DNA of 64,000 bases from Marinomonas rhizomae (GTDB lineage Bacteria > Pseudomonadota > Gammaproteobacteria > Pseudomonadales > Marinomonadaceae). The stretch lies in assembly GCF_024397855.1 (NCBI RefSeq), contig NZ_CP073343.1, forward strand, positions 3,844,001-3,908,000, given 5' to 3'. The position numbers and the translations under genes were made by a program. This document shows positions 1-64,000 of the stretch, one piece after another; positions within the stretch are counted from its first letter, which is position 1, and each line of letters starts with the position of its first letter. Below the pieces are notes generated by a model that was not told the origin of the DNA, ran no database searches, and saw only the letters and a list, made by a program, of their open reading frames with translations.

Positions 1-1418
1 TGGTTGGACTTTGTTTGGTTGTCGGTATTTTCCCAAGCTTAATCGTTGGCGACCTATTATTTGCTGCCGCTGGTGCAACGTTAAATGGTCCGGCCCCCAC
101 TTATAGCCTTGCCATTTGGCATGGTTTTAACTTCCCTCTATTAATGAGTTTGATTGCCTTGATTGGCGGTTTGTATATGTATCACAACCGCTCTCACATG
201 TTTAAGTTCCAAGCGCAATTTCCTACCAGTGATCCTAAATTGGTGTTTGAAGGAGTGGTTCAATACCTGACAAACAAAGCCAGCCGCATTATTGCTTTCA
301 CAGAGAACGGTTCATTGCAGCGTTATATTTTCTTTGTCTTAGCTTTCGCTATTGTGATGACAGCGTCTACTTTGATGAAACTCAATACCACGGCAGGACA
401 ACGCCCTGAGATTCCGCTTGATGCTTTGTCTATCACTTGCGCTGTGTTGCTATGTGTTTCTGCTTTAGCCACTGTGATATGGCACAGAAGACGGGTTATC
501 GCTTTGCTTACCTTGTCTGTTGTCGGTTTGATTGTGTCTTTGGCGTTTGCTCAGTTTTCAGCGCCAGATTTGGCCCTTACTCAGCTTTCAGTTGAAGTTG
601 TGACGGTGATATTGTTGATCTTGGCATTGTTCTTTTTGCCACAAAGCACGCCGAAAGAATCTTCTCCCCGTCGGGTGGTTCGCGACTTAAGTCTCGCGTC
701 ATTAATTGGCGGGGTGATCGGCACCATTTCTTATGCCTTGATGACTCGTCCGCTTGATACGATCTCGACCTTTTTCACCGAAAACAGTAAAACTGGTGGC
801 GGCGGAACCAATATTGTAAACGTGATTTTGGTGGATTTCCGTGGCTTCGATACCCTTGGCGAAATCACCGTTTTGGGTATTGCGGCGTTGGGGATTTACA
901 AGTTGATCGCTAAAATGCGCCTCTTTATGCCATCCAGCGACGGCAATGGCTTAGCTTGGTCGGAAGACAGATACCCTATTCTTTTGGCGGTTATCTCACA
1001 AAGTTTATTGCCATTAGCCTTGTTGGTGTCAGCCTATATTTTCTTACGCGGACACAACATGCCAGGCGGTGGTTTTATTGCTGGCTTAATTACATCGGTT
1101 GCCATTATTCAGCAATATGTAGCGCACGGTGTTGAATGGATTAAGACTCGTATCAAGCTGGATTATCAAATGATGATTGGTTCAGGCATTGGTATTGCAA
1201 CCCTGAGCGGTTTAGGTAGCTGGGTCTTTGGCCATACTTTCCTATCGTCTTGGTTTGATTACTTCTACTTACCAGTGATTGGTAAATTCGAATTAGCCAG
1301 TGCCATGATTTTTGATCTTGGTGTTTTCCTCACTGTAGTAGGTGCAACTATGTTGATCCTTGCCAATCTAGGTCAGTTGACCACCAGTGAGCGTCCTACT
1401 CAAAAGGAGCATGATTAA
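1..1418 (+). CDS. mrpA: Mrp Na+/H+ antiporter subunit A, MrpA-MrpB fusion (C-terminal part)
   Basis: The reading frame is open from the window edge (codons in phase with base 3), so the start lies outside. The visible ~470 residues are strongly hydrophobic. The first ~300 match the C-terminal part of MrpA ([15 protein letters not shown] and [15 protein letters not shown] blocks). The last ~150 match the MrpB domain ([19 protein letters not shown]). MrpA and MrpB are fused in group-2 Mrp systems of proteobacteria, also called Pha or Mnh. The complex sits in the inner membrane and exchanges Na+ or K+ for H+, supporting pH and salt tolerance. The stop overlaps the next start by one base (TAATG), so it is translationally coupled to subunit C. 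Confidence 0.9.
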
Positions 1419-1783
1419 TGGAAGGTTTATACGCGTTTTGCGTTGGCTTATTAACTGCCTGCGGAATCTTTCTTGCATTACGAGGCCGCACTTTTTCTGT
1501 GGTTATCGGCTTAACTCTACTGTCTTACGCGGTGAACTTGTTCTTGTTTGCCAGCGGCCGGCTCAAACTCAATGCGGCCGCTGTGCTTGGTGAATCGGAG
1601 CAATACAGTGACCCGCTACCTCAGGCCTTGGTACTAACGGCCATTGTTATTGGTTTTGCCATGACGGCATTCGCTGTAATTTTAGCAATGCGTGCTCGCG
1701 CCGATTTAGGTAACGATCATGTTGATGGTACCTTGCCTGCCCGTCCAGGCGATGCTTCGAAGAAATCTGGAGGGAGCCAATAA
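1418..1783 (+). CDS. mnhC: Mrp antiporter subunit C (NuoK-like)
   Basis: A 121-residue protein with three predicted membrane helices, in the expected third position of the Mrp operon. The block TFSVVIGLTLLSYAVNLFLFASGRL is typical of MrpC, which is homologous to the NuoK subunit of respiratory complex I. It contributes to the proton/cation path of the heteromeric complex. A polar tail (~20 residues) follows the last helix. The start overlaps the upstream stop by one base, and the stop is directly followed by the subunit D start, so the genes are tightly coupled. Confidence 0.93.
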   Translation: MEGLYAFCVGLLTACGIFLALRGRTFSVVIGLTLLSYAVNLFLFASGRLKLNAAAVLGESEQYSDPLPQALVLTAIVIGFAMTAFAVILAMRARADLGNDHVDGTLPARPGDASKKSGGSQ

Positions 1784-3295
1784 ATGCAGCACCTGAGCAT
1801 TTTTCCGATTCTGATTCCTTTGTTATTTGGCGCTATCATGTTGTTGCCGCCAATTTCACGCGACATCAATTCACAGCGTATTACCTCAATCATTGGCACC
1901 TTATTTTTACTAATTTCGTCCGCTGTTTTACTGTACAAAATAAATGCTGAAGGCGTTCAGCTTTATGCATTAGGTGGCTGGCAAGCCCCTTTTGGTATTG
2001 CTTTAGTGGCAGATAAGGTATCTAGTCTTCTTGTATTGTTAACGGCCTTTTTGGCCTTCTGTGTGATGCTCTATGCTGTCGCAGGACAAGACAAAGGTGG
2101 GGCGTATTTTCATCCATTATTTATGTTCCAAATCATGGGTATTAATGGTGCTTTCTTAACAGGCGATATCTTTAACTTATTCGTCTTTTTTGAAGTCTTG
2201 TTAATCGCGTCCTACGCGCTGTTAATTCACGCTGGCGGGAAACAGAAAACGCAGGCCGCTTTGCACTATGTCATTCTTAACCTTGTTGGTTCTAGCCTCT
2301 TCTTGTTCGGCCTTGGTATTTTATATGGCACGCTTGGTACGCTAAATATGGCGGACATGGCAATCAAAGTCGGTCAATTACAGGGTGAAACAGCGACATT
2401 AGCAAAAACTGGTGCGTTGTTATTATTGGTCGTATTCGGCTTAAAAGCCGCCATGCTACCAATGCATTTTTGGTTACCGAAAACCTACGCCAGTGCCAGT
2501 GCGCCAGTCGCCGCACTATTTGCCATTATGACTAAGGTGGGGATTTACAGTATTTTCCGCGTCTATACGGTTGTTTTTGGCGACGATGCTGGTGAACTGG
2601 CTAATATTGCGACGCCTTGGTTATGGCCTTTAGCATTACTAACCATCGCCATTGGTACCATAGGCGTGTTTGCGAGCCCAGGAATCAAGACACTCAGCGC
2701 AAATTTAGTCATTGTTTCCAGCGGTAGTTTGCTCGCTTGTGCCGCGATCAATTCCGAAGCAGCTACATCAGCCGCTCTGTATTACATGGTACACAGTACA
2801 TTGGCATCCGCTGGGTTATTTTTGCTAGCCGACGTTATGTCTCGCCAACGAGGTAAAGCCGAAGACCGTTTTGTGCGCTCACGCCCATTCGTTCAACCTA
2901 GGCTACTTGGCTTTGGGTTTTCTATTGCAGCTTTGGCGTTAGTCGGTATGCCGCCGCTGTCTGGGTTTGTTGGCAAAATCATGATTCTGCAAGCCACACA
3001 ATCTTCAGCGCAAACCATGTGGGTTTGGCCTTTGATTTTGATTGGTAGCTTGGCGGCTTTGATTACTTTTTCAAGAGCAGGTACGACACTATTTTGGCGC
3101 CATAATGGCAGCGCTGTCGCTGAAGCTGAGCCAGCTAAAACACCGGAGATCATAGGTATTGCACTGCTATTGTTAGCCACACCTGTTTTAGTGTTGTTCG
3201 GTGGCGATATTAGTGAATTTACTCAGCAAGCAGCAGAACATCTTCACGATATACAAGGGTCTGCTTACGCTTTATTACCAGGAGTAGCCCAATGA
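1784..3295 (+). CDS. mnhD: Mrp antiporter subunit D (NuoN/NuoM-like)
   Basis: 503 residues, the usual MrpD length, with about 14 hydrophobic segments. It belongs to the proton-conducting membrane transporter family shared with NuoL/M/N. Visible family blocks include GDIFNLFVFFEVLLIASYALL and LKAAMLPMHFWLPKTYASASAPVAALF, the latter carrying the lysine and histidine of the antiporter core. It begins immediately after mnhC ends and overlaps mnhE by four bases (ATGA). It works as one of the two large antiporter-like subunits of the inner-membrane Mrp complex. Confidence 0.95.
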   Translation: MQHLSIFPILIPLLFGAIMLLPPISRDINSQRITSIIGTLFLLISSAVLLYKINAEGVQLYALGGWQAPFGIALVADKVSSLLVLLTAFLAFCVMLYAVAGQDKGGAYFHPLFMFQIMGINGAFLTGDIFNLFVFFEVLLIASYALLIHAGGKQKTQAALHYVILNLVGSSLFLFGLGILYGTLGTLNMADMAIKVGQLQGETATLAKTGALLLLVVFGLKAAMLPMHFWLPKTYASASAPVAALFAIMTKVGIYSIFRVYTVVFGDDAGELANIATPWLWPLALLTIAIGTIGVFASPGIKTLSANLVIVSSGSLLACAAINSEAATSAALYYMVHSTLASAGLFLLADVMSRQRGKAEDRFVRSRPFVQPRLLGFGFSIAALALVGMPPLSGFVGKIMILQATQSSAQTMWVWPLILIGSLAALITFSRAGTTLFWRHNGSAVAEAEPAKTPEIIGIALLLLATPVLVLFGGDISEFTQQAAEHLHDIQGSAYALLPGVAQ

Positions 3296-3777
3296 AGTTA
3301 TTCCCTATGCCATTCCACAGCTTATTACTGTTTGTAGTTTGGTTGTTATTGAACAATTCCGTCAGTGCTGGTCACATGGTGTTGGCTGCGTTTTTTGCCA
3401 TTGCTATTCCTTTGCTTGTGAATAGTATGCGTGATGAGCACCCAAAAATCCTTAAGCCTTGGTTGGCGATTCGCTATGTTCTTATGGTGCTGAAAGATAT
3501 TTTGGTTGCCAATGTGGAAGTAGCTCTACTGATTATTGGTCCAATCAAGAAGCTAAAACCTGGCTTCGTCGCGATTCCGATTAATATAGACTCAGATTTA
3601 GGCATCACTATTTTAGCAAGCACAGTGTCTCTGACACCGGGCACCGTAAGCGCAGAAGTATCGAAAGACAAAGCCTGGTTATATGTGCATTCACTTCACC
3701 TAGATGACGAAGCTGAACTGATTAAAACGGTTAAGCAACGCTATGAAAAGCCAATCAAGGAGATATTTGGATGCTAA
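3292..3777 (+). CDS. mnhE: Mrp antiporter subunit E
   Basis: 161 residues. Two hydrophobic helices near the N-terminus are followed by a soluble region. The block ILASTVSLTPGTVSAEVSKD, followed by WLYVHSL, is the MrpE signature. It is required for assembly or activity of the Mrp complex in characterised systems and has no complex I counterpart. It overlaps mnhD by four bases and mnhF by seven bases, as expected for a compact operon. Confidence 0.93.
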   Translation: MKLFPMPFHSLLLFVVWLLLNNSVSAGHMVLAAFFAIAIPLLVNSMRDEHPKILKPWLAIRYVLMVLKDILVANVEVALLIIGPIKKLKPGFVAIPINIDSDLGITILASTVSLTPGTVSAEVSKDKAWLYVHSLHLDDEAELIKTVKQRYEKPIKEIFGC

Positions 3778-4040
3778 AAATAACCATCACCATCGTGGCG
3801 GTGTGTATTTGCATCGCGCTGATTTTGAATTTATGGCGTCTTTTAAAAGGCCCTACCATATCAGACCGAATTCTGGCGCTCGATACCATGTACATCAACG
3901 CCATCGCACTTATTTTACTCTACGGCATTTATGTGGGAAGCGCTTTGTATTTTGAAGCGGCGCTATTAATCGCCATGCTTGGGTTTGTCAGTACTGCGGC
4001 ACTATGTAAATACTTACTTCGCGGCGACATCATAGAATAA
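3771..4040 (+). CDS. mnhF: Mrp antiporter subunit F
   Basis: 89 residues with three hydrophobic helices. The block GPTISDRILALDTMYINAIAL is characteristic of MrpF. It is a small membrane subunit of the Mrp cation/proton antiporter. The start lies seven bases inside mnhE, and mnhG follows after nine bases. Confidence 0.92.
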   Translation: MLKITITIVAVCICIALILNLWRLLKGPTISDRILALDTMYINAIALILLYGIYVGSALYFEAALLIAMLGFVSTAALCKYLLRGDIIE

Positions 4041-4049
4041 GGATCAGTT

Positions 4050-4427
4050 ATGCCTTTTTATCTCGAAATTATCATTTGTGTGTCTTTGCTTGTTGGCGGC
4101 GCTTTTCTACTGATAGGTTCTTATGGCCTTGCGCGTTTGCCTGACATTTATATGCGTTTGCACAGCCCAACGAAGGCATCAACATTGGGCATCACTGGTG
4201 TTTTGGTAGCGTCTATGATTTTCCAAAGTCACTTGAAAGGATTCCTTTCCATTCAAGAGTTTTTGATTACTTTGTTCTTGTTGATTACCGCTCCTGTGGC
4301 GGCAAATATGATTGCCAAAACAGCACTGCATTATCGCACTAAGCCCTTAGAAAAAACCAAAAACCAAGAGCTTATGGAAACAATCCGTAATAGAGAAACG
4401 CCTAATCAGCCAGAGGACCAGAAGTAA
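4050..4427 (+). CDS. mnhG: Mrp antiporter subunit G
   Basis: 125 residues. Three hydrophobic segments are followed by a charged C-terminal tail. The block GSYGLARLPDIYMRLHSPTKASTLG is the MrpG signature. It is the last gene of the six-gene group-2 operon. Its last 26 bases overlap the 3' end of the convergent ammonium-transporter/GGDEF-EAL gene, and no terminator is visible between the two, so the transcripts probably overlap in antisense. Confidence 0.93.
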   Translation: MPFYLEIIICVSLLVGGAFLLIGSYGLARLPDIYMRLHSPTKASTLGITGVLVASMIFQSHLKGFLSIQEFLITLFLLITAPVAANMIAKTALHYRTKPLEKTKNQELMETIRNRETPNQPEDQK

Positions 4428-7400
4428 GTAGCTTGGCGATATCAACATTCAACATAGGTTTGTGAAAATAGTAGCCTTGGAAAACCTCACAACCTAACGA
4501 TTTCAACATCTCTGCCTGCGGAGCGGTTTCTACGCCCTCCGCGACAATCCTAAGGTCCAAACTGCGTGCTAAGTGAATAATGGTTTCACAGATTTTTGCG
4601 TCTTCAATATGCCGATCACACTCTTCAACAAACGACTGGTCGAGCTTCAAGATATCTAATGGAAGTCGCTTCAAATAACTTAATGACGAATACCCAGTCC
4701 CAAAATCATCTATCGATATCTTAATATTCAACGCCTTCAATTCGGCCATAACTTCAATGCAGCGCTGAATGTCCTGTAGAAGAACGCCCTCTGTGATTTC
4801 AATCTCTAATAAACGACCTTCCATATCATAGGCTTTCAGTTGCTGTGAAATATAAGACACCAGAGAATCCGATACCAAATGTCGCCCTGAAAGATTTACT
4901 GCGATAGGAACAATATGCAAACCTTGCTCACGCCATACCTTTTGCTGTTGCAAAACCTGATCGATCACCCATTCGTCAATTTTAATGATTAGATTAGATT
5001 CTTCTGCAATAGGTATAAAGTCAGCGGGAGAAATAAGCCCTTTACTCGGATGATTCCAACGGATAAGCGCTTCCAATCCGAGAATGTTGTTTTTCTCCAT
5101 AAGCACTTTTGGTTGGAAGACCAAAGAAAACTGCTTAGATGCCAGTGCATCATTAATTTCTTTCTCGAAGCCAAACTTTTTCGTGACAATATTGGCCATT
5201 TCTGGCGTGAAAAACTGCGCATTATCACGGCCTTTTTCCTTTGCCCAATACATCGCAATATCCGCTTGCTGAATCAACTTTTCAGCATCCAGGCTTGGCT
5301 CATCCTCAGGAGTATGAGTAATGCCTATACTGGTTGGTATGGTGAAATACTGTTCATTTAAATACACTGGCGCTCGCATCGCTTCCAAAATTTGCTGAGC
5401 TCGCTGAGCTAAACGACTTTCAGTAACATTCTCTGTCATCATGAAGACAAATTCATCGCCGCCCCAGCGAGCAATAACATCAAACTGATCCGATACTCCA
5501 ATTAACCGCCTTGCAACTTCACATAGCAATTCATCACCGGCTTTGTGGCCTAATGTGTCATTAATAATCTTAAAGTTATCCAAATCTAAGAACAGCAATC
5601 CAACAGACGTTTTTTGCTTAGTTGCAAAGAGCAAGGCGCTAATCAAAGATTCCATTAAATAAGTACGATTGTACAAACTGGTTAATGGGTCGCTGTAAGC
5701 TAAAAACTTCAAACGCTCTTGTAGCTTCACATGACGTGTCATATCTCTAATATGAAGTGTGTACTCACTTTCTTGCGAAGTTTCTGTATTCGCTTTAGTA
5801 ATGGCTATTTCAGCTGGGAAGTCATTATTCGGACTACGCTGTAAACGAAATGGGTTTCGTCGGTTCAGGATCAAACCATTTGACGTTGAGAAACCAGAGT
5901 TCAAGCTTTCAAAAATTTTCTTCCTATCTTCTTCTCGTATAAATAGGCCGATAAAGCTTTTGCCTTCCACTTGTTTTTTCAGGCAACCAAAGGTTCTCTC
6001 GGCAGCTGGGTTAAACTCCATCACAGAACCAAAACGGTTAATTGTCACAATACAATCCATTGACGAATTTAATATCGCCGACTTACGTATTTCACTTTCT
6101 TGAAAGCGCATCAAAGCATTGTCTCGTTGCGCAATTTCAGTACTCACTCGATCAATAACTTGATTGTATTTTCGAGCAATCTGTCCCACTTCTGTAAAAG
6201 GCTCCTCAGGAACAGGTCTTGAAAAATCAGCGTTGTTTTGTTGATATTGCATAGAGGTCAGCAAATCAAATAGCTCTGTCGTCGCTCTATGTTCAGCAAC
6301 ATTAAGGCCTTGCTCTTCTTGCTCTTTGCTTGCTCGCAGCGGCATAAGACGATTGAGCAACCACATGCCGGCATAGCCCACTACAAAACAATAGATACCA
6401 ACAACCACAATACCTAGTGCTTGCACCCCAAGCTGTCCTAAGACTCCCAAACCATTATCAATTTTATCCGTTTGACCAAACAGCGCGACACTCAAAGTCC
6501 CCCAAATCCCAGCAAACAAATGGGCAGGAACCACATCAAGAGCATCGTCTAAGCGCCAGCGCTCCATCAGTAAACTACCGAAGTACACAACCACACCAGA
6601 AACAGCACCAATAATCACGGAGGCTCCAGGCGACACCACATGACAAGAAGCCGTGATACCGACTAAGCCCGCAATGGTGCCATTTAATACAAAACCCACT
6701 TCGATATAGCCATCACGGAAATAATTAATAGCGGCGGCAATGAGTGCCCCCCACGCCGCAGAAATGAAGGTGTTCAGAAGGATAATCGGCACGTCATCGG
6801 TTAGTGCTAATGTACTACCACCATTAAAGCCTATCCAACCAAACCAAATTAATAGCGTTCCTAAAGCAGACAAAGGAAGATTATTACCAGGCGGTAAACG
6901 GATGCCTTCTTCGAAGCGCCCCATTCGAGGTCCAATTATGATGATCGCAGCCAGAGCAACCCAGCCACCAACAGAATGAACAACGGTAGAGCCTGCAAAG
7001 TCAATAAAACCAAGAGCCTCCAGCCAACCCTTCGGACCATCTGAAGGATAAACGCCTGACCAAGTCCAGTGCCCAACAATCGGGTAAATAAACGCACTTA
7101 ACACAACTGTGATTGCGAGATAGCCGATAAATGTCATGCGCTCGGCAACCGCTCCCGACGTGAGCGTCGAAGCGGTACCACAAAACATCATCTGAAAAAG
7201 GAAAAAGCTGATTTGCCAAGGCGTGTGTTGATCATCAAAAAAGAAATCGCTGATACCAAACAAACCCGCAACCGAGTCACCAAACATGATGCCAAAGCCG
7301 AACAACCAAAATAACGTGGTCGAGATAATAAAATCGGAGATGTTTTTTGCCGCAACGTTAATGCTATTTTTACTGCGAATACGACCGCTTTCTAAGCACA

Positions 7401-7464
7401 AAAAACCAGCCTGCATCATAAACACGAGCGCAGAGGCCACCAACAACCAATAATATTCTGCCAT
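4402..7464 (-). CDS. Ammonium transporter fused to PAS, GGDEF and EAL domains
   Basis: About 1020 residues. Numbering here counts from an ATG two codons upstream of the chosen start. Residues 1-375 are an Amt/MEP/Rh ammonium channel with the twin pore histidines near 165 and 317. A linker (~380-455) leads to a PAS domain (~460-580), a GGDEF domain (~590-755, RWGGDEF at 668-674) and an EAL domain (~770-1015). The EAL domain keeps EALIRW, the DDFGTGYSS block, AEGVET and QGYYF, so both cyclase and phosphodiesterase sites look intact. The usual RxxD inhibitory site before GGDEF reads DQFD, so product inhibition may be lost. The start chosen has AGGA five bases upstream; the ATG six bases earlier abuts that site. 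Probable role: coupling ammonium sensing or transport to c-di-GMP turnover. Confidence 0.92.
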   Translation of the reverse strand: MAEYYWLLVASALVFMMQAGFLCLESGRIRSKNSINVAAKNISDFIISTTLFWLFGFGIMFGDSVAGLFGISDFFFDDQHTPWQISFFLFQMMFCGTASTLTSGAVAERMTFIGYLAITVVLSAFIYPIVGHWTWSGVYPSDGPKGWLEALGFIDFAGSTVVHSVGGWVALAAIIIIGPRMGRFEEGIRLPPGNNLPLSALGTLLIWFGWIGFNGGSTLALTDDVPIILLNTFISAAWGALIAAAINYFRDGYIEVGFVLNGTIAGLVGITASCHVVSPGASVIIGAVSGVVVYFGSLLMERWRLDDALDVVPAHLFAGIWGTLSVALFGQTDKIDNGLGVLGQLGVQALGIVVVGIYCFVVGYAGMWLLNRLMPLRASKEQEEQGLNVAEHRATTELFDLLTSMQYQQNNADFSRPVPEEPFTEVGQIARKYNQVIDRVSTEIAQRDNALMRFQESEIRKSAILNSSMDCIVTINRFGSVMEFNPAAERTFGCLKKQVEGKSFIGLFIREEDRKKIFESLNSGFSTSNGLILNRRNPFRLQRSPNNDFPAEIAITKANTETSQESEYTLHIRDMTRHVKLQERLKFLAYSDPLTSLYNRTYLMESLISALLFATKQKTSVGLLFLDLDNFKIINDTLGHKAGDELLCEVARRLIGVSDQFDVIARWGGDEFVFMMTENVTESRLAQRAQQILEAMRAPVYLNEQYFTIPTSIGITHTPEDEPSLDAEKLIQQADIAMYWAKEKGRDNAQFFTPEMANIVTKKFGFEKEINDALASKQFSLVFQPKVLMEKNNILGLEALIRWNHPSKGLISPADFIPIAEESNLIIKIDEWVIDQVLQQQKVWREQGLHIVPIAVNLSGRHLVSDSLVSYISQQLKAYDMEGRLLEIEITEGVLLQDIQRCIEVMAELKALNIKISIDDFGTGYSSLSYLKRLPLDILKLDQSFVEECDRHIEDAKICETIIHLARSLDLRIVAEGVETAPQAEMLKSLGCEVFQGYYFHKPMLNVDIAKLLTSGPLAD

Positions 7465-7712
7465 ATACATCCTAAACAGTTAAAGCCGCACCAAAAAAGG
7501 TCATATTAAGTAACCTGATATAAACAACACGCACCACGCAAGAGCTAAGAGCGCAAGTGTAAAGACAAGCCCCAGCAAAGGAAGGTGCGAATATACCCTC
7601 TTGCCTCAGTATGTAGATAAAAGCCGGTTATTCGAAGCGAGTACCGAATGTGAATAGTTAACCTATTTTCGAGGTGCCCACCAAAGAATACAGACTTTTA
7701 GACTATATCCCC

Positions 7713-7873
7713 GGCAACGCCTCCTGCATTGCCCTAATTACCTACATCCATGTGGGTACACAGGTCTTTCAGAGCTTACTATTAAAAATAACAGGCCATA
7801 TGTCGTTACGACTCTTCGAATGGTACTAGATTCCTTCAGAGCCGCGTCTTATATGACAATTTCCCTGAAAGAC
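7713..7873 (-). ncRNA. Candidate CsrA/RsmA-binding leader or sRNA (four GGA hairpins)
   Basis: On the minus strand four consecutive hairpins each place a GGA in the loop: 7873-7846 (stem GTCTT/AAGAC), 7843-7810 (GGCTCT/AGAGTC), 7758-7739 (tgga loop, containing ACATGGATGT, an exact match to ACAnGGAnGU) and 7733-7713 (8-bp stem, AGGAG loop). This is the architecture of CsrA/RsmA targets or of CsrB/RsmZ-type decoy RNAs. No clear poly-U terminator follows, so a 5' leader of the downstream Amt-GGDEF-EAL gene is at least as likely as a free sRNA. The hairpins are read directly from sequence; protein binding is inferred. Confidence 0.45.
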
Positions 7874-7938
7874 TAAGGCTTAGTAGACTTATTCACGCCT
7901 TCCCTATCTTAGTTATTCAATAGTTAAGCCAACTATTG
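7872..7938. promoter_or_regulatory. Two palindromes upstream of the GGA-hairpin region
   Basis: ACTAAG-g-CTTAGT (7872-7884) and CAATAGTT-aagcc-AACTATTG (7918-7938) are perfect inverted repeats in the non-coding stretch between the Amt fusion gene and the tubulin-like gene. They lie where a promoter for the minus-strand leader would be expected and could be operator sites. No regulator can be named. Confidence 0.3.
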
Positions 7939-7970
7939 AAATTCGCCGATTATAAAAAAGCAGAACAACA

Positions 7971-8004
7971 AAAAAGGCCACTCAAATGTAATTGAGCAGC
8001 CTTT
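7971..8004 (-). terminator. Terminator of the tubulin-like gene
   Basis: A hairpin with CTCAA/TTGAG and GGC/GCC stem blocks is followed on the minus strand by a run of T residues. It lies 39 bases after the stop of the tubulin-like gene and separates it from the Amt fusion leader. Confidence 0.7.
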
Positions 8005-8042
8005 TCCAAACAACCGTCATTTTGTAACCAAACTAAATAGAA

Positions 8043-10070
8043 TTATCCATTTAAAGTAAGAACATTCGTTTTACTGATACGATGACGATAAATTTCACGA
8101 AGATATTTAATCGCGTTTTTAACATTGTTTATATCCAAACGAATATCGTTGATAGAAACAAAACGTTGGTTATTATCAATCAATTCACGGTACTTTTTCT
8201 CGTACATTGGTTTAATTGCATACCAATTAGTGTCAAGAATTTTCGCTGGATTTTCATAAGTCGTAAAGTACTTATCTACCAAAGCATCATCAAACTTATC
8301 ATCTTGAATCATTTGAATAATTGCTTTATCAATTTCATCTGTGTATCGGTAATCATCACGGGCAAAACAGCGCTTCATGTAAGCAACCATAAGAGTCAAA
8401 AAGTCATCACTCAAACAAGGGCTTTTGGCAATTAGCGTCGTTAACGACAAGTTTGCCGATGCACCAATAACAAGCGCATAACGCTTTAATGTTGTATTAG
8501 GGCATAGACGGTTCAAGTGCATTTTTAAACGATTCAATGCAGTGAAAGATAACTTGTAGTCTCTAGGCAATGAAATAATAGAGACAATTGACGAACAGTT
8601 CTTAAAGAAATGAAGGTGGTTTAGAGCGCTCGCATCATAACCACTCTTACGATAATCCTTAATCGCTTCTCGGTATCTATCCGATTCCACCGGCAACACG
8701 CTAACACCCTCAATCGCGGATGTGTCGTTATTAAAATGCGGTAACTCAATCGAGCGGCAGAACAAGTCATCGATATCAACGCTATCTTGACGTGTACCTT
8801 CGTTGACGACACTTTCAGCATAAGCCACGGCAACAGGACCCGCTAAACTCATAAACAAGTCGTTAGCGTCCAAGCGAATGGTTTCAGCAATATCAATACC
8901 AGCTCGACGGAAGTAGTCTTCGTCGTAATCGGTTGTGACTGCTTGCGCTGTCAAGATGTTAAAAATTTGCTGGGAAATATACTGATTAGCGTATTTCTCC
9001 ATGGTATTTACATCAATGTTATCTGAATCACCGCCGTTCTCTTCTTCTGCATAACGCATAATATCATTAGATATCAGCATCATAGAGTTCCATGGGCGAA
9101 TACGCTCCATCACATCGGCAGGCACTTCGTCGTCTTCACGCTCTTCGTTGTAAGAGAAATTCCATTCTTCTGAAATATACTTAGTCAGCAAACGGCCAGC
9201 GTTAATATGCAAGGCCTCGGAAATCTCAACATTTTTTCCAGAGATATTCGGTAGAATACAAATACCAGACGTGAAGATAGGTTCAAATACAAAACTATGA
9301 CGCTTATCCGCCACTTGGCTATGGTCTGAGCGATAGTCAAAAGTTTTGCTCAAGTAAGAAAATTGTTGCGCCAAGCCAAATTCAGATGCCATACCAGAAC
9401 CGGTACCGCCGCCAGCACTAAAGATATAAAAATACAGTCGTGACTGGTTGGCTTTAATTCCGCAGGAATCAACCAAATAAGAGTGCATCTGCTTCCAGTT
9501 TTCATTACGGAATGTGGTTGCGTCTTTATTTAGAATAATCTTCGCTAAATATTGCCCTAAAATAGGAGCATTACCTGCGCCACCAGCATGCACTTCAGAC
9601 AAGTCCATTATTTGTAATTTGGTGTACTCTTCTAAAAACTTCGTTCTTCCTTCTTGGTTAGAAAAACGAATTCGACCTTCAATATCTTTATCCAAATCGC
9701 CCAATAAAACGATAGGTTCAATAAGAAAAACTGGTTTAAAACCGTCTTTATCTTCAAGAGGCAAATGCTTACGAATCCAGCGCATAGGTCTGAATTCGCT
9801 CTCGCTATTTAAAATCTCTTGGTTTTCTACTTCGCGCATGTAGCTTGTTCTAGCATCGTAAACTAGCGATGCAACATCTAAGGCGATATTAGAACCACAG
9901 CGTCCCAAACCAATTAGGCAAACAGATGGAAACACCTGCTCCTTTGCGCCCTCTTCATCTGTCACCTGCGGATGGATTCGATTACGAACAACGTCTAGAT
10001 TTTCTAAGATCTGTTCTAAGTTTGTCTCAGTAAAATAAAGATGTTCTATTGGGAGATTATCTTGGCTCAT
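8043..10070 (-). CDS. Tubulin/FtsZ-superfamily GTPase of unknown function
   Basis: 675 residues from an ATG preceded by AAAGGA at a good distance; an in-frame TTG seven codons earlier is less likely. An N-terminal extension of ~48 residues leads to a nucleotide-binding strand-loop, IGLGRCGSN (53-61). The tubulin signature AGGGTGSG follows at 219-226. These are the two phosphate/guanine-contacting motifs shared by FtsZ, tubulin and TubZ. The protein is much longer than FtsZ (~390) or TubZ (~480), with a C-terminal half of no recognised domain. It is not FtsZ, since it lacks the FtsZ context and length. It resembles the poorly studied tubulin-like families reported by Makarova and Koonin. It appears monocistronic, with its own terminator. 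Confidence 0.75.
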   Translation of the reverse strand: MSQDNLPIEHLYFTETNLEQILENLDVVRNRIHPQVTDEEGAKEQVFPSVCLIGLGRCGSNIALDVASLVYDARTSYMREVENQEILNSESEFRPMRWIRKHLPLEDKDGFKPVFLIEPIVLLGDLDKDIEGRIRFSNQEGRTKFLEEYTKLQIMDLSEVHAGGAGNAPILGQYLAKIILNKDATTFRNENWKQMHSYLVDSCGIKANQSRLYFYIFSAGGGTGSGMASEFGLAQQFSYLSKTFDYRSDHSQVADKRHSFVFEPIFTSGICILPNISGKNVEISEALHINAGRLLTKYISEEWNFSYNEEREDDEVPADVMERIRPWNSMMLISNDIMRYAEEENGGDSDNIDVNTMEKYANQYISQQIFNILTAQAVTTDYDEDYFRRAGIDIAETIRLDANDLFMSLAGPVAVAYAESVVNEGTRQDSVDIDDLFCRSIELPHFNNDTSAIEGVSVLPVESDRYREAIKDYRKSGYDASALNHLHFFKNCSSIVSIISLPRDYKLSFTALNRLKMHLNRLCPNTTLKRYALVIGASANLSLTTLIAKSPCLSDDFLTLMVAYMKRCFARDDYRYTDEIDKAIIQMIQDDKFDDALVDKYFTTYENPAKILDTNWYAIKPMYEKKYRELIDNNQRFVSINDIRLDINNVKNAIKYLREIYRHRISKTNVLTLNG

Positions 10071-10394
10071 GTGGCATCCTTTTTGAAGCAAATAACTTAC
10101 AACAGATAATCATCCACGTTATCAATGATATCGACATGACACAAAGCAGAATGCTCACCTGTTAAATGCACTATTTAATTAATTGTCTTGCTAATAGACA
10201 TTGTACAAACAATATCATCCTTACATAACAATGACACTAATATGGTGAATGTGTGCACAAAATAAATGAAAAAATGACAAGCTTGAAACTGTCTTAAAGA
10301 GGCCAGCAGACCGGTTTAACAAAGTACAAACTACTCCGACATCCATACTTGATTTAAGATAATAAAAGCCGCAAACATACACTTAGCTCGTTTT
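10071..10394. other. Intergenic region between divergent tubulin-like and small hypothetical genes
   Basis: 324 AT-rich bases. It should hold the divergent promoters, but no convincing -35/-10 pair could be assigned. No RNA gene or repeat was seen. Confidence 0.5.
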
Positions 10395-10736
10395 TTGTAC
10401 TATTCTATAGAATATCTCAAGCAACTATCTCGGGTGGCTGTTTTGTCGATCTCAACTGTGTCTAGCAATCCTTTGTCTCTGCCTAGCATGACGGCTTCGG
10501 CGGATACTGCTGCGCGCCAAGAATCTCATCGACAACTACAAGACTCCGTTCAACTGTCTGATCGAGCGAAACAACTGCTAACCACACAACTTGAACCTAA
10601 AGAATCAGAAGAGAAAGACGAAGAAGGGAAAGAATCTGTGCAAATTTCGTCCAGCATTGGACGACTATCACGAGTCACTGGACTTCAGAGAGAAGAAGTC
10701 GCTGCCTTGTATCGATCAATTGATAAATTAACCTAA
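10395..10736 (+). CDS. Small hypothetical protein with a LSxxAKxLL motif
   Basis: 113 residues if the TTG at 10395 is used. A GTG at 10434 or TTG at 10443 (giving MSISTVSSNPL) is equally possible, and none has a strong ribosome site. The protein is polar and serine/glutamine rich, with VQLSDRAKQLL near residue 53, an acidic ESEEKDEEGKES stretch and a C-terminal region that may form a helix (LSRVTGLQREEVAALYRSIDKL). No domain is recognised. The LSxxAKxLL pattern is common in small proteins found near flagellar genes, but there is no flagellar context here. It lies between the divergent tubulin-like gene and the convergent ppx gene. Confidence 0.55.
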   Translation: MYYSIEYLKQLSRVAVLSISTVSSNPLSLPSMTASADTAARQESHRQLQDSVQLSDRAKQLLTTQLEPKESEEKDEEGKESVQISSSIGRLSRVTGLQREEVAALYRSIDKLT

Positions 10737-10762
10737 GCTCGGGCAACAACTTTTTACCAGAC

Positions 10763-12280
10763 TTAACTAAAGGTCAGAGTGTACCCGTTGACAACCAGAG
10801 ATTCAGCTTCGCGCTGAAGATTGGCTAAAGTAAGGGGCCTACTATCTAACCATTCAGGTAAGAACTCTGCATGGAGGTTTTTGTCATCCGCTTTTAAGGT
10901 GAAAATCGGCATGTCACCTTCTTTTCTATCGTGGTGCAGTAAAATAGACAATCTCAATAAAATGGATAAGCGATCTAAGTCTTGTTGATCACTTTTTGTA
11001 AAACGGTAATCTAAAGACTGAGTAAACTTACGACGATGTCGCAGAATCAAATTCGCTAACGCTTGCTGTTCTTGCTGAGAAAATCCAGGCATATCCGATT
11101 CTCGAATAATATAAGCACCATGTTTATGATAGCGGCTGTGTGAAATGCCAGCCCCCACTTCATGAAGCAGCCCCGCCCAACGCAATAAATCTTCGCTGGA
11201 AATACTGTTAAGATTCCAATCGTCTTTCACTTGAGCCAATGCAGATAAAGCCGTATGTGTGACGAGTTTTGCTTGCTCTGTATCGATATGATATTGGTTC
11301 AACATATAATTAACAGTACGCTCACGAATATCGGTTTCAGCGTAACGTCCCATGATGTCGTACAGCACACCTTCTCTTAATGCGCCGCTAGAGAAATCCA
11401 TTTGTTTAATGTCAAAGCACTCAAACACGGCCGTTAATATAGCGATACCAGCAGCAAAGGTACTTTTTCGTTCAGGCTTAAGACCTGGCAAGTCAATGTT
11501 ATCGGAATGGCCAGCAGCAAATAGCGCTTTTTGGATTTGCTTCAGAGCCTTTGGTGTAATGCCCTTTTTGCTCCAATTGTTTTCCTTAACAATATTAAAA
11601 GCCGCTTTAGCTGTACCAGACGAACCAATTGCCACATCCCAAGTTTCGTCAATATAATCATCTTGAATACTGAGCAGCTCTAAACGCGCTGCGGTTACCG
11701 CTTTCTGAAAATTAGATTTATTAATCACCCCATCATCAAAGAAACGTTGCTTGAAGCTCACGCAGCCCATGTGGAGGCTTTCCGTTAAGATTGGTTCTAA
11801 CTGCTTACCAATGATAAATTCGGTACTGCCGCCGCCAATATCCACCACTAGACGTTGGGCGTCACCGTGGTCCATGGTTCTAGAGACACCGACATAAATA
11901 AGACGAGCTTCTTCTCGGCCGGCTATAATTTCGACAGGATGGCTCATAATGTCCATTGCTTTGCCAATGAAGTCGTAGCGATTTTTGGCAACCCGCAAAG
12001 CATTGGTTCCTACCACTCGAACAGAGCCTGGCGGCATATCTTCGATGACTTGAGCAAATTGGGCTAAACAATCCAATCCTCGCTGTTGGGAATCATCATC
12101 CAAATGACCATTAACCAAACCTGCGGCCAACTGAACCTTTTCCCCAAATTCTCCAGTAATTCTTAACTGCCCATGAGTTACTTGAGCGATAACCATATGA
12201 AAACTGTTTGACCCTAAGTCTATGGCCGCAATTTTTTCAAATGGGAAGTCATGAGATTGTTGCAAAAAGAGTGATTGCAT
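10763..12280 (-). CDS. ppx: Exopolyphosphatase / guanosine pentaphosphatase (Ppx/GppA family)
   Basis: 505 residues, the usual length. The sugar-kinase-like ATPase fold is shown by IAAIDLGSNSFHMVIAQ near residue 20 and VVDIGGGSTEFIIG near 145. A C-terminal HD-like region (LLHEVGAGISHSRYHKHGAY) follows. It degrades polyphosphate and/or pppGpp in the cytoplasm. The two activities cannot be separated by sequence alone; Ppx is favoured by length. The polyphosphate kinase gene lies in the same window at 22050. It is divergent from rho across a 530-base gap. Confidence 0.9.
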   Translation of the reverse strand: MQSLFLQQSHDFPFEKIAAIDLGSNSFHMVIAQVTHGQLRITGEFGEKVQLAAGLVNGHLDDDSQQRGLDCLAQFAQVIEDMPPGSVRVVGTNALRVAKNRYDFIGKAMDIMSHPVEIIAGREEARLIYVGVSRTMDHGDAQRLVVDIGGGSTEFIIGKQLEPILTESLHMGCVSFKQRFFDDGVINKSNFQKAVTAARLELLSIQDDYIDETWDVAIGSSGTAKAAFNIVKENNWSKKGITPKALKQIQKALFAAGHSDNIDLPGLKPERKSTFAAGIAILTAVFECFDIKQMDFSSGALREGVLYDIMGRYAETDIRERTVNYMLNQYHIDTEQAKLVTHTALSALAQVKDDWNLNSISSEDLLRWAGLLHEVGAGISHSRYHKHGAYIIRESDMPGFSQQEQQALANLILRHRRKFTQSLDYRFTKSDQQDLDRLSILLRLSILLHHDRKEGDMPIFTLKADDKNLHAEFLPEWLDSRPLTLANLQREAESLVVNGYTLTFS

Positions 12281-12811
12281 TCAGAAAGCCTTATGATGCC
12301 GAAGTCTTAATAAGCACAAGAGTATATCAGTTACTTACTGATGTCATTGGCTACAAAATGCCAAAAACAACGGAGTATTTGATGAATTTTTTATAAAAAT
12401 TAGCGCCTTTTAATGAAAATCAAGACCCGTTAATGCTTTAATTTTAAAAAAACACTCCGCTGAAGCCGCGGAAAACCTGTGTTTGATCAAAAAATTACCA
12501 GAAAGTGTTTTTTTCCTGAGTTTCACTATAGACCTCGCCTTTAAGTCGAACTATAGTATGGATGGTCTCGATAGTGATAAATCAGTAACCAGATCACATT
12601 TAGATCCCAATCAAATTGTTTCGCGCTGTATTGGCTTTTGCCCTATCCGGGCTTGTTTAAACCAGAACAAAATTATAACCATCTTGTTCTTTGTTTTTAA
12701 TGCCGAGTAGCTGATACATTGTAAAATACTTCCAGACACAAATTATTGTTATTAATTGATTAACTCTAATTCCGTCAATTTCCCTCAAATGAGCAAATAC
12801 AAAACCCGTTT
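12281..12811. other. Intergenic region: divergent ppx/rho promoters and rho leader
   Basis: 531 bases. Contents: a hairpin TCCGC/GCGGA at about 12456-12472 flanked by A- and T-rich arms, and CTATAG repeats at about 12527 and 12551. The length suits an autoregulated rho leader (Rho is known to attenuate its own mRNA), but no specific motif proves this. A 75-codon open frame inside has no coding signature. No trxA is present between ppx and rho. Confidence 0.45.
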
Positions 12812-14077
12812 ATGAACCTTACCGACTTAAAACAGAAATCAGTACACGAACTTTTAGAAATCGCAGCAGAGATGGGCCTAGACAACATGGCTCGTTCGCG
12901 TAAGCAAGATGTCATTTTCGCAATCCTAAAGCGTCATGCAAAAGGTGGGGAAGACATTTATGGCGACGGTATCTTAGAGATTCTTCAAGATGGCTTTGGC
13001 TTCCTTCGTTCACCTGACTGTTCATACTTAGCAGGCCCGGACGACATTTATGTATCACCAAGCCAAATCCGACGCTTCAATCTACGAACTGGCGATACTA
13101 TTGCCGGAAAAATTCGTCCACCTAAAGATGGCGAACGTTACTTTGCTCTACTAAAAGTCAACGAAATCAATTTTGATAAGCCAGAAAGCGTTCGTAACAA
13201 AATTCTTTTTGAAAACTTAACACCGTTATTCCCTGATGAACGCTTATTGATGGAAGCTGGCAACGGCTCTACTGAAGACGTAACATCTCGTATCATTGAT
13301 CTTGTTGCCCCAATGGGTAAAGGTCAGCGTGCATTGGTCGTTTCTCCGCCAAAAGCGGGTAAAACATTCATGCTGCAGAATATTGCCAATGCCATTACTC
13401 GTAACAACCCTGAATGTCATTTAATTGTGTTGCTGATTGACGAACGTCCTGAAGAAGTAACCGAAATGTCTCGTACCGTTCGCGGTGAAGTGGTTGCCTC
13501 TACGTTTGATGAGCCACCAGCTCGCCATGTTCAAGTCGCTGAAATGGTTATCGAAAAAGCAAAACGCTTAGTTGAACACAAACGCGATGTTGTGATCCTG
13601 TTGGATTCCATCACACGTTTGGCTCGTGCCTACAACACTGTTATCCCTTCATCTGGCAAAGTATTGACAGGTGGTGTGGATGCAAACGCACTAGAACGTC
13701 CAAAACGTTTCTTTGGTGCGGCACGTAATATCGAAGAAGGCGGTAGCTTAACTATTATTGCAACGGCTCTTGTCGATACTGGTTCTAAAATGGATGAAGT
13801 TATCTTTGAAGAATTCAAAGGTACTGGTAACTCCGAATTGCACCTAGATCGTAAAATTGCTGAGAAACGTACTTTCCCTGCTATCAACATCCGTCGCTCT
13901 GGTACTCGCCGTGAAGACTTGCTGACCTCTGAAGATGAGCTTCAACGTATGTGGATTCTTCGTAAACTGTTGAACCCTATGGAAGATGTTGCAGCAACAG
14001 AATTTTTGATTGACCGTCTAAAAGTGACTCAAACCAATGATGAGTTTTTTGAGTCAATGAAAGGCAAAAATAAGTAA
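12812..14077 (+). CDS. rho: Transcription termination factor Rho
   Basis: 421 residues, close to E. coli Rho (419). The N-terminal RNA-binding fold includes [20 protein letters not shown] and [18 protein letters not shown]. The RecA-like ATPase has Walker A PPKAGKT (around residue 180), Walker [17 protein letters not shown] and the Q/R-loop region. It is a hexameric RNA translocase that ends transcription of untranslated RNA. A strong intrinsic terminator follows, and a long leader lies upstream. Confidence 0.98.
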
Positions 14078-14108
14078 GTAGTTATTTCTGCAGCAAAAAG
14101 CCTGCGGT

Positions 14109-14140
14109 AAAAAAGCCACTTCCTGAAGTGGTTTTTTTTT
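14109..14140 (+). terminator. rho terminator
   Basis: Hairpin CCACTTC/GAAGTGG followed by nine T residues, about 30 bases after the rho stop. Confidence 0.88.
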
Positions 14141-14210
14141 ACTTAAATAATCAACCTAATTCCACCGCCACGACCTTAAAGTGAGCGTGACTTATATTGG
14201 AGTCGTTTAA

Positions 14211-14939
14211 ATGAAAGAGATCACCGCGACGGTAAATGCTGTTGAATTAATCCAAAAAAATGTATATCAGATTACCTTAAAAGTAGAAAACCTAACCTTC
14301 GAGGCTGGTCAATATCTGATGGTGGTATTGCCAACTGGCGAGCAAGTTCCTTATTCCATTGGTAGCGCTCCACACGAACTACCTTATTTAACGCTGTATG
14401 TTCTTGTCTCTGACTCCGCTTCTCTTGCTAATAAGGTAGTTGAACACATCAAGTCCAGCGATAACATTACCGTTAAAGCGCCGGGCGGTGACTGCCATAT
14501 TGCAAATGGTATTCTGGACTCAAATCCAGAAAACATTTTACTCATTGCTGGCGGAACCGGTTTTGCTCAAATTAAAAGTTTGTATAGTCATTTAGTCGAG
14601 CAGAATTTTACTGGCCATGTCTCGTTCTACTGGGGGTTGAGAACTTCAGAAGATGTTTTTGCTCAAGAGTGGTTAGAAGAAGCACACAAGTACACTCCAT
14701 TTACGCTAGACGTTATAGTGAACGAAACGGGCGACGCTTGGCATGGTCGCAGTGGCTGGCTATATGAAGCAGTTCTGGAAGATCATCCAGATCTAAGTAA
14801 AAGTGCCGCCTTTATCAGCGGTTCCGTTGGCATGGTGTATGGCACTTTTGATCAATTGGAACTAAAAGGTCTTAGCAAAGAAAACTGCTTTTCAGACGTT
14901 TTTGCTTATGCTCCGCACCCAGATAAGCCAGCGCTCTAG
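14211..14939 (+). CDS. fre: NAD(P)H-flavin reductase (Fre/LuxG family)
   Basis: 242 residues. An N-terminal flavin-binding barrel (FEAGQYLMVVLPTGEQVPYSIGSAP) is followed by a nucleotide-binding domain (NILLIAGGTGFAQIKSL, near residue 110). The arrangement and length match Fre/LuxG-type oxidoreductases, which reduce free flavins with NAD(P)H. The C-terminal AFISGSVGMVY block agrees. It is a single-gene unit after rho and ends at a terminator shared with the convergent yfcL-like gene. Confidence 0.88.
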   Translation: MKEITATVNAVELIQKNVYQITLKVENLTFEAGQYLMVVLPTGEQVPYSIGSAPHELPYLTLYVLVSDSASLANKVVEHIKSSDNITVKAPGGDCHIANGILDSNPENILLIAGGTGFAQIKSLYSHLVEQNFTGHVSFYWGLRTSEDVFAQEWLEEAHKYTPFTLDVIVNETGDAWHGRSGWLYEAVLEDHPDLSKSAAFISGSVGMVYGTFDQLELKGLSKENCFSDVFAYAPHPDKPAL

Positions 14940-14994
14940 TCTCACAGATTGAAATTGATCAGGCTGCTATCAGCTAAATGTGGTTGATCAAAAA

Positions 14995-15028
14995 AGGGAG
15001 CACCAAACGTATTTGGTGCTCCCTTTTT
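14995..15028. terminator. Bidirectional terminator between fre and yfcL
   Basis: Perfect stem GGGAGCACCAAA / TTTGGTGCTCCC flanked by A and T runs on both sides, so it can serve the two convergent genes. Confidence 0.85.
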
Positions 15029-15051
15029 ATTTACTCGTACATCATCAATCA

Positions 15052-15321
15052 CTAAGCGGCGGAATTGACGGTTTCCCACAACGCTTTAATATTTTCCTGA
15101 TCGCCATCGGTTACACCTTCGGCTTCCAGCGTGTCTTGCAAGATCTCAGTGAAAGCTTGGTCAAACTCATCACTCCCTACTCCTTCTGTACTACTATGTA
15201 AGCCCAAAAGACCTAGAAGATAAGCGCAGTAAAATAGCTGATCGCCCTCTTCTGCTTGGTGCTCCATATCTCGTAATCTGTCACACAACTGATCTGCGCG
15301 CTCAGCAAAGGTTATTGTCAT
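15052..15321 (-). CDS. yfcL: YfcL-like small protein
   Basis: 89 residues from the ATG preceded by a GAG-containing site; a GTG four codons upstream is less likely. The protein is acidic and helical, resembling E. coli YfcL in length and in the C-terminal ITDxDxxxVxxLWE-like segment (VTDGDQENIKALWETV). The function of YfcL is unknown. It is convergent with fre and lies downstream of mqo, separated from it by a terminator. Confidence 0.62.
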   Translation of the reverse strand: MTITFAERADQLCDRLRDMEHQAEEGDQLFYCAYLLGLLGLHSSTEGVGSDEFDQAFTEILQDTLEAEGVTDGDQENIKALWETVNSAA

Positions 15322-15356
15322 ATTCAATCTCACAATGATGATATTAATTTAATATA

Positions 15357-15385
15357 CAAAAAAGCTGGGTATTCCCAGCTTTTTG
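15357..15385 (-). terminator. mqo terminator
   Basis: Hairpin AAGCTGGG/CCCAGCTT with a T run on the minus strand, 29 bases after the mqo stop. Confidence 0.85.
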
Positions 15386-15413
15386 AAAACGTACTCTATC
15401 AACGTAAATTACG

Positions 15414-16892
15414 TTAAGGCTTTAAGTTCAGCGTCTCTAATGTATTCGCTCGAATAGAAAGAAGTAAGTCGGTATTTTCTACCAGTGATTCACCGTAAGA
15501 AGGTACCATTTCTTTCATTTTCCCTTTCCACTCAGGCGATTCGATACGCTCTGGGAAACAACGCTCTAAAATACCAATCATAGTATTCACTGTCGTAGAA
15601 GCCCCTGGAGAAGCACCTAACAAAGCGGCAAGAGAACCATCTTCAGTTGTAATTGCTTCGGTTCCGAATTCAAGTTTCCCGCCCAATTTATCATCTTTCT
15701 TGATAATTTGGACACGTTGCCCAGCGTATGCAAGCTCCCAGTCTTCATCTTTCGCATCAGGGAAAAACTGACGTAAAGAATTACAACGGTCTTTATGAGA
15801 TTGCATAACTTCACTGATCAAGTAGCGAGTTAGGTCCATATTATTCTTACCAACGCTTAACATTGGCTTGATGTTGCTAAAGCGAACACTCTTAGGCAAA
15901 TCAAAAAATGAACCTGTTTTTAGGAACTTCGTCGTAAAACCAGCAAATGGACCAAACAAAATGGCTTTTTTTCCGTCGATAATACGCGTATCCAAGTGAG
16001 GCACTGACATCGGAGGCGCACCTATAGGCGCAGCGCCATATACTTTGGCAAAATGCTGTTCAACCAACTCTGGTTTCTCACACACTAACCACTGACCACT
16101 TACAGGGAAACCACCAAAACCTTTACCTTCCTTAACTTCTGCTTTCTGTAGCAAAGGCAAAGCGCCACCACCGGCACCTAGGAAAACAAATTTCGCATCA
16201 ATGGTTTTACGAGCACCACTTTGCTCAATCTCAACATCCCAGCGGCCATCAGATCGTTTTTGCAAATCTTTAACTTCGCAGTTTAGGCTTAACTCAAAGT
16301 TATCTAAGCCTTCTAAATGCTTGCTCATGTTACGAGCAATGGCGCCAAAGTTTACATCTGCGCCATGTTCGATTCGTGTGGCAGCAAGTGGTTCACTGTC
16401 ATCACGGTTATTCATGACAAGAGGCATCCATTCTTTCATTTTTTCACGGTCTTCCGTGTATTGCATTTCTTTGAAAGCAGGATGGGCACTCATTGCGGCA
16501 TGACGTGCTTTTAACATGTCAACGTTACGCTGTCCCCATACAAAACTCTGATGCGGCACACGATGAATAAACTCCTGAGGCGCTGGCATCAAGCCTTGCT
16601 TTACAAGATAAGACCAAAACTGAAGACTGATCTCAAAGGCAGCGTTAATTGTGACCGCTTTGTCTATATTGACAGAGCCATCCGTATTTTCGGAAGTATA
16701 GTTAAGTTCGCAGTATGCAGCATGGCCTGTACCGGCATTGTTCCAACCATCGGTACTTTCCTTTGCTACACCTCCTAAACGCTCAACCATTAGTATGGTC
16801 ATGCTAGGATCCAATTGCTTTAGTAACACTCCTAGGGTGGTGCTCATGGCACCGCCCCCGACTAGTAAAACGTCTACAGAATTTGAGGTCAT
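15414..16892 (-). CDS. mqo: Malate:quinone oxidoreductase
   Basis: 492 residues from ATG (MTSNSVDVLLVGG). An upstream in-frame start would add 24 residues that do not fit the family. FAD-binding motif VLLVGGGAMSTTLG lies at the N-terminus, with ESTDGWNNAGTGHAAYCELNYT shortly after, both diagnostic of Mqo. The C-terminal LLGASPGAST block is also typical. It is a peripheral membrane FAD enzyme oxidising malate to oxaloacetate and passing electrons to quinone in the TCA cycle. It has its own terminator. Confidence 0.96.
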   Translation of the reverse strand: MTSNSVDVLLVGGGAMSTTLGVLLKQLDPSMTILMVERLGGVAKESTDGWNNAGTGHAAYCELNYTSENTDGSVNIDKAVTINAAFEISLQFWSYLVKQGLMPAPQEFIHRVPHQSFVWGQRNVDMLKARHAAMSAHPAFKEMQYTEDREKMKEWMPLVMNNRDDSEPLAATRIEHGADVNFGAIARNMSKHLEGLDNFELSLNCEVKDLQKRSDGRWDVEIEQSGARKTIDAKFVFLGAGGGALPLLQKAEVKEGKGFGGFPVSGQWLVCEKPELVEQHFAKVYGAAPIGAPPMSVPHLDTRIIDGKKAILFGPFAGFTTKFLKTGSFFDLPKSVRFSNIKPMLSVGKNNMDLTRYLISEVMQSHKDRCNSLRQFFPDAKDEDWELAYAGQRVQIIKKDDKLGGKLEFGTEAITTEDGSLAALLGASPGASTTVNTMIGILERCFPERIESPEWKGKMKEMVPSYGESLVENTDLLLSIRANTLETLNLKP

Positions 16893-17306
16893 ATGATTTC
16901 GCCGTGTCATAGCCAATTGTGAATTTGAGAGGGATACAGAAAAGGAGCTTTTGGCCAGCAGCAATATTTATGAATGTACTACTTTACTTTCTCCACCCTC
17001 TCCTCAGAACGCCTTTGCTCGTACGCTGACAGTACAATAGAAAATCAGCTTAATAAGGGATTCTGAGCAGGTGTGATTCAATTATACGGATTTTAAAAGT
17101 AATGTCTTGAGACCTTAGTATAAGAATGTAGATATATTCACAATTCAACTTTCACAATAGTGGTCATTTTATTGACTTTAGCGACAAGAAAGACGATGTT
17201 AACAACATTAAGAAAAAACATGCTTCGATTTTGCTGCTATATTTAAAAAGTAATGTTCAGTATAAATATACTAAATTCTATATTTTATGTGCTGGGGAGT
17301 GTGGCT
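16893..17306. other. Intergenic region between divergent mqo and a CBS-protein gene
   Basis: 414 AT-rich bases that must contain two divergent promoters. No RNA gene, repeat or convincing operator was recognised. Confidence 0.5.
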
Positions 17307-17714
17307 ATGAAAGCGAAAGATATCATGGTGAAGAATGTCATCTGTGTCGAAATGGATGAACGCTTACCCAATGTCAGACAAATTATGGAAACAAATGGCT
17401 TCCACCATCTACCCGTTATAGAAAAAGGAAAACTGGTTGGTATCATTTCCGATAGAGATTTATTGCGCCTCATCAGCCCTTTTATAGACAGTGTCTCTGA
17501 GCAACCAAGAGACTTAGACACGTTAAATCGCGCGGCACATCAGGTCATGACCCGACAACCGATTGCGGTAAAAGCAGAAACACCGATAGAAGAGATTGTC
17601 GCTTGGTTAAAGAAAGTAGACATTTCCTGTCTACCAGTAACCGACAACGAAGACCATGTCATTGGCATTATTTCGTGGCGCGACCTTGTTAGTCACGCCA
17701 CGTTTAAAGATTAA
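17307..17714 (+). CDS. CBS-domain pair protein
   Basis: 135 residues from an ATG with GGGAG seven bases upstream; the frame is open another 18 codons upstream but without a ribosome site. It has two CBS motifs: MKAKDIMVKNVICVEMDERL...HHLPVIEKGKLVGIISDRDLL and QVMTRQPIAVKAE...SCLPVTDNEDHVIGIISWRDL. Stand-alone CBS pairs usually bind adenine nucleotides. The target is unknown. Its last four bases overlap the 3' end of the convergent hslO gene. A second, distinct CBS protein lies at 36059. Confidence 0.85.
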   Translation: MKAKDIMVKNVICVEMDERLPNVRQIMETNGFHHLPVIEKGKLVGIISDRDLLRLISPFIDSVSEQPRDLDTLNRAAHQVMTRQPIAVKAETPIEEIVAWLKKVDISCLPVTDNEDHVIGIISWRDLVSHATFKD

Positions 17715-18586
17715 TGCGTTTGAGCTTGATCGCCTAAAGAGTCGATTAAATCTTCCTCTTTGAATTCATATTTTTCCGCACAGAACTGACAGTCGACTTT
17801 TATACAACCTTGCTCAATTAAAATCTCACGAACCTCTTCTGCACCCAAGGACATGACGGCATCTAGAGTACGTTGACGAGAGCATGAACAGCCGAACTGC
17901 ATGACTTTGCTGTCGTATAAGCGAACTTCTTCTTCATGATATAGGCGATGAAGTAGCTCACCTGTTTCAAGGCCAAGCAATTCGTCTTCTTTGACCGTAG
18001 ACGCTAGGTGAGTCAAACGATCCCACGCATCTTCATCTCCTTCTTTTGCTTGCTCGGCAGGCAAACGCTGCAAGAACAGACCTCCACATTGTGCGCCATT
18101 CGCAGCTAGCCATACTCGGCTTGGTAACTGTTCAGATTGGGAAAAATACTGTTCAAGACATTCGGACAAAGTGTCGCCAATAATCTCTACAATACCTTGA
18201 TAACGCTGCCCATTACGTGGCTGGATGGTAATCGCTAAATAACCACCCTCAAGCACTTCTTTTAAAGAAATGACTTCAGGTACTTCTTGGTTATCATCCC
18301 ACTGAGCAATACCACGCAGGTTTTGATTTTCATCACATTCCGTCATCAAGGTAGACAAAAAGCCATTACCCTTCGCTTGAATCGATAACACGCCGTCTAT
18401 TTTGATAATATCCCTTAACAAGGCGATTGCTGCGACAAACTCACCTAAGAGCTTTTCTAGCGACAGCGGGTACTCTTTACGTTTAATAATTTCTTGATAC
18501 GCGTCGTTCAGCAATACTCGCTCGCCACGGACATTACTGTTATCAAAGGAAAAACGCTGAATTTCATTGATAGTTACATTGTTCAC
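17711..18586 (-). CDS. hslO: Redox-regulated chaperone Hsp33
   Basis: About 291 residues from a GTG preceded by AAGGTG; another GTG three codons earlier is possible. The C-terminal redox zinc centre is present as CSCS near residue 235 and CQFC about 30 residues later, matching the CxC-x(n)-CxxC switch. It is a holdase activated by oxidative unfolding in the cytoplasm. The 19-base segment around its ribosome site (18592-18610) recurs upstream of the acidic hypothetical gene at 40324-40342. Confidence 0.95.
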   Translation of the reverse strand: MNNVTINEIQRFSFDNSNVRGERVLLNDAYQEIIKRKEYPLSLEKLLGEFVAAIALLRDIIKIDGVLSIQAKGNGFLSTLMTECDENQNLRGIAQWDDNQEVPEVISLKEVLEGGYLAITIQPRNGQRYQGIVEIIGDTLSECLEQYFSQSEQLPSRVWLAANGAQCGGLFLQRLPAEQAKEGDEDAWDRLTHLASTVKEDELLGLETGELLHRLYHEEEVRLYDSKVMQFGCSCSRQRTLDAVMSLGAEEVREILIEQGCIKVDCQFCAEKYEFKEEDLIDSLGDQAQTH

Positions 18587-18832
18587 TAGACACACCTTGA
18601 TCAGACTAAAAAAGCCCGACTTAAAAAGTTCAAATTAATATTGTCGCTATTTTACCCTTGGGGCGACTAATCATCCACTTTAAACCGTGTATAAACTGGG
18701 AATATGCACGCTTGCTATTTCGTTTAGTCTGTCGGCACTCTAAAATGTTCATATTGTACTTTTTATTGAAAAAAAGCTTAAAGCAGCCAACATCACTTCT
18801 CATTAATTAGAGATAAGAGATTCCTAGTTTTT

Positions 18833-20758
18833 ATGATCCAATTTACTGAAGTTAGTTTACAGCGCGGTACTCAGTTCCTCCTTGAAGACACTGACCTCAC
18901 CATTTTCGAAGGTCAAAAAGTCGGTCTTATTGGTGCCAATGGCGCAGGAAAATCCTCTTTATTCGCCATGATTAAAGGTGAGCTACATGCTGACACAGGG
19001 GAAGTAATACTTCCGGGCCAACGCCGTATCGCCTTTATGGCTCAAGAAGTAGAAGAAACACAACGCAGTGCTTTGGATTATTGCCTAGATGGCGACGACA
19101 AACTCAGAGAGATAGAAAATAATATTGCTAAAGCACAGGCGAGTGGAGACGATCATGCTCATGCTAGCTGGCTAGGCGAATACGAAAATGCTCATGGCTA
19201 TACAGCACAATCACGTGGCGAGACACTACTACAAGGCCTAGGTTTCAAGATGTCAGACATGCAAAGACCTGTGTCGGACTTCTCGGGTGGTTGGCGAATT
19301 CGTCTTAACCTTGCCAAAGCTTTAATGTGCCCTTCCGACGTCCTTTTGCTAGATGAGCCTACCAACCACTTGGATTTGGATGCCGTGATGTGGCTGGAAA
19401 ACTGGCTACGCCAATACCCAGGCACCTTACTATTGATATCCCATGATAGGGATTTCTTAGATGGCATTTGTAGCCATATTGTTCACCTTTATCAAAAGCA
19501 ACTGGTACTTTATAAAGGTAACTATTCTGACTACGAGCGCCAACGTGCTGAACACCTAGCACAACAACAAGCCAACTATGAGAAACAACAAGAGAAACGT
19601 GCGCATCTACAGCAATATGTCGACCGCTTTCGATATAAGGCTGACAAAGCCAAACAAGCTCAGAGTCGCTTGAAAATGCTCGAGAAGATGGAGATTATCG
19701 GCCCTGCGCACATAGACTCACAATTTGAATTTTCCATTCCTGTTGCCGAGAAAACCTCGCAGCTGCTGATTAATTTATCCCAAGCTGATTTGGGCTACAC
19801 TTCCGAAGCTGGCGAGAAAACCGTTCAACTTGGAAATACCAACTTCGCACTTCGAGATGGGCAACGTATTGGTCTGCTTGGCCCTAATGGCGCCGGCAAA
19901 TCGACTCTAATAAAGTCCATTGTCGGCGAAATCGACATTCTTGCGGGTGATCGAATCTTGGGGGAAAACTTAAAAATCGGTTATTTCTCACAGCACCAAC
20001 TTAGCGCTCTCGATTTAGAAGCCTCGCCGCTGTTACATATTCAACGCTTAACACCAAAAGTACTAGAAAGTGACATTCGTCGTTACTTAGGCGGCTTTGG
20101 GTTTATTGGTGACGACGCACTACGAGCGGTCAAAGGCTTTTCAGGCGGTGAAAAAGCACGCTTGGCCTTGGCGTTAATTTCTTGGACCAAACCAAACCTA
20201 CTAGTACTCGATGAGCCAACCAACCATTTGGACATAGAGATGCGCCAAGCGCTAACCGAGGCCCTGCAAGAATTTCCTGGCTCAATCCTGCTGGTATCCC
20301 ACGACCGCCACCTTCTTAATAGTACGGTTGATGAATTTTATCTTGTCGCTGACCATCAAATCCAAGCGTTCGATGGCGATTTACCGACGTACCATGCATG
20401 GCTGCAAGCACGACAAGCCAGTGCTGCACAACTTGAAAAAGGCGAATTAGCAGTCGACAAAATAGACAAAGTAGACCGCAAGGAAGAGCGCCGCAAAGCC
20501 GCAGAAATGCGTGAAAAGCTTCGCCCACTTCGCAAGCAAATAGAAAAATATGAAAAAGCCGCTCAAGCAGCACAAGAGCACCTTGATCGCATTGCGCAAG
20601 AAATGGCTGATTCCACTCTTTACGAGGCAGACCAAAGAGACAAATTGCAAAGCTTGCTAAGTGACGAAGCGAAATGGAAAAAAGCCCAAGCGGAGAGTGA
20701 AGAAGCTTGGTTCGAAGCGCAAGAGGAGCTAGAAGAAGCCGAAGCACAACTGGCCTAA
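18833..20758 (+). CDS. yheS: ABC-F family ATPase YheS
   Basis: 641 residues against 637 in E. coli YheS, with closely similar blocks. Two ABC domains are present. The first has Walker A GANGAGKSS, signature FSGGWRIRLNLA and LLLDEPTNHLDLDAV. The second has GPNGAGKST, FSGGEKARLALAL and LVLDEPTNHLDIEM. The linker has the basic P-site-like helix (YVDRFRYKADKAKQAQSRLKMLEKM). The C-terminal ~100 residues form a charged coiled coil. There are no membrane segments; ABC-F proteins act on ribosomes. Confidence 0.93.
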   Translation: MIQFTEVSLQRGTQFLLEDTDLTIFEGQKVGLIGANGAGKSSLFAMIKGELHADTGEVILPGQRRIAFMAQEVEETQRSALDYCLDGDDKLREIENNIAKAQASGDDHAHASWLGEYENAHGYTAQSRGETLLQGLGFKMSDMQRPVSDFSGGWRIRLNLAKALMCPSDVLLLDEPTNHLDLDAVMWLENWLRQYPGTLLLISHDRDFLDGICSHIVHLYQKQLVLYKGNYSDYERQRAEHLAQQQANYEKQQEKRAHLQQYVDRFRYKADKAKQAQSRLKMLEKMEIIGPAHIDSQFEFSIPVAEKTSQLLINLSQADLGYTSEAGEKTVQLGNTNFALRDGQRIGLLGPNGAGKSTLIKSIVGEIDILAGDRILGENLKIGYFSQHQLSALDLEASPLLHIQRLTPKVLESDIRRYLGGFGFIGDDALRAVKGFSGGEKARLALALISWTKPNLLVLDEPTNHLDIEMRQALTEALQEFPGSILLVSHDRHLLNSTVDEFYLVADHQIQAFDGDLPTYHAWLQARQASAAQLEKGELAVDKIDKVDRKEERRKAAEMREKLRPLRKQIEKYEKAAQAAQEHLDRIAQEMADSTLYEADQRDKLQSLLSDEAKWKKAQAESEEAWFEAQEELEEAEAQLA

Positions 20759-20872
20759 GCTCAAACCCAAAAAAGAACGGATAAACAAAGACTAAGTGCT
20801 AGAAATCCGTAAAGTTTTGTCCTAACACAAAGCTTTTCATCTAGCACTGACTTAATATTGTAACAATAGTAA

Positions 20873-21904
<1,032 letters not shown>

Positions 21905-22049
21905 CGCCTTTTAGTACAAATAAACACACAGAATCGGTGACCAGCAGGCTGCGTTGGTGTAATTTGTTATCATATGCCTACATACTGTAGGCAAAGGAAC
22001 AATGATACCAACAACACAATAAAACGGTATTTAGAGAGAATTAAAGCGC

Positions 22050-24269
22050 ATGTCTGAGCAGTCGGTGAACGAAATAGATAAAAAAGAACCAATTCCTAGT
22101 CCACCTTTAGAATTGGATGCAGAGCTTGTTTTAGAGCCCATTCCTGAACAACCACAAGATCCTAATAAGGTAGCAATTGAAGAACGCTTACCTGAAGAGA
22201 TTGACTTGGCTGATCCTGAACTCTACTTCAACCGCGAGTTAAGCCACCTACAATTTAACGCGCGCGTGCTTGAACAAGCTATGGATGAAAACCACCCAAT
22301 CCTAAACAGATTGATGTTTCTGTGTATCTTTAGCTCAAACATGGATGAATTTTTCGAAATCCGTGTAGCGGGTCTAAAAAGCCAATTAGAATACAGCCGT
22401 GAAAAAAATGGCCCAGACGGCATGCACCCGAAAAAAGTGCTTGGGTTAATTAGCGACCATGCCCACAAGCTGGTACGTCGCCAGTACCGTATTCTCAACG
22501 ATATCATTTTGCCTAAACTGGCGACTGAAAATGTAAAATTCATTCGCCGCACCGTCTGGAATGAGAAACAAGCGGCTTGGGTAAAACGCTATTTCCGTGA
22601 CAATGTGTTGCCCATCATCAGTCCAATTGGACTCGATCCAGCACACCCATTTCCAAGACTAGCAAACAAAACGTTTAACTTTGTTGTTGAATTAGAAGGT
22701 CGCGATGCTTTTGGACGAGAAAATGGTCTCGCCATTGTTCCAGCACCAAGCTCGCTACCTCGTTTGGTCAAATTACCAGACGAAGTGTGTGAAGGTGGGG
22801 ATAACCTTGTCTTTCTTTCTTCTATCATTCACGCCCATGCGGATCAGCTATTCCCTGGAATGACAGTCAAAGGCTGTTTCCAATTCCGCCTTACCCGTAA
22901 TGCGGATTTAGAAGTAGATTCCGACGACATCGGTGTCGACCTGGCCGGTGCATTGCGAACAGAGTTACAAAGTCGTCATTATGGTAGTTCGGTGCGATTA
23001 GAAATTGCCGAAAACTGCCCTCTTCATATCGTCGATTCTTTGCTAAAGCAATTTGATTTAGAACAGCAAGATTTGTATCGCATTGATGGTCCAGTGAATC
23101 TTAGCCGTCTTATGGCTGTACTAGAATTAGTTGATCGTCCAGACCTAATGTACCCTCCTTTTTCACCAGGTTTGCCTAGAAAGCTGGCCAGCTCTGGTGG
23201 ATTATTCGAGGCAATTCGCCAACGTGATTATCTGCTGATGCATCCGTTTGAGAGCTTTTCACCTGTTATTGATTTATTGAGCGAAGCAGCAAAAGATCCA
23301 AGCGTTGTCGCTATTCGTCAGACGTTATACAGAACGGGGTCTCGCTCGCCGATTGCCAATGCATTGGTTGAGGCCGCTCGTAACGGCAAAGAAGTCACTG
23401 TGGTCATCGAATTACGCGCTCGCTTTGATGAAGCAGAAAACTTAGCCTTAGCAAGCCGCTTACAGGACGCTGGTGCCATTGTTGTCTATGGTGTTGTTCG
23501 TCATAAAACCCATGCCAAAATGATCCTAATCGTCCGTAGAGAAGGCGCAGACCTAACTCGTTACGTTCACTTGGGCACAGGTAACTATCACGCAGGTAAT
23601 GCTCGCCTCTACACCGACTATAGTTTTATGACCTGCGATAAAGAGATTGGCGATGATGTTCATCGCGTTTTCCAGCAACTCACAGGGATGAGCAAAGAAT
23701 TAAAAGTGAAGAAGCTATTACACGCTCCTTTCACCCTTCGTGACCGTTTGTTAGACATGATAAACAGAGAAGCAGAAAACGCACTTAAAGGTGACCCATC
23801 TCGGATCATCATTAAAGTGAATTCGTTAACAGAACAAAGACTGGTTCAATCTCTTTATAAAGCGTCTCAAGCAGGGGTAAAAATAGACCTAATTGTTCGC
23901 GGTATCTGTACATTACGTCCAGGAATAAAAGGAATTTCTTCCAATATTCGCGTGAGAAGTGTCATCGGGCGATTCCTAGAACACACCCGAGTGTATTACT
24001 TCTACAACAACCGTAATCCTCAGGTTTATCTATCCAGCGCCGATGGTATGGATCGAAACTTAAACAACCGCATTGAAGTCGCCTTCCCTCTTCAGGATTA
24101 TAAACAGACTCGCCGAGTGAAAAAGGAACTTGAATATTACCTAACAGATAATACGCAAAGCTGGATTCTACAAAGCGATGGCTCATATCAGTTATCCAAA
24201 CCCAGAAAAGGTGAATATCGTAGCGCTCAACGAGTACTACTTAGTGAGTTAGCTGACAATACTCGATAA
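22050..24269 (+). CDS. ppk1: Polyphosphate kinase 1
   Basis: 739 residues, about 50 longer than E. coli Ppk because of an acidic, proline-rich N-terminal extension before YFNRELSHLQFNARVLEQA. Active-site histidines are in RHKTHAKMIL and in GRFLEHTRVYYF. It makes inorganic polyphosphate from ATP. The exopolyphosphatase gene is separate (10763). A strong terminator follows. Confidence 0.97.
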   Translation: MSEQSVNEIDKKEPIPSPPLELDAELVLEPIPEQPQDPNKVAIEERLPEEIDLADPELYFNRELSHLQFNARVLEQAMDENHPILNRLMFLCIFSSNMDEFFEIRVAGLKSQLEYSREKNGPDGMHPKKVLGLISDHAHKLVRRQYRILNDIILPKLATENVKFIRRTVWNEKQAAWVKRYFRDNVLPIISPIGLDPAHPFPRLANKTFNFVVELEGRDAFGRENGLAIVPAPSSLPRLVKLPDEVCEGGDNLVFLSSIIHAHADQLFPGMTVKGCFQFRLTRNADLEVDSDDIGVDLAGALRTELQSRHYGSSVRLEIAENCPLHIVDSLLKQFDLEQQDLYRIDGPVNLSRLMAVLELVDRPDLMYPPFSPGLPRKLASSGGLFEAIRQRDYLLMHPFESFSPVIDLLSEAAKDPSVVAIRQTLYRTGSRSPIANALVEAARNGKEVTVVIELRARFDEAENLALASRLQDAGAIVVYGVVRHKTHAKMILIVRREGADLTRYVHLGTGNYHAGNARLYTDYSFMTCDKEIGDDVHRVFQQLTGMSKELKVKKLLHAPFTLRDRLLDMINREAENALKGDPSRIIIKVNSLTEQRLVQSLYKASQAGVKIDLIVRGICTLRPGIKGISSNIRVRSVIGRFLEHTRVYYFYNNRNPQVYLSSADGMDRNLNNRIEVAFPLQDYKQTRRVKKELEYYLTDNTQSWILQSDGSYQLSKPRKGEYRSAQRVLLSELADNTR

Positions 24270-24296
24270 TTCAAAGCACCACTATACATATACATA

Positions 24297-24328
24297 AAAG
24301 CCCAGCATCTCAAGCTGGGCTTTTTTTT
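24297..24328 (+). terminator. ppk1 terminator
   Basis: Hairpin AAGCCCAGC/GCTGGGCTT followed by a T run, 28 bases after the ppk1 stop. The remaining ~280 bases up to the next gene are AT-rich with no recognised feature. Confidence 0.88.
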
Positions 24329-24610
24329 ACAAAAAACTTATTCATACCCTTACAATCAAGCACACTAGCTTTCAAGTAATAACAATACTTTACTTCATAT
24401 TATCAGCTTAAAGTTTGTAATATGGCTAAAGATTATCAAAAGCCCCTCTCTAAACTGGAATAATTATTAATCTAAACAGAGTTTGTTTACTAGCCTTATA
24501 AATACGACTGTACTCAACCTATTAACGACACTTGTATATTAAACATACAAAACATCAAATAGAATGAGTAATAATTACGAAAATTTCTTCCATAATGACA
24601 GGATCATGTT

Positions 24611-25348
24611 ATGAACAAATTAACAAAGTTTTTTTCGGCTCTAGCATTAACAATCCCTCTTACAGTACAAGCTCAAACCGTTGAACTCACTACAATGAAC
24701 TGGCCGCCATTCTATGCAGAAAGCCTAGAGAAAGGCGGCTTCATTACAGCCATTGTAGAAGAAGCGCTTGCTGAATCAGGTTATGACTCTACAATCGAAT
24801 TCACAGGCTGGCAAAATGCATTGGACAACGCGAAAAATGGTGATAAAGACGCGATTGTCGGCGGTTATTACTCAGAAGAAAGAGCAAAAGATTACTATTT
24901 CTCAATTCCTATCTATACCGTTCTTGCTGGCCTAATCAAGAAGCCAGATTTTCCTCAGAGCAATTACTCTTCATTTGAAGAGCTTGATCAATACACTATT
25001 GCTAAACTGAAAGGAACTGTAATCGGTGAATCATTTGATAACTTTCCGTTCTCAAAAATTAAGGAATACGCAGAAGTTTCTGATGCCGTTAAAGCACTAG
25101 ATTCCGGTGAAGTTCAGCTATATGCAGATAGCTTAGCTGTTGCAAAAGAAGCTGCTAAAGCTGCTGGTATTGATGGTTCTCAACTACAAATCCTTCTTCC
25201 TCCTTTAGAAGAAAATGACTTATATCTATTGATACCAAAATCAGCTCAAAATGCAGAAGCACTTCGTGATGCTTTTAATAAGGGCCTAATATCACTTCAA
25301 GGTTCTGGCCGTTACAATGAAATCTTAACTGAGTTTAATCAGCAGTAA
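24611..25348 (+). CDS. Periplasmic solute-binding protein, family 3 (amino-acid type)
   Basis: 245 residues with a signal peptide (MNKLTKFFSALALTIPLTVQA, cleavage likely before QTVEL). The mature part begins LTTMNWPPFYAESLEKGGF and contains the GGYYSEERAKDYYFSIPIY segment typical of bacterial extracellular solute-binding proteins of family 3. No permease or ATPase genes are adjacent, so it is an orphan binding protein. It may serve a transporter elsewhere or a sensor. The ligand cannot be predicted. It has its own terminator. Confidence 0.82.
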   Translation: MNKLTKFFSALALTIPLTVQAQTVELTTMNWPPFYAESLEKGGFITAIVEEALAESGYDSTIEFTGWQNALDNAKNGDKDAIVGGYYSEERAKDYYFSIPIYTVLAGLIKKPDFPQSNYSSFEELDQYTIAKLKGTVIGESFDNFPFSKIKEYAEVSDAVKALDSGEVQLYADSLAVAKEAAKAAGIDGSQLQILLPPLEENDLYLLIPKSAQNAEALRDAFNKGLISLQGSGRYNEILTEFNQQ

Positions 25349-25367
25349 TTAGACCTAGCTTCCACAA

Positions 25368-25422
25368 AGCCCTGAAAGTAAGCCGCTCATTATTATGAGC
25401 AGAGCAACTTCCAGGGCTTTTT
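25368..25422 (+). terminator. Terminator of the solute-binding protein gene
   Basis: Long hairpin: outer stem GCCCTG/CAGGGC with AGT/ACT, inner stem CTCAT/ATGAG, then a T run. Confidence 0.8.
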
Positions 25423-25613
25423 GTTTTGGCAATCCCCTCATACACACTTCCAGAACGCACATTCACACCTTCGCACAGACAACTAAGCACACGTTTTATT
25501 TGCTAATGGATTCACGCTGACGCGTTGAGCCAAAGAATAATCGCAAGTAACCGAACACAAAGCAGCTAACTACGCTGCTTTACTAAGGTGACTTCACATT
25601 TCCTTAATTCGAA
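25423..25613. other. Non-coding stretch between the binding-protein terminator and the rRNA operon
   Basis: About 190 bases with no gene. One short hairpin AGCAG/CTGCT is visible near 25562-25580. Nothing else was recognised. Confidence 0.4.
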
Positions 25614-25646
25614 GAAAGCCCTGACAGCGTTAGCTATCAGGGCCTT
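25614..25646 (-). terminator. Second copy of the rRNA terminator
   Basis: GCCCTGA/TCAGGGC hairpin identical in its core to the terminator at 25829-25862. It lies after the decayed 5S copy and marks a tandem duplication of the 5S-terminator unit. Confidence 0.75.
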
Positions 25647-25656
25647 TTAATATAAA

Positions 25657-25813
25657 GCTTGATGATACTTATCCCCTTGCGGGATGCCTATCCCCTTGTG
25701 GGACGACCATCGGCGATGGCGAGCACCCTCGGCGAATAAAGCGTCACTTCTGAACGCCTGTGGCGAGTAAAAAGCGGGATGGGATCAGGTGGTTCAGTCT
25801 CTTCGTATTCAAG
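25657..25813 (-). pseudogene. Decayed second 5S rRNA copy
   Basis: Segments match the intact 5S gene in the same order and orientation: GCTTGATGAT at one edge, CCATCGGCGATGGCG, CACTTCTGA, then CGGGATGGGATCAGGTGGTTCA-like sequence near the other edge. Between them are small insertions, some repeated (CTATCCCCTTG-type and GGCGA-type units), so it is ~157 bases instead of 116 and cannot fold as 5S. It is flanked by a copy of the 5S terminator, showing origin by tandem duplication followed by decay. Confidence 0.75.
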
Positions 25814-25828
25814 TTTTCTCCAGACGAA

Positions 25829-25862
25829 AAAAAGCCCTGACAGCGTTAGCTATCAGGGCCTT
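25829..25862 (-). terminator. rRNA operon terminator
   Basis: Hairpin GCCCTGA/TCAGGGC with inner AGCGTTAGCT, followed on the minus strand by seven T residues. It is located just after the 5S gene. Confidence 0.88.
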
Positions 25863-25874
25863 CTTAATGTAAAG

Positions 25875-25990
25875 CTTGACGACGACCTACTCTCACATGG
25901 GATCTCCCACACTACCATCGGCGATGGCGCTTTTCACTTCTGAGTTCGGGATGGGATCAGGTGGTTCAACGCCTCTATGATCGTCAAGCA
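25875..25990 (-). rRNA. rrf: 5S ribosomal RNA
   Basis: About 116 bases. Ends pair (TGCTTGACGA / TCGTCAAGC). Internal blocks CCCATCCCGAACTCAGAAGTGAAA and CGCCGATGGTAGTGTGGG are the conserved gammaproteobacterial 5S loops. It lies 3' of the 23S gene in the operon. Confidence 0.96.
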
Positions 25991-26071
25991 ATTCGTTTTG
26001 CGTTTGTTTTGAGGTATGCGTTTATTGCATTGTCTTTCGACTTGACTCAAAACACGCGAATACGTGCTTGG

Positions 26072-26114
26072 ATCTTTAACAATTCATTTTGAAATAACGT
26101 GTATCAAGCGATAA
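26072..26114 (-). repeat. 23S processing stem, 3' arm
   Basis: This segment is nearly complementary to 29206-29250 on the other side of 23S (CTTTAACAATTC and TTTTGAAATAACG blocks). The two arms form the precursor stem cut by RNase III. Confidence 0.7.
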
Positions 26115-26202
26115 ACCAGCTTATTCAATATCGTATATGTGTCTTTGTCATTTTGATGATCTTGAGCTTTCACTCTTCTCATCCAAAACCACTTTGGTGT
26201 TA

Positions 26203-29102
<2,900 letters not shown>

Positions 29103-29386
29103 ATATAACCCAAAATAGTTTCGGATCACATACCAAAGAGCTTTTGTGTCTCTCTGGATTTACGATAATAGAAGTCACTAGGTTAAAGTGAACTTCCACC
29201 GGTTTAACGCTTGATTCATCGTTATTTCAAAATTCGAATTGTTAAAGAGCAAGTTTAGTGCAAAGCACTAAGTCAGATGCTTGATGGACAAACCATTCAA
29301 ACCTCTTGCTTAGAACTCTGTGCTAATGCTTTTAAGATAGGTATCAGATAATTTGTGTGAACGCTCACCAGAGGTTTCTATCGTTT
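29103..29386 (-). other. 16S-23S internal transcribed spacer without tRNA genes
   Basis: 284 bases. It has no tRNA-Ile or tRNA-Ala, unlike many gammaproteobacterial rRNA operons. It contains a boxA antitermination site (TTGCTCTTTAAC on the minus strand at 29241-29252), the 5' arm of the 23S processing stem (29206-29250) and the 3' arm of the 16S processing stem (29343-29378). Confidence 0.85.
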
Positions 29387-30924
<1,538 letters not shown>

Positions 30925-31089
30925 AAAAAGTTTGCTTACTCAAAATCTATTACACTAACAATAACTTAATCATTTCGTCGTCCCGAAGAACAACAAAACA
31001 ACATAAAGCGAATTGACGTGTTAGACGTTTCGCAAGACTTCAATTTTTTTGATCATCTCGAATCGGTTAAAACCAATCCGGACAATCTT

Positions 31090-31145
31090 CTGAAGCCTCC
31101 AGCGAGCGCCCACACAAATTATCTGATTATCTATTTTAAAGAGCG
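31090..31145 (-). promoter_or_regulatory. rRNA leader: 16S processing stem 5' arm and boxA
   Basis: 31090-31128 is nearly complementary to 29343-29378 and forms the 16S precursor stem. 31134-31145 reads CGCTCTTTAAAA on the minus strand, a boxA antitermination element close to TGCTCTTTA. Confidence 0.75.
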
Positions 31146-31218
31146 TCTGATTCATCGTTGAACTTGCTTACTTTAGTAAGTTGCAAACCGTTGTTTGCGT
31201 CGTTCTCCGTGTCAGTGG

Positions 31219-31258
31219 GTGCGTATAATACATCCCAAAAAATTCTGTGCAACCTCTT
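31219..31258 (-). promoter_or_regulatory. rRNA operon promoter
   Basis: On the minus strand TTGCAC (31252-31247), 16 bases, then TATTAT (31230-31225), followed by a GC-containing discriminator. AT-rich sequence upstream could act as an UP element. It is ~300 bases ahead of 16S. Confidence 0.75.
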
Positions 31259-31367
31259 TTTTAAAATTCTTTTAATTAATTGAGTTTTTCACACCTTACG
31301 TTCAAAGATTGATCAAAAACAACCAAACCTGATCACTTATTAAACAGAAAAAAAGCACCTCATATTT

Positions 31368-31404
31368 AAAAGGCCTCTAACCGTAAGATTAGAGGCCTTT
31401 TAAA
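31368..31404 (-). terminator. purL terminator
   Basis: Perfect stem AAAAGGCCTCTAA / TTAGAGGCCTTTT, 22 bases after the purL stop. It is also shaped to work on the plus strand. Confidence 0.87.
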
Positions 31405-31425
31405 ATAGCAATTTAGACTAATAGA

Positions 31426-34400
31426 TTAACCTAACCACTTTCTCGCATTTTGGAACAAACGCAACCATGGAGCTTGCTCTTGCCATTCGCTTGGGTGCCA
31501 GCTGTGCTGAACCGTGCGATAGACACGCTCTGGGTGAGGCATCATGATAGTTACACGACCATCTTCCGATGTTAGACCCGTTACACCTTGCGCAGAACCA
31601 TTCGGGTTGAATGGATAACGCTCAGTTGCTTGGCCGTAGTTATCAACATAACGCAATGAAATCTGATTCGCCGCAGCCAAAGTTGCCATATCTTGATCCT
31701 CACGGTATTCCGTTAGACCCTCACCATGAGCAACCACGATAGGCATGCGAGAACCTTCCATACCAGCAAGCAAAATAGAATTCGATTTCTGAACTTCCAC
31801 TTGAACAAGGCGAGCCTCAAATTGAGAAGATTGGTTTCGAACAAACTTCGGCCAATGCCCAGCACCAGGAATCAATTCATATAGATTCGATAACATCTGA
31901 CAACCATTACACACACCAAGCGTAAAGGTATCAAGACGATTGAAGAATGCTTCGAATTGCTCACGAGCAACAGGGTTGAAAAGAATCGACTTCGCCCAAC
32001 CTTCACCAGCACCTAGCACATCGCCGTAAGAGAAACCGCCACAAGCCACTAAACCACTAAATTGGTCCAGCGTCGTACGACCAGATAAGATATCACTCAT
32101 GTGTACATCTACAGGAATGAAGCCCGCTTTATGGAAGGCCGCAGCCATTTCGACTTGGCCATTTACACCTTGCTCGCGCAAGACGGCAATTTTAGGTTTC
32201 ACGCCAGAGGCAATAAATGCGGCTACAATGTCTTCATTTTGATCAAATTGAACATCCGCAGATAAACCTGGATCTTTCGCATCTAACAAGCTATCGAACT
32301 CTTGCTGTGCTGAATCTGGGTTATCACGCAATGCCTGAATGCGGTAACTGGTTTCAGACCAAACACGCTGCCAATTAATACGCGTTTCTTCTAATAATGC
32401 TTCACCAGCAAAACAAACACGGATCGAATCATCACCGGACAATGTTGCAATCGGTGTCGTCGTCACACCAGCACTAGCATAAGCAGAAATAACGTCCGTT
32501 ACATCAGACTCATTCACCTGTATGACGGCACCCAACTCTTCGTTGAATAACGCTGGAGCTACTTGCATACGATTAGTAATGGTTTCATCAAGATCGATAT
32601 TCAGACCCAAATGACTCGCGAATGACATTTCAACTAACGTAGCAAACGCACCACCATCAGAACGGTCATGATAAGCTAACAATTTGCCTGCAGCATTCAA
32701 CGCCTGAGTCGTATCGAAGAAGCCAGCTAAGGTCGCTGCATCATCAACATCTGGCGCTTGCTGACCCAGTTTATTGTAAACCTGAGCAATAACAGAACCG
32801 CCAAGACGATTTTTACCCGCACCCAAATCAACCAACAACAAACGCGTATCGGCTTTGTTTTTTAGCTCTGGCGTTAACGTCTTGCGAACATCTGTTACTG
32901 GCGCAAATGCAGAAATAACCAAAGACAATGGAGAAGTCACGGCCTTTTCTTTGCCATCTTCTTTCCATACGGTTTTCATCGACATAGAGTCTTTACCAAC
33001 TGGAATGGCAATATCCAATGCTGGACACAATTCCATACCAACTGCTTTTACCGTTTGATAAAGCTTCTCATCTTCGCCTTCGTGACCAGCCGCCGCCATC
33101 CAGTTCGCAGACAACTTAATGCTACTACGTTTGGTAATGTGTGCTGCTGCCAAGTTAGTCAGTGCTTCACCCACCGCCATGCGACCAGATGCAGGCGCAT
33201 CGAGCAAAGCTACGGGCGTACGTTCACCCATGGTCATGGCTTCACCGGTGTAGCTTTCTAAAGAGGACGTTGTTACCGCTACATCCGCTACTGGCACCTG
33301 CCAAGGACCCACCATTTGATCACGAGCAACCATACCTGTAATTGAACGATCACCGATGGTGATTAAGAAATTTTTGCTCGCAACCGTTGGCAAGCTAAGA
33401 ACACGCTTCGCTGCGTCAGCAAGATCCACATCAACAGCCGTGAAATCATCACCTGTAATAATGGCTTTCTTTGCTTCACGATGCATTTTAGGTGGCTTGC
33501 CAAATAGAACAGACATAGGCAAATCAACAGGATTATTATCGAAATGCTCATCCGCTACTTGCAAATGCATTTCTTCTTTCGCTTCACCAACAATGGCAAA
33601 AGGGCAACGCTCTCGCTCACAAATCGCAGTAAACTCTGCAACACGATCAGGAGAAACGGCCATTACATAACGCTCTTGCGATTCGTTACACCAGATTTCT
33701 AGTGGTGACATACCCGGCTCGTCATTTAGAACCTTACGCAAATCGAAGTTACCACCACGCTCACCGTCTTTTACCAATTCAGGCAAAGCGTTAGACAAAC
33801 CACCAGCGCCCACATCATGGATAAAGCTGATTGGGTTTTTATCACCCATTTGCCAGCAACGGTCGATCACTTCCTGACAACGACGCTCCATTTCTGGGTT
33901 GCCACGTTGTACAGAAGCGAAATCGAGATCTTCGTTACCATCGGCAGACGCCATGGAAGATGCCGCACCGCCACCAAGGCCGATCAACATCGCAGGACCA
34001 CCAAGTACGATTAACTTAGCACCTACTTTGATCTCTTGTTTTTCAACGTGTTCACGACGAATATTACCAATACCGCCCGCCAACATGATTGGCTTGTGGT
34101 AACCACGCACTTCCTCTTGTGAAGCACCCTGGATTGTTTGTTCATAAGTACGGAAGTAACCTAATAGGTTTGGACGACCAAACTCATTGTTAAACGCAGC
34201 ACCACCGATAGGCCCTTCGATCATAATATCCAAAGGCGTTACGATACGAGACGGTTTGCCGTAGTAGCTTTCCCATGGCTGTTCAAAACCAGGTATTTTA
34301 AGGTCGGATACCGTGTAACCACTCAAACCTGCTTTTGGTTTAGAGCCAATACCTGTCGCGCCTTCGTCACGAATCTCACCCCCAGAACCCGTTGCCGCAC

Positions 34401-35325
34401 CAGAGAATGGAGAAATGGCTGTTGGGTGGTTATGAGTTTCAACCTTCATCAAGATATCGATGTGTTCGTGGCTAAAATCGTATTCGCGCGTTTCTGCGGA
34501 TGGGAAGAAACGACCGCCAAAGTGGCCTTCCATCACGGCCGCGTTATCTTTATATGCAGATAAGGTACCGTGTGGATTGTGTTCATGGGTGTTCTTGATC
34601 ATTTTAAACAAAGAGCGCTCTTGCTCTTCGCCATCAATCGTCCAAGACGCATTAAAGATTTTATGACGACAATGCTCAGAGTTTGCTTGAGCAAACATCA
34701 TTAGCTCAACATCGATTGGGTTACGACCCAACTCAATGAAAGACTCAACAAGGTAATCAATTTCGTCATCCGCAAGAGCAAGGCCTAGCGTTTGGTTTGC
34801 CTCAACCAATGCCGCTCGGCCACCGCCTAATACATCGACTGCTGTCATTGGTGCTGGTTCTGCATGAGAGAACATATCAGAAGCGTCGCTTAATGCCGGA
34901 AGCACGCTTTCTGTCATGCGGTCATGCAGCATAGCTGACAACAAATCTAGCTCTTCAAGCGCTAATGGCGCCGAGCTATGAATAAAGTATTCCACGCCAC
35001 GTTCAACGCGGGATACGGCCGCAAGGCCACAGTTATGAAGGATATCGGTTGCTTTCGATGACCAAGGTGAAATCGTTCCTAAACGAGGAACTACTAAAAC
35101 ACTTTGATCAGATGAACTGACTTGGGAGGATTTAGGACCGTAGGCCAAAGCGCGCTGTAAAACAGTTTCCTGTTCAGCAGTCAGCGTTTGACTATCAACC
35201 AACTCCACGAAATGGAGAAATTGAGCATCAACATCTGTGACAGATGGAATAGATGCTTGCATATTGGCTAATAGCTTTGCCTTGCGAAACGCCGATAGCG
35301 CTGCGGAACCATGCAGAGTTAGCAT
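31426..35325 (-). CDS. purL: Phosphoribosylformylglycinamidine synthase
   Basis: 1299 residues, the large single-chain PurL of gammaproteobacteria (E. coli 1295). The N-terminus [15 protein letters not shown] matches the family. The synthetase core contains [29 protein letters not shown] sequence (around residue 290). The C-terminal glutaminase has the nucleophile in [11 protein letters not shown] near residue 1140 and the HGEG and PHPER elements. It catalyses FGAR to FGAM in purine synthesis using glutamine and ATP. It is a single-gene unit. Confidence 0.98.
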
Positions 35326-35442
35326 GTTGAGTATTGCCTCACTTGGTAGTTTTGGGGAAATGGTGCGGGTATTTTAAATCAATGAGGCAAATAGAGGCCA
35401 GCAGAGTATGAAATTTCTACACAAAATGATGGAATTAATTGC

Positions 35443-35931
35443 CTAAGTGGCCTTTTTTGCCTGTTCCTTGAGCTTCTTTTTTTGTTCACGGCGATATTGA
35501 AAGAATTGGGTAAGCTGAAGGGAAGCTGTTTCAGACAATACGCCAGACTCAACTTTCACTTTGTGATTAAGAAATGGCGCTTCAAAAAAATGCCCCTGAC
35601 TGTCCACAATACCGCTTTTGGGTTCCATCGCCGCATAAACCACTCTATCAATACGTGCATGAACCATAGCGCCCGCGCACATAGAGCAAGGCTCTAATGT
35701 GACATATAAAGTCGCACCAGGTAGCCGATAGTTATTCATGGCTTTGCAGGCCATTCGAATCGCCTGCATTTCAGCGTGAGCGGTAGGATCACAAAGAGAA
35801 ATAGGCGAATTGTAACCCTCACCGATAATTTCACCGTCTAGCACTACAATCGCACCAACTGGAATCTCATTTTCAGATGCAGCTTTGGCAGCCAGCGCTA
35901 TCGCGCACTCCATCCATTCTTGATCTGTCAT
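35443..35931 (-). CDS. tadA: tRNA-specific adenosine deaminase
   Basis: 162 residues. Zinc/catalytic motifs are HAEMQAI (around residue 52) and PCSMCAGAMVHARI (around 82), the deaminase pattern of TadA. It converts adenosine 34 of tRNA-Arg to inosine and is essential in most bacteria. The C-terminal tail is basic (REQKKKLKEQAKK). It lies between purL and a divergent CBS gene. Confidence 0.95.
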   Translation of the reverse strand: MTDQEWMECAIALAAKAASENEIPVGAIVVLDGEIIGEGYNSPISLCDPTAHAEMQAIRMACKAMNNYRLPGATLYVTLEPCSMCAGAMVHARIDRVVYAAMEPKSGIVDSQGHFFEAPFLNHKVKVESGVLSETASLQLTQFFQYRREQKKKLKEQAKKAT

Positions 35932-36058
35932 TATTGATCTACCTCAAGGCGACTATAATTGCCTTACAAAACATAATTGCCTTTAATCTATAATCCGCTC
36001 TACACTGAACCTTACTGTCAAAATAAACACGCTAAAATAGACATATGGAGATTTATTC

Positions 36059-36481
36059 ATGCGCACAGTGGCCGACTTGATGATTACTAACTTAATAACA
36101 TTAAGAGAAAATGATTCTTTAGCGAAAGCCAAAGCATTGATGCAAGAAAAAAACATTAGGAACATCCCCATCATCAACGACGCAGGAGAATGTGTCGGCA
36201 TGCTAACGCAACGTGAATATTTACGTCATGCCTTTCATTTAGTTAGCCAGTTTGGCACCCAGCAAATATCCAAGAAAGAACAGCAGACACCTATTGCTAA
36301 CGCGATGAACAAAGACATACTCACTGTCAGCCCCAACACAGACTTAGACATGGCTGCAGAATTTTTTATTGAAAACAAATACGGCTGTCTACCCGTTACT
36401 CAAGACAACAAACTCGTCGGAATTTTAACACCTGTCGATTTTGTTAAACTCGCACACAAAATGTTGCAAGAATCTGCGTAA
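36059..36481 (+). CDS. CBS-domain pair protein
   Basis: 140 residues from an ATG with GGAG eight bases upstream. It has two CBS motifs: RTVADLMITNLITLRENDSL...NIPIINDAGECVGMLTQREYL and NAMNKDILTVSPNTDLD...GCLPVTQDNKLVGILTPVDFV. There is no partner domain. It probably senses adenine nucleotides and the target is unknown. It is convergent with the cold-shock gene, with only one base between the stops. Confidence 0.83.
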   Translation: MRTVADLMITNLITLRENDSLAKAKALMQEKNIRNIPIINDAGECVGMLTQREYLRHAFHLVSQFGTQQISKKEQQTPIANAMNKDILTVSPNTDLDMAAEFFIENKYGCLPVTQDNKLVGILTPVDFVKLAHKMLQESA

Positions 36482-36482
36482 G

Positions 36483-36740
36483 CTAAGCACTTTCAAGCTG
36501 CTGATTAGAACCAGAGGATGCAATCTGCACCTCTTTTTCTAAACGCACTTCAATAGCCTGCAAACCAAAGTCGGTCGTAGATAAAACAAAACTAACAGAC
36601 TGTCCTTTTTTTAAGCTCTTGTGACCATCACAAATAATCGATTTGTAGTGAACAAAGACATCACTGTCTTCTTCTCGCTTAATAAAACCCACACCTTTAG
36701 CGTCGTTAAACCACTTAACTTTTCCAGTTAATCTTTCCAT
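36483..36740 (-). CDS. Cold-shock domain protein (CspA family)
   Basis: 85 residues. The N-terminal ~65 form a cold-shock domain with RNP1 KGVGFI and RNP2 DVFVHY. The RNP1 aromatic usually found in KGFGFI is valine here. A ~15-residue polar tail ends the protein. It is a single-stranded nucleic-acid-binding protein, likely an RNA chaperone. The exact paralogue cannot be named. Confidence 0.88.
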   Translation of the reverse strand: MERLTGKVKWFNDAKGVGFIKREEDSDVFVHYKSIICDGHKSLKKGQSVSFVLSTTDFGLQAIEVRLEKEVQIASSGSNQQLESA

Positions 36741-36778
36741 TACTGTCTCGCCTCTTTTTTATTTTTATTAAGTAAGCG

Positions 36779-36812
36779 TAAGGTCAGAGGCCCAAAAAGA
36801 CTTCTGACCTTA
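36779..36812. terminator. Hairpin between valS and the cold-shock gene
   Basis: Stem TAAGGTCAGAGG / CTTCTGACCTTA with one mismatch. Short T runs lie only on the plus side, so its role as a valS terminator is uncertain. Confidence 0.45.
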
Positions 36813-36830
36813 TGTTTTTACAATGCATAT

Positions 36831-39614
36831 TTACAAAGATTCAATACTGACCTTTTGCTCTTCTAACTTACTAACCGCTAATTGCAAGTCATCGCACTTA
36901 GCGCGTTCTTTCTCAACCACTTCTGCTGGCGCTTTCGCCACAAAACTGTCGTTAGAAAGCTTGCCCTGGATACGCTGCAATTCTTTTGACGCTTTATCAA
37001 TTTCTTTTTGCAAACGAGCAAGCTCTGCTTCTTTATCAATCAAGCCTGCCATTGGGACAAGCACTTCCATATCACCTACTAATGCAGTAGCAGACATTGG
37101 CGCTTCATCACCCGCATTCAACCAAGTTACAGATTCTAGCTTCGCCAGAGTTTGCAAGAAGGTTAAGTTCGCATCTAAACGCGCTTGATCTTGCTCAGAA
37201 CCATTACGGAACAAAATAGTCAGCGGCTTAGAAGGAGAAATATTCATTTCACCACGGATATTACGAATACCTTCGATAACACCTTTCAGCCATTCTACAT
37301 CGGCTTCTGCTTGCGCATCTTTTTTCGCATCATTAGCCATTGGGTATTCACCCAGCATCACAGTGTCACCTTCAACACCCGCTAGTGGCGCAACACGCTG
37401 CCAAATTTCTTCTGTTAAGAATGGCATCATCGGGTGAGCAAGACGCAGAAAAGCTTCCAACACACGCACTAAAGTACGACGAGTCCCCATCAATTGTTCA
37501 GGCGTAGCGTTTTCGTCCCAAAGAACAGGCTTAGACAACTCCAAATACCAATCACAATATTCGTGCCACATAAATTCATACAAGGCCTGAGAAGCCAAAT
37601 CAAAACGATGCGTCTCGAAAGCACGGTTGACGGCATCTTCTGCATGCTGCAAACGGGAAATAATCCACTTATCAGCAAGCGACAATTCAACTTCAGCACC
37701 ACTTTGACCACAGTCTTGATCTTCTGTATTCATCAAGACATAACGCGTTGCATTCCAAATCTTATTACAGAAATTACGGTAACCTTCAAGACGGTTCAGG
37801 TCGAACTTAATATCACGCCCACCGGACGCCAATGAACAAAGCGTAAAACGCAAAGCATCAGTACCATAAGCTTGAATCCCTTCAGGATAGGTTTCGCGTG
37901 TATTCTTTTCGACTTTTTCCGCTAAGCGAGGTTGCATCATGCCGTAAGTACGTTTCGCCACCAAGGACTCGATATCAATACCATTAATCAAATCCAATGG
38001 ATCAATAACATTACCTTTGGATTTCGACATTTTATCGCCGCGTTCATCACGAATAAGACCGGTAATGTAAACGGTTTTGAAAGGGACTTTATCGGTAAAT
38101 TTCAAGGTCATCATGATCATTCTGGCAACCCAGAAGAAAATAATATCAAAGCCTGTTACCAACACGTCTGATTCACTAAATTCAGCAAAATCTTGTGTTT
38201 CTTCTGGCCAACCTTGTGTTGCAAACGTCCAAAGTGCTGAAGAGAACCAAGTGTCTAGCACGTCTTCATCTTGAGTTAGCTCAACATCTGCCGCGAGGCT
38301 ATATTTAGCGCGAACCTCATCTTCATTTTTACCAACATAATGCTTTCCATCCGCATCATACCAAGCTGGAATTTGATGCCCCCACCAAAGCTGACGAGAG
38401 ATACACCAATCATTAAGATCGCGCATCCAAGCAAAGTAGGTATTTTCCCATTGCTTAGGAACAAACTGGATATCGCCATTTTCAACCGCTTCAATCGCAG
38501 GCTTAGCCAATGACTCAACCGCCACATACCACTGCTGTGTCAAGTAAGGTTCAATCACCGTATTACCACGCTCACCACGTGGTACTTTTAGCTTATGGTC
38601 GACAACTTTCTCAAGCAAACCAAGCGCATCAAAATCGGCTACTACAGCTTTACGAGCATCAAAACGATCCATGCCATGATATTTCTCGGGGGCTACATCG
38701 TTGATCGCTGCATCGTCGGTCAATATGTTGATCAATGGCATATCGTGGCGTTTGCCAACTTCATAGTCATTGAAGTCATGAGCTGGCGTAATTTTCACAC
38801 AACCCGTGCCAAATTCTTTATCTACGTATTCATCAGCAACAATTGGAATACGACGACCAACCAATGGCAGTTCAACAAATTTGCCAACTAGGTCTGTAAA
38901 ACGCTCGTCATCCAACGCAACAGCAACGGCAGCATCACCAAACATAGTTTCTGGGCGTGTGGTCGCAACAACAATGTAATCCTTACCTTCCGCGGTTTTT
39001 ACACCATCAGCAAGTGGGTAACGGAAGTACCACATGAAGCCATTTTCTTCTTCAGAAACCACTTCAAGATCAGAAATAGCCGTGTGTAAAACAGGGTCCC
39101 AGTTTACAAGACGCTGACCACGATAAATGATACCTTCGTCAAATAGGCGAACAAACACTTCCTGAACCGCCGCAGACATACCAGGGTCCATTGTAAAGCG
39201 CTCTTTATCCCAAGCGACAGAGTCGCCTAACACGCGCATCTGGTCAGAAATAGTGCCGCCAGACTGGCCTTTCCACTCCCAAACTTTTTCAAGAAACTTT
39301 TCACGGCCTAGCTCATGACGAGTCACATTCTGAGCGGCTAATTGGCGCTCAACCACCATTTGAGTTGCAATACCAGCATGGTCACAACCTGGCTGCCATA
39401 GTGTACGGCTACCTTTCATTCGTTCACGGCGAATCATCGCATCCATCAAGGTATGCTGAAACGCATGCCCCATGTGCAAACTGCCGGTAACGTTTGGTGG
39501 TGGAATCATGATAGAGAATGGAGAACCGTTGCCTTGAGGGGAAAAATATCCACCCTCTTCCCAACGTTTATAAATAGGCTGTTCAATACTCTGAGGTTGG
39601 TAGGTCTTTTCCAT
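36831..39614 (-). CDS. valS: Valyl-tRNA synthetase
   Basis: 927 residues. Class I motifs are [15 protein letters not shown] (HIGH type, around residue 40) and [13 protein letters not shown] (KMSKS, around 525). The editing domain and the C-terminal coiled coil ([29 protein letters not shown]) are present, as expected for ValRS. It charges tRNA-Val. The upstream neighbour on the same strand is the acidic hypothetical gene. Confidence 0.98.
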
Positions 39615-39745
39615 TATGATGTCTTAAGGCTCTTATGTAGCGATCAATTGTAAGTTGAGGAATTATAACGTGTCATAACAAGATAAAGAATAACACGTGG
39701 GTAATTAAGCCGTCTGCTAACACATTAGACAGCTATTAATTTGCA

Positions 39746-40234
39746 TTACTCTTTTTGAGCCGTCTCAGCCGCCTGCAACGCTTGCATAACTTCTGATACC
39801 AGCTCTGGCAAACGTTTTTCAAGTACGTCAGCAATGGTTTTTGCGATCAAATCTTGCGATAACGCAGATTCAGTAACCACATCATCCAGCGTAACGACGC
39901 CATCTAATGACGGATCCTTAGAATCATTCTGAGAGGCTTCCAAGGAAGCGCTGTCACCAAGAGCATCTTGGTCTTGGTGATTAGCATCCGGGGTATTCTC
40001 ATTAAAAGATTCTTCCAAATGCGCTTCTTGACTAGAAGAGAGAGACTCTCTCTCAGCGACGATATCCATCAAAATAGGAATATCATCTTGATTCCGCAAT
40101 GCGGATATCAAGGTTTCTTCATCTGGCTCAAAAACACCATCGTCATACTGAGTGGCTAAATCTGACATAAGAAAAACCAATATTAAGAAAGCAGGATACA
40201 AGAATGAAGCGAATTTATTCACTTCATTCATCAT
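39746..40234 (-). CDS. Acidic hypothetical protein
   Basis: 162 residues from an ATG with GAGGG six bases upstream. This start gives a hydrophobic N-terminal segment (FASFLYPAFLILVFL). An internal ATG 22 codons later would give a soluble protein (MSDLATQYDDG) but lacks a ribosome site. The rest is strongly acidic and serine-rich with a C-terminal amphipathic helix (LIAKTIADVLEKRLPELVSEVMQALQAAE). No domain is recognised. It sits between pepA and valS, where Pseudomonas has holC plus a small acidic protein; this may correspond to the latter. Confidence 0.6.
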   Translation of the reverse strand: MMNEVNKFASFLYPAFLILVFLMSDLATQYDDGVFEPDEETLISALRNQDDIPILMDIVAERESLSSSQEAHLEESFNENTPDANHQDQDALGDSASLEASQNDSKDPSLDGVVTLDDVVTESALSQDLIAKTIADVLEKRLPELVSEVMQALQAAETAQKE

Positions 40235-40363
40235 TTGAAGCCCTCAACTTTCGCATTGAAAAACGCAAAAGTCCACCCTCTCCAAATGAAGTTAATGAAC
40301 CCAACCTAGCCCAAAACAAAATAACACCTTGATCAGACTAAACTTTCCAATAAAAATCAGCAT

Positions 40364-40397
40364 AAAAAAAGCAGCAACCACTAATGATTGCTGCTTT
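40364..40397 (-). terminator. pepA terminator
   Basis: Hairpin AGCAGCAA/TTGCTGCT followed by seven T residues on the minus strand. It lies 37 bases after pepA and isolates it from the acidic hypothetical gene. Confidence 0.85.
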
Positions 40398-40433
40398 TAA
40401 TAAAGACTATGCGCTAGTAAGAAAACGAGTTAG

Positions 40434-41894
40434 TTACGCTTTACCAAGCAAATAACGCGTCAACAAAGCGACTGGACGACCACTTGCACCTTTCGTTGCA
40501 CCACCTGACCATGCGGTACCAGCAATATCCAAATGCGCCCAAGGATATGAGCCCGTAAAACGAGACAAGAAGCAAGCCGCCGTTACAGAACCAGCTTCTG
40601 GACCACCGATATTACCAATGTCTGCAAAGTTACTATCAAGCTGCTGCTGATATTCTTCATCAAGAGGCATTTGCCAAATTTTATCAGCTGATACTTGGCT
40701 CGCTGTTTTCAACTCAGACGCTAGACCGTCATTGTTCGCGTACATACCAGAATTAACGCTTCCCAAGGCAACCACACAAGCACCAGTCAATGTCGCGATA
40801 TCCACAACCGATTTTGGCTTGAAGCGCTCAATGTAAGTCAATGCATCACAAAGCACCAAACGACCTTCAGCATCAGTATTCAAAATTTCTACCGTTTGGC
40901 CAGACATAGTCTTCACAATATCGCCTGGCTTAGTCGCACGAGCACTTGGCATATTCTCGGCTGCTGCAATGACGGCCGTGAAGTTCAGTTTTGGTTTTAA
41001 CTCACAAATTGCTTTCATAGTGCCAAAAACACTGGCTGCACCACACATGTCGTATTTCATCTCGTCCATTTTCGGACCAGGCTTCAAGGAAATACCACCT
41101 GTATCGAAGGTAATACCCTTACCTAAAAGAACATGAGGCGCGTCACCTTCTTCACCACCGCGATAGTTCATCACGATTAAATAACTTGGCTGATCACTAC
41201 CATGACCTACGGACAACAAGCAGTGCATGCCGAGTTCATCCATTTTGCTTTCGTCTAGTAACTCAACACCGATACTGTATTCTTCACCTAGCTGCTGAGC
41301 TTGGGATGCTAAGTAACTTGGCGTACAAACATTACCAGGAAGGTTCCCTAACTGACGAGCAAAGGCAGAACCTTTTGCCGTTGCCGTACCAATCGCCAAA
41401 GCAGCTTCGTCTGTACCCTCTAACAACAAAGCGGTGACTTTTGTCGCCTTCTCAGCGTCATCTTTTTTGAAGCCAAGGAAATTATAAAAACCTTCATTTA
41501 GCCATTGAGCAACTAAAGCAAGCACATCTGCTTGAGAACGGTTTTTCAATACTAGGCCAGCACTTGCGACAGCAACCGATGCAAATGGCAAACCTTTAAT
41601 TTGAGCCGCTACAGCAGCAATCACTTTACGAGCTTGCATGTCGCTCAATTCAGCGTCTTTACCAATACCAACCAACAAAACGGCTTGAGCAAAATCTTGA
41701 GACACCGCTGGCAGCAATAAAGTCTGCGCAACGCCACCTTTAAATACACCAGTTTCACGCAACTGAGATACTTGTCCGTTGGCATTTTCATCCACCCAAG
41801 ATGTGGATTCAGGGAAGTCGCCCTCACTAGGAACAAAGGCAACAAGCAAATCTGCTTGAACAGTAGACAAGCGATCAAATAACGCCATATTCAT
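40434..41894 (-). CDS. pepA: Leucyl aminopeptidase (PepA, M17)
   Basis: 486 residues. The M17 metal/catalytic blocks are visible: LLGKGITFDTGGISLKPG (around residue 255) and the signature NTDAEGRLVL (around 335). It is a two-zinc hexameric aminopeptidase; in E. coli the homologue (XerA/PepA) also binds DNA, including upstream of carAB. It is divergent from lptF, as in Pseudomonas. Confidence 0.96.
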   Translation of the reverse strand: MNMALFDRLSTVQADLLVAFVPSEGDFPESTSWVDENANGQVSQLRETGVFKGGVAQTLLLPAVSQDFAQAVLLVGIGKDAELSDMQARKVIAAVAAQIKGLPFASVAVASAGLVLKNRSQADVLALVAQWLNEGFYNFLGFKKDDAEKATKVTALLLEGTDEAALAIGTATAKGSAFARQLGNLPGNVCTPSYLASQAQQLGEEYSIGVELLDESKMDELGMHCLLSVGHGSDQPSYLIVMNYRGGEEGDAPHVLLGKGITFDTGGISLKPGPKMDEMKYDMCGAASVFGTMKAICELKPKLNFTAVIAAAENMPSARATKPGDIVKTMSGQTVEILNTDAEGRLVLCDALTYIERFKPKSVVDIATLTGACVVALGSVNSGMYANNDGLASELKTASQVSADKIWQMPLDEEYQQQLDSNFADIGNIGGPEAGSVTAACFLSRFTGSYPWAHLDIAGTAWSGGATKGASGRPVALLTRYLLGKA

Positions 41895-42165
41895 GAAAAA
41901 ACCCTCAATAAAAATAACTTAGAGATATTTACACTAAACTGCGAGCAATAGAAAAACACACCAAAAGACTGGAAAAAATGCCACTTTATTAATGAAAAGA
42001 GCACCTAGAGTCAATTTTTAACACGGTATTCACAAGCTCAATCGTCGTGCGAAATCCTCACTTTTAAAAAAAACTGGATAATATACTTCTTACCACGAGA
42101 TAATGGGGGCTTTAGATGTGTAATCAACTCTACGCTTAAAAAGCAGAATCCATCCAGAGGTGACT

Positions 42166-43275
42166 TTGAGACTATTTAAATACTTAGCGAAAGAAGTGCT
42201 GGTGTCAACAGCTGGCGTCACGCTAATTTTGCTGCTCGTCATTTTAAGCGGTCGAATTTCCAGCTACTTAGGTCGTATTGCCGATGGAAAAATGACCTTC
42301 GAATCTTTATTTTTAATTCTCGGCTACCATATTCCTAGCTTCGTACAGATGATTCTACCATTAGCCTTTTTCTTAGCTTTACTACTTTCCTTTGGGCGCC
42401 TTTATATAGAAAACGAAATGTCTGTACTGTTTTCAAGCGGCATCAGCAAGATCAAACTTGCTGGCTACACATTAGGTATTGCCTTAATTATCAGCTCAGT
42501 TAGTGCTTCTATCAACTTTTGGCTTGCCCCATACAGTGAATACAAAGCGGCCGAAACCTCGCAGGCGCAAGACCAACTGTCTGCTTTCGACCTTTTAAAA
42601 CCTGGGCGTTTTGAAGGCAGCGGCCAGCGCACTACTTATATAGACAGCTTCTCTAACGAGGGTTGGATGAATCAAATATTCCTGTCCGACGTAACAAGCA
42701 AGAAGAACAGTAGCGTTCCCATTTTGACCTTTGCAGCCAATGCAGAGCAAATACGAGTCAGCGCACAAGGAGACAGAAACTATCTAGTTTTCAAAGACGG
42801 CACACGCTACGAAGGCAAGCCAGGTACAGCAAATTATCGAATAACCCAATTTGACACCTACGCTGTACGCATGGAAGACAAAACCAACAAAGTCATTGAC
42901 GACGCCTACACCAAAACAACGCTAAGCTTACTTAACAGCAACTCCTTGCTGGACAAAGTCGAGCTCCAATGGCGCATTTCATTGGTCATCATCATTCCGA
43001 TACTTGCCATGATCGGCCTATCGTTAAGCCAAGTAAATCCAAGGCAAGGCCGATTTTTCAAAATGCTACCGGCAATTCTTTTGATGATTTTCTACATTGC
43101 CCTTCTAATTTGGGGACGAACATCGCTCGAAAAAGGCAAACTCCCGATCCAGTTTGGTTTATGGTGGATACACGGTATATTCATATTCATCGCTGCGGTA
43201 CTTTTTGCACAGTACAATCAAATATTTGAGCGCCGTAAGGCTAGACCTTCCCATACTGCGAACACAAGTGAGTAA
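42166..43275 (+). CDS. lptF: LPS export ABC transporter permease LptF
   Basis: 369 residues from a TTG with AGAGG five bases upstream; a GTG two codons earlier lacks a ribosome site. Six hydrophobic segments in a 3+3 arrangement flank a large periplasmic domain, the YjgP/YjgQ fold. It works with LptG and LptB to extract LPS from the inner membrane. lptG follows after five bases and pepA is divergent, the conserved gammaproteobacterial arrangement. Confidence 0.95.
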   Translation: MRLFKYLAKEVLVSTAGVTLILLLVILSGRISSYLGRIADGKMTFESLFLILGYHIPSFVQMILPLAFFLALLLSFGRLYIENEMSVLFSSGISKIKLAGYTLGIALIISSVSASINFWLAPYSEYKAAETSQAQDQLSAFDLLKPGRFEGSGQRTTYIDSFSNEGWMNQIFLSDVTSKKNSSVPILTFAANAEQIRVSAQGDRNYLVFKDGTRYEGKPGTANYRITQFDTYAVRMEDKTNKVIDDAYTKTTLSLLNSNSLLDKVELQWRISLVIIIPILAMIGLSLSQVNPRQGRFFKMLPAILLMIFYIALLIWGRTSLEKGKLPIQFGLWWIHGIFIFIAAVLFAQYNQIFERRKARPSHTANTSE

Positions 43276-43280
43276 CAGAA

Positions 43281-44342
43281 ATGACTAAAATAGACAGATA
43301 TATTGGCAATAGCGTTTTATGGGCCTTTTTGATCGTCGCTGTCGTTCTGCTCGGATTGGATTTCGCCCTCACTCTTATAGAGCAAATCAAGAAAGTAAAT
43401 GACAGCTACACCATCCAATCTTTGTTGCAAGTTATCCTATTTCGCCTACCGGGAAAATTCGCAGAATACATCCCTGTCGCTTCACTGATTGGCACACTAA
43501 CAGGATTGGGCACACTTGCGGCCACATCGGAATTAACCGTTATGCGCGCCGCTGGCATGCCTATTTGGCGCATTGGCTTTGCTGCATGCCAGCCAATATT
43601 ACTCGTTTCTTTAATAGGAATGGGGATTTCGGAGTTTGTCGCCCCCGCTGCAGAGCAGAAAGCCAATTTGATAGAAAAATTCAAAGGACAAGAAAGCGGC
43701 ACGTTTTCACTGACTGGCGGTGTGTGGCTAAAAGCAGATAATAGCTTTGTTTATATCGATGCAGCCGACGACACAGGAAAGCTCTATAACTTACAAATTT
43801 TTTCGCCTGACGGTCAGAAATTAAAACACATAAAAACAGCGACCAGTGCCGAGCACATTAAAGATTCTGTTTGGCAACTCAATAATGTAAAAGAAACCAT
43901 ATTTGCTGCAGACCATATCGAGACCAAAAGCATGCCGCAAGCCGAATGGAGCATCAGCATAAAACCTGAACACTTATTCCTCGCTTCGCAAGAGCCTGAC
44001 TCTTTATCGTTAAGCCAACTGCAGAGCTATCAAGCTTACCTGAAACAACAAAAGCTTGATGGATCACAATACGAGCTAGAATTCTGGATTACAGCACTAC
44101 GACCCATCGCCTCATTAGCGTTAGTACTGGTTGCTCTATCTAGTGTATTTGGGCCATTACGGTCTTCCACTATGGGTGGTCGAATATTTACTGGTGTTAT
44201 CATCGGCCTAGCGTTCCAAAACGCGCTCAACTTGTTTGGCAGAATGAGTGTCGCAATAGATTTCCCTCCGGTTATTGGCGTCAGCATTCCTATTGCTATT
44301 TGCTTACTGGCGGGCATCATATTGGTAAAACGCAGAGGCTAG
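43281..44342 (+). CDS. lptG: LPS export ABC transporter permease LptG
   Basis: 353 residues with the same 3+3 helix plan as LptF. The N-terminal block DRYIGNSVLWAFLIVAVVLLGLDF and the TSELTVMRAAGMP coupling-helix region are typical of LptG. It is the partner of LptF in the Lpt bridge. A weak hairpin (GGCTCT/AGAGCC, 44341-44374) lies between its stop and the convergent aminotransferase gene and may end both. Confidence 0.95.
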   Translation: MTKIDRYIGNSVLWAFLIVAVVLLGLDFALTLIEQIKKVNDSYTIQSLLQVILFRLPGKFAEYIPVASLIGTLTGLGTLAATSELTVMRAAGMPIWRIGFAACQPILLVSLIGMGISEFVAPAAEQKANLIEKFKGQESGTFSLTGGVWLKADNSFVYIDAADDTGKLYNLQIFSPDGQKLKHIKTATSAEHIKDSVWQLNNVKETIFAADHIETKSMPQAEWSISIKPEHLFLASQEPDSLSLSQLQSYQAYLKQQKLDGSQYELEFWITALRPIASLALVLVALSSVFGPLRSSTMGGRIFTGVIIGLAFQNALNLFGRMSVAIDFPPVIGVSIPIAICLLAGIILVKRRG

Positions 44343-44384
44343 GCTCTGCGTTTATATTCTTAACAAAAAGAGCCTTACTTTATT

Positions 44385-45560
44385 TCACTTCAACGAAGAA
44401 GCCATGAATCGAGCAATTCTCGCTAGCGCCTCTTGCAATCTAAGCTCATCACAAGTGTAAGCAAAGCGCACATATTTATGCGCGTCTTTAATGCCGAAAT
44501 CTGCTCCGGGAGTAAGCGCTACTTTTTCCTGCTCAAGTAACGCTAAACACCACGCCATTGCATCTTGTGTCACATTTGATACATCCACATATATGTAAAA
44601 AGCCCCATGCGCCGGCGCAACAACAGGCAAGCCGATAGCCTTCAAACCTTCTAGCAAAACCAAGCGACGAGCATCTAATGTTTGTCGACGCACTTCGCAC
44701 TCAGCCAATACATCTGGCGAGAATGCACGCACTGCCGCATATTGAGAAACACTCGGCGCGGCAATAAACAAGTTTTGCGCTAGCTTTGTCGCACCCTCGA
44801 CAGCCCACTCGGGCACGACCAACCAACCTAATCGCCAACCAGTCATAGCAAAATATTTCGAGAAGCTATTCACTACAAAAATATCATCAGCAATCGACAA
44901 AGCCGAAAAATCATCGCCTTCGTAAACCAAGCCTTGATAGATTTCATCCACCAACAAATGACCACCAAGCTCACTCACCTTCTCCCACGCTTGCGCAATA
45001 TAGGATTTATTGAGCACCGCTCCAGTAGGGTTAGAAGGTGAAGCAAGCCAAAGACCAGAGGTGCTTTCACTCCAGTGATTAGCCAAAGAACCCAAGTCCA
45101 TTTCAAAACCTTCTTCAGGTTTTGTTTCAACCAGCGTCGCTTTCGCGCCCGCTTGAATCAAAAAATGGCGATTACATGGATAACACGGATCTGGCATCAA
45201 AACATCATCACCAGAGTTAACCATCAACGACGCCATTAACAACAATGCCCCAGAAGCTCCGGGTGTAACAATAATACGTTCTGGCGAAACGGAAACTTGA
45301 TAACGACTAAGATAGTAATCACTAATTGCGTGCTTCAATTCAGGCAAGCCGGTTGCCGAAGTGTAACCCGTTTTACCTTGTTGAATCGCCTCAACACCAG
45401 CATCTGCAACCGCATCCACCGCAACAAAATCAGGCTCCCCAACTTCAAGGTGAATCACATCCTCACCTTGAGCTTGCAACTGCTTGGCACGAGCCAACAC
45501 CTCCATCACCTGAAAGGGTGAAATTTGCCCTACTCTTGCTGCCAACTTGTGTTTTTCCAT
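44385..45560 (-). CDS. PLP-dependent aminotransferase, class I/II
   Basis: 391 residues. The fold-type I lysine is in NSFSKYFAMTGWRLGWLV (around residue 237). HLEVGEPDF near the N-terminus and SPSNPTGAVL (around 173) are the other family marks. The C-terminal arginine block is YVRFAYTCDE. It is close to aspartate/alanine-type aminotransferases; the substrate cannot be fixed by sequence. It is a single gene, divergent from dksA. Confidence 0.88.
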   Translation of the reverse strand: MEKHKLAARVGQISPFQVMEVLARAKQLQAQGEDVIHLEVGEPDFVAVDAVADAGVEAIQQGKTGYTSATGLPELKHAISDYYLSRYQVSVSPERIIVTPGASGALLLMASLMVNSGDDVLMPDPCYPCNRHFLIQAGAKATLVETKPEEGFEMDLGSLANHWSESTSGLWLASPSNPTGAVLNKSYIAQAWEKVSELGGHLLVDEIYQGLVYEGDDFSALSIADDIFVVNSFSKYFAMTGWRLGWLVVPEWAVEGATKLAQNLFIAAPSVSQYAAVRAFSPDVLAECEVRRQTLDARRLVLLEGLKAIGLPVVAPAHGAFYIYVDVSNVTQDAMAWCLALLEQEKVALTPGADFGIKDAHKYVRFAYTCDELRLQEALARIARFMASSLK

Positions 45561-45728
45561 CCCGTTTTATCCACCTTTATCTACCTGTTTCAAAAATATC
45601 GCGACATTTTGCGCAAAAAATGTGGTTAACAGCCACATTATCTGGTAAGTTTCCGCCCGAAAATAAATCACCTAATTTTATCGGTTACAGGCTACCACAA
45701 TGGAAACCTGCGAAGTGAGGCAATGCGT

Positions 45729-46163
45729 ATGCCAAATATGAACCCTGAATCATTAATGAAAGACTTCACTCCTTATGTTGCTAAGGATGGCGAAGAATAC
45801 ATGAACGAAAACCAGTTGGCGCACTTTAAAAGCATTCTACTCAACTGGAAGCAAAATCTTATGGAAGAGGTTGATCGCACCGTTCACCACCTTAAAGAAG
45901 AGGCCGTGAACTATGCAGATCCAAATGACCGTGCTAGCCAAGAAGAAGAATTTAGCCTAGAGCTTCGCGCGCGCGATCGTGAGCGTAAACTGGTTAAAAA
46001 AATCTCTCAGACAATCGAGCTAATTGATGCTGACGATTATGGCTTTTGCGAAGAGTGTGGCATCGAAATCGGCATTCGCCGCTTAGAAGCTCGCCCAACA
46101 GCGACCATGTGCATTGACTGCAAAACTCTGGCTGAAATCAAAGAGAGACAAATCGGCGGCTAA
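45729..46163 (+). CDS. dksA: RNA polymerase-binding transcription factor DksA
   Basis: 144 residues from the ATG eight bases after GTGAGG; the ATG six bases upstream is too close to that site. The coiled-coil tip holds the two aspartates (NYADPNDRASQEEEF). The zinc finger CEECGIEIGIRRLEARPTATMCIDC has all four cysteines. It acts with ppGpp on RNA polymerase to control rRNA and biosynthetic promoters. The dksA-gluQ order is conserved in Pseudomonas and E. coli. Confidence 0.97.
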   Translation: MPNMNPESLMKDFTPYVAKDGEEYMNENQLAHFKSILLNWKQNLMEEVDRTVHHLKEEAVNYADPNDRASQEEEFSLELRARDRERKLVKKISQTIELIDADDYGFCEECGIEIGIRRLEARPTATMCIDCKTLAEIKERQIGG

Positions 46164-46196
46164 GCACTGTGCATTTAAGAACAGTACTTAAACACA

Positions 46197-47096
46197 ATGT
46201 CTAACCACGACGACCCCGTTTCGACTGTCTATCGTGGCCGCTTTGCACCTTCGCCAACCGGTCCTCTCCATTTTGGCTCGCTAGTCAGCGCATTAGCGAG
46301 CTATTTGGACGCAAAAAAACAGCAAGGCAGCTGGATCATTCGCATTGAAGATGTGGATGGAACACGCTGCAAGCCTAGCTTTTCCGAGCAAATCACCGAA
46401 ACCCTTAGAAGTTACCAGCTTTTTTCTGACGAACCAATTCGCGTTCAAAGCCAGCACAGTGAAATTTACGAGCAAAAGCTGTCTGAATTAAAAAGACAAC
46501 AAATCGTATTCCCCTGTAATTGCACTCGCCAGTCCCTTGCTCAGCATAATGGCAACCACCCTCAGGAATGCCAGAGCACAACTAGTAAACCTCATTCATG
46601 GCGACTAAAAGCCAGCTCAGCGGTTTATCTATGCCAAGATGATATTCAAGGTTCCCTGCAGCTCTCTGAAGATCTCAAAAACAACTGCCCAGTTTTAAAA
46701 CGAAAAGACGGCTTCTTCTCTTACCAACTTGCTGTCGTGGTTGACGATCACTTACAAAACATCAGCCATTTGGTGAGAGGGGCTGATCTAATAGAAACCA
46801 CGGCTCAACAACTACACCTCTATAATTTATTTGGCTGGACACCGCCGAGCATTTGCCACATCCCACTTATAATCAACCATTCTGGCGACAAAATCAGCAA
46901 ACAAAATCACGCAAGAGCCATTGAAAACGGTCACCTCCCCACCCTATTGCGTGCACTCCACTATCTAAAAATTGACCTAACGGAACCCTCTTCTATAGCA
47001 GAAGCAATATCCCTAGCAATTGAAGCCTGGGATCCAAGCAAATTAAAAGGAATAAAAGACCTTCCCCTCGAAAAACAGGACCTGCACTTCATCTGA
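46197..47096 (+). CDS. gluQ: Glutamyl-Q tRNA(Asp) synthetase
   Basis: 299 residues, a truncated GluRS paralogue lacking the anticodon-binding domain. The HIGH-type motif is FAPSPTGPLHFGSLVSA and the KMSKS-type motif is GDKISKQNHA. A zinc site is suggested by CNCTRQSL and the later Cys in HPQECQ. It attaches glutamate to queuosine in tRNA-Asp. It lies directly after dksA as in most gammaproteobacteria. Confidence 0.93.
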   Translation: MSNHDDPVSTVYRGRFAPSPTGPLHFGSLVSALASYLDAKKQQGSWIIRIEDVDGTRCKPSFSEQITETLRSYQLFSDEPIRVQSQHSEIYEQKLSELKRQQIVFPCNCTRQSLAQHNGNHPQECQSTTSKPHSWRLKASSAVYLCQDDIQGSLQLSEDLKNNCPVLKRKDGFFSYQLAVVVDDHLQNISHLVRGADLIETTAQQLHLYNLFGWTPPSICHIPLIINHSGDKISKQNHARAIENGHLPTLLRALHYLKIDLTEPSSIAEAISLAIEAWDPSKLKGIKDLPLEKQDLHFI

Positions 47097-47163
47097 ATAC
47101 AGCTGCAGCGACCCATCCGACACCAAAGCAATAACATTCACACTGATTTAGATATCTATAGTC

Positions 47164-47191
47164 TCGACCAACCAGCCTGCATGTGTATAAT
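47164..47191 (+). promoter_or_regulatory. Possible sigma-70 promoter of the CbrB-like gene
   Basis: TCGACC (47164-47169), 16 bases, then a perfect TATAAT (47186-47191). This is ~30 bases ahead of the start codon, which has AGAGGTGA as ribosome site. Confidence 0.5.
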
Positions 47192-47221
47192 CGTTACACT
47201 AGTTACAAGAGGTGACAATTC

Positions 47222-48610
47222 ATGCACAGCATTATGATCATTTGCCCAGACAGCTCACCACTAAAAGAATCAGAAAAATGGCTGTCTCGATATGGCTTTC
47301 AAGTAAACACCAGCAACACGCTAGAACAAGCCAACCGATACTATGAGCTATCTGAATTTCACCTCCTACTCATTGATCAAGAGGCTATCAATCAATTAGC
47401 CGAAGGTCATTTAGAACTGCCTAGCACACCACATCGCATTGTACTTGACGCAAAAGCCAGCCTAAGCACAGGCGTTAGCAGCATGGCACAAGGTGCACTT
47501 TACTACCTTCCCCTGCCAACAGACTCTGAAAGCCTACTAAAACATGTCGTCAATGCCCTAGAAAAAAAAGAACAATCAACACAAACAACAGAATCCATAG
47601 CTCAAACCTCCTCTAACTCCGCGGAGGAAAGCATTGTTTTAGGCTCCGCTGGAAGCGGCATTATTGGCCAGTGCCCACCAATGCAAGAACTCTTCAGTGA
47701 TATGCGTAAAATTGCAGGTACCCATGTCACCGTCCTAATACGTGGTGAATCAGGGACAGGTAAAGAACTGGTCGCCAAAGCGCTTCATAACCTAAGCCAG
47801 CGCCATAACCACCCAATTATCAGCGTAAACTGTGCCGCCATTCCAGAAAACCTAATAGAATCAGAGTTATTTGGTCATGAAAAGGGAGCATTTACAGGTG
47901 CAAACTCCTCTCACGATGGTCTTATTTACGCCGCAGACAAAGGCACACTCTTCTTAGATGAAATAGGCGAACTGCCACTAGAAGCTCAAGCAAGGCTACT
48001 GCGAGTCTTACAAGAAGGAGAAATACGCAAAGTTGGCGCAACACAGTCAACCAAAGTAAACATCCGACTCATCACCGCCACCCACAGAAATCTAATAGAT
48101 ATGGTCAAGAACGGACTGTTCCGGGAGGATTTATACTATCGCCTTTATGTAATGGAGCTACTTCTACCGCCACTAAGAGATAGGGGTGATGACATCTCCA
48201 TGTTGGCAAAAATTCTTCTTGAGAAAGCCTGCCAGAAGCACAACAAGCCGATCTACAAATACAACCAAACATTCGACAAAGCTATCAGGGCACACAATTG
48301 GCCAGGAAACGTGCGAGAGCTCGAAAACGCAATAGAAAGAGCCGTCATTCTTAGCCCGCCTGAAAGAGTCGAAGCAGCCAACTTAAAGCTTTCCAGCCAA
48401 CAACAAAGCTTACATTCTACGAACATGCCACAGTCGACAGACAACGACTTAATGGCAGGCACGACACTGGATGATTACTTCAAACATTTTGTCCTTACGC
48501 ACCAACACAAGATGACAGAAACACAACTTGCACATTCCTTGGGCATATCAAGAAAAAGTTTATGGGAAAGACGACAAAAACTGGCAATACCCAAAAAGGT
48601 AACAACATAA
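47222..48610 (+). CDS. Sigma-54-dependent activator, CbrB-like, with degenerate receiver
   Basis: 462 residues. Residues 1-115 form a receiver-like domain that keeps an aspartate at the phosphorylation position (D52). It has lost the conserved lysine (YYLPLP, L98) and the Thr/Ser (D76), and has only one of the acidic pair (D10). Residues ~145-385 are a sigma-54 AAA+ domain with Walker A GESGTGKE (175-182), GAFTGA (222-227) and Walker B GTLFLDEIGE. A Fis-type helix-turn-helix ends the protein (ETQLAHSLGISRKSLWERRQKL). Position between gluQ and pcnB matches cbrB of Pseudomonas, but no cbrA kinase gene is adjacent. It is the likely activator of the -24/-12 promoter just downstream. Confidence 0.85.
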   Translation: MHSIMIICPDSSPLKESEKWLSRYGFQVNTSNTLEQANRYYELSEFHLLLIDQEAINQLAEGHLELPSTPHRIVLDAKASLSTGVSSMAQGALYYLPLPTDSESLLKHVVNALEKKEQSTQTTESIAQTSSNSAEESIVLGSAGSGIIGQCPPMQELFSDMRKIAGTHVTVLIRGESGTGKELVAKALHNLSQRHNHPIISVNCAAIPENLIESELFGHEKGAFTGANSSHDGLIYAADKGTLFLDEIGELPLEAQARLLRVLQEGEIRKVGATQSTKVNIRLITATHRNLIDMVKNGLFREDLYYRLYVMELLLPPLRDRGDDISMLAKILLEKACQKHNKPIYKYNQTFDKAIRAHNWPGNVRELENAIERAVILSPPERVEAANLKLSSQQQSLHSTNMPQSTDNDLMAGTTLDDYFKHFVLTHQHKMTETQLAHSLGISRKSLWERRQKLAIPKKVTT

Positions 48611-48713
48611 AAGTAACACTTGATACCAAAATACCCAAAAAACAAACGCAAAATTGTAAAGAAAGTGTACAAAAATATGCCAAAACCCAACAAAATCAGC
48701 ACTTTATTGTTTT

Positions 48714-48728
48714 TGGCACAACAAATGC
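48714..48728 (+). promoter_or_regulatory. Sigma-54 (-24/-12) promoter
   Basis: TGGCAC then ATGC, with the invariant GG (48715-48716) and GC (48727-48728) separated by exactly 10 bases, as RpoN promoters require. No long open frame follows, so it should drive a non-coding RNA starting near 48740. It lies ~100 bases after a sigma-54 activator gene. Confidence 0.8.
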
Positions 48729-48739
48729 CTTATATACAC

Positions 48740-49030
48740 CACAACGATAAGAAGATTGACCAAGAATAAAAATAAGTTAATCGTCGTATGTAGGTTCTTA
48801 AAAACAACAATAAAAATAGGAACACTGTAGCCTCTTCAAATAAAAATAAAAATTTGAGGCTATGGATGGAAAATCGCTTTGGATAATTGATCTTTTTAGA
48901 TATACAAGCCTTCGGGCAATGAAAACAATGCAAAAATAAAAATAAAACCTGAGTAGAACTGCAGAAGCAGCACCCACTTTGTTTTCGGAACTAGTATCTT
49001 CATGTATCCAAAGCGATTATTTTATTTACT
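48740..49030 (+). ncRNA. Candidate CrcZ-like Hfq/Crc-binding small RNA
   Basis: A non-coding ~290-base interval between the CbrB-like gene and pcnB, the position of crcZ in Pseudomonas. It has four A-rich blocks matching AAnAAnAA, the Hfq/Crc target: 48762-48776, 48800-48818, 48837-48855 and 48921-48947. The third block lies in the loop of hairpin TAGCCTC/GAGGCTA (48828-48862). A GCC-TTCG-GGC hairpin is at 48908-48918. A perfect 14-base inverted repeat (48872-48885 with 49005-49018), followed by a T-rich stretch, may close the 3' domain. Start and end are inferred from the promoter and the last stem. Sequence similarity to CrcZ itself was not tested. Confidence 0.68.
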
Positions 49031-49169
49031 CATTAGTAAATATTAAATCGCTTCAGTTATCTCTTCTATATCGACATACCCATTTTGCTCAAACAATACC
49101 ATTATCCGTGTAACTTTAGTCTATCACGTGTAGAATGCCCTTTTCGTTAACTTTAAAATTTGTTGTCTA

Positions 49170-50627
49170 ATGCTTACAGGATTAAAATCTCTGGTACGTA
49201 AAGCTACCTCACTGTTTGCCTCTCCAAAGGCACAGACTTACCCTATTATCATCCCTCGCAGCGATCACAGCTTATCTCGACAAGACTTAAGCCCAAATGC
49301 CGTCAAAGTATTGTATCGCCTAAATAAAGCGGGCTTCGACGCCTTTCTTGTTGGTGGCTGCGTTCGAGACCATCTTATTGGCATTGAGCCTAAAGATTTT
49401 GACGTTGTTACCAACGCGACCCCCGAAGAAGTTCACACCATATTCTCAAACTCAAGACTCATTGGCCGCCGATTCAAATTGGTCCATGTCACGTTTGGGC
49501 GCGAAATCATCGAAGTCTCAACATTTAGAGCCAATTCCGCTCAAAACGACAGCAATGATGACAACGCACAGAACACCTCTTTGAAAGGCAAAGACTCCGC
49601 TCGATCCGCCCATGGCATCGTCTTGCGTGATAATGTCTATGGCAACATTGAAGAAGATGCAGAACGCCGAGACTTCACTTTTAACGCTTTATATTACAAT
49701 GTCCAGGACTTCAGTATTCACGATTACTGCGGTGGCCTGAAAGACATTGAAAATAAACAGATTCGCATCATTGGTGATGCTCGTCAGCGTTATCAAGAAG
49801 ACCCTGTTCGCATGCTGCGCGCTATTCGCTTTGCCGGTAAACTAGGATTTGAATTAGAAGCCGACACTGCGGCGCCAATCAAAGAAATGGCGCATCTTTT
49901 GGATCACATTCCACCTGCACGCCTATTTGAAGAAGTATTAAAACTGCTTGGCAGTGGCAATGGCATTGATACTTTTCATTTACTTCGCCAATACGGTTTG
50001 TTCCGCTACTTATTTCCAGACGCTGAAGCCTTATTGCAAAGTGGTTGGAAGCGTCACGACATCGACCCTGAAGCGTTCATTCTGCAAGGCCTAAAAAACA
50101 CCGACGACCGCATCCAAAGCGGAAAAACCACTGCACCATATTTCTTGTATGCTGTACTGCTTTGGCCTAGCGTTGCACTTCGTCATGAAGAATTTCAAGC
50201 GCAGGGCATGCCAGCAACACCGGCTTTGCACCAAGCCGCTAACATGGTACTAGACAACCAAGTCGCATCCACCGCTATCCCGCGCCGATTCTCCACGCCA
50301 ATGCGTGAAATCTGGGACATGCAGTACCGACTACCAAAGCGCTACGGCAAACGAGCGTTTCTACTACTTGAACATCCTCGCTTCCGTGCGGGTTTCGACT
50401 TCTTGTTGATTCGAGAACTAAGCGGTACTGACTTAGATGGATTGGGCGATTGGTGGGAGAAATTCCAGCACGGCACAGAAAGCCAACAAAGAGACCTGAT
50501 CAAAAGTATCGATTCATTCACGAAAGACAAGGATGGCCCTAAAAAGCGCCGCCCTCGTCGTCGTAGAAAGAGCAATGGCAACACATCCGAAACAGCTAAA
50601 CCACAAAGCGAAACTTTTGACGAGTAA
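49170..50627 (+). CDS. pcnB: Poly(A) polymerase I
   Basis: 485 residues. The nucleotidyltransferase head has FLVGGCVRDHLIGIEPKDFDVVTNA, with the two catalytic aspartates in DFD. The RRDFTFNALYYN and RMLRAIRFAGKLGF blocks follow. The long basic C-terminus (KKRRPRRRRK) distinguishes PcnB from CCA-adding enzymes. It adds 3' poly(A) tails and promotes RNA decay. A ~140-base leader separates it from the candidate small RNA. Confidence 0.94.
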   Translation: MLTGLKSLVRKATSLFASPKAQTYPIIIPRSDHSLSRQDLSPNAVKVLYRLNKAGFDAFLVGGCVRDHLIGIEPKDFDVVTNATPEEVHTIFSNSRLIGRRFKLVHVTFGREIIEVSTFRANSAQNDSNDDNAQNTSLKGKDSARSAHGIVLRDNVYGNIEEDAERRDFTFNALYYNVQDFSIHDYCGGLKDIENKQIRIIGDARQRYQEDPVRMLRAIRFAGKLGFELEADTAAPIKEMAHLLDHIPPARLFEEVLKLLGSGNGIDTFHLLRQYGLFRYLFPDAEALLQSGWKRHDIDPEAFILQGLKNTDDRIQSGKTTAPYFLYAVLLWPSVALRHEEFQAQGMPATPALHQAANMVLDNQVASTAIPRRFSTPMREIWDMQYRLPKRYGKRAFLLLEHPRFRAGFDFLLIRELSGTDLDGLGDWWEKFQHGTESQQRDLIKSIDSFTKDKDGPKKRRPRRRRKSNGNTSETAKPQSETFDE

Positions 50628-50638
50628 GAGGATGCGCC

Positions 50639-51124
50639 TTGATACACGCTTATATTGGCCTCGGCAGTAATCTTGAAAATCCAGTGGCGCAACTTGATCG
50701 CGCCATTGAAACCCTAAAGAAACACGACGATCTAAAAAATCTTCGTGTTTCTTCTATTTACGGCAGCAAGCCCGTTGGCCCACAAGATCAACCGGACTAC
50801 ATTAACGCCGTCGCCTCATTTAATACCGATCTTCCCCCGCTCGCCCTACTTGATCTATTACAAAGTATTGAACAGTCACAACGTCGAGTCAGAGAACGTC
50901 ATTGGGGACCGCGCACCCTAGATCTAGATCTGTTATTGTACGGACAAGAAAGAATACAATTACCAAGACTAAACGTGCCACACCCCTTTATGCTAGAACG
51001 AGGATTTGTGATAAAGCCGCTTAGCGACCTAGCTCCCGATATGCTCTTAGAAAATGGCAAAACTGTTACAGAGCAGCTACACCAACTTGATACCAGCGAT
51101 TTGGTTTTTATCAAAGAAGAATAA
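50639..51124 (+). CDS. folK: 2-amino-4-hydroxy-6-hydroxymethyldihydropteridine pyrophosphokinase
   Basis: 161 residues starting at TTG with AGAGGA eight bases upstream; the nearby ATG is out of frame. Family blocks are AYIGLGSNLENP, the GPQDQPDYINAV segment and GPRTLDLDLLLYG with the metal-binding aspartates. It is an early enzyme of folate synthesis. The pcnB-folK-panB-panC order is conserved in gammaproteobacteria. Confidence 0.95.
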   Translation: MIHAYIGLGSNLENPVAQLDRAIETLKKHDDLKNLRVSSIYGSKPVGPQDQPDYINAVASFNTDLPPLALLDLLQSIEQSQRRVRERHWGPRTLDLDLLLYGQERIQLPRLNVPHPFMLERGFVIKPLSDLAPDMLLENGKTVTEQLHQLDTSDLVFIKEE

Positions 51125-51127
51125 ACT

Positions 51128-51955
51128 ATGTACTCAGATAACTCACAAAGAAAACTCACCAAACCTGTTACCTTATCCACTCTCAAAAAAATGAAAGCGG
51201 AAAAAGAAAAAATTACCTGTTTAACAAGTTATGACGCCTCTTTCACCAATGTCATGAACGTCGCAGGCGTTGAAACGATTTTGGTCGGTGATTCTTTGGG
51301 CATGGTCATACAAGGCCAAGACAGCACATTACCCGTAACAATCGAAGACATGTGCTATCACACCGCAGCGGTAAAACGAGGCAACACCAACGCTTTTATC
51401 CTCACAGACATGTCTTTCATGAGTTACAGCAAACCAGAACAAGCGCTCGATAACGCAGCAAAGTTAATGCAAGCCGGCGCAAACATGGTCAAATTAGAAG
51501 GCGGAAGCTGGTTAGCAGACACCGTAAAACTACTCAGCCAGCGTGGCATTCCTGTTTGTGCGCATTTAGGCCTAACCCCTCAGTCCGTACATAAATTTGG
51601 TGGCTACAAAGTACAAGGCAAAAGCCAAGATGCGGCCGATTTACTACTGCAGGAGTCGCTGGATCTTGTCGCTGCTGGCGCCGACATTCTTCTATACGAG
51701 TGCATCCCAACCGAACTCGGCAAAACACTGACAGAAGCCGTTCCAGTGCCCACCATTGGCATAGGTGCTGGTCATCACACAGATGGCCAAGTATTGGTAA
51801 TGCACGACATGCTCGGCATCAACCTAGGTCACACACCAAAATTCGTCAAAAACTTCTTAACCGATGGCCGCAATGTGACAGAAGCCTTTGAAGCCTACGT
51901 CAAAGAAGTAAAAGACATGACATTCCCTGGGGCTGAGCACGGATTCAAATCATGA
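51128..51955 (+). CDS. panB: 3-methyl-2-oxobutanoate hydroxymethyltransferase
   Basis: 275 residues. Blocks are TCLTSYDASFTNVMN, VGDSLGMVIQGQDSTLPVT, the metal-binding aspartates in LVGDS and ILTDM, and AHLGLTPQSVHKFGG. It is the first committed step of pantothenate synthesis, using methylene-THF. It overlaps panC by four bases (ATGA). Confidence 0.97.
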   Translation: MYSDNSQRKLTKPVTLSTLKKMKAEKEKITCLTSYDASFTNVMNVAGVETILVGDSLGMVIQGQDSTLPVTIEDMCYHTAAVKRGNTNAFILTDMSFMSYSKPEQALDNAAKLMQAGANMVKLEGGSWLADTVKLLSQRGIPVCAHLGLTPQSVHKFGGYKVQGKSQDAADLLLQESLDLVAAGADILLYECIPTELGKTLTEAVPVPTIGIGAGHHTDGQVLVMHDMLGINLGHTPKFVKNFLTDGRNVTEAFEAYVKEVKDMTFPGAEHGFKS

Positions 51956-52803
51956 AAACATTCCACACCGTCGCTGAGCTTCGAACAGCACTGAAAATAG
52001 AACGCTTGAAAGACAAAAATATTGTGTTTGTCCCAACCATGGGCAACCTACATGATGGCCATATGTCACTAATTCGAAAAGCAAAAGAAGAAGGCGACGT
52101 CATTGTGTCATCTATCTTCATCAACCCAATGCAATTTTCGGATCAAAGCGACTTAGAGCGTTACCCAAAAACCTTGGAAGAAGACAAACGAGTCCTTGAG
52201 GCCAATGGCTGTCATTACCTGTTTGCACCAGATGCACTGGAAATGTACCCAGACGGCAAACGCAGCCAAACGCAAATTGAAGTCGTCGGCATTTCTGACA
52301 TTCTTTGTGGAGCGTCTCGCCCAGGCCATTTTGTTGGTGTTTCCACTGTCGTGACAAAATTATTTAATATTGTTCAGCCAGACTGTGCCATATTTGGTAA
52401 CAAAGACTTTCAACAACTTAAAGTTATTGAAGACATGGTGCGAGATCTAAGCTCTAACGTACGCATCATCGGAGTAGACACAGCACGTAACGAAGATGGC
52501 CTAGCCATGAGTTCGCGTAATGGTTACCTAACAGAAGAAGAAAGACGTATCGCACCAACAATTTATCAAACTTTGTTATGGGCGAAAGATGCGCTAATTA
52601 AAAACAGTGCGAGTCACGAGGACATCTGCGAACAAGCTCAAAAGAAGCTTGAAGCGGCTGGTTTCCGTCGTGATTATTTCGAAATCCGCGCACAAGAAAG
52701 CTTACAAACACCATCAGAAGAAGAGAAGCGCCTCGTTATATTAACGGCGGCATATCTAGGCAAAGCACGCTTAATTGATAACTTACGTGTAGAACTTGCT
52801 TAA
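51952..52803 (+). CDS. panC: Pantothenate synthetase
   Basis: 283 residues. The HIGH-type nucleotide motif is PTMGNLHDGHMSLIRKAK (around residue 30). GNKDFQQLKVIEDMV and the KMSKS-like AMSSRNGYL follow. It joins pantoate and beta-alanine with ATP. It is coupled to panB by overlap; pgi starts 27 bases after its stop. Confidence 0.97.
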   Translation: MKTFHTVAELRTALKIERLKDKNIVFVPTMGNLHDGHMSLIRKAKEEGDVIVSSIFINPMQFSDQSDLERYPKTLEEDKRVLEANGCHYLFAPDALEMYPDGKRSQTQIEVVGISDILCGASRPGHFVGVSTVVTKLFNIVQPDCAIFGNKDFQQLKVIEDMVRDLSSNVRIIGVDTARNEDGLAMSSRNGYLTEEERRIAPTIYQTLLWAKDALIKNSASHEDICEQAQKKLEAAGFRRDYFEIRAQESLQTPSEEEKRLVILTAAYLGKARLIDNLRVELA

Positions 52804-52830
52804 TTCACTTTGAGATCTAGGGAGATTGTA

Positions 52831-54477
52831 ATGGGCTCACCCACCGAATTAACTACTTGGCAGAAACTAGCAGAGCACAAGCAAGAAATGGCTGCTGTCA
52901 GCATGAAGTCTTTGTTTGAAGCGGACCCAAGCCGTGCTGAAAAATACACCACTCAAGCAGCTGGCTGGACATTAGATTACGCAAAAAACCGCGCCAATGA
53001 AAAAACGATTTCTCTACTAACAGACCTAGCAAAAGAAGCGGGACTTGAAAGCGCCATCAAAGGCATGTTCAGCGGTGCACATATTAACAACACCGAAGAC
53101 CGCTCTGTATTGCACATCGCCCTACGCGCTAGCCAAGCACAAGAATCATTAATGGTCGATGGCGTTAACGTCTTGGCAGAAGTACGCGCAACTCTCAAGC
53201 AGATGGAACAGTTTGTCGCGCAATTACACAGCGGCGAATGGAAAGGCTACAGCGACAAAACCATTACAGACGTCGTATCGATCGGCATCGGCGGCTCTTA
53301 CCTTGGGCCAAAAGTCGTTGCTGAAGCACTAACGCCATACAAAAAAGACAATATTAAAGTTCACTTCGTTGCCAACATTGATGGTTCAGACATCACCGGC
53401 AAACTGAAGCAATTGAACCCAGAAACTACCGTATTTGTTATTTCGTCTAAAACCTTCGGCACCTTAGAAACTTTGTCTAACGCTAACGCTGCGCGTGACT
53501 GGTTCCTAAGCAACGGCGGCACACAAGAGAACGTCAGCAAACATTTCGCAGCCGTTAGCTCCAACGTGAAAAAAGCCGTTGATTTTGGCATGGCGAAAGA
53601 GAACATCTTCCCAATGTGGGATTGGGTTGGCGGGCGCTACTCACTTTGGTCTGCCATTGGCTTACCTGTTGCCATCGCCGTTGGCATGGACAACTTCTAC
53701 GCCTTGCTCGATGGCGCTCACCAAATGGACGAGCACTTCCGTACCGCTCCATTTGAAGAAAACCTACCGGTAATCATGGGCGCCCTTGGCGTGTGGTATA
53801 TCAACTTCCACAACGCACAAACTCACGCTTTGATTCCTTACGACCATTACCTACGTGCCATGCCTGCTCACATCCAGCAGCTTGATATGGAAAGTAATGG
53901 TAAAGCAAATCTATTGAATGGCGACGGCGTAGAAACCGACACAGGCCCAATCATTTGGGGCGGTGCTGGCACCAACGGCCAACACGCTTATCACCAGTTA
54001 TTACATCAAGGCACACGCCTAGTGCCTGTGGATTTTATCGCACCATTGGCGTCTCACAACCCCATTGGCGAACACCATACACAATTGTTTGCTAACTGCT
54101 TAAGCCAGTCGCAAGCCTTGATGGTCGGTAAAACCCTTGAGCAAGCAGAGCAGGAACTTCGCGATGCCGGCGCAACCGCCGAGCAAGTCGCAAAGATTGC
54201 GCCGCACAAAGTGATCAAGGGCAACCGCCCAAGTAACACCTTATTGACCGATAAAATGACACCCGCCACCGTGGGTGCCTTGATCGCCCTCTACGAGCAC
54301 CGTACATTTGTACAAGGCACCATCTGGGGCATCAACTCATTCGACCAATGGGGCGTAGAGCTTGGCAAAGTATTGGGTACAGACATCTACAACCGCCTTG
54401 TTAGCGACAGCGACAACAGCGCACTGGATGCTTCGACCCAAACACTGATCAACGCGTTCAAAAAAGCTCAGGCTTAA
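52831..54477 (+). CDS. pgi: Glucose-6-phosphate isomerase
   Basis: 548 residues from an ATG with GGGAG seven bases upstream; the frame is open seven more codons without need. PGI signatures are [29 protein letters not shown] and the C-terminal [14 protein letters not shown]. The catalytic glutamate is in the DMESNGK region and the histidine in [11 protein letters not shown]. It interconverts glucose-6-P and fructose-6-P. It is the last gene of the pan cluster and is followed by a terminator. Confidence 0.97.
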
Positions 54478-54502
54478 CTGCCAAACTTTTTAGCAACGCA
54501 AT

Positions 54503-54533
54503 AAAAAACACCAGCCTCGGCTGGTGTTTTTGT
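54503..54533 (+). terminator. pgi terminator
   Basis: Hairpin AACACCAGCC/GGCTGGTGTT with a T run, 26 bases after pgi. Confidence 0.88.
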
Positions 54534-54543
54534 TTTCTCTGTT

Positions 54544-54895
54544 CCCTCCCCTTCTCTTCAAGGGGAGGGTTAGGGAGGGGTTATTGAACTGTAGGTCGCG
54601 GCTTCAGCCCGACAACTTCCCTACATCACATGACACAAAATCGTAGGGCATCATAAGCGACAGCGTAATGTGCCGAAGAAAGCGAAGCTTTCATATCCAC
54701 AATCAGTACGACACAGACTTTTGTACATGACACCAAGCCCTTCTCTTCTCTTGTTCGACTTATAGACAACGTATTTATTTAAAATAGTTGCATTCACTAT
54801 TTTGTATGTTCTGAATAAACATACTTGCTATTTAATACGTAAGGCAGATTAGAGGTAATATTTGATGTCTGTGTTAACATAAAATATTCGATCCA
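54544..54895. repeat. Intergenic repeat-like elements after pgi
   Basis: A perfect 10-base inverted repeat CCCTCCCCTT/AAGGGGAGGG (54544-54569) is followed by another G-rich run. Further on is a REP-like segment, TAGGGCATCATAAGCGACAG (54642-54661). The rest to the DUF262 gene is AT-rich and presumably holds its promoter. It looks like a junction between core and accessory DNA. Confidence 0.5.
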
Positions 54896-55957
54896 ATGGC
54901 TAAGGGTATACAGATGTTAGATGAAATTATCTCAAGTAAGAGAAATTCACTCAAGACAGATCGTCTTGATATGTCATTTGGCGAACTCATGAATATGTAT
55001 GAAGAGGATGACCTTTTCATTACTCCTGAATATCAAAGAGTATTTAGATGGTCCTTATTCCAACAGACTCGATTTATTGAATCAGTATTATTAGGTATCC
55101 CTATTCCACCAATTTTTGTTGCTGAAGACGGGGAGGGAAAATGGGAAGTCGTCGATGGCTTACAACGCATTTCAACAATTTTTGCTTTTTTTGGCCTCTT
55201 GAACTCTGTTGCAGACAAAAACAACTCGACTTTAACAGAAGGTGAAATGGTTAAAGAACTTGATGGTATAACTATCAATTCTTTGTCTCTTAAGCTAAAG
55301 ACAACTATTAAAAGGTCAGTTTGTCGTGTTGAAATTGTACGCTGGGATAGTCAAGAAGATATACGCTATGAACTATTTAATCGCTTAAATACTGGTTCAA
55401 GCCCACTATCAGAACAAGAAATAAGAAACTGTATCTTTCGCTCTTATCCTGTTGACCTTAATCAAGTATTACGAGATGTGGCTCAAGTTCCAGAATATGA
55501 AAAACTTATCAGCCCATCCCCAAAGAAAAAAGAAGAGATGTTCCTTGAAGAATTAGCACTTCGTTATTTTGCATTTAAACATTTAGAAGGCAACTTCAAA
55601 AAAACGGTTGCACAGTTTCTAACAGAATTTATGCGTGACGTCTCAAATAACTCAATAGCCTTCGATATAGAAGGTGAAAAAAATGAGTTTATAAAGTTTG
55701 TTAATTTCTTACTAGAGAAATTTGGGAAAGAAATATTTAGGCCTAAAGGAAATTTTGCAAACCATATTTTTGACTCTTTAGCATATGCAGTACCTAAAAC
55801 GTACACATCAATCGAAGGAAATGAAGCAGAAATCGAAAGAGCTATCAGAGCATTACTAGATGACGAAAAATATAATTCTATTGGCACTAGTACCTTTTCA
55901 AATATGAGAATTAGAGATCGTATGGATAGGGCAATGGAGATTTTTGTTAGTGCATAA
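54896..55957 (+). CDS. DUF262 (ParB/GmrS-like) domain protein
   Basis: 353 residues. An ATG six codons in (54914), with AAGG upstream, could be the true start. Residues ~25-130 match the DUF262/GmrSD N-terminal fold: YQRVFRWSLFQQTRFIESVLLGIPIPPIF (45-73) and the nucleotide-binding motif DGLQRIST (87-94), a variant of DGQQR. No C-terminal HNH (DUF1524) domain is visible, so nuclease activity would need a partner. It overlaps the HEPN gene by 14 bases. Base composition is clearly AT-richer than the flanking core genes, suggesting transfer. Related proteins occur in restriction and other defence modules. Confidence 0.8.
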   Translation: MAKGIQMLDEIISSKRNSLKTDRLDMSFGELMNMYEEDDLFITPEYQRVFRWSLFQQTRFIESVLLGIPIPPIFVAEDGEGKWEVVDGLQRISTIFAFFGLLNSVADKNNSTLTEGEMVKELDGITINSLSLKLKTTIKRSVCRVEIVRWDSQEDIRYELFNRLNTGSSPLSEQEIRNCIFRSYPVDLNQVLRDVAQVPEYEKLISPSPKKKEEMFLEELALRYFAFKHLEGNFKKTVAQFLTEFMRDVSNNSIAFDIEGEKNEFIKFVNFLLEKFGKEIFRPKGNFANHIFDSLAYAVPKTYTSIEGNEAEIERAIRALLDDEKYNSIGTSTFSNMRIRDRMDRAMEIFVSA

Positions 55958-56582
55958 TGTAATCGACGAGATCTCTGAAAATAATAACTGGCGAGATGGA
56001 GAGTTTGCAAAATACAAAACAAACTCTTTAAATGTTGAAGAGCAACTCTGGTGCAGAATGTGCGTCCCGATGATTTATGCTCATTGGGAAGGCTTTGTTG
56101 TTGATGCGTTGAAAATTATGCTGAAGCATCTTAATGAATTAAATCTTAATTCAAGTCACTTATCACCTAATCTGGTTGTAGTTAGCCTAAGTGATACCTA
56201 TAAAAAGTTAAGTGGTAAACAATCATTCCAACAAAGAGTCGATTTTACAAATAGCTTTAATCAACGACTATCCCAACCAGTTAAATTTGACATTAAAATT
56301 GACACCAAATCCAATCTGAAAAGTAATGTTTTTAATGATTTATGCATTGCTTTTAATTTTGATAGTACTAAGTTTAAAAGCCAATTAATCGACATTGATC
56401 GATTAGTGCATATTCGAAATAGTATCGCCCATGGTGAGAACGCCATACAACCGGATATGACCAATATTATCAAATACATTTCCGCAGTTAGGGAAGCTAT
56501 GGATCTGCTTTTATACGAAATAGATGACTATTTAGGGAGCCAAAGATATTTGTCCGAACCTACGAATAACTGCAGCAACTAA
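55944..56582 (+). CDS. HEPN-domain protein (MAE_28990-like), putative RNase
   Basis: 212 residues, all helical by pattern. The conserved N-terminal YAHWEGFVVDALK (45-57) and the catalytic R-x4-H motif RNSIAH (158-163, followed by GE) identify a HEPN ribonuclease-type domain of the MAE_28990/MAE_18760 group. HEPN RNases act in abortive infection and toxin-antitoxin systems. The start lies 14 bases inside the DUF262 gene, so the two are made together, with DUF262 as probable sensor or regulator. Target RNA unknown. It is convergent with the Fic gene (five bases between stops). Confidence 0.75.
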   Translation: MLVHNVIDEISENNNWRDGEFAKYKTNSLNVEEQLWCRMCVPMIYAHWEGFVVDALKIMLKHLNELNLNSSHLSPNLVVVSLSDTYKKLSGKQSFQQRVDFTNSFNQRLSQPVKFDIKIDTKSNLKSNVFNDLCIAFNFDSTKFKSQLIDIDRLVHIRNSIAHGENAIQPDMTNIIKYISAVREAMDLLLYEIDDYLGSQRYLSEPTNNCSN

Positions 56583-56587
56583 ACCCT

Positions 56588-57727
56588 TTACCCCAAATCC
56601 AACCCATACCTAGTATTCCTGCCGCCACCTTCTAAGCGGCATAAACAACCTTTTTCAACTAAGTCACCGAGGTCTCGGGTGGCGGTGGCTTTGGAGCTGC
56701 TGGTGATGCCCATGTATTTTTTGGCGCTGAGTCCACCTTCGAATCCGTCAGATCCTGCATTAAAGAGTTTCTTAAGCACCTTCTTTTGGCGTTCATTTAA
56801 TTCAGTGTGTTGATGTTTTTCCCAGAATTTGGCTTTCTTCAATACAAAGTCGACTTTCTGAGCAGCTTCTTGCTGCGCTAATAGAACTGAGTCGACAAAC
56901 CATTTTACCCAGTCGGTAATATCCAAATTGAGTTGGCTGGCTTTGTTTAGTCTATCGTAATAAGCGTTTTTGTCTTTCTCGATTATCGTCGACAAGCTGA
57001 GTAATGGCGGGCGGTTGAGGTCTTGAGCCAAGGCCATTTCGGCAATCGCTCGTCCCACTCGGCCATTACCATCGTCAAATGGGTGGATAGTTTCAAACCA
57101 CAAGTGCGCAATAGCCGAGCGAACAGGCCCAGAAAGAACAATGTCTTTCTCTGCTTTTAATGGGTTGGAGCGGTTAAACCAATCTAGAAATCGGTTTATT
57201 TCTGTATCGACTTGATGTGCTGGCGGCGCTTCGTAATGGACTTTTTCATAGCCAATTGGGCCTGAGACAATTTGCATAGGCTCTTCGGAATCTCGCCATT
57301 GGCCGACGTTGAGGTTACGAGCTAATAGGCTATTTTCTTGTTGTGGAAGGACTAATTGATGCCAGTGAAACAAAGTGGCTTTTGTAAGCTCGCCAGCGAA
57401 GCTATTACGCACGTCGACCATCAAGGCGGCCATACCCTCTGCCCGTGGATCGGCGACTCGCGTTGGTGGATTACTCAAGCCTAAAAAGTTCTTAATAGAG
57501 GAACGCACGTCTTCTCGATCCAAACGCTCGCCTTCTATCTGGCTGGTGTTGATGGCTTCGCTAACCATGAGGTCGATATAGGCATCGTACTGCAAAGTAT
57601 TTTCAAGCTGACTCATTCCGCCGGACAAACGACCAGCCTCTAGCGCATACTGATACAAAGCGTCTCGGCATTGAGTTTCGTCAAAAGTAAAGTTTGGCCA
57701 ATCAGGATGTTGCCAGCTATATTTCAT
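56588..57727 (-). CDS. Fic family protein (DUF4172 N-terminus, winged-helix C-terminus)
   Basis: 379 residues. The N-terminal region (YSWQHPDWPNFTFDE) is DUF4172-like. The inhibitory motif TSQIEG (61-66) fits [S/T]xxxE[G/N] and precedes the Fic core, as in class II self-inhibited Fic proteins. The catalytic loop HPFDDGNGRVGR (215-226) is complete, so AMP transfer to a protein target is likely. A winged-helix region (SAKKYMGITSSSKATATRDLGDLVEKG) ends the protein and could bind DNA. Two palindromic operators lie directly upstream. Confidence 0.9.
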   Translation of the reverse strand: MKYSWQHPDWPNFTFDETQCRDALYQYALEAGRLSGGMSQLENTLQYDAYIDLMVSEAINTSQIEGERLDREDVRSSIKNFLGLSNPPTRVADPRAEGMAALMVDVRNSFAGELTKATLFHWHQLVLPQQENSLLARNLNVGQWRDSEEPMQIVSGPIGYEKVHYEAPPAHQVDTEINRFLDWFNRSNPLKAEKDIVLSGPVRSAIAHLWFETIHPFDDGNGRVGRAIAEMALAQDLNRPPLLSLSTIIEKDKNAYYDRLNKASQLNLDITDWVKWFVDSVLLAQQEAAQKVDFVLKKAKFWEKHQHTELNERQKKVLKKLFNAGSDGFEGGLSAKKYMGITSSSKATATRDLGDLVEKGCLCRLEGGGRNTRYGLDLG

Positions 57728-57731
57728 AGTA

Positions 57732-57805
57732 TGAGCCGATTAAGTGAGTTATTCGGCTCAGAATATCATTACTTTATGAGCCGAATAAAGCTATTATTTG
57801 GCTCA
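57732..57805. promoter_or_regulatory. Two tandem palindromic operators upstream of the Fic gene
   Basis: Operator 1: TGAGCCGATTAA-gtgag-TTATTCGGCTCA (57732-57760). Operator 2: TGAGCCGAATAA-agcta-TTATTTGGCTCA (57777-57805). Both have 12-base arms and 5-base spacers, with centres 45 bases apart. The first begins five bases before the Fic start codon, so binding would block translation initiation or transcription. The C-terminal winged helix of the Fic protein makes autoregulation plausible. Confidence 0.72.
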
Positions 57806-57820
57806 GCTCAGTCTAAATAG

Positions 57821-58834
57821 CTAAGAAACCGCCTTAACCAACCACGCTTTCATTTCTTCCAAATCCGCTCTATGGTCTAGATAGCTTTCAATAACCAAGT
57901 CGACACAAGTGGCAATGGCGTCTGGTCGGTAGGTAACGCCAACGAGTTTATCCGCAAGCAGCTCAATTGGATCTGGGAACAAGCTGTCGGTGAAGGTTTG
58001 CGCGGCGGTAATTTTCGCGTTACTCAGGTCAAGGTGAACCTCTACGCCGCCCCATTTGAAGCGTTCGTCTAGCGTGTGGGTAAATTGGGGCGATTTGCCA
58101 AAGTTCCAATCCCAGCTTTGTTGTTGTTCGAATTTCTCAAGGAAGCCAGGCAGATCTGGTAAGGCTTCAGGAGAAATTTCTTCTATGGTTGGCGTTTCAT
58201 CAAAGTATTCACAAAACGCTTCGACAATAGCGTCACACACCAGTTGATGGTTAATCTGTGGATAAAGCGAATCAAGGTTGGTCACACGAGATCGAACAGA
58301 AGTAATACCTTTTGATTGGAGCTTTTTCACATCTGGATTTAGGTAATTGGCTAAACGGCTTAAGTCTGCATGCAGTAATAAGGTGCCATGGTGAAAACCT
58401 CGGTCTTTGGTTTCTTTATAAGCAGAGCCGGAGAATTTACGCATTTCTTCGCCTTCCCCCACCACTAAGTCATTTCGACCATTAGCGTAGCCTTCAATAC
58501 CAAGCCTCTTCAAGCCTTGCAGAACGATCTCAGTCGACACTTCTTTGTTGTATTCAGGTTTACCCGCCATGAAGGTGAAGTTGGTATTACCCAAATCATG
58601 GAAGACAGCTCCACCGCCACTTTGGCGACGAGCAAGATGAATACTATCTTGCTCCATCTTATTAATATTGCATTCTTTCCAAGGATTTTGAGAGCGACCA
58701 ATCACTACCGTGTCGGCATTACGCCATAGAAACAACACGCGCTGGTCTGCTGACATGGAGCGGAAAATACAATCTTCCACCGCGAGGTTAAAGTGAGGAT
58801 TATTAGAATGGGAGATCAAAATTCGGCTTGCCAT
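57821..58834 (-). CDS. lplA: Lipoate-protein ligase A
   Basis: 337 residues from the ATG ([13 protein letters not shown]) with AAGAGA upstream; a GTG six codons earlier is less likely. The LplA family blocks [21 protein letters not shown] and [21 protein letters not shown] are present, with the C-terminal accessory domain. It attaches scavenged lipoate to E2 and H proteins using ATP. A single gene beside the accessory insert. Confidence 0.95.
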
Positions 58835-58903
58835 GGCAATTTCTCTTGTCACAAAAGGAGTAAGCTTAAAAATCAGCTATCTTTATAACGTTTTCTCAGA
58901 TAT

Positions 58904-58937
58904 AAAAAAACCACGGTGCTTTCACACCGTGGTTTTT
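58904..58937 (-). terminator. greA / carAB operon terminator
   Basis: Hairpin AACCACGGTG/CACCGTGGTT followed by T residues on the minus strand, 18 bases after the greA stop. Confidence 0.87.
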
Positions 58938-58955
58938 AAGAGAAGATCTAACACA

Positions 58956-59432
58956 TCAGATGTATTCGACTTTCTCAACTTCGTAGGTTGCTTCACCACT
59001 AGGGATTTTAACGACAACTTCGTCGCCTTCTTCTTTCCCTATGATTGCTTTCGCGATAGGTGAAGCGTAAGAGATTTTTTTCTCTTTCACATCGGATTCG
59101 TCGTCACCAACAATTTTGTAAGTAACCGTCTCTTCGGTATCAACATTGAAAAGTGTCACTGTTGTGCCAAAAATAACTTTGCCTGATGCTGGCAGCGTTT
59201 TCACGTCAATCACTTGTGAATCTGCAAGTTTGCCTTCGATCTCTTTAATACGACCTTCAGCGAATCCCTGCTCTTCACGAGCGGCGTGATATTCTGCGTT
59301 TTCTTTTAAGTCGCCATGCTCACGCGCGGTTGCGATATCCGCAATCACGCGAGGACGGACGACAGTTTTCAAGTGATTAAGCTCTTCTCTAAGACGAGCT
59401 TCACCCTCTACTGTCATTGGTACTTTTTTCAT
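58956..59432 (-). CDS. greA: Transcription elongation factor GreA
   Basis: 158 residues, the standard length. The N-terminal coiled coil has [45 protein letters not shown], with the acidic tip D/E residues. The C-terminal globular domain ends [27 protein letters not shown]. It stimulates transcript cleavage by stalled RNA polymerase. Its ATG overlaps the carB stop by one base, so it is the third gene of carA-carB-greA. Confidence 0.97.
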
Positions 59433-62400
59433 TATTTCCCCAAGTGCAAATCTTGCAGTCTTCTAACTTTCGTTTCACCTGTTAGGCTAATCGCCATACT
59501 CGTTGCTTCAGCTCCAGCCAATGTCGTAGTGTAACAAACCTTACGCTGTAAAGCTGTACGACGAATAACAGAAGAATCTGCAATCGCTTGCGTACCTGAC
59601 GTGGTGTTGATGATGTAATCAATTTCGCCATTTTTCATCATATCAACGATATGCGGACGACCTTCATTCACCTTGTTCACTTTACGAACTTCAACGCCAC
59701 GTTCCGTTAGATATTTCGCTGTGCCTTCGGTGCCGACAAGATCGAAACCTAGTTCAGCCAAACGACGAGCGACGTCTACCGCGCCTTCTTTGTCCATATC
59801 GCGAACACTGATGAAAGCACGACCAGATGTTGGTAATTCCGTACCACCACCAAGAACCGCTTTACCGAATGCTTCAGCGAAGGTATCACCCACACCCATC
59901 ACTTCGCCCGTAGACTTCATTTCAGGCCCAAGAATCGGATCGACGCCCTGGAACTTGTTGAATGGGAAAACGGCTTCTTTCACGCTGTAGTAAGAAGGAA
60001 TGATTTCTTTGGTGAAACCAAGCTCTTCCAGTGTTTTACCCGCCATAACCAAGGCAGCCACTTGCGCCAAAGAACGACCTATACACTTAGACACGAAAGG
60101 CACAGTACGTGATGCACGAGGGTTCACCTCGATCACGTAAATTTCACCATCCTGAACGGCAAGCTGAGTGTTCATCAAACCAACAACGCCAAGTTCTAGC
60201 GCCATGTTGGTGATCATCTCACGAATATCGTCTTGCACTTCTTTTGACAAAGAGTATGGAGGCAAAGAACACGCAGAGTCACCAGAGTGAACACCCGCTT
60301 GCTCGATATGCTGCATGATGCCGCCGATAACCACTTGATTACCATCGCTAATACAGTCGATATCAATCTCAATCGCGGCATTCAAGAAGTGATCTAGCAA
60401 CACAGGGCTATCGTTAGACACTTTCACAGCACTGGTCATGTAACGCATCAATTCTTTTTCGTTGTACACGATTTCCATCGCGCGGCCGCCCAATACATAA
60501 GAAGGACGAACCACAAGTGGGTAACCGATTACGGCGGCTTTCGCTGCAGCTTGCTCAATACTACGCACTGTCGCGTTATGAGGCTGCTTGTAGCCCAAAC
60601 GCTGGATCATGCTTTGGAAACGCTCACGATCTTCTGCACGGTCAATAGACTCTGGCGTTGTACCAATGATTGGCACGCCTTCGTTTTGCAAAGCACGAGC
60701 AATTTTAAGTGGTGTTTGACCACCGAACTGCACAATAACGCCTTTTGGTTTTTCTTTACGTACGATTTCCAACACGTCTTCAAGCGTTACTGGCTCGAAA
60801 TACAAACGATCAGATGTATCGTAGTCAGTCGATACGGTTTCAGGGTTACAGTTCACCATGATGGTTTCGTAACCGTCTTCACGTAGACCTAGTGCTGCGT
60901 GTACACAGCAGTAATCAAATTCAATACCTTGACCGATACGGTTTGGACCACCACCAAGGATGATGATTTTATCGCGATCCGTTGGGGCTGCTTCACATTC
61001 ATCTTCGTACGTTGAGTACATGTAAGCTGTATCAGTCGCAAACTCAGCAGAACAAGTATCTACACGTTTGTAAACTGGGTGAACATCCATCAAATAACGA
61101 CGCTCACGCATAGACTTCTCAGTCACACTTAACAAGCTAGCAAGACGCGCGTCAGAGAAACCTTTACGCTTCAAACGACGAATTACGTCGTAAGTCATGT
61201 CGATCAGACCTTTGTCTGCCAACGCCAATTCTTCTTTGATCAAATCTTCGATTTGTACCAAGAACCAATGATCAACGCCTGTTGCAGCGTATACTTCGTC
61301 AACCGTCATGCCAGAACGGAAAGCATCACCAATGTACCAAATACGATCAGAACCTGGAGATTGAAGCTCGTAAGCCAATTTCTCTTTGCTGTTTTCTTCA
61401 GAGAAATCTAGCTGAGGGTTAAAGCCATCGGAGCCAGTTTCTAGACCGCGAAGCGCCTTTTGCAAAGACTCTTGGAAAGTACGGCCAATCGCCATGACTT
61501 CACCAACAGATTTCATTTGCGTCGTTAGACGATCATTAGCAGTTGGGAATTTCTCGAAAGTGAAACGAGGAATCTTAGTCACAACGTAGTCGATTGCTGG
61601 CTCGAAGCTCGCTGGCGTTTGGCCGCCAGTGATGTCGTTTTGCAACTCATCAAGGGTGTAACCAATCGCCAATTTCGCAGCGATTTTCGCAATTGGGAAA
61701 CCCGTTGCTTTCGATGCCAAGGCAGACGAACGAGATACACGAGGGTTCATCTCAATAACCACAAGACGACCTGTTTGTGGATCCATACCAAACTGTACGT
61801 TAGAACCACCGGTTTCTACGCCGATCTCACGCAATACTGCCAAAGAGGCGTTACGCATGATTTGATATTCTTTGTCAGTCAAGGTTTGTGCTGGCGCAAC
61901 GGTAATAGAGTCACCTGTGTGAACACCCATTGCGTCGAAGTTTTCAATTGCACAAACGATGATGCAGTTGTCTTTTTTGTCGCGGACAACTTCCATCTCA
62001 TACTCTTTCCAACCGATCAAAGATTCATCGATTAGCAATTCATTGGTTGGAGACAGATCCAAACCACGAGTACAGATTTCGTCGAACTCTTCCATGTTGT
62101 ATGCGATACCGCCACCGGTGCCGCCCATGGTGAAAGAAGGACGAATAATACAAGGGAAGCCAACTTCAGCTTGAACTTTAAGCGCTTCTTCCATGTTGTG
62201 GGCAATACCCGCACGCGGACATTCAAGGCCAATGGCACGCATCGCTAGATCAAAACGGCTACGATCTTCCGCTTTATCAATGGCGTCAGCTGTCGCACCG
62301 ATCATTTCAACATTGTATTTTTCTAGCACACCGTGACGTTCAAGATCCAACGCACAGTTCAATGCCGTTTGACCACCCATCGTCGGTAAAACCGCGTCTG

Positions 62401-62647
62401 GACGTTCTTTCTCGATAATTTTTTCAACAGTTTTCCATTCAACTGGCTCGATGTAAGTCGCATCCGCCATTGATGGATCTGTCATAATGGTCGCTGGGTT
62501 TGAATTCACCAGAATAACGCGGAACCCTTCTTCACGAAGTGCTTTACACGCTTGCGCACCAGAATAGTCAAACTCACAAGCCTGACCGATAACAATCGGG
62601 CCAGCACCTAAAATTAAGACGCTTTTTATGTCAGTACGTTTTGGCAT
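59432..62647 (-). CDS. carB: Carbamoyl-phosphate synthase large subunit
   Basis: 1071 residues (E. coli 1073). Two tandem ATP-grasp halves are shown by duplicated blocks: [19 protein letters not shown] and [19 protein letters not shown], then [12 protein letters not shown] and [12 protein letters not shown]. The C-terminal MGS-like allosteric domain lies around residue 940 onward. It makes carbamoyl phosphate for arginine and pyrimidine synthesis with CarA. It is preceded by carA after a 23-base gap. Confidence 0.98.
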
Positions 62648-62670
62648 AATATTTCGCTCCGCTCCTACTT

Positions 62671-63801
62671 TTAGGCTTTAGTGGCTTTGATGTTTTCAAT
62701 GAACTGATCGAACAGCGGCGCAACATCGTGTGGCCCCGGGCTCGCTTCAGGGTGACCTTGGAAGCTGAATGCACTCTTATCTGTACGTGCGATGCCTTGC
62801 AAAGAGCCATCGAACAAAGATTTGTGAGTCATCACAAGGTTAGCTGGCAAAGTGTCTTCGTCTACCGCAAAACCGTGGTTTTGGCTGGTGATCATCACTG
62901 TGCCTTTTTCAATTGCTTGTACCGGATGGTTTGCACCATGGTGACCAAACTTCATTTTCTTGGTTTTCGCACCAGAAGCCAAAGCCAAAAGTTGATGACC
63001 AAGACAAATACCAAAGACAGGAATCTCGGTTTCTAGGATCTCTTTAATGGCTTGAATCGCGTAATCACATGGCTCTGGGTCACCAGGTCCATTGGAAAGA
63101 AATACGCCATCTGGATTTAGCGCCAAAACATCACTTGCTGGCGTTTTTGCAGGAACAACAGTCAAACGGCAACCACGCTCAACCAACATACGTAGAATGT
63201 TACGTTTCACACCGTAGTCGTAAGCCACTACGTGGAAGTCAAAAGATTCAGGCGTCGTATGACCATTTACAAGATCCCAAGTAGACTCCGTCCACTCGTA
63301 CGCTTTTTCAACAGTAACTTCTTTCGCTAAATCCATGCCTTTCAAGCCAGGGAACGCTTTGGCAGCAGCAACGGCAGCGGCTTCATCTAGGTTTTCACCT
63401 GCCATGATACAACCCGCTTGCGCGCCTTTTTCACGAAGGATACGAGTCAATTTACGCGTATCAATATCGGCAATACCAACCACGCCTTTGCGTTTCAAGT
63501 AAGAATCTAGAGACTCTTCAGAGCGCCAGCTACTAGCAACCAAAGGAAGATCACGAATGATCAAACCTTCACACCACACTTTATCGGATTCTTCATCTTC
63601 AGAGTTAACGCCAGTATTCCCGATGTGGGGATAGGTCAAGGTGACCATTTGTCGAGCATAGGAAGGATCGGTAAGAATTTCTTGATAACCAGTCATCGAG
63701 GTGTTGAAAACCACCTCGGCAGTTGAGGAGCCATCTGCTCCGATCGACACCCCTTTAAAAATCGTGCCGTCTTCCAGAGCCAGAATCGCTGATGTTGCCA
63801 A
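62671..63801 (-). CDS. carA: Carbamoyl-phosphate synthase small subunit
   Basis: 377 residues from a TTG four bases after GGGAGG. The frame is open 20 codons further, but that extension overlaps a terminator hairpin and is not conserved. The glutaminase nucleophile is in [17 protein letters not shown] (around residue 265), with the catalytic His/Glu in [11 protein letters not shown]. It supplies ammonia to CarB. The upstream gene, often dapB in this order, is outside the window. Confidence 0.96.
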
Positions 63802-63833
63802 AGGAACCTCCCATTTAGAGACTATCAGGTTGC

Positions 63834-63870
63834 AAAAAAGCGAGATAAACCGGCGGCTCATCTCGCTTTT
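63834..63870 (-). terminator. Terminator or attenuator ahead of carA
   Basis: Stem GCGAGAT/ATCTCGC followed by six T residues on the minus strand, about 30 bases before the carA start. It either ends the upstream gene or acts as a carA attenuator. A second hairpin (TCCATTG/CAATGGA, 63893-63915) lies just upstream. The rest of the window to 64000 holds no recognised gene. Confidence 0.6.
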
Positions 63871-64000
63871 AAGAAATTGCGTTTTTGCCGTTCATCCATT
63901 GATGGATAACCAATGGATCTCGCGTTCAAAAAATCTGCCTAATTCTACTCTGATACGGATTTTGCGTCCACCGAATTGCCAAGAAAACAGGCAAAAACAC

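Follow-up and report, generated by a model that had tools for sequence, protein, structure and literature searches.

A candidate diverged CrcZ homologue between a CbrB-type activator gene and pcnB in Marinomonas

The small RNA CrcZ of Pseudomonas aeruginosa is described as a 407-nt molecule with six A-rich stretches that titrates Hfq (PMC4063720). The response regulator CbrB is reported to act through three subsites with the pattern TGTTAC-N12-14-GTAACA-N15-19-GTAACA, in a 2022 review that presents CbrAB as unique to the Pseudomonadaceae (PMC8871633). A 2018 paper likewise calls CbrAB exclusive of that family and describes P. putida CbrB as "barely dependent on phosphorylation" (PMC6296734), and as late as 2019 the signal that activates CbrA/B was described as unknown (PMC6422490). 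Searches of the open-access literature on CrcZ, Crc or CbrA in Marinomonas, on CbrB in Halomonas and on CbrAB in Marinobacter gave no account of such a circuit there.

We analysed a 64,000-nt stretch of the Marinomonas rhizomae chromosome (the window; positions 3844001 to 3908000 of a complete 4.37-Mb genome), for which an initial annotation had proposed a sigma-54-dependent RNA functionally equivalent to CrcZ. The candidate RNA resembles CrcZ (RF01675; Pseudomonas, Azotobacter) in its position between cbrB and pcnB, in its sigma-54 promoter and in carrying several (A-R-N)n tracts. By eye, it also shares a closing helix with a UUUGGA/UCCAAA core and a CUGC-ANAA-GCAG hairpin that follows an A-rich tract. 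Unlike CrcZ, it is ~289 nt rather than 407 nt long, it has four tracts rather than the six described for P. aeruginosa CrcZ (PMC4063720) or the five of the CrcZ RNAs at loci L047 and L155, it scores far under the Rfam cut-off, and its genus has no CbrA.

The locus and its conserved RNA

The window carries, in this order, dksA, gluQ (46197-47096), a sigma-54 activator gene, the candidate RNA, pcnB, folK and panB (Table 1). As proposed, the RNA is flanked by a sigma-54 activator gene and by pcnB, both identified by profile match. Among named loci, those of Marinomonas colpomeniae (87%) and Marinomonas sp. MED121 (74%) have the closest PcnB. NCBI places Marinomonas in the Oceanospirillales; our genome set follows GTDB, in which one order, which we take to be the Pseudomonadales, contains both Marinomonas and a genome with an Rfam-certified CrcZ (G054).

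Table 1. Features of the candidate RNA locus, in window coordinates.
Feature	Position	Strand	Basis or remark
CbrB-type sigma-54 activator, 462 aa	47222..48610	+	Pfam Sigma54_activat, 239.7 bits; locus synteny; alignments
GTAACA half-site 1, candidate activator site	48599..48604	+	-115 from the T of TGG; CbrB subsite hexamer of Pseudomonas (PMC8871633)
GTAACA half-site 2, candidate	48613..48618	+	-101; motif match
TGATAC half-site 3 (TGTTAC type), candidate	48621..48626	+	-93; motif match
-24/-12 (sigma-54) promoter TGGCACAACAAATGC, GG-N10-GC	48714..48728	+	Pattern match; genus conservation
CrcZ-type small RNA, ~289 nt	48739..49027	+	Start predicted from promoter; end from conserved U-rich tail
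Hairpin 1, loop with A-rich block 1	48754..48782	+	Window fold, consensus fold, covariation
A-rich block 1 (AANAANAA type)	48762-48775	+	At least 11 nt; hairpin 1 loop
Hairpin 2, loop with A-rich block 2	48794..48823	+	Fold of the window sequence only; absent from RNAalifold consensus
A-rich block 2	48800-48816	+	At least 11 nt; hairpin 2 loop
Hairpin 3, loop with A-rich block 3	48825..48865	+	Double changes within the genus in 7 of 10 pairs
A-rich block 3	48839-48852	+	At least 11 nt; hairpin 3 loop
3' domain, long closing helix, A-rich block 4 inside	48866..49024	+	Arms ~48866-48885 and 49005-49024
A-rich block 4	48932-48945	+	At least 11 nt; 3' domain
CUGC-AGAA-GCAG hairpin in 3' domain	48959-48970	+	Fold
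U-rich tail past closing helix, candidate 3' end	49019..49027	+	Genus conservation
pcnB, downstream neighbour fixing synteny	49170..50627	+	TIGR01942, 530.4 bits

The activator was matched at E ≤ 1e-60 in all 56 genomes searched, the window genome included. Its gene lies upstream of pcnB in 35/35 Marinomonas genomes and in 17 of 21 genomes from other families (the other four gave no interval, pcnB not being found in the stretch fetched), and we treat the activators as orthologous because of this position. Across the 35 Marinomonas genomes, the activator-pcnB interval is 518 to 600 nt long, and gluQ lies upstream on the same stretch in every case.

The exact GG-N10-GC promoter was found where it had been annotated. 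As a bare pattern, the -24/-12 sequence is about as frequent as chance predicts (two matches in 64 kb, 1.43 expected); despite this, the promoter call gains weight from its position and conservation, since it is present at the same place in 35/35 Marinomonas genomes, with a TGGCAT variant in two. The RNA block is likewise kept in all 35, while most of the flanking sequence diverges. From the predicted start to the U-rich tail, the RNA measures 286 to 294 nt in 34 of the 35 genomes; the tail differs at the remaining locus (L045), which was left out of the 34-RNA alignment and of the tract count given below. The conserved end lies 3 nt short of the originally annotated span (48714..49030). As had also been claimed, no coding frame is apparent: the longest open run in the RNA region is 30 codons over the three plus-strand frames.

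The RNA contains exactly four A-rich blocks of at least 11 nt, the number originally described, and four were reached in 0 of 2,000 shuffles. Among 6,372 sliding windows of 291 nt (both strands, step 20), only six hold four blocks, and all six overlap the RNA. All four blocks in the window read as A-R-N triplets with n ≥ 4, and four (A-R-N)n tracts with n ≥ 4 are present in each of the 34 Marinomonas RNAs; neither the promoter nor the A-rich blocks have been lost in close relatives. Averaged over each block, the unpaired probability reaches 0.85 or more in 115 of 136 blocks and 0.7 or more in 133, with a minimum of 0.56.

The window RNA has a predicted folding energy of -66.9 kcal/mol (z -5.0), and none of 200 shuffles was equally stable. 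Over the 34 RNAs, 99.5% of the cells of 62 consensus pairs can pair, and at 11 pairs both partners have changed; none of 500 shuffles matched this covariation, and six slid versions of the structure gave at most 4 such pairs. The double changes fall mostly in hairpin 3 (7 pairs). Since the closing helix is nearly invariant and has no double changes, covariation says little about it, and its assignment comes from folding and conservation. An inverted repeat, AAGCGATT...AATCGCTT (window 49011-49056), could compete with the closing helix; it is present in only part of the genus.

The copy number and setting of the RNA were examined with R1, a covariance model built from Marinomonas RNAs alone. 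In a sample of 390 genomes from the order, R1 gave one match per genome in 18/18 Marinomonas genomes, a search in which four candidates per genome were scored and a diverged second copy could escape. The RNA is of the same kind as CrcY and CrcX, the further Pseudomonas copies described in PMC8871633, and differs from them in giving this single match. At two loci from other genomes (L053 and L056, in G039 and G045), one cbrB-pcnB interval holds two -24/-12 promoters, each with A-rich blocks, which is possibly a tandem duplication of the RNA. At L064 (G043), the promoter lies 2,451 nt from the end of cbrB and 381 nt from pcnB, which reads as an insertion between the activator gene and the RNA.

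Relationship to CrcZ

The Rfam CrcZ model (RF01675) gave no hit at its gathering threshold in the window (13.8 and 13.0 bits against a cut-off of 95), so that the family search proposed along with the initial annotation came out negative; chance places in the same genome reach 13.9 bits, level with the 13.8 bits of the RNA. Among 20 loci, the same model certifies only L047, missing two Marinomonas loci and 17/17 other-family loci, 16 of which do have a cbrB-pcnB interval, and among 11 loci of a second set it certifies only L155 (Stutzerimonas). Since other-family loci with the interval are missed as well, the model tests closeness to Pseudomonas, and we set it aside as a direct membership test as too narrow (17/17 and 10/11 loci missed). 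The certified CrcZ of L047 and of L155 lies between cbrB and pcnB, the same place as the Marinomonas RNA. Just upstream of CrcZ in the Stutzerimonas locus (L155, 5244-5306) is an Rfam P36 sRNA match (47.2 bits).

R1 was also run on 80 named pcnB loci (1.0 Mb), giving 24 hits at E ≤ 10. Twenty of these fall in the interval upstream of pcnB, and the other four score 9.6 to 11.4 bits. The model finds the RNA in M. colpomeniae (327.7 bits) and Marinomonas sp. MED121 (298.9 bits); beyond the genus its best matches are in Marinobacter (25.7 to 31.4 bits) and two Pseudomonas loci (22.7 and 21.5 bits), followed by Oceanospirillum (20.5 bits) and Motiliproteus (19.2 bits). In the order sample, R1 gave 10 hits outside the genus, seven of which were fetched; six lie between cbrB and pcnB, and the seventh (G041:C113) is not close to either gene. 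With filters off, R1 reached E < 0.001 in two of seven Pseudomonadaceae loci and scored L047 at 10.8 bits.

The connection to Pseudomonas came from a held-out model, R2, built from eight intervals (four from Marinobacter, three from genomes of family f34 and one from family f20) and thus free of both Marinomonas and Pseudomonas in its training. Over 83 loci, R2 gave a match at the crcZ position in L047 and in each of the 20 named loci from Pseudomonas/Stutzerimonas (42.4 to 64.9 bits, E 1.2e-13 to 3.4e-8), and it also matched 8/8 Marinomonas loci given (28.6 to 41.6 bits); its best match outside any cbrB-pcnB interval was 12.5 bits. R2 matches all 35 Marinomonas loci at 21.9 to 41.6 bits, the weakest being L045 (21.9) and L031 (26.5), and when run unfiltered on the window it scored the RNA at 33.2 bits and nothing outside it above 11.6 bits. 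Because a model trained without either group matches both at the same place, we read the RNA as a diverged homologue of CrcZ. This homology is well supported by sequence through intermediates, the direct similarity being weak.

Elsewhere in the 83 loci, R2 was weak, with Halomonas-type loci at up to 17.4 bits, Microbulbifer at 16.0 and Gilvimarinus at up to 13.7, and it found no match in the interval of Cellvibrio (L167); these lineages are therefore assigned by gene arrangement. On whole genomes with strict filters, R2 missed all 18 Marinomonas genomes of the order sample and matched 64 of the 390 genomes at E ≤ 0.01 (more than 27 bits in 53; 10 families), a count by score that includes training genomes and takes no account of match position. 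On 274 genomes of the class, 12 besides G054 matched at up to 26.5 bits, a value not below the two weakest Marinomonas hits. These matches in other orders are chance, and R2 matches under ~27 bits are not to be trusted alone. One genome (G041) gave three R2 matches (C113:14511-14758, C113:30171-30429 and C154:54845-55001), the first with no cbrB or pcnB match nearby; these are possibly further copies of the RNA.

The activator, its candidate sites and CbrA

The activator consists of a degenerate receiver domain, an AAA+ domain and a C-terminal helix-turn-helix region, and this last region, like the half-site hexamers, is shared with the CbrA-CbrB system. Two GTAACA hexamers with at most one mismatch each are present ~115 and 101 bp before the promoter in 35/35 Marinomonas genomes (both exact in 32), as is a TGTTAC hexamer with at most one mismatch ~93 bp before it. 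The published three-site order and spacing are not kept in Marinomonas, which has the hexamers in an order of its own; several other-family loci come near the published pattern (L047, L051, L055, L057, L061 and L063).

The genus differs from CbrA-CbrB both in lacking CbrA and in its receiver. CbrA is a sensor that combines an SSF part with a histidine kinase. A CbrA-type frame of 975 to 1,030 aa precedes the activator in 14/14 other-family genomes fetched, and no CbrA was found, beside cbrB or elsewhere, in 35/35 Marinomonas genomes in a search with the 547-aa transporter part of one CbrA. The same search returned one distant relative elsewhere in each Marinomonas genome (28 to 33% identity), with an open frame of 979 to 1,213 aa in 34 genomes and 466 aa in G011. 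In the window genome this relative lies at C1:1336688-1338286 (open frame 1,152 aa, 31% identity) and is possibly a sensor of the same build. An SSF-domain search for CbrA returned only proteins of 518 and 597 aa; because it also missed the 1,152-aa relative, we base the absence of CbrA on the transporter-part search.

Of the canonical receiver residues (acidic pair, Asp, Thr and Lys), the Marinomonas activators retain only the phospho-acceptor Asp (35/35); Lys is replaced by Leu and Thr by Asp in all 35, and the acidic pair is lost. In the 21 other-family genomes, Lys is present in 21, Thr in 20 and Asp in 19. The two exceptions for Asp, both with Glu, are G048 (L062/L183) and G046 (L066/L184), where gluQ directly precedes cbrB with no CbrA at the locus; the transporter-part search found no CbrA in G046, and its one find in G048 was a distant relative on a different contig. 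With Marinomonas included, at least three lineages have loci that lack CbrA and carry an altered receiver.

With CbrA lost and its receiver non-canonical, the Marinomonas activator would be active without phosphorylation or through another signal, and the weak dependence of P. putida CbrB on phosphorylation (PMC6296734) makes the loss of CbrA easier to understand. A broader reading, which we regard as evenly balanced, is that the carbon-state input was replaced in Marinomonas, with CbrA lost and the CbrB receiver turned into a conserved pseudo-receiver that reads another signal, and that this arose more than once. The replacement signal would be a ligand, a protein partner or the amount of activator, a one-component sigma-54 activator would drive a CrcZ-type sponge, and the circuit would have been inherited from the ancestor of the entire order to which Pseudomonas and Marinomonas belong.

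The arrangement itself is widespread. A CbrB match lies upstream of pcnB in 52 of the 80 named loci, and 49 of these 52 combine a promoter score of 9 or more (out of 12) with at least two long A-rich blocks; the three that do not come from Alloalcanivorax (L119), from Alcanivorax (L126) and from a bin of uncultured origin (L163). Among the 22 loci without CbrB that had enough sequence (six of the 80 were set aside for too little upstream sequence), eight pass for the promoter score, two for A-rich blocks and one, from Salinicola (L124), for both. CbrA stands beside CbrB in 48 of the 52 and was not found in two Marinomonas loci, in L090, where the contig ends, or in L163. The arrangement is seen in, among others, Pseudomonas, Halomonas, Marinobacter, Motiliproteus, Oceanospirillum, Gilvimarinus, Cellvibrio, Microbulbifer, Zhongshania and Spongiibacter; none of the loci examined from Vibrio, Photobacterium, Xanthomonas and Rheinheimera has it. 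When each family was represented by one genome, 21 genomes yielded 17 intervals, and 12 of these pass the same promoter and A-rich test.

The Salinicola salarius locus (L124, ~4041-6001) carries a gluQ-like frame and pcnB and, between them, a sigma-54 promoter accompanied by seven long A-rich blocks. Neither cbrA nor cbrB has a match there; the locus apparently kept the RNA but lost the two genes.

These distributions suggest, on sequence grounds, that the control circuit is wider than the 2022 review (PMC8871633) holds. The proposal that the Cbr/Crc circuit extends to another family is supported, and the arrangement occurs in many families. The Marinomonas version has no CbrA and a degenerate receiver.

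Proposed function and alternatives

In the mechanism that we propose, the CbrB orthologue would bind the GTAACA/TGTTAC half-sites ~90 to 115 bp upstream and activate sigma-54 RNA polymerase at the -24/-12 promoter, either independently of phosphorylation or fed by another signal. The product would be an RNA of ~289 nt with three (A-R-N)n tracts in hairpin loops and one in the 3' domain; these four tracts would engage Hfq at its distal face jointly with Crc, and the abundant RNA would draw Hfq/Crc off target mRNAs, relieving catabolite repression. That the RNA is a diverged CrcZ homologue, activated by CbrB and sponging Hfq/Crc, is in our judgement very probable. We infer its transcription, its activation by CbrB, its binding to Hfq/Crc and the relief of repression from the sequence.

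Such a sponge presupposes Hfq and Crc. The window genome encodes Hfq (100 bits, 81 aa) and a Crc candidate (G000:C1:600734-601507) that matches P. aeruginosa Crc (4jg3) at 266.8 bits, against 216.8 bits for an exonuclease-type structure (PDB 4b5h) and 62.4 bits for E. coli exonuclease III. The candidate adjoins pyrE (196.4 bits), and crc and pyrE are linked in Pseudomonas. It reads GTAN where XthA of the same genome has GDIN, the Asp of which is presumably catalytic. NCBIfam labels the protein exodeoxyribonuclease III by a narrow score (183.3 bits against a cut-off of 182.55). The distal face of Hfq is described as binding (A-R-N)n tracts (PMC4063720, PMC6422490), a property that would also suit an RNA with another task, namely, an A-rich sponge or base-pairing RNA that acts with Hfq but without Crc. 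We consider this improbable, given that 35/35 Marinomonas genomes keep, at 89 to 100% identity, a Crc-like protein in which GTAN replaces the GDxN of the nucleases.

A still smaller chance attaches to the conserved stretch being a long, cis-acting 5' leader of pcnB rather than a free small RNA. In all 35 Marinomonas genomes it does precede pcnB in the same orientation, a short element near pcnB is conserved as well, and a simple terminator scan (loop limit 8 nt) found no terminator, leaving the U-rich tail uncalled. Strong conservation nevertheless stops at that tail, most of the next 108 to 183 nt before pcnB diverges, the first promoter at L056 and L057 is more than 1 kb from pcnB, and the Pseudomonas homologue is described as a free RNA of 407 nt (PMC4063720). 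That the A-rich blocks and promoter-like match arose by chance in an AT-rich spacer, as the chance-level frequency of the -24/-12 pattern might allow, has a negligible likelihood, being already contradicted by the fold, the conservation with compensatory changes and the block shuffles.

The reading as a diverged CrcZ homologue thus draws on position, promoter type, half-sites, A-rich blocks, the presence of crc and hfq, and the R2 link. The functional equivalence originally claimed stands as far as homology to CrcZ is concerned, the function itself being predicted. If the circuit is order-wide, Marinobacter, Halomonas and Cellvibrio, examples of marine and polymer-degrading genera, may rank their foods in the same way. 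Lineages that keep the activator and the RNA while having lost the sensor provide a natural experiment on the CbrA/B signal.
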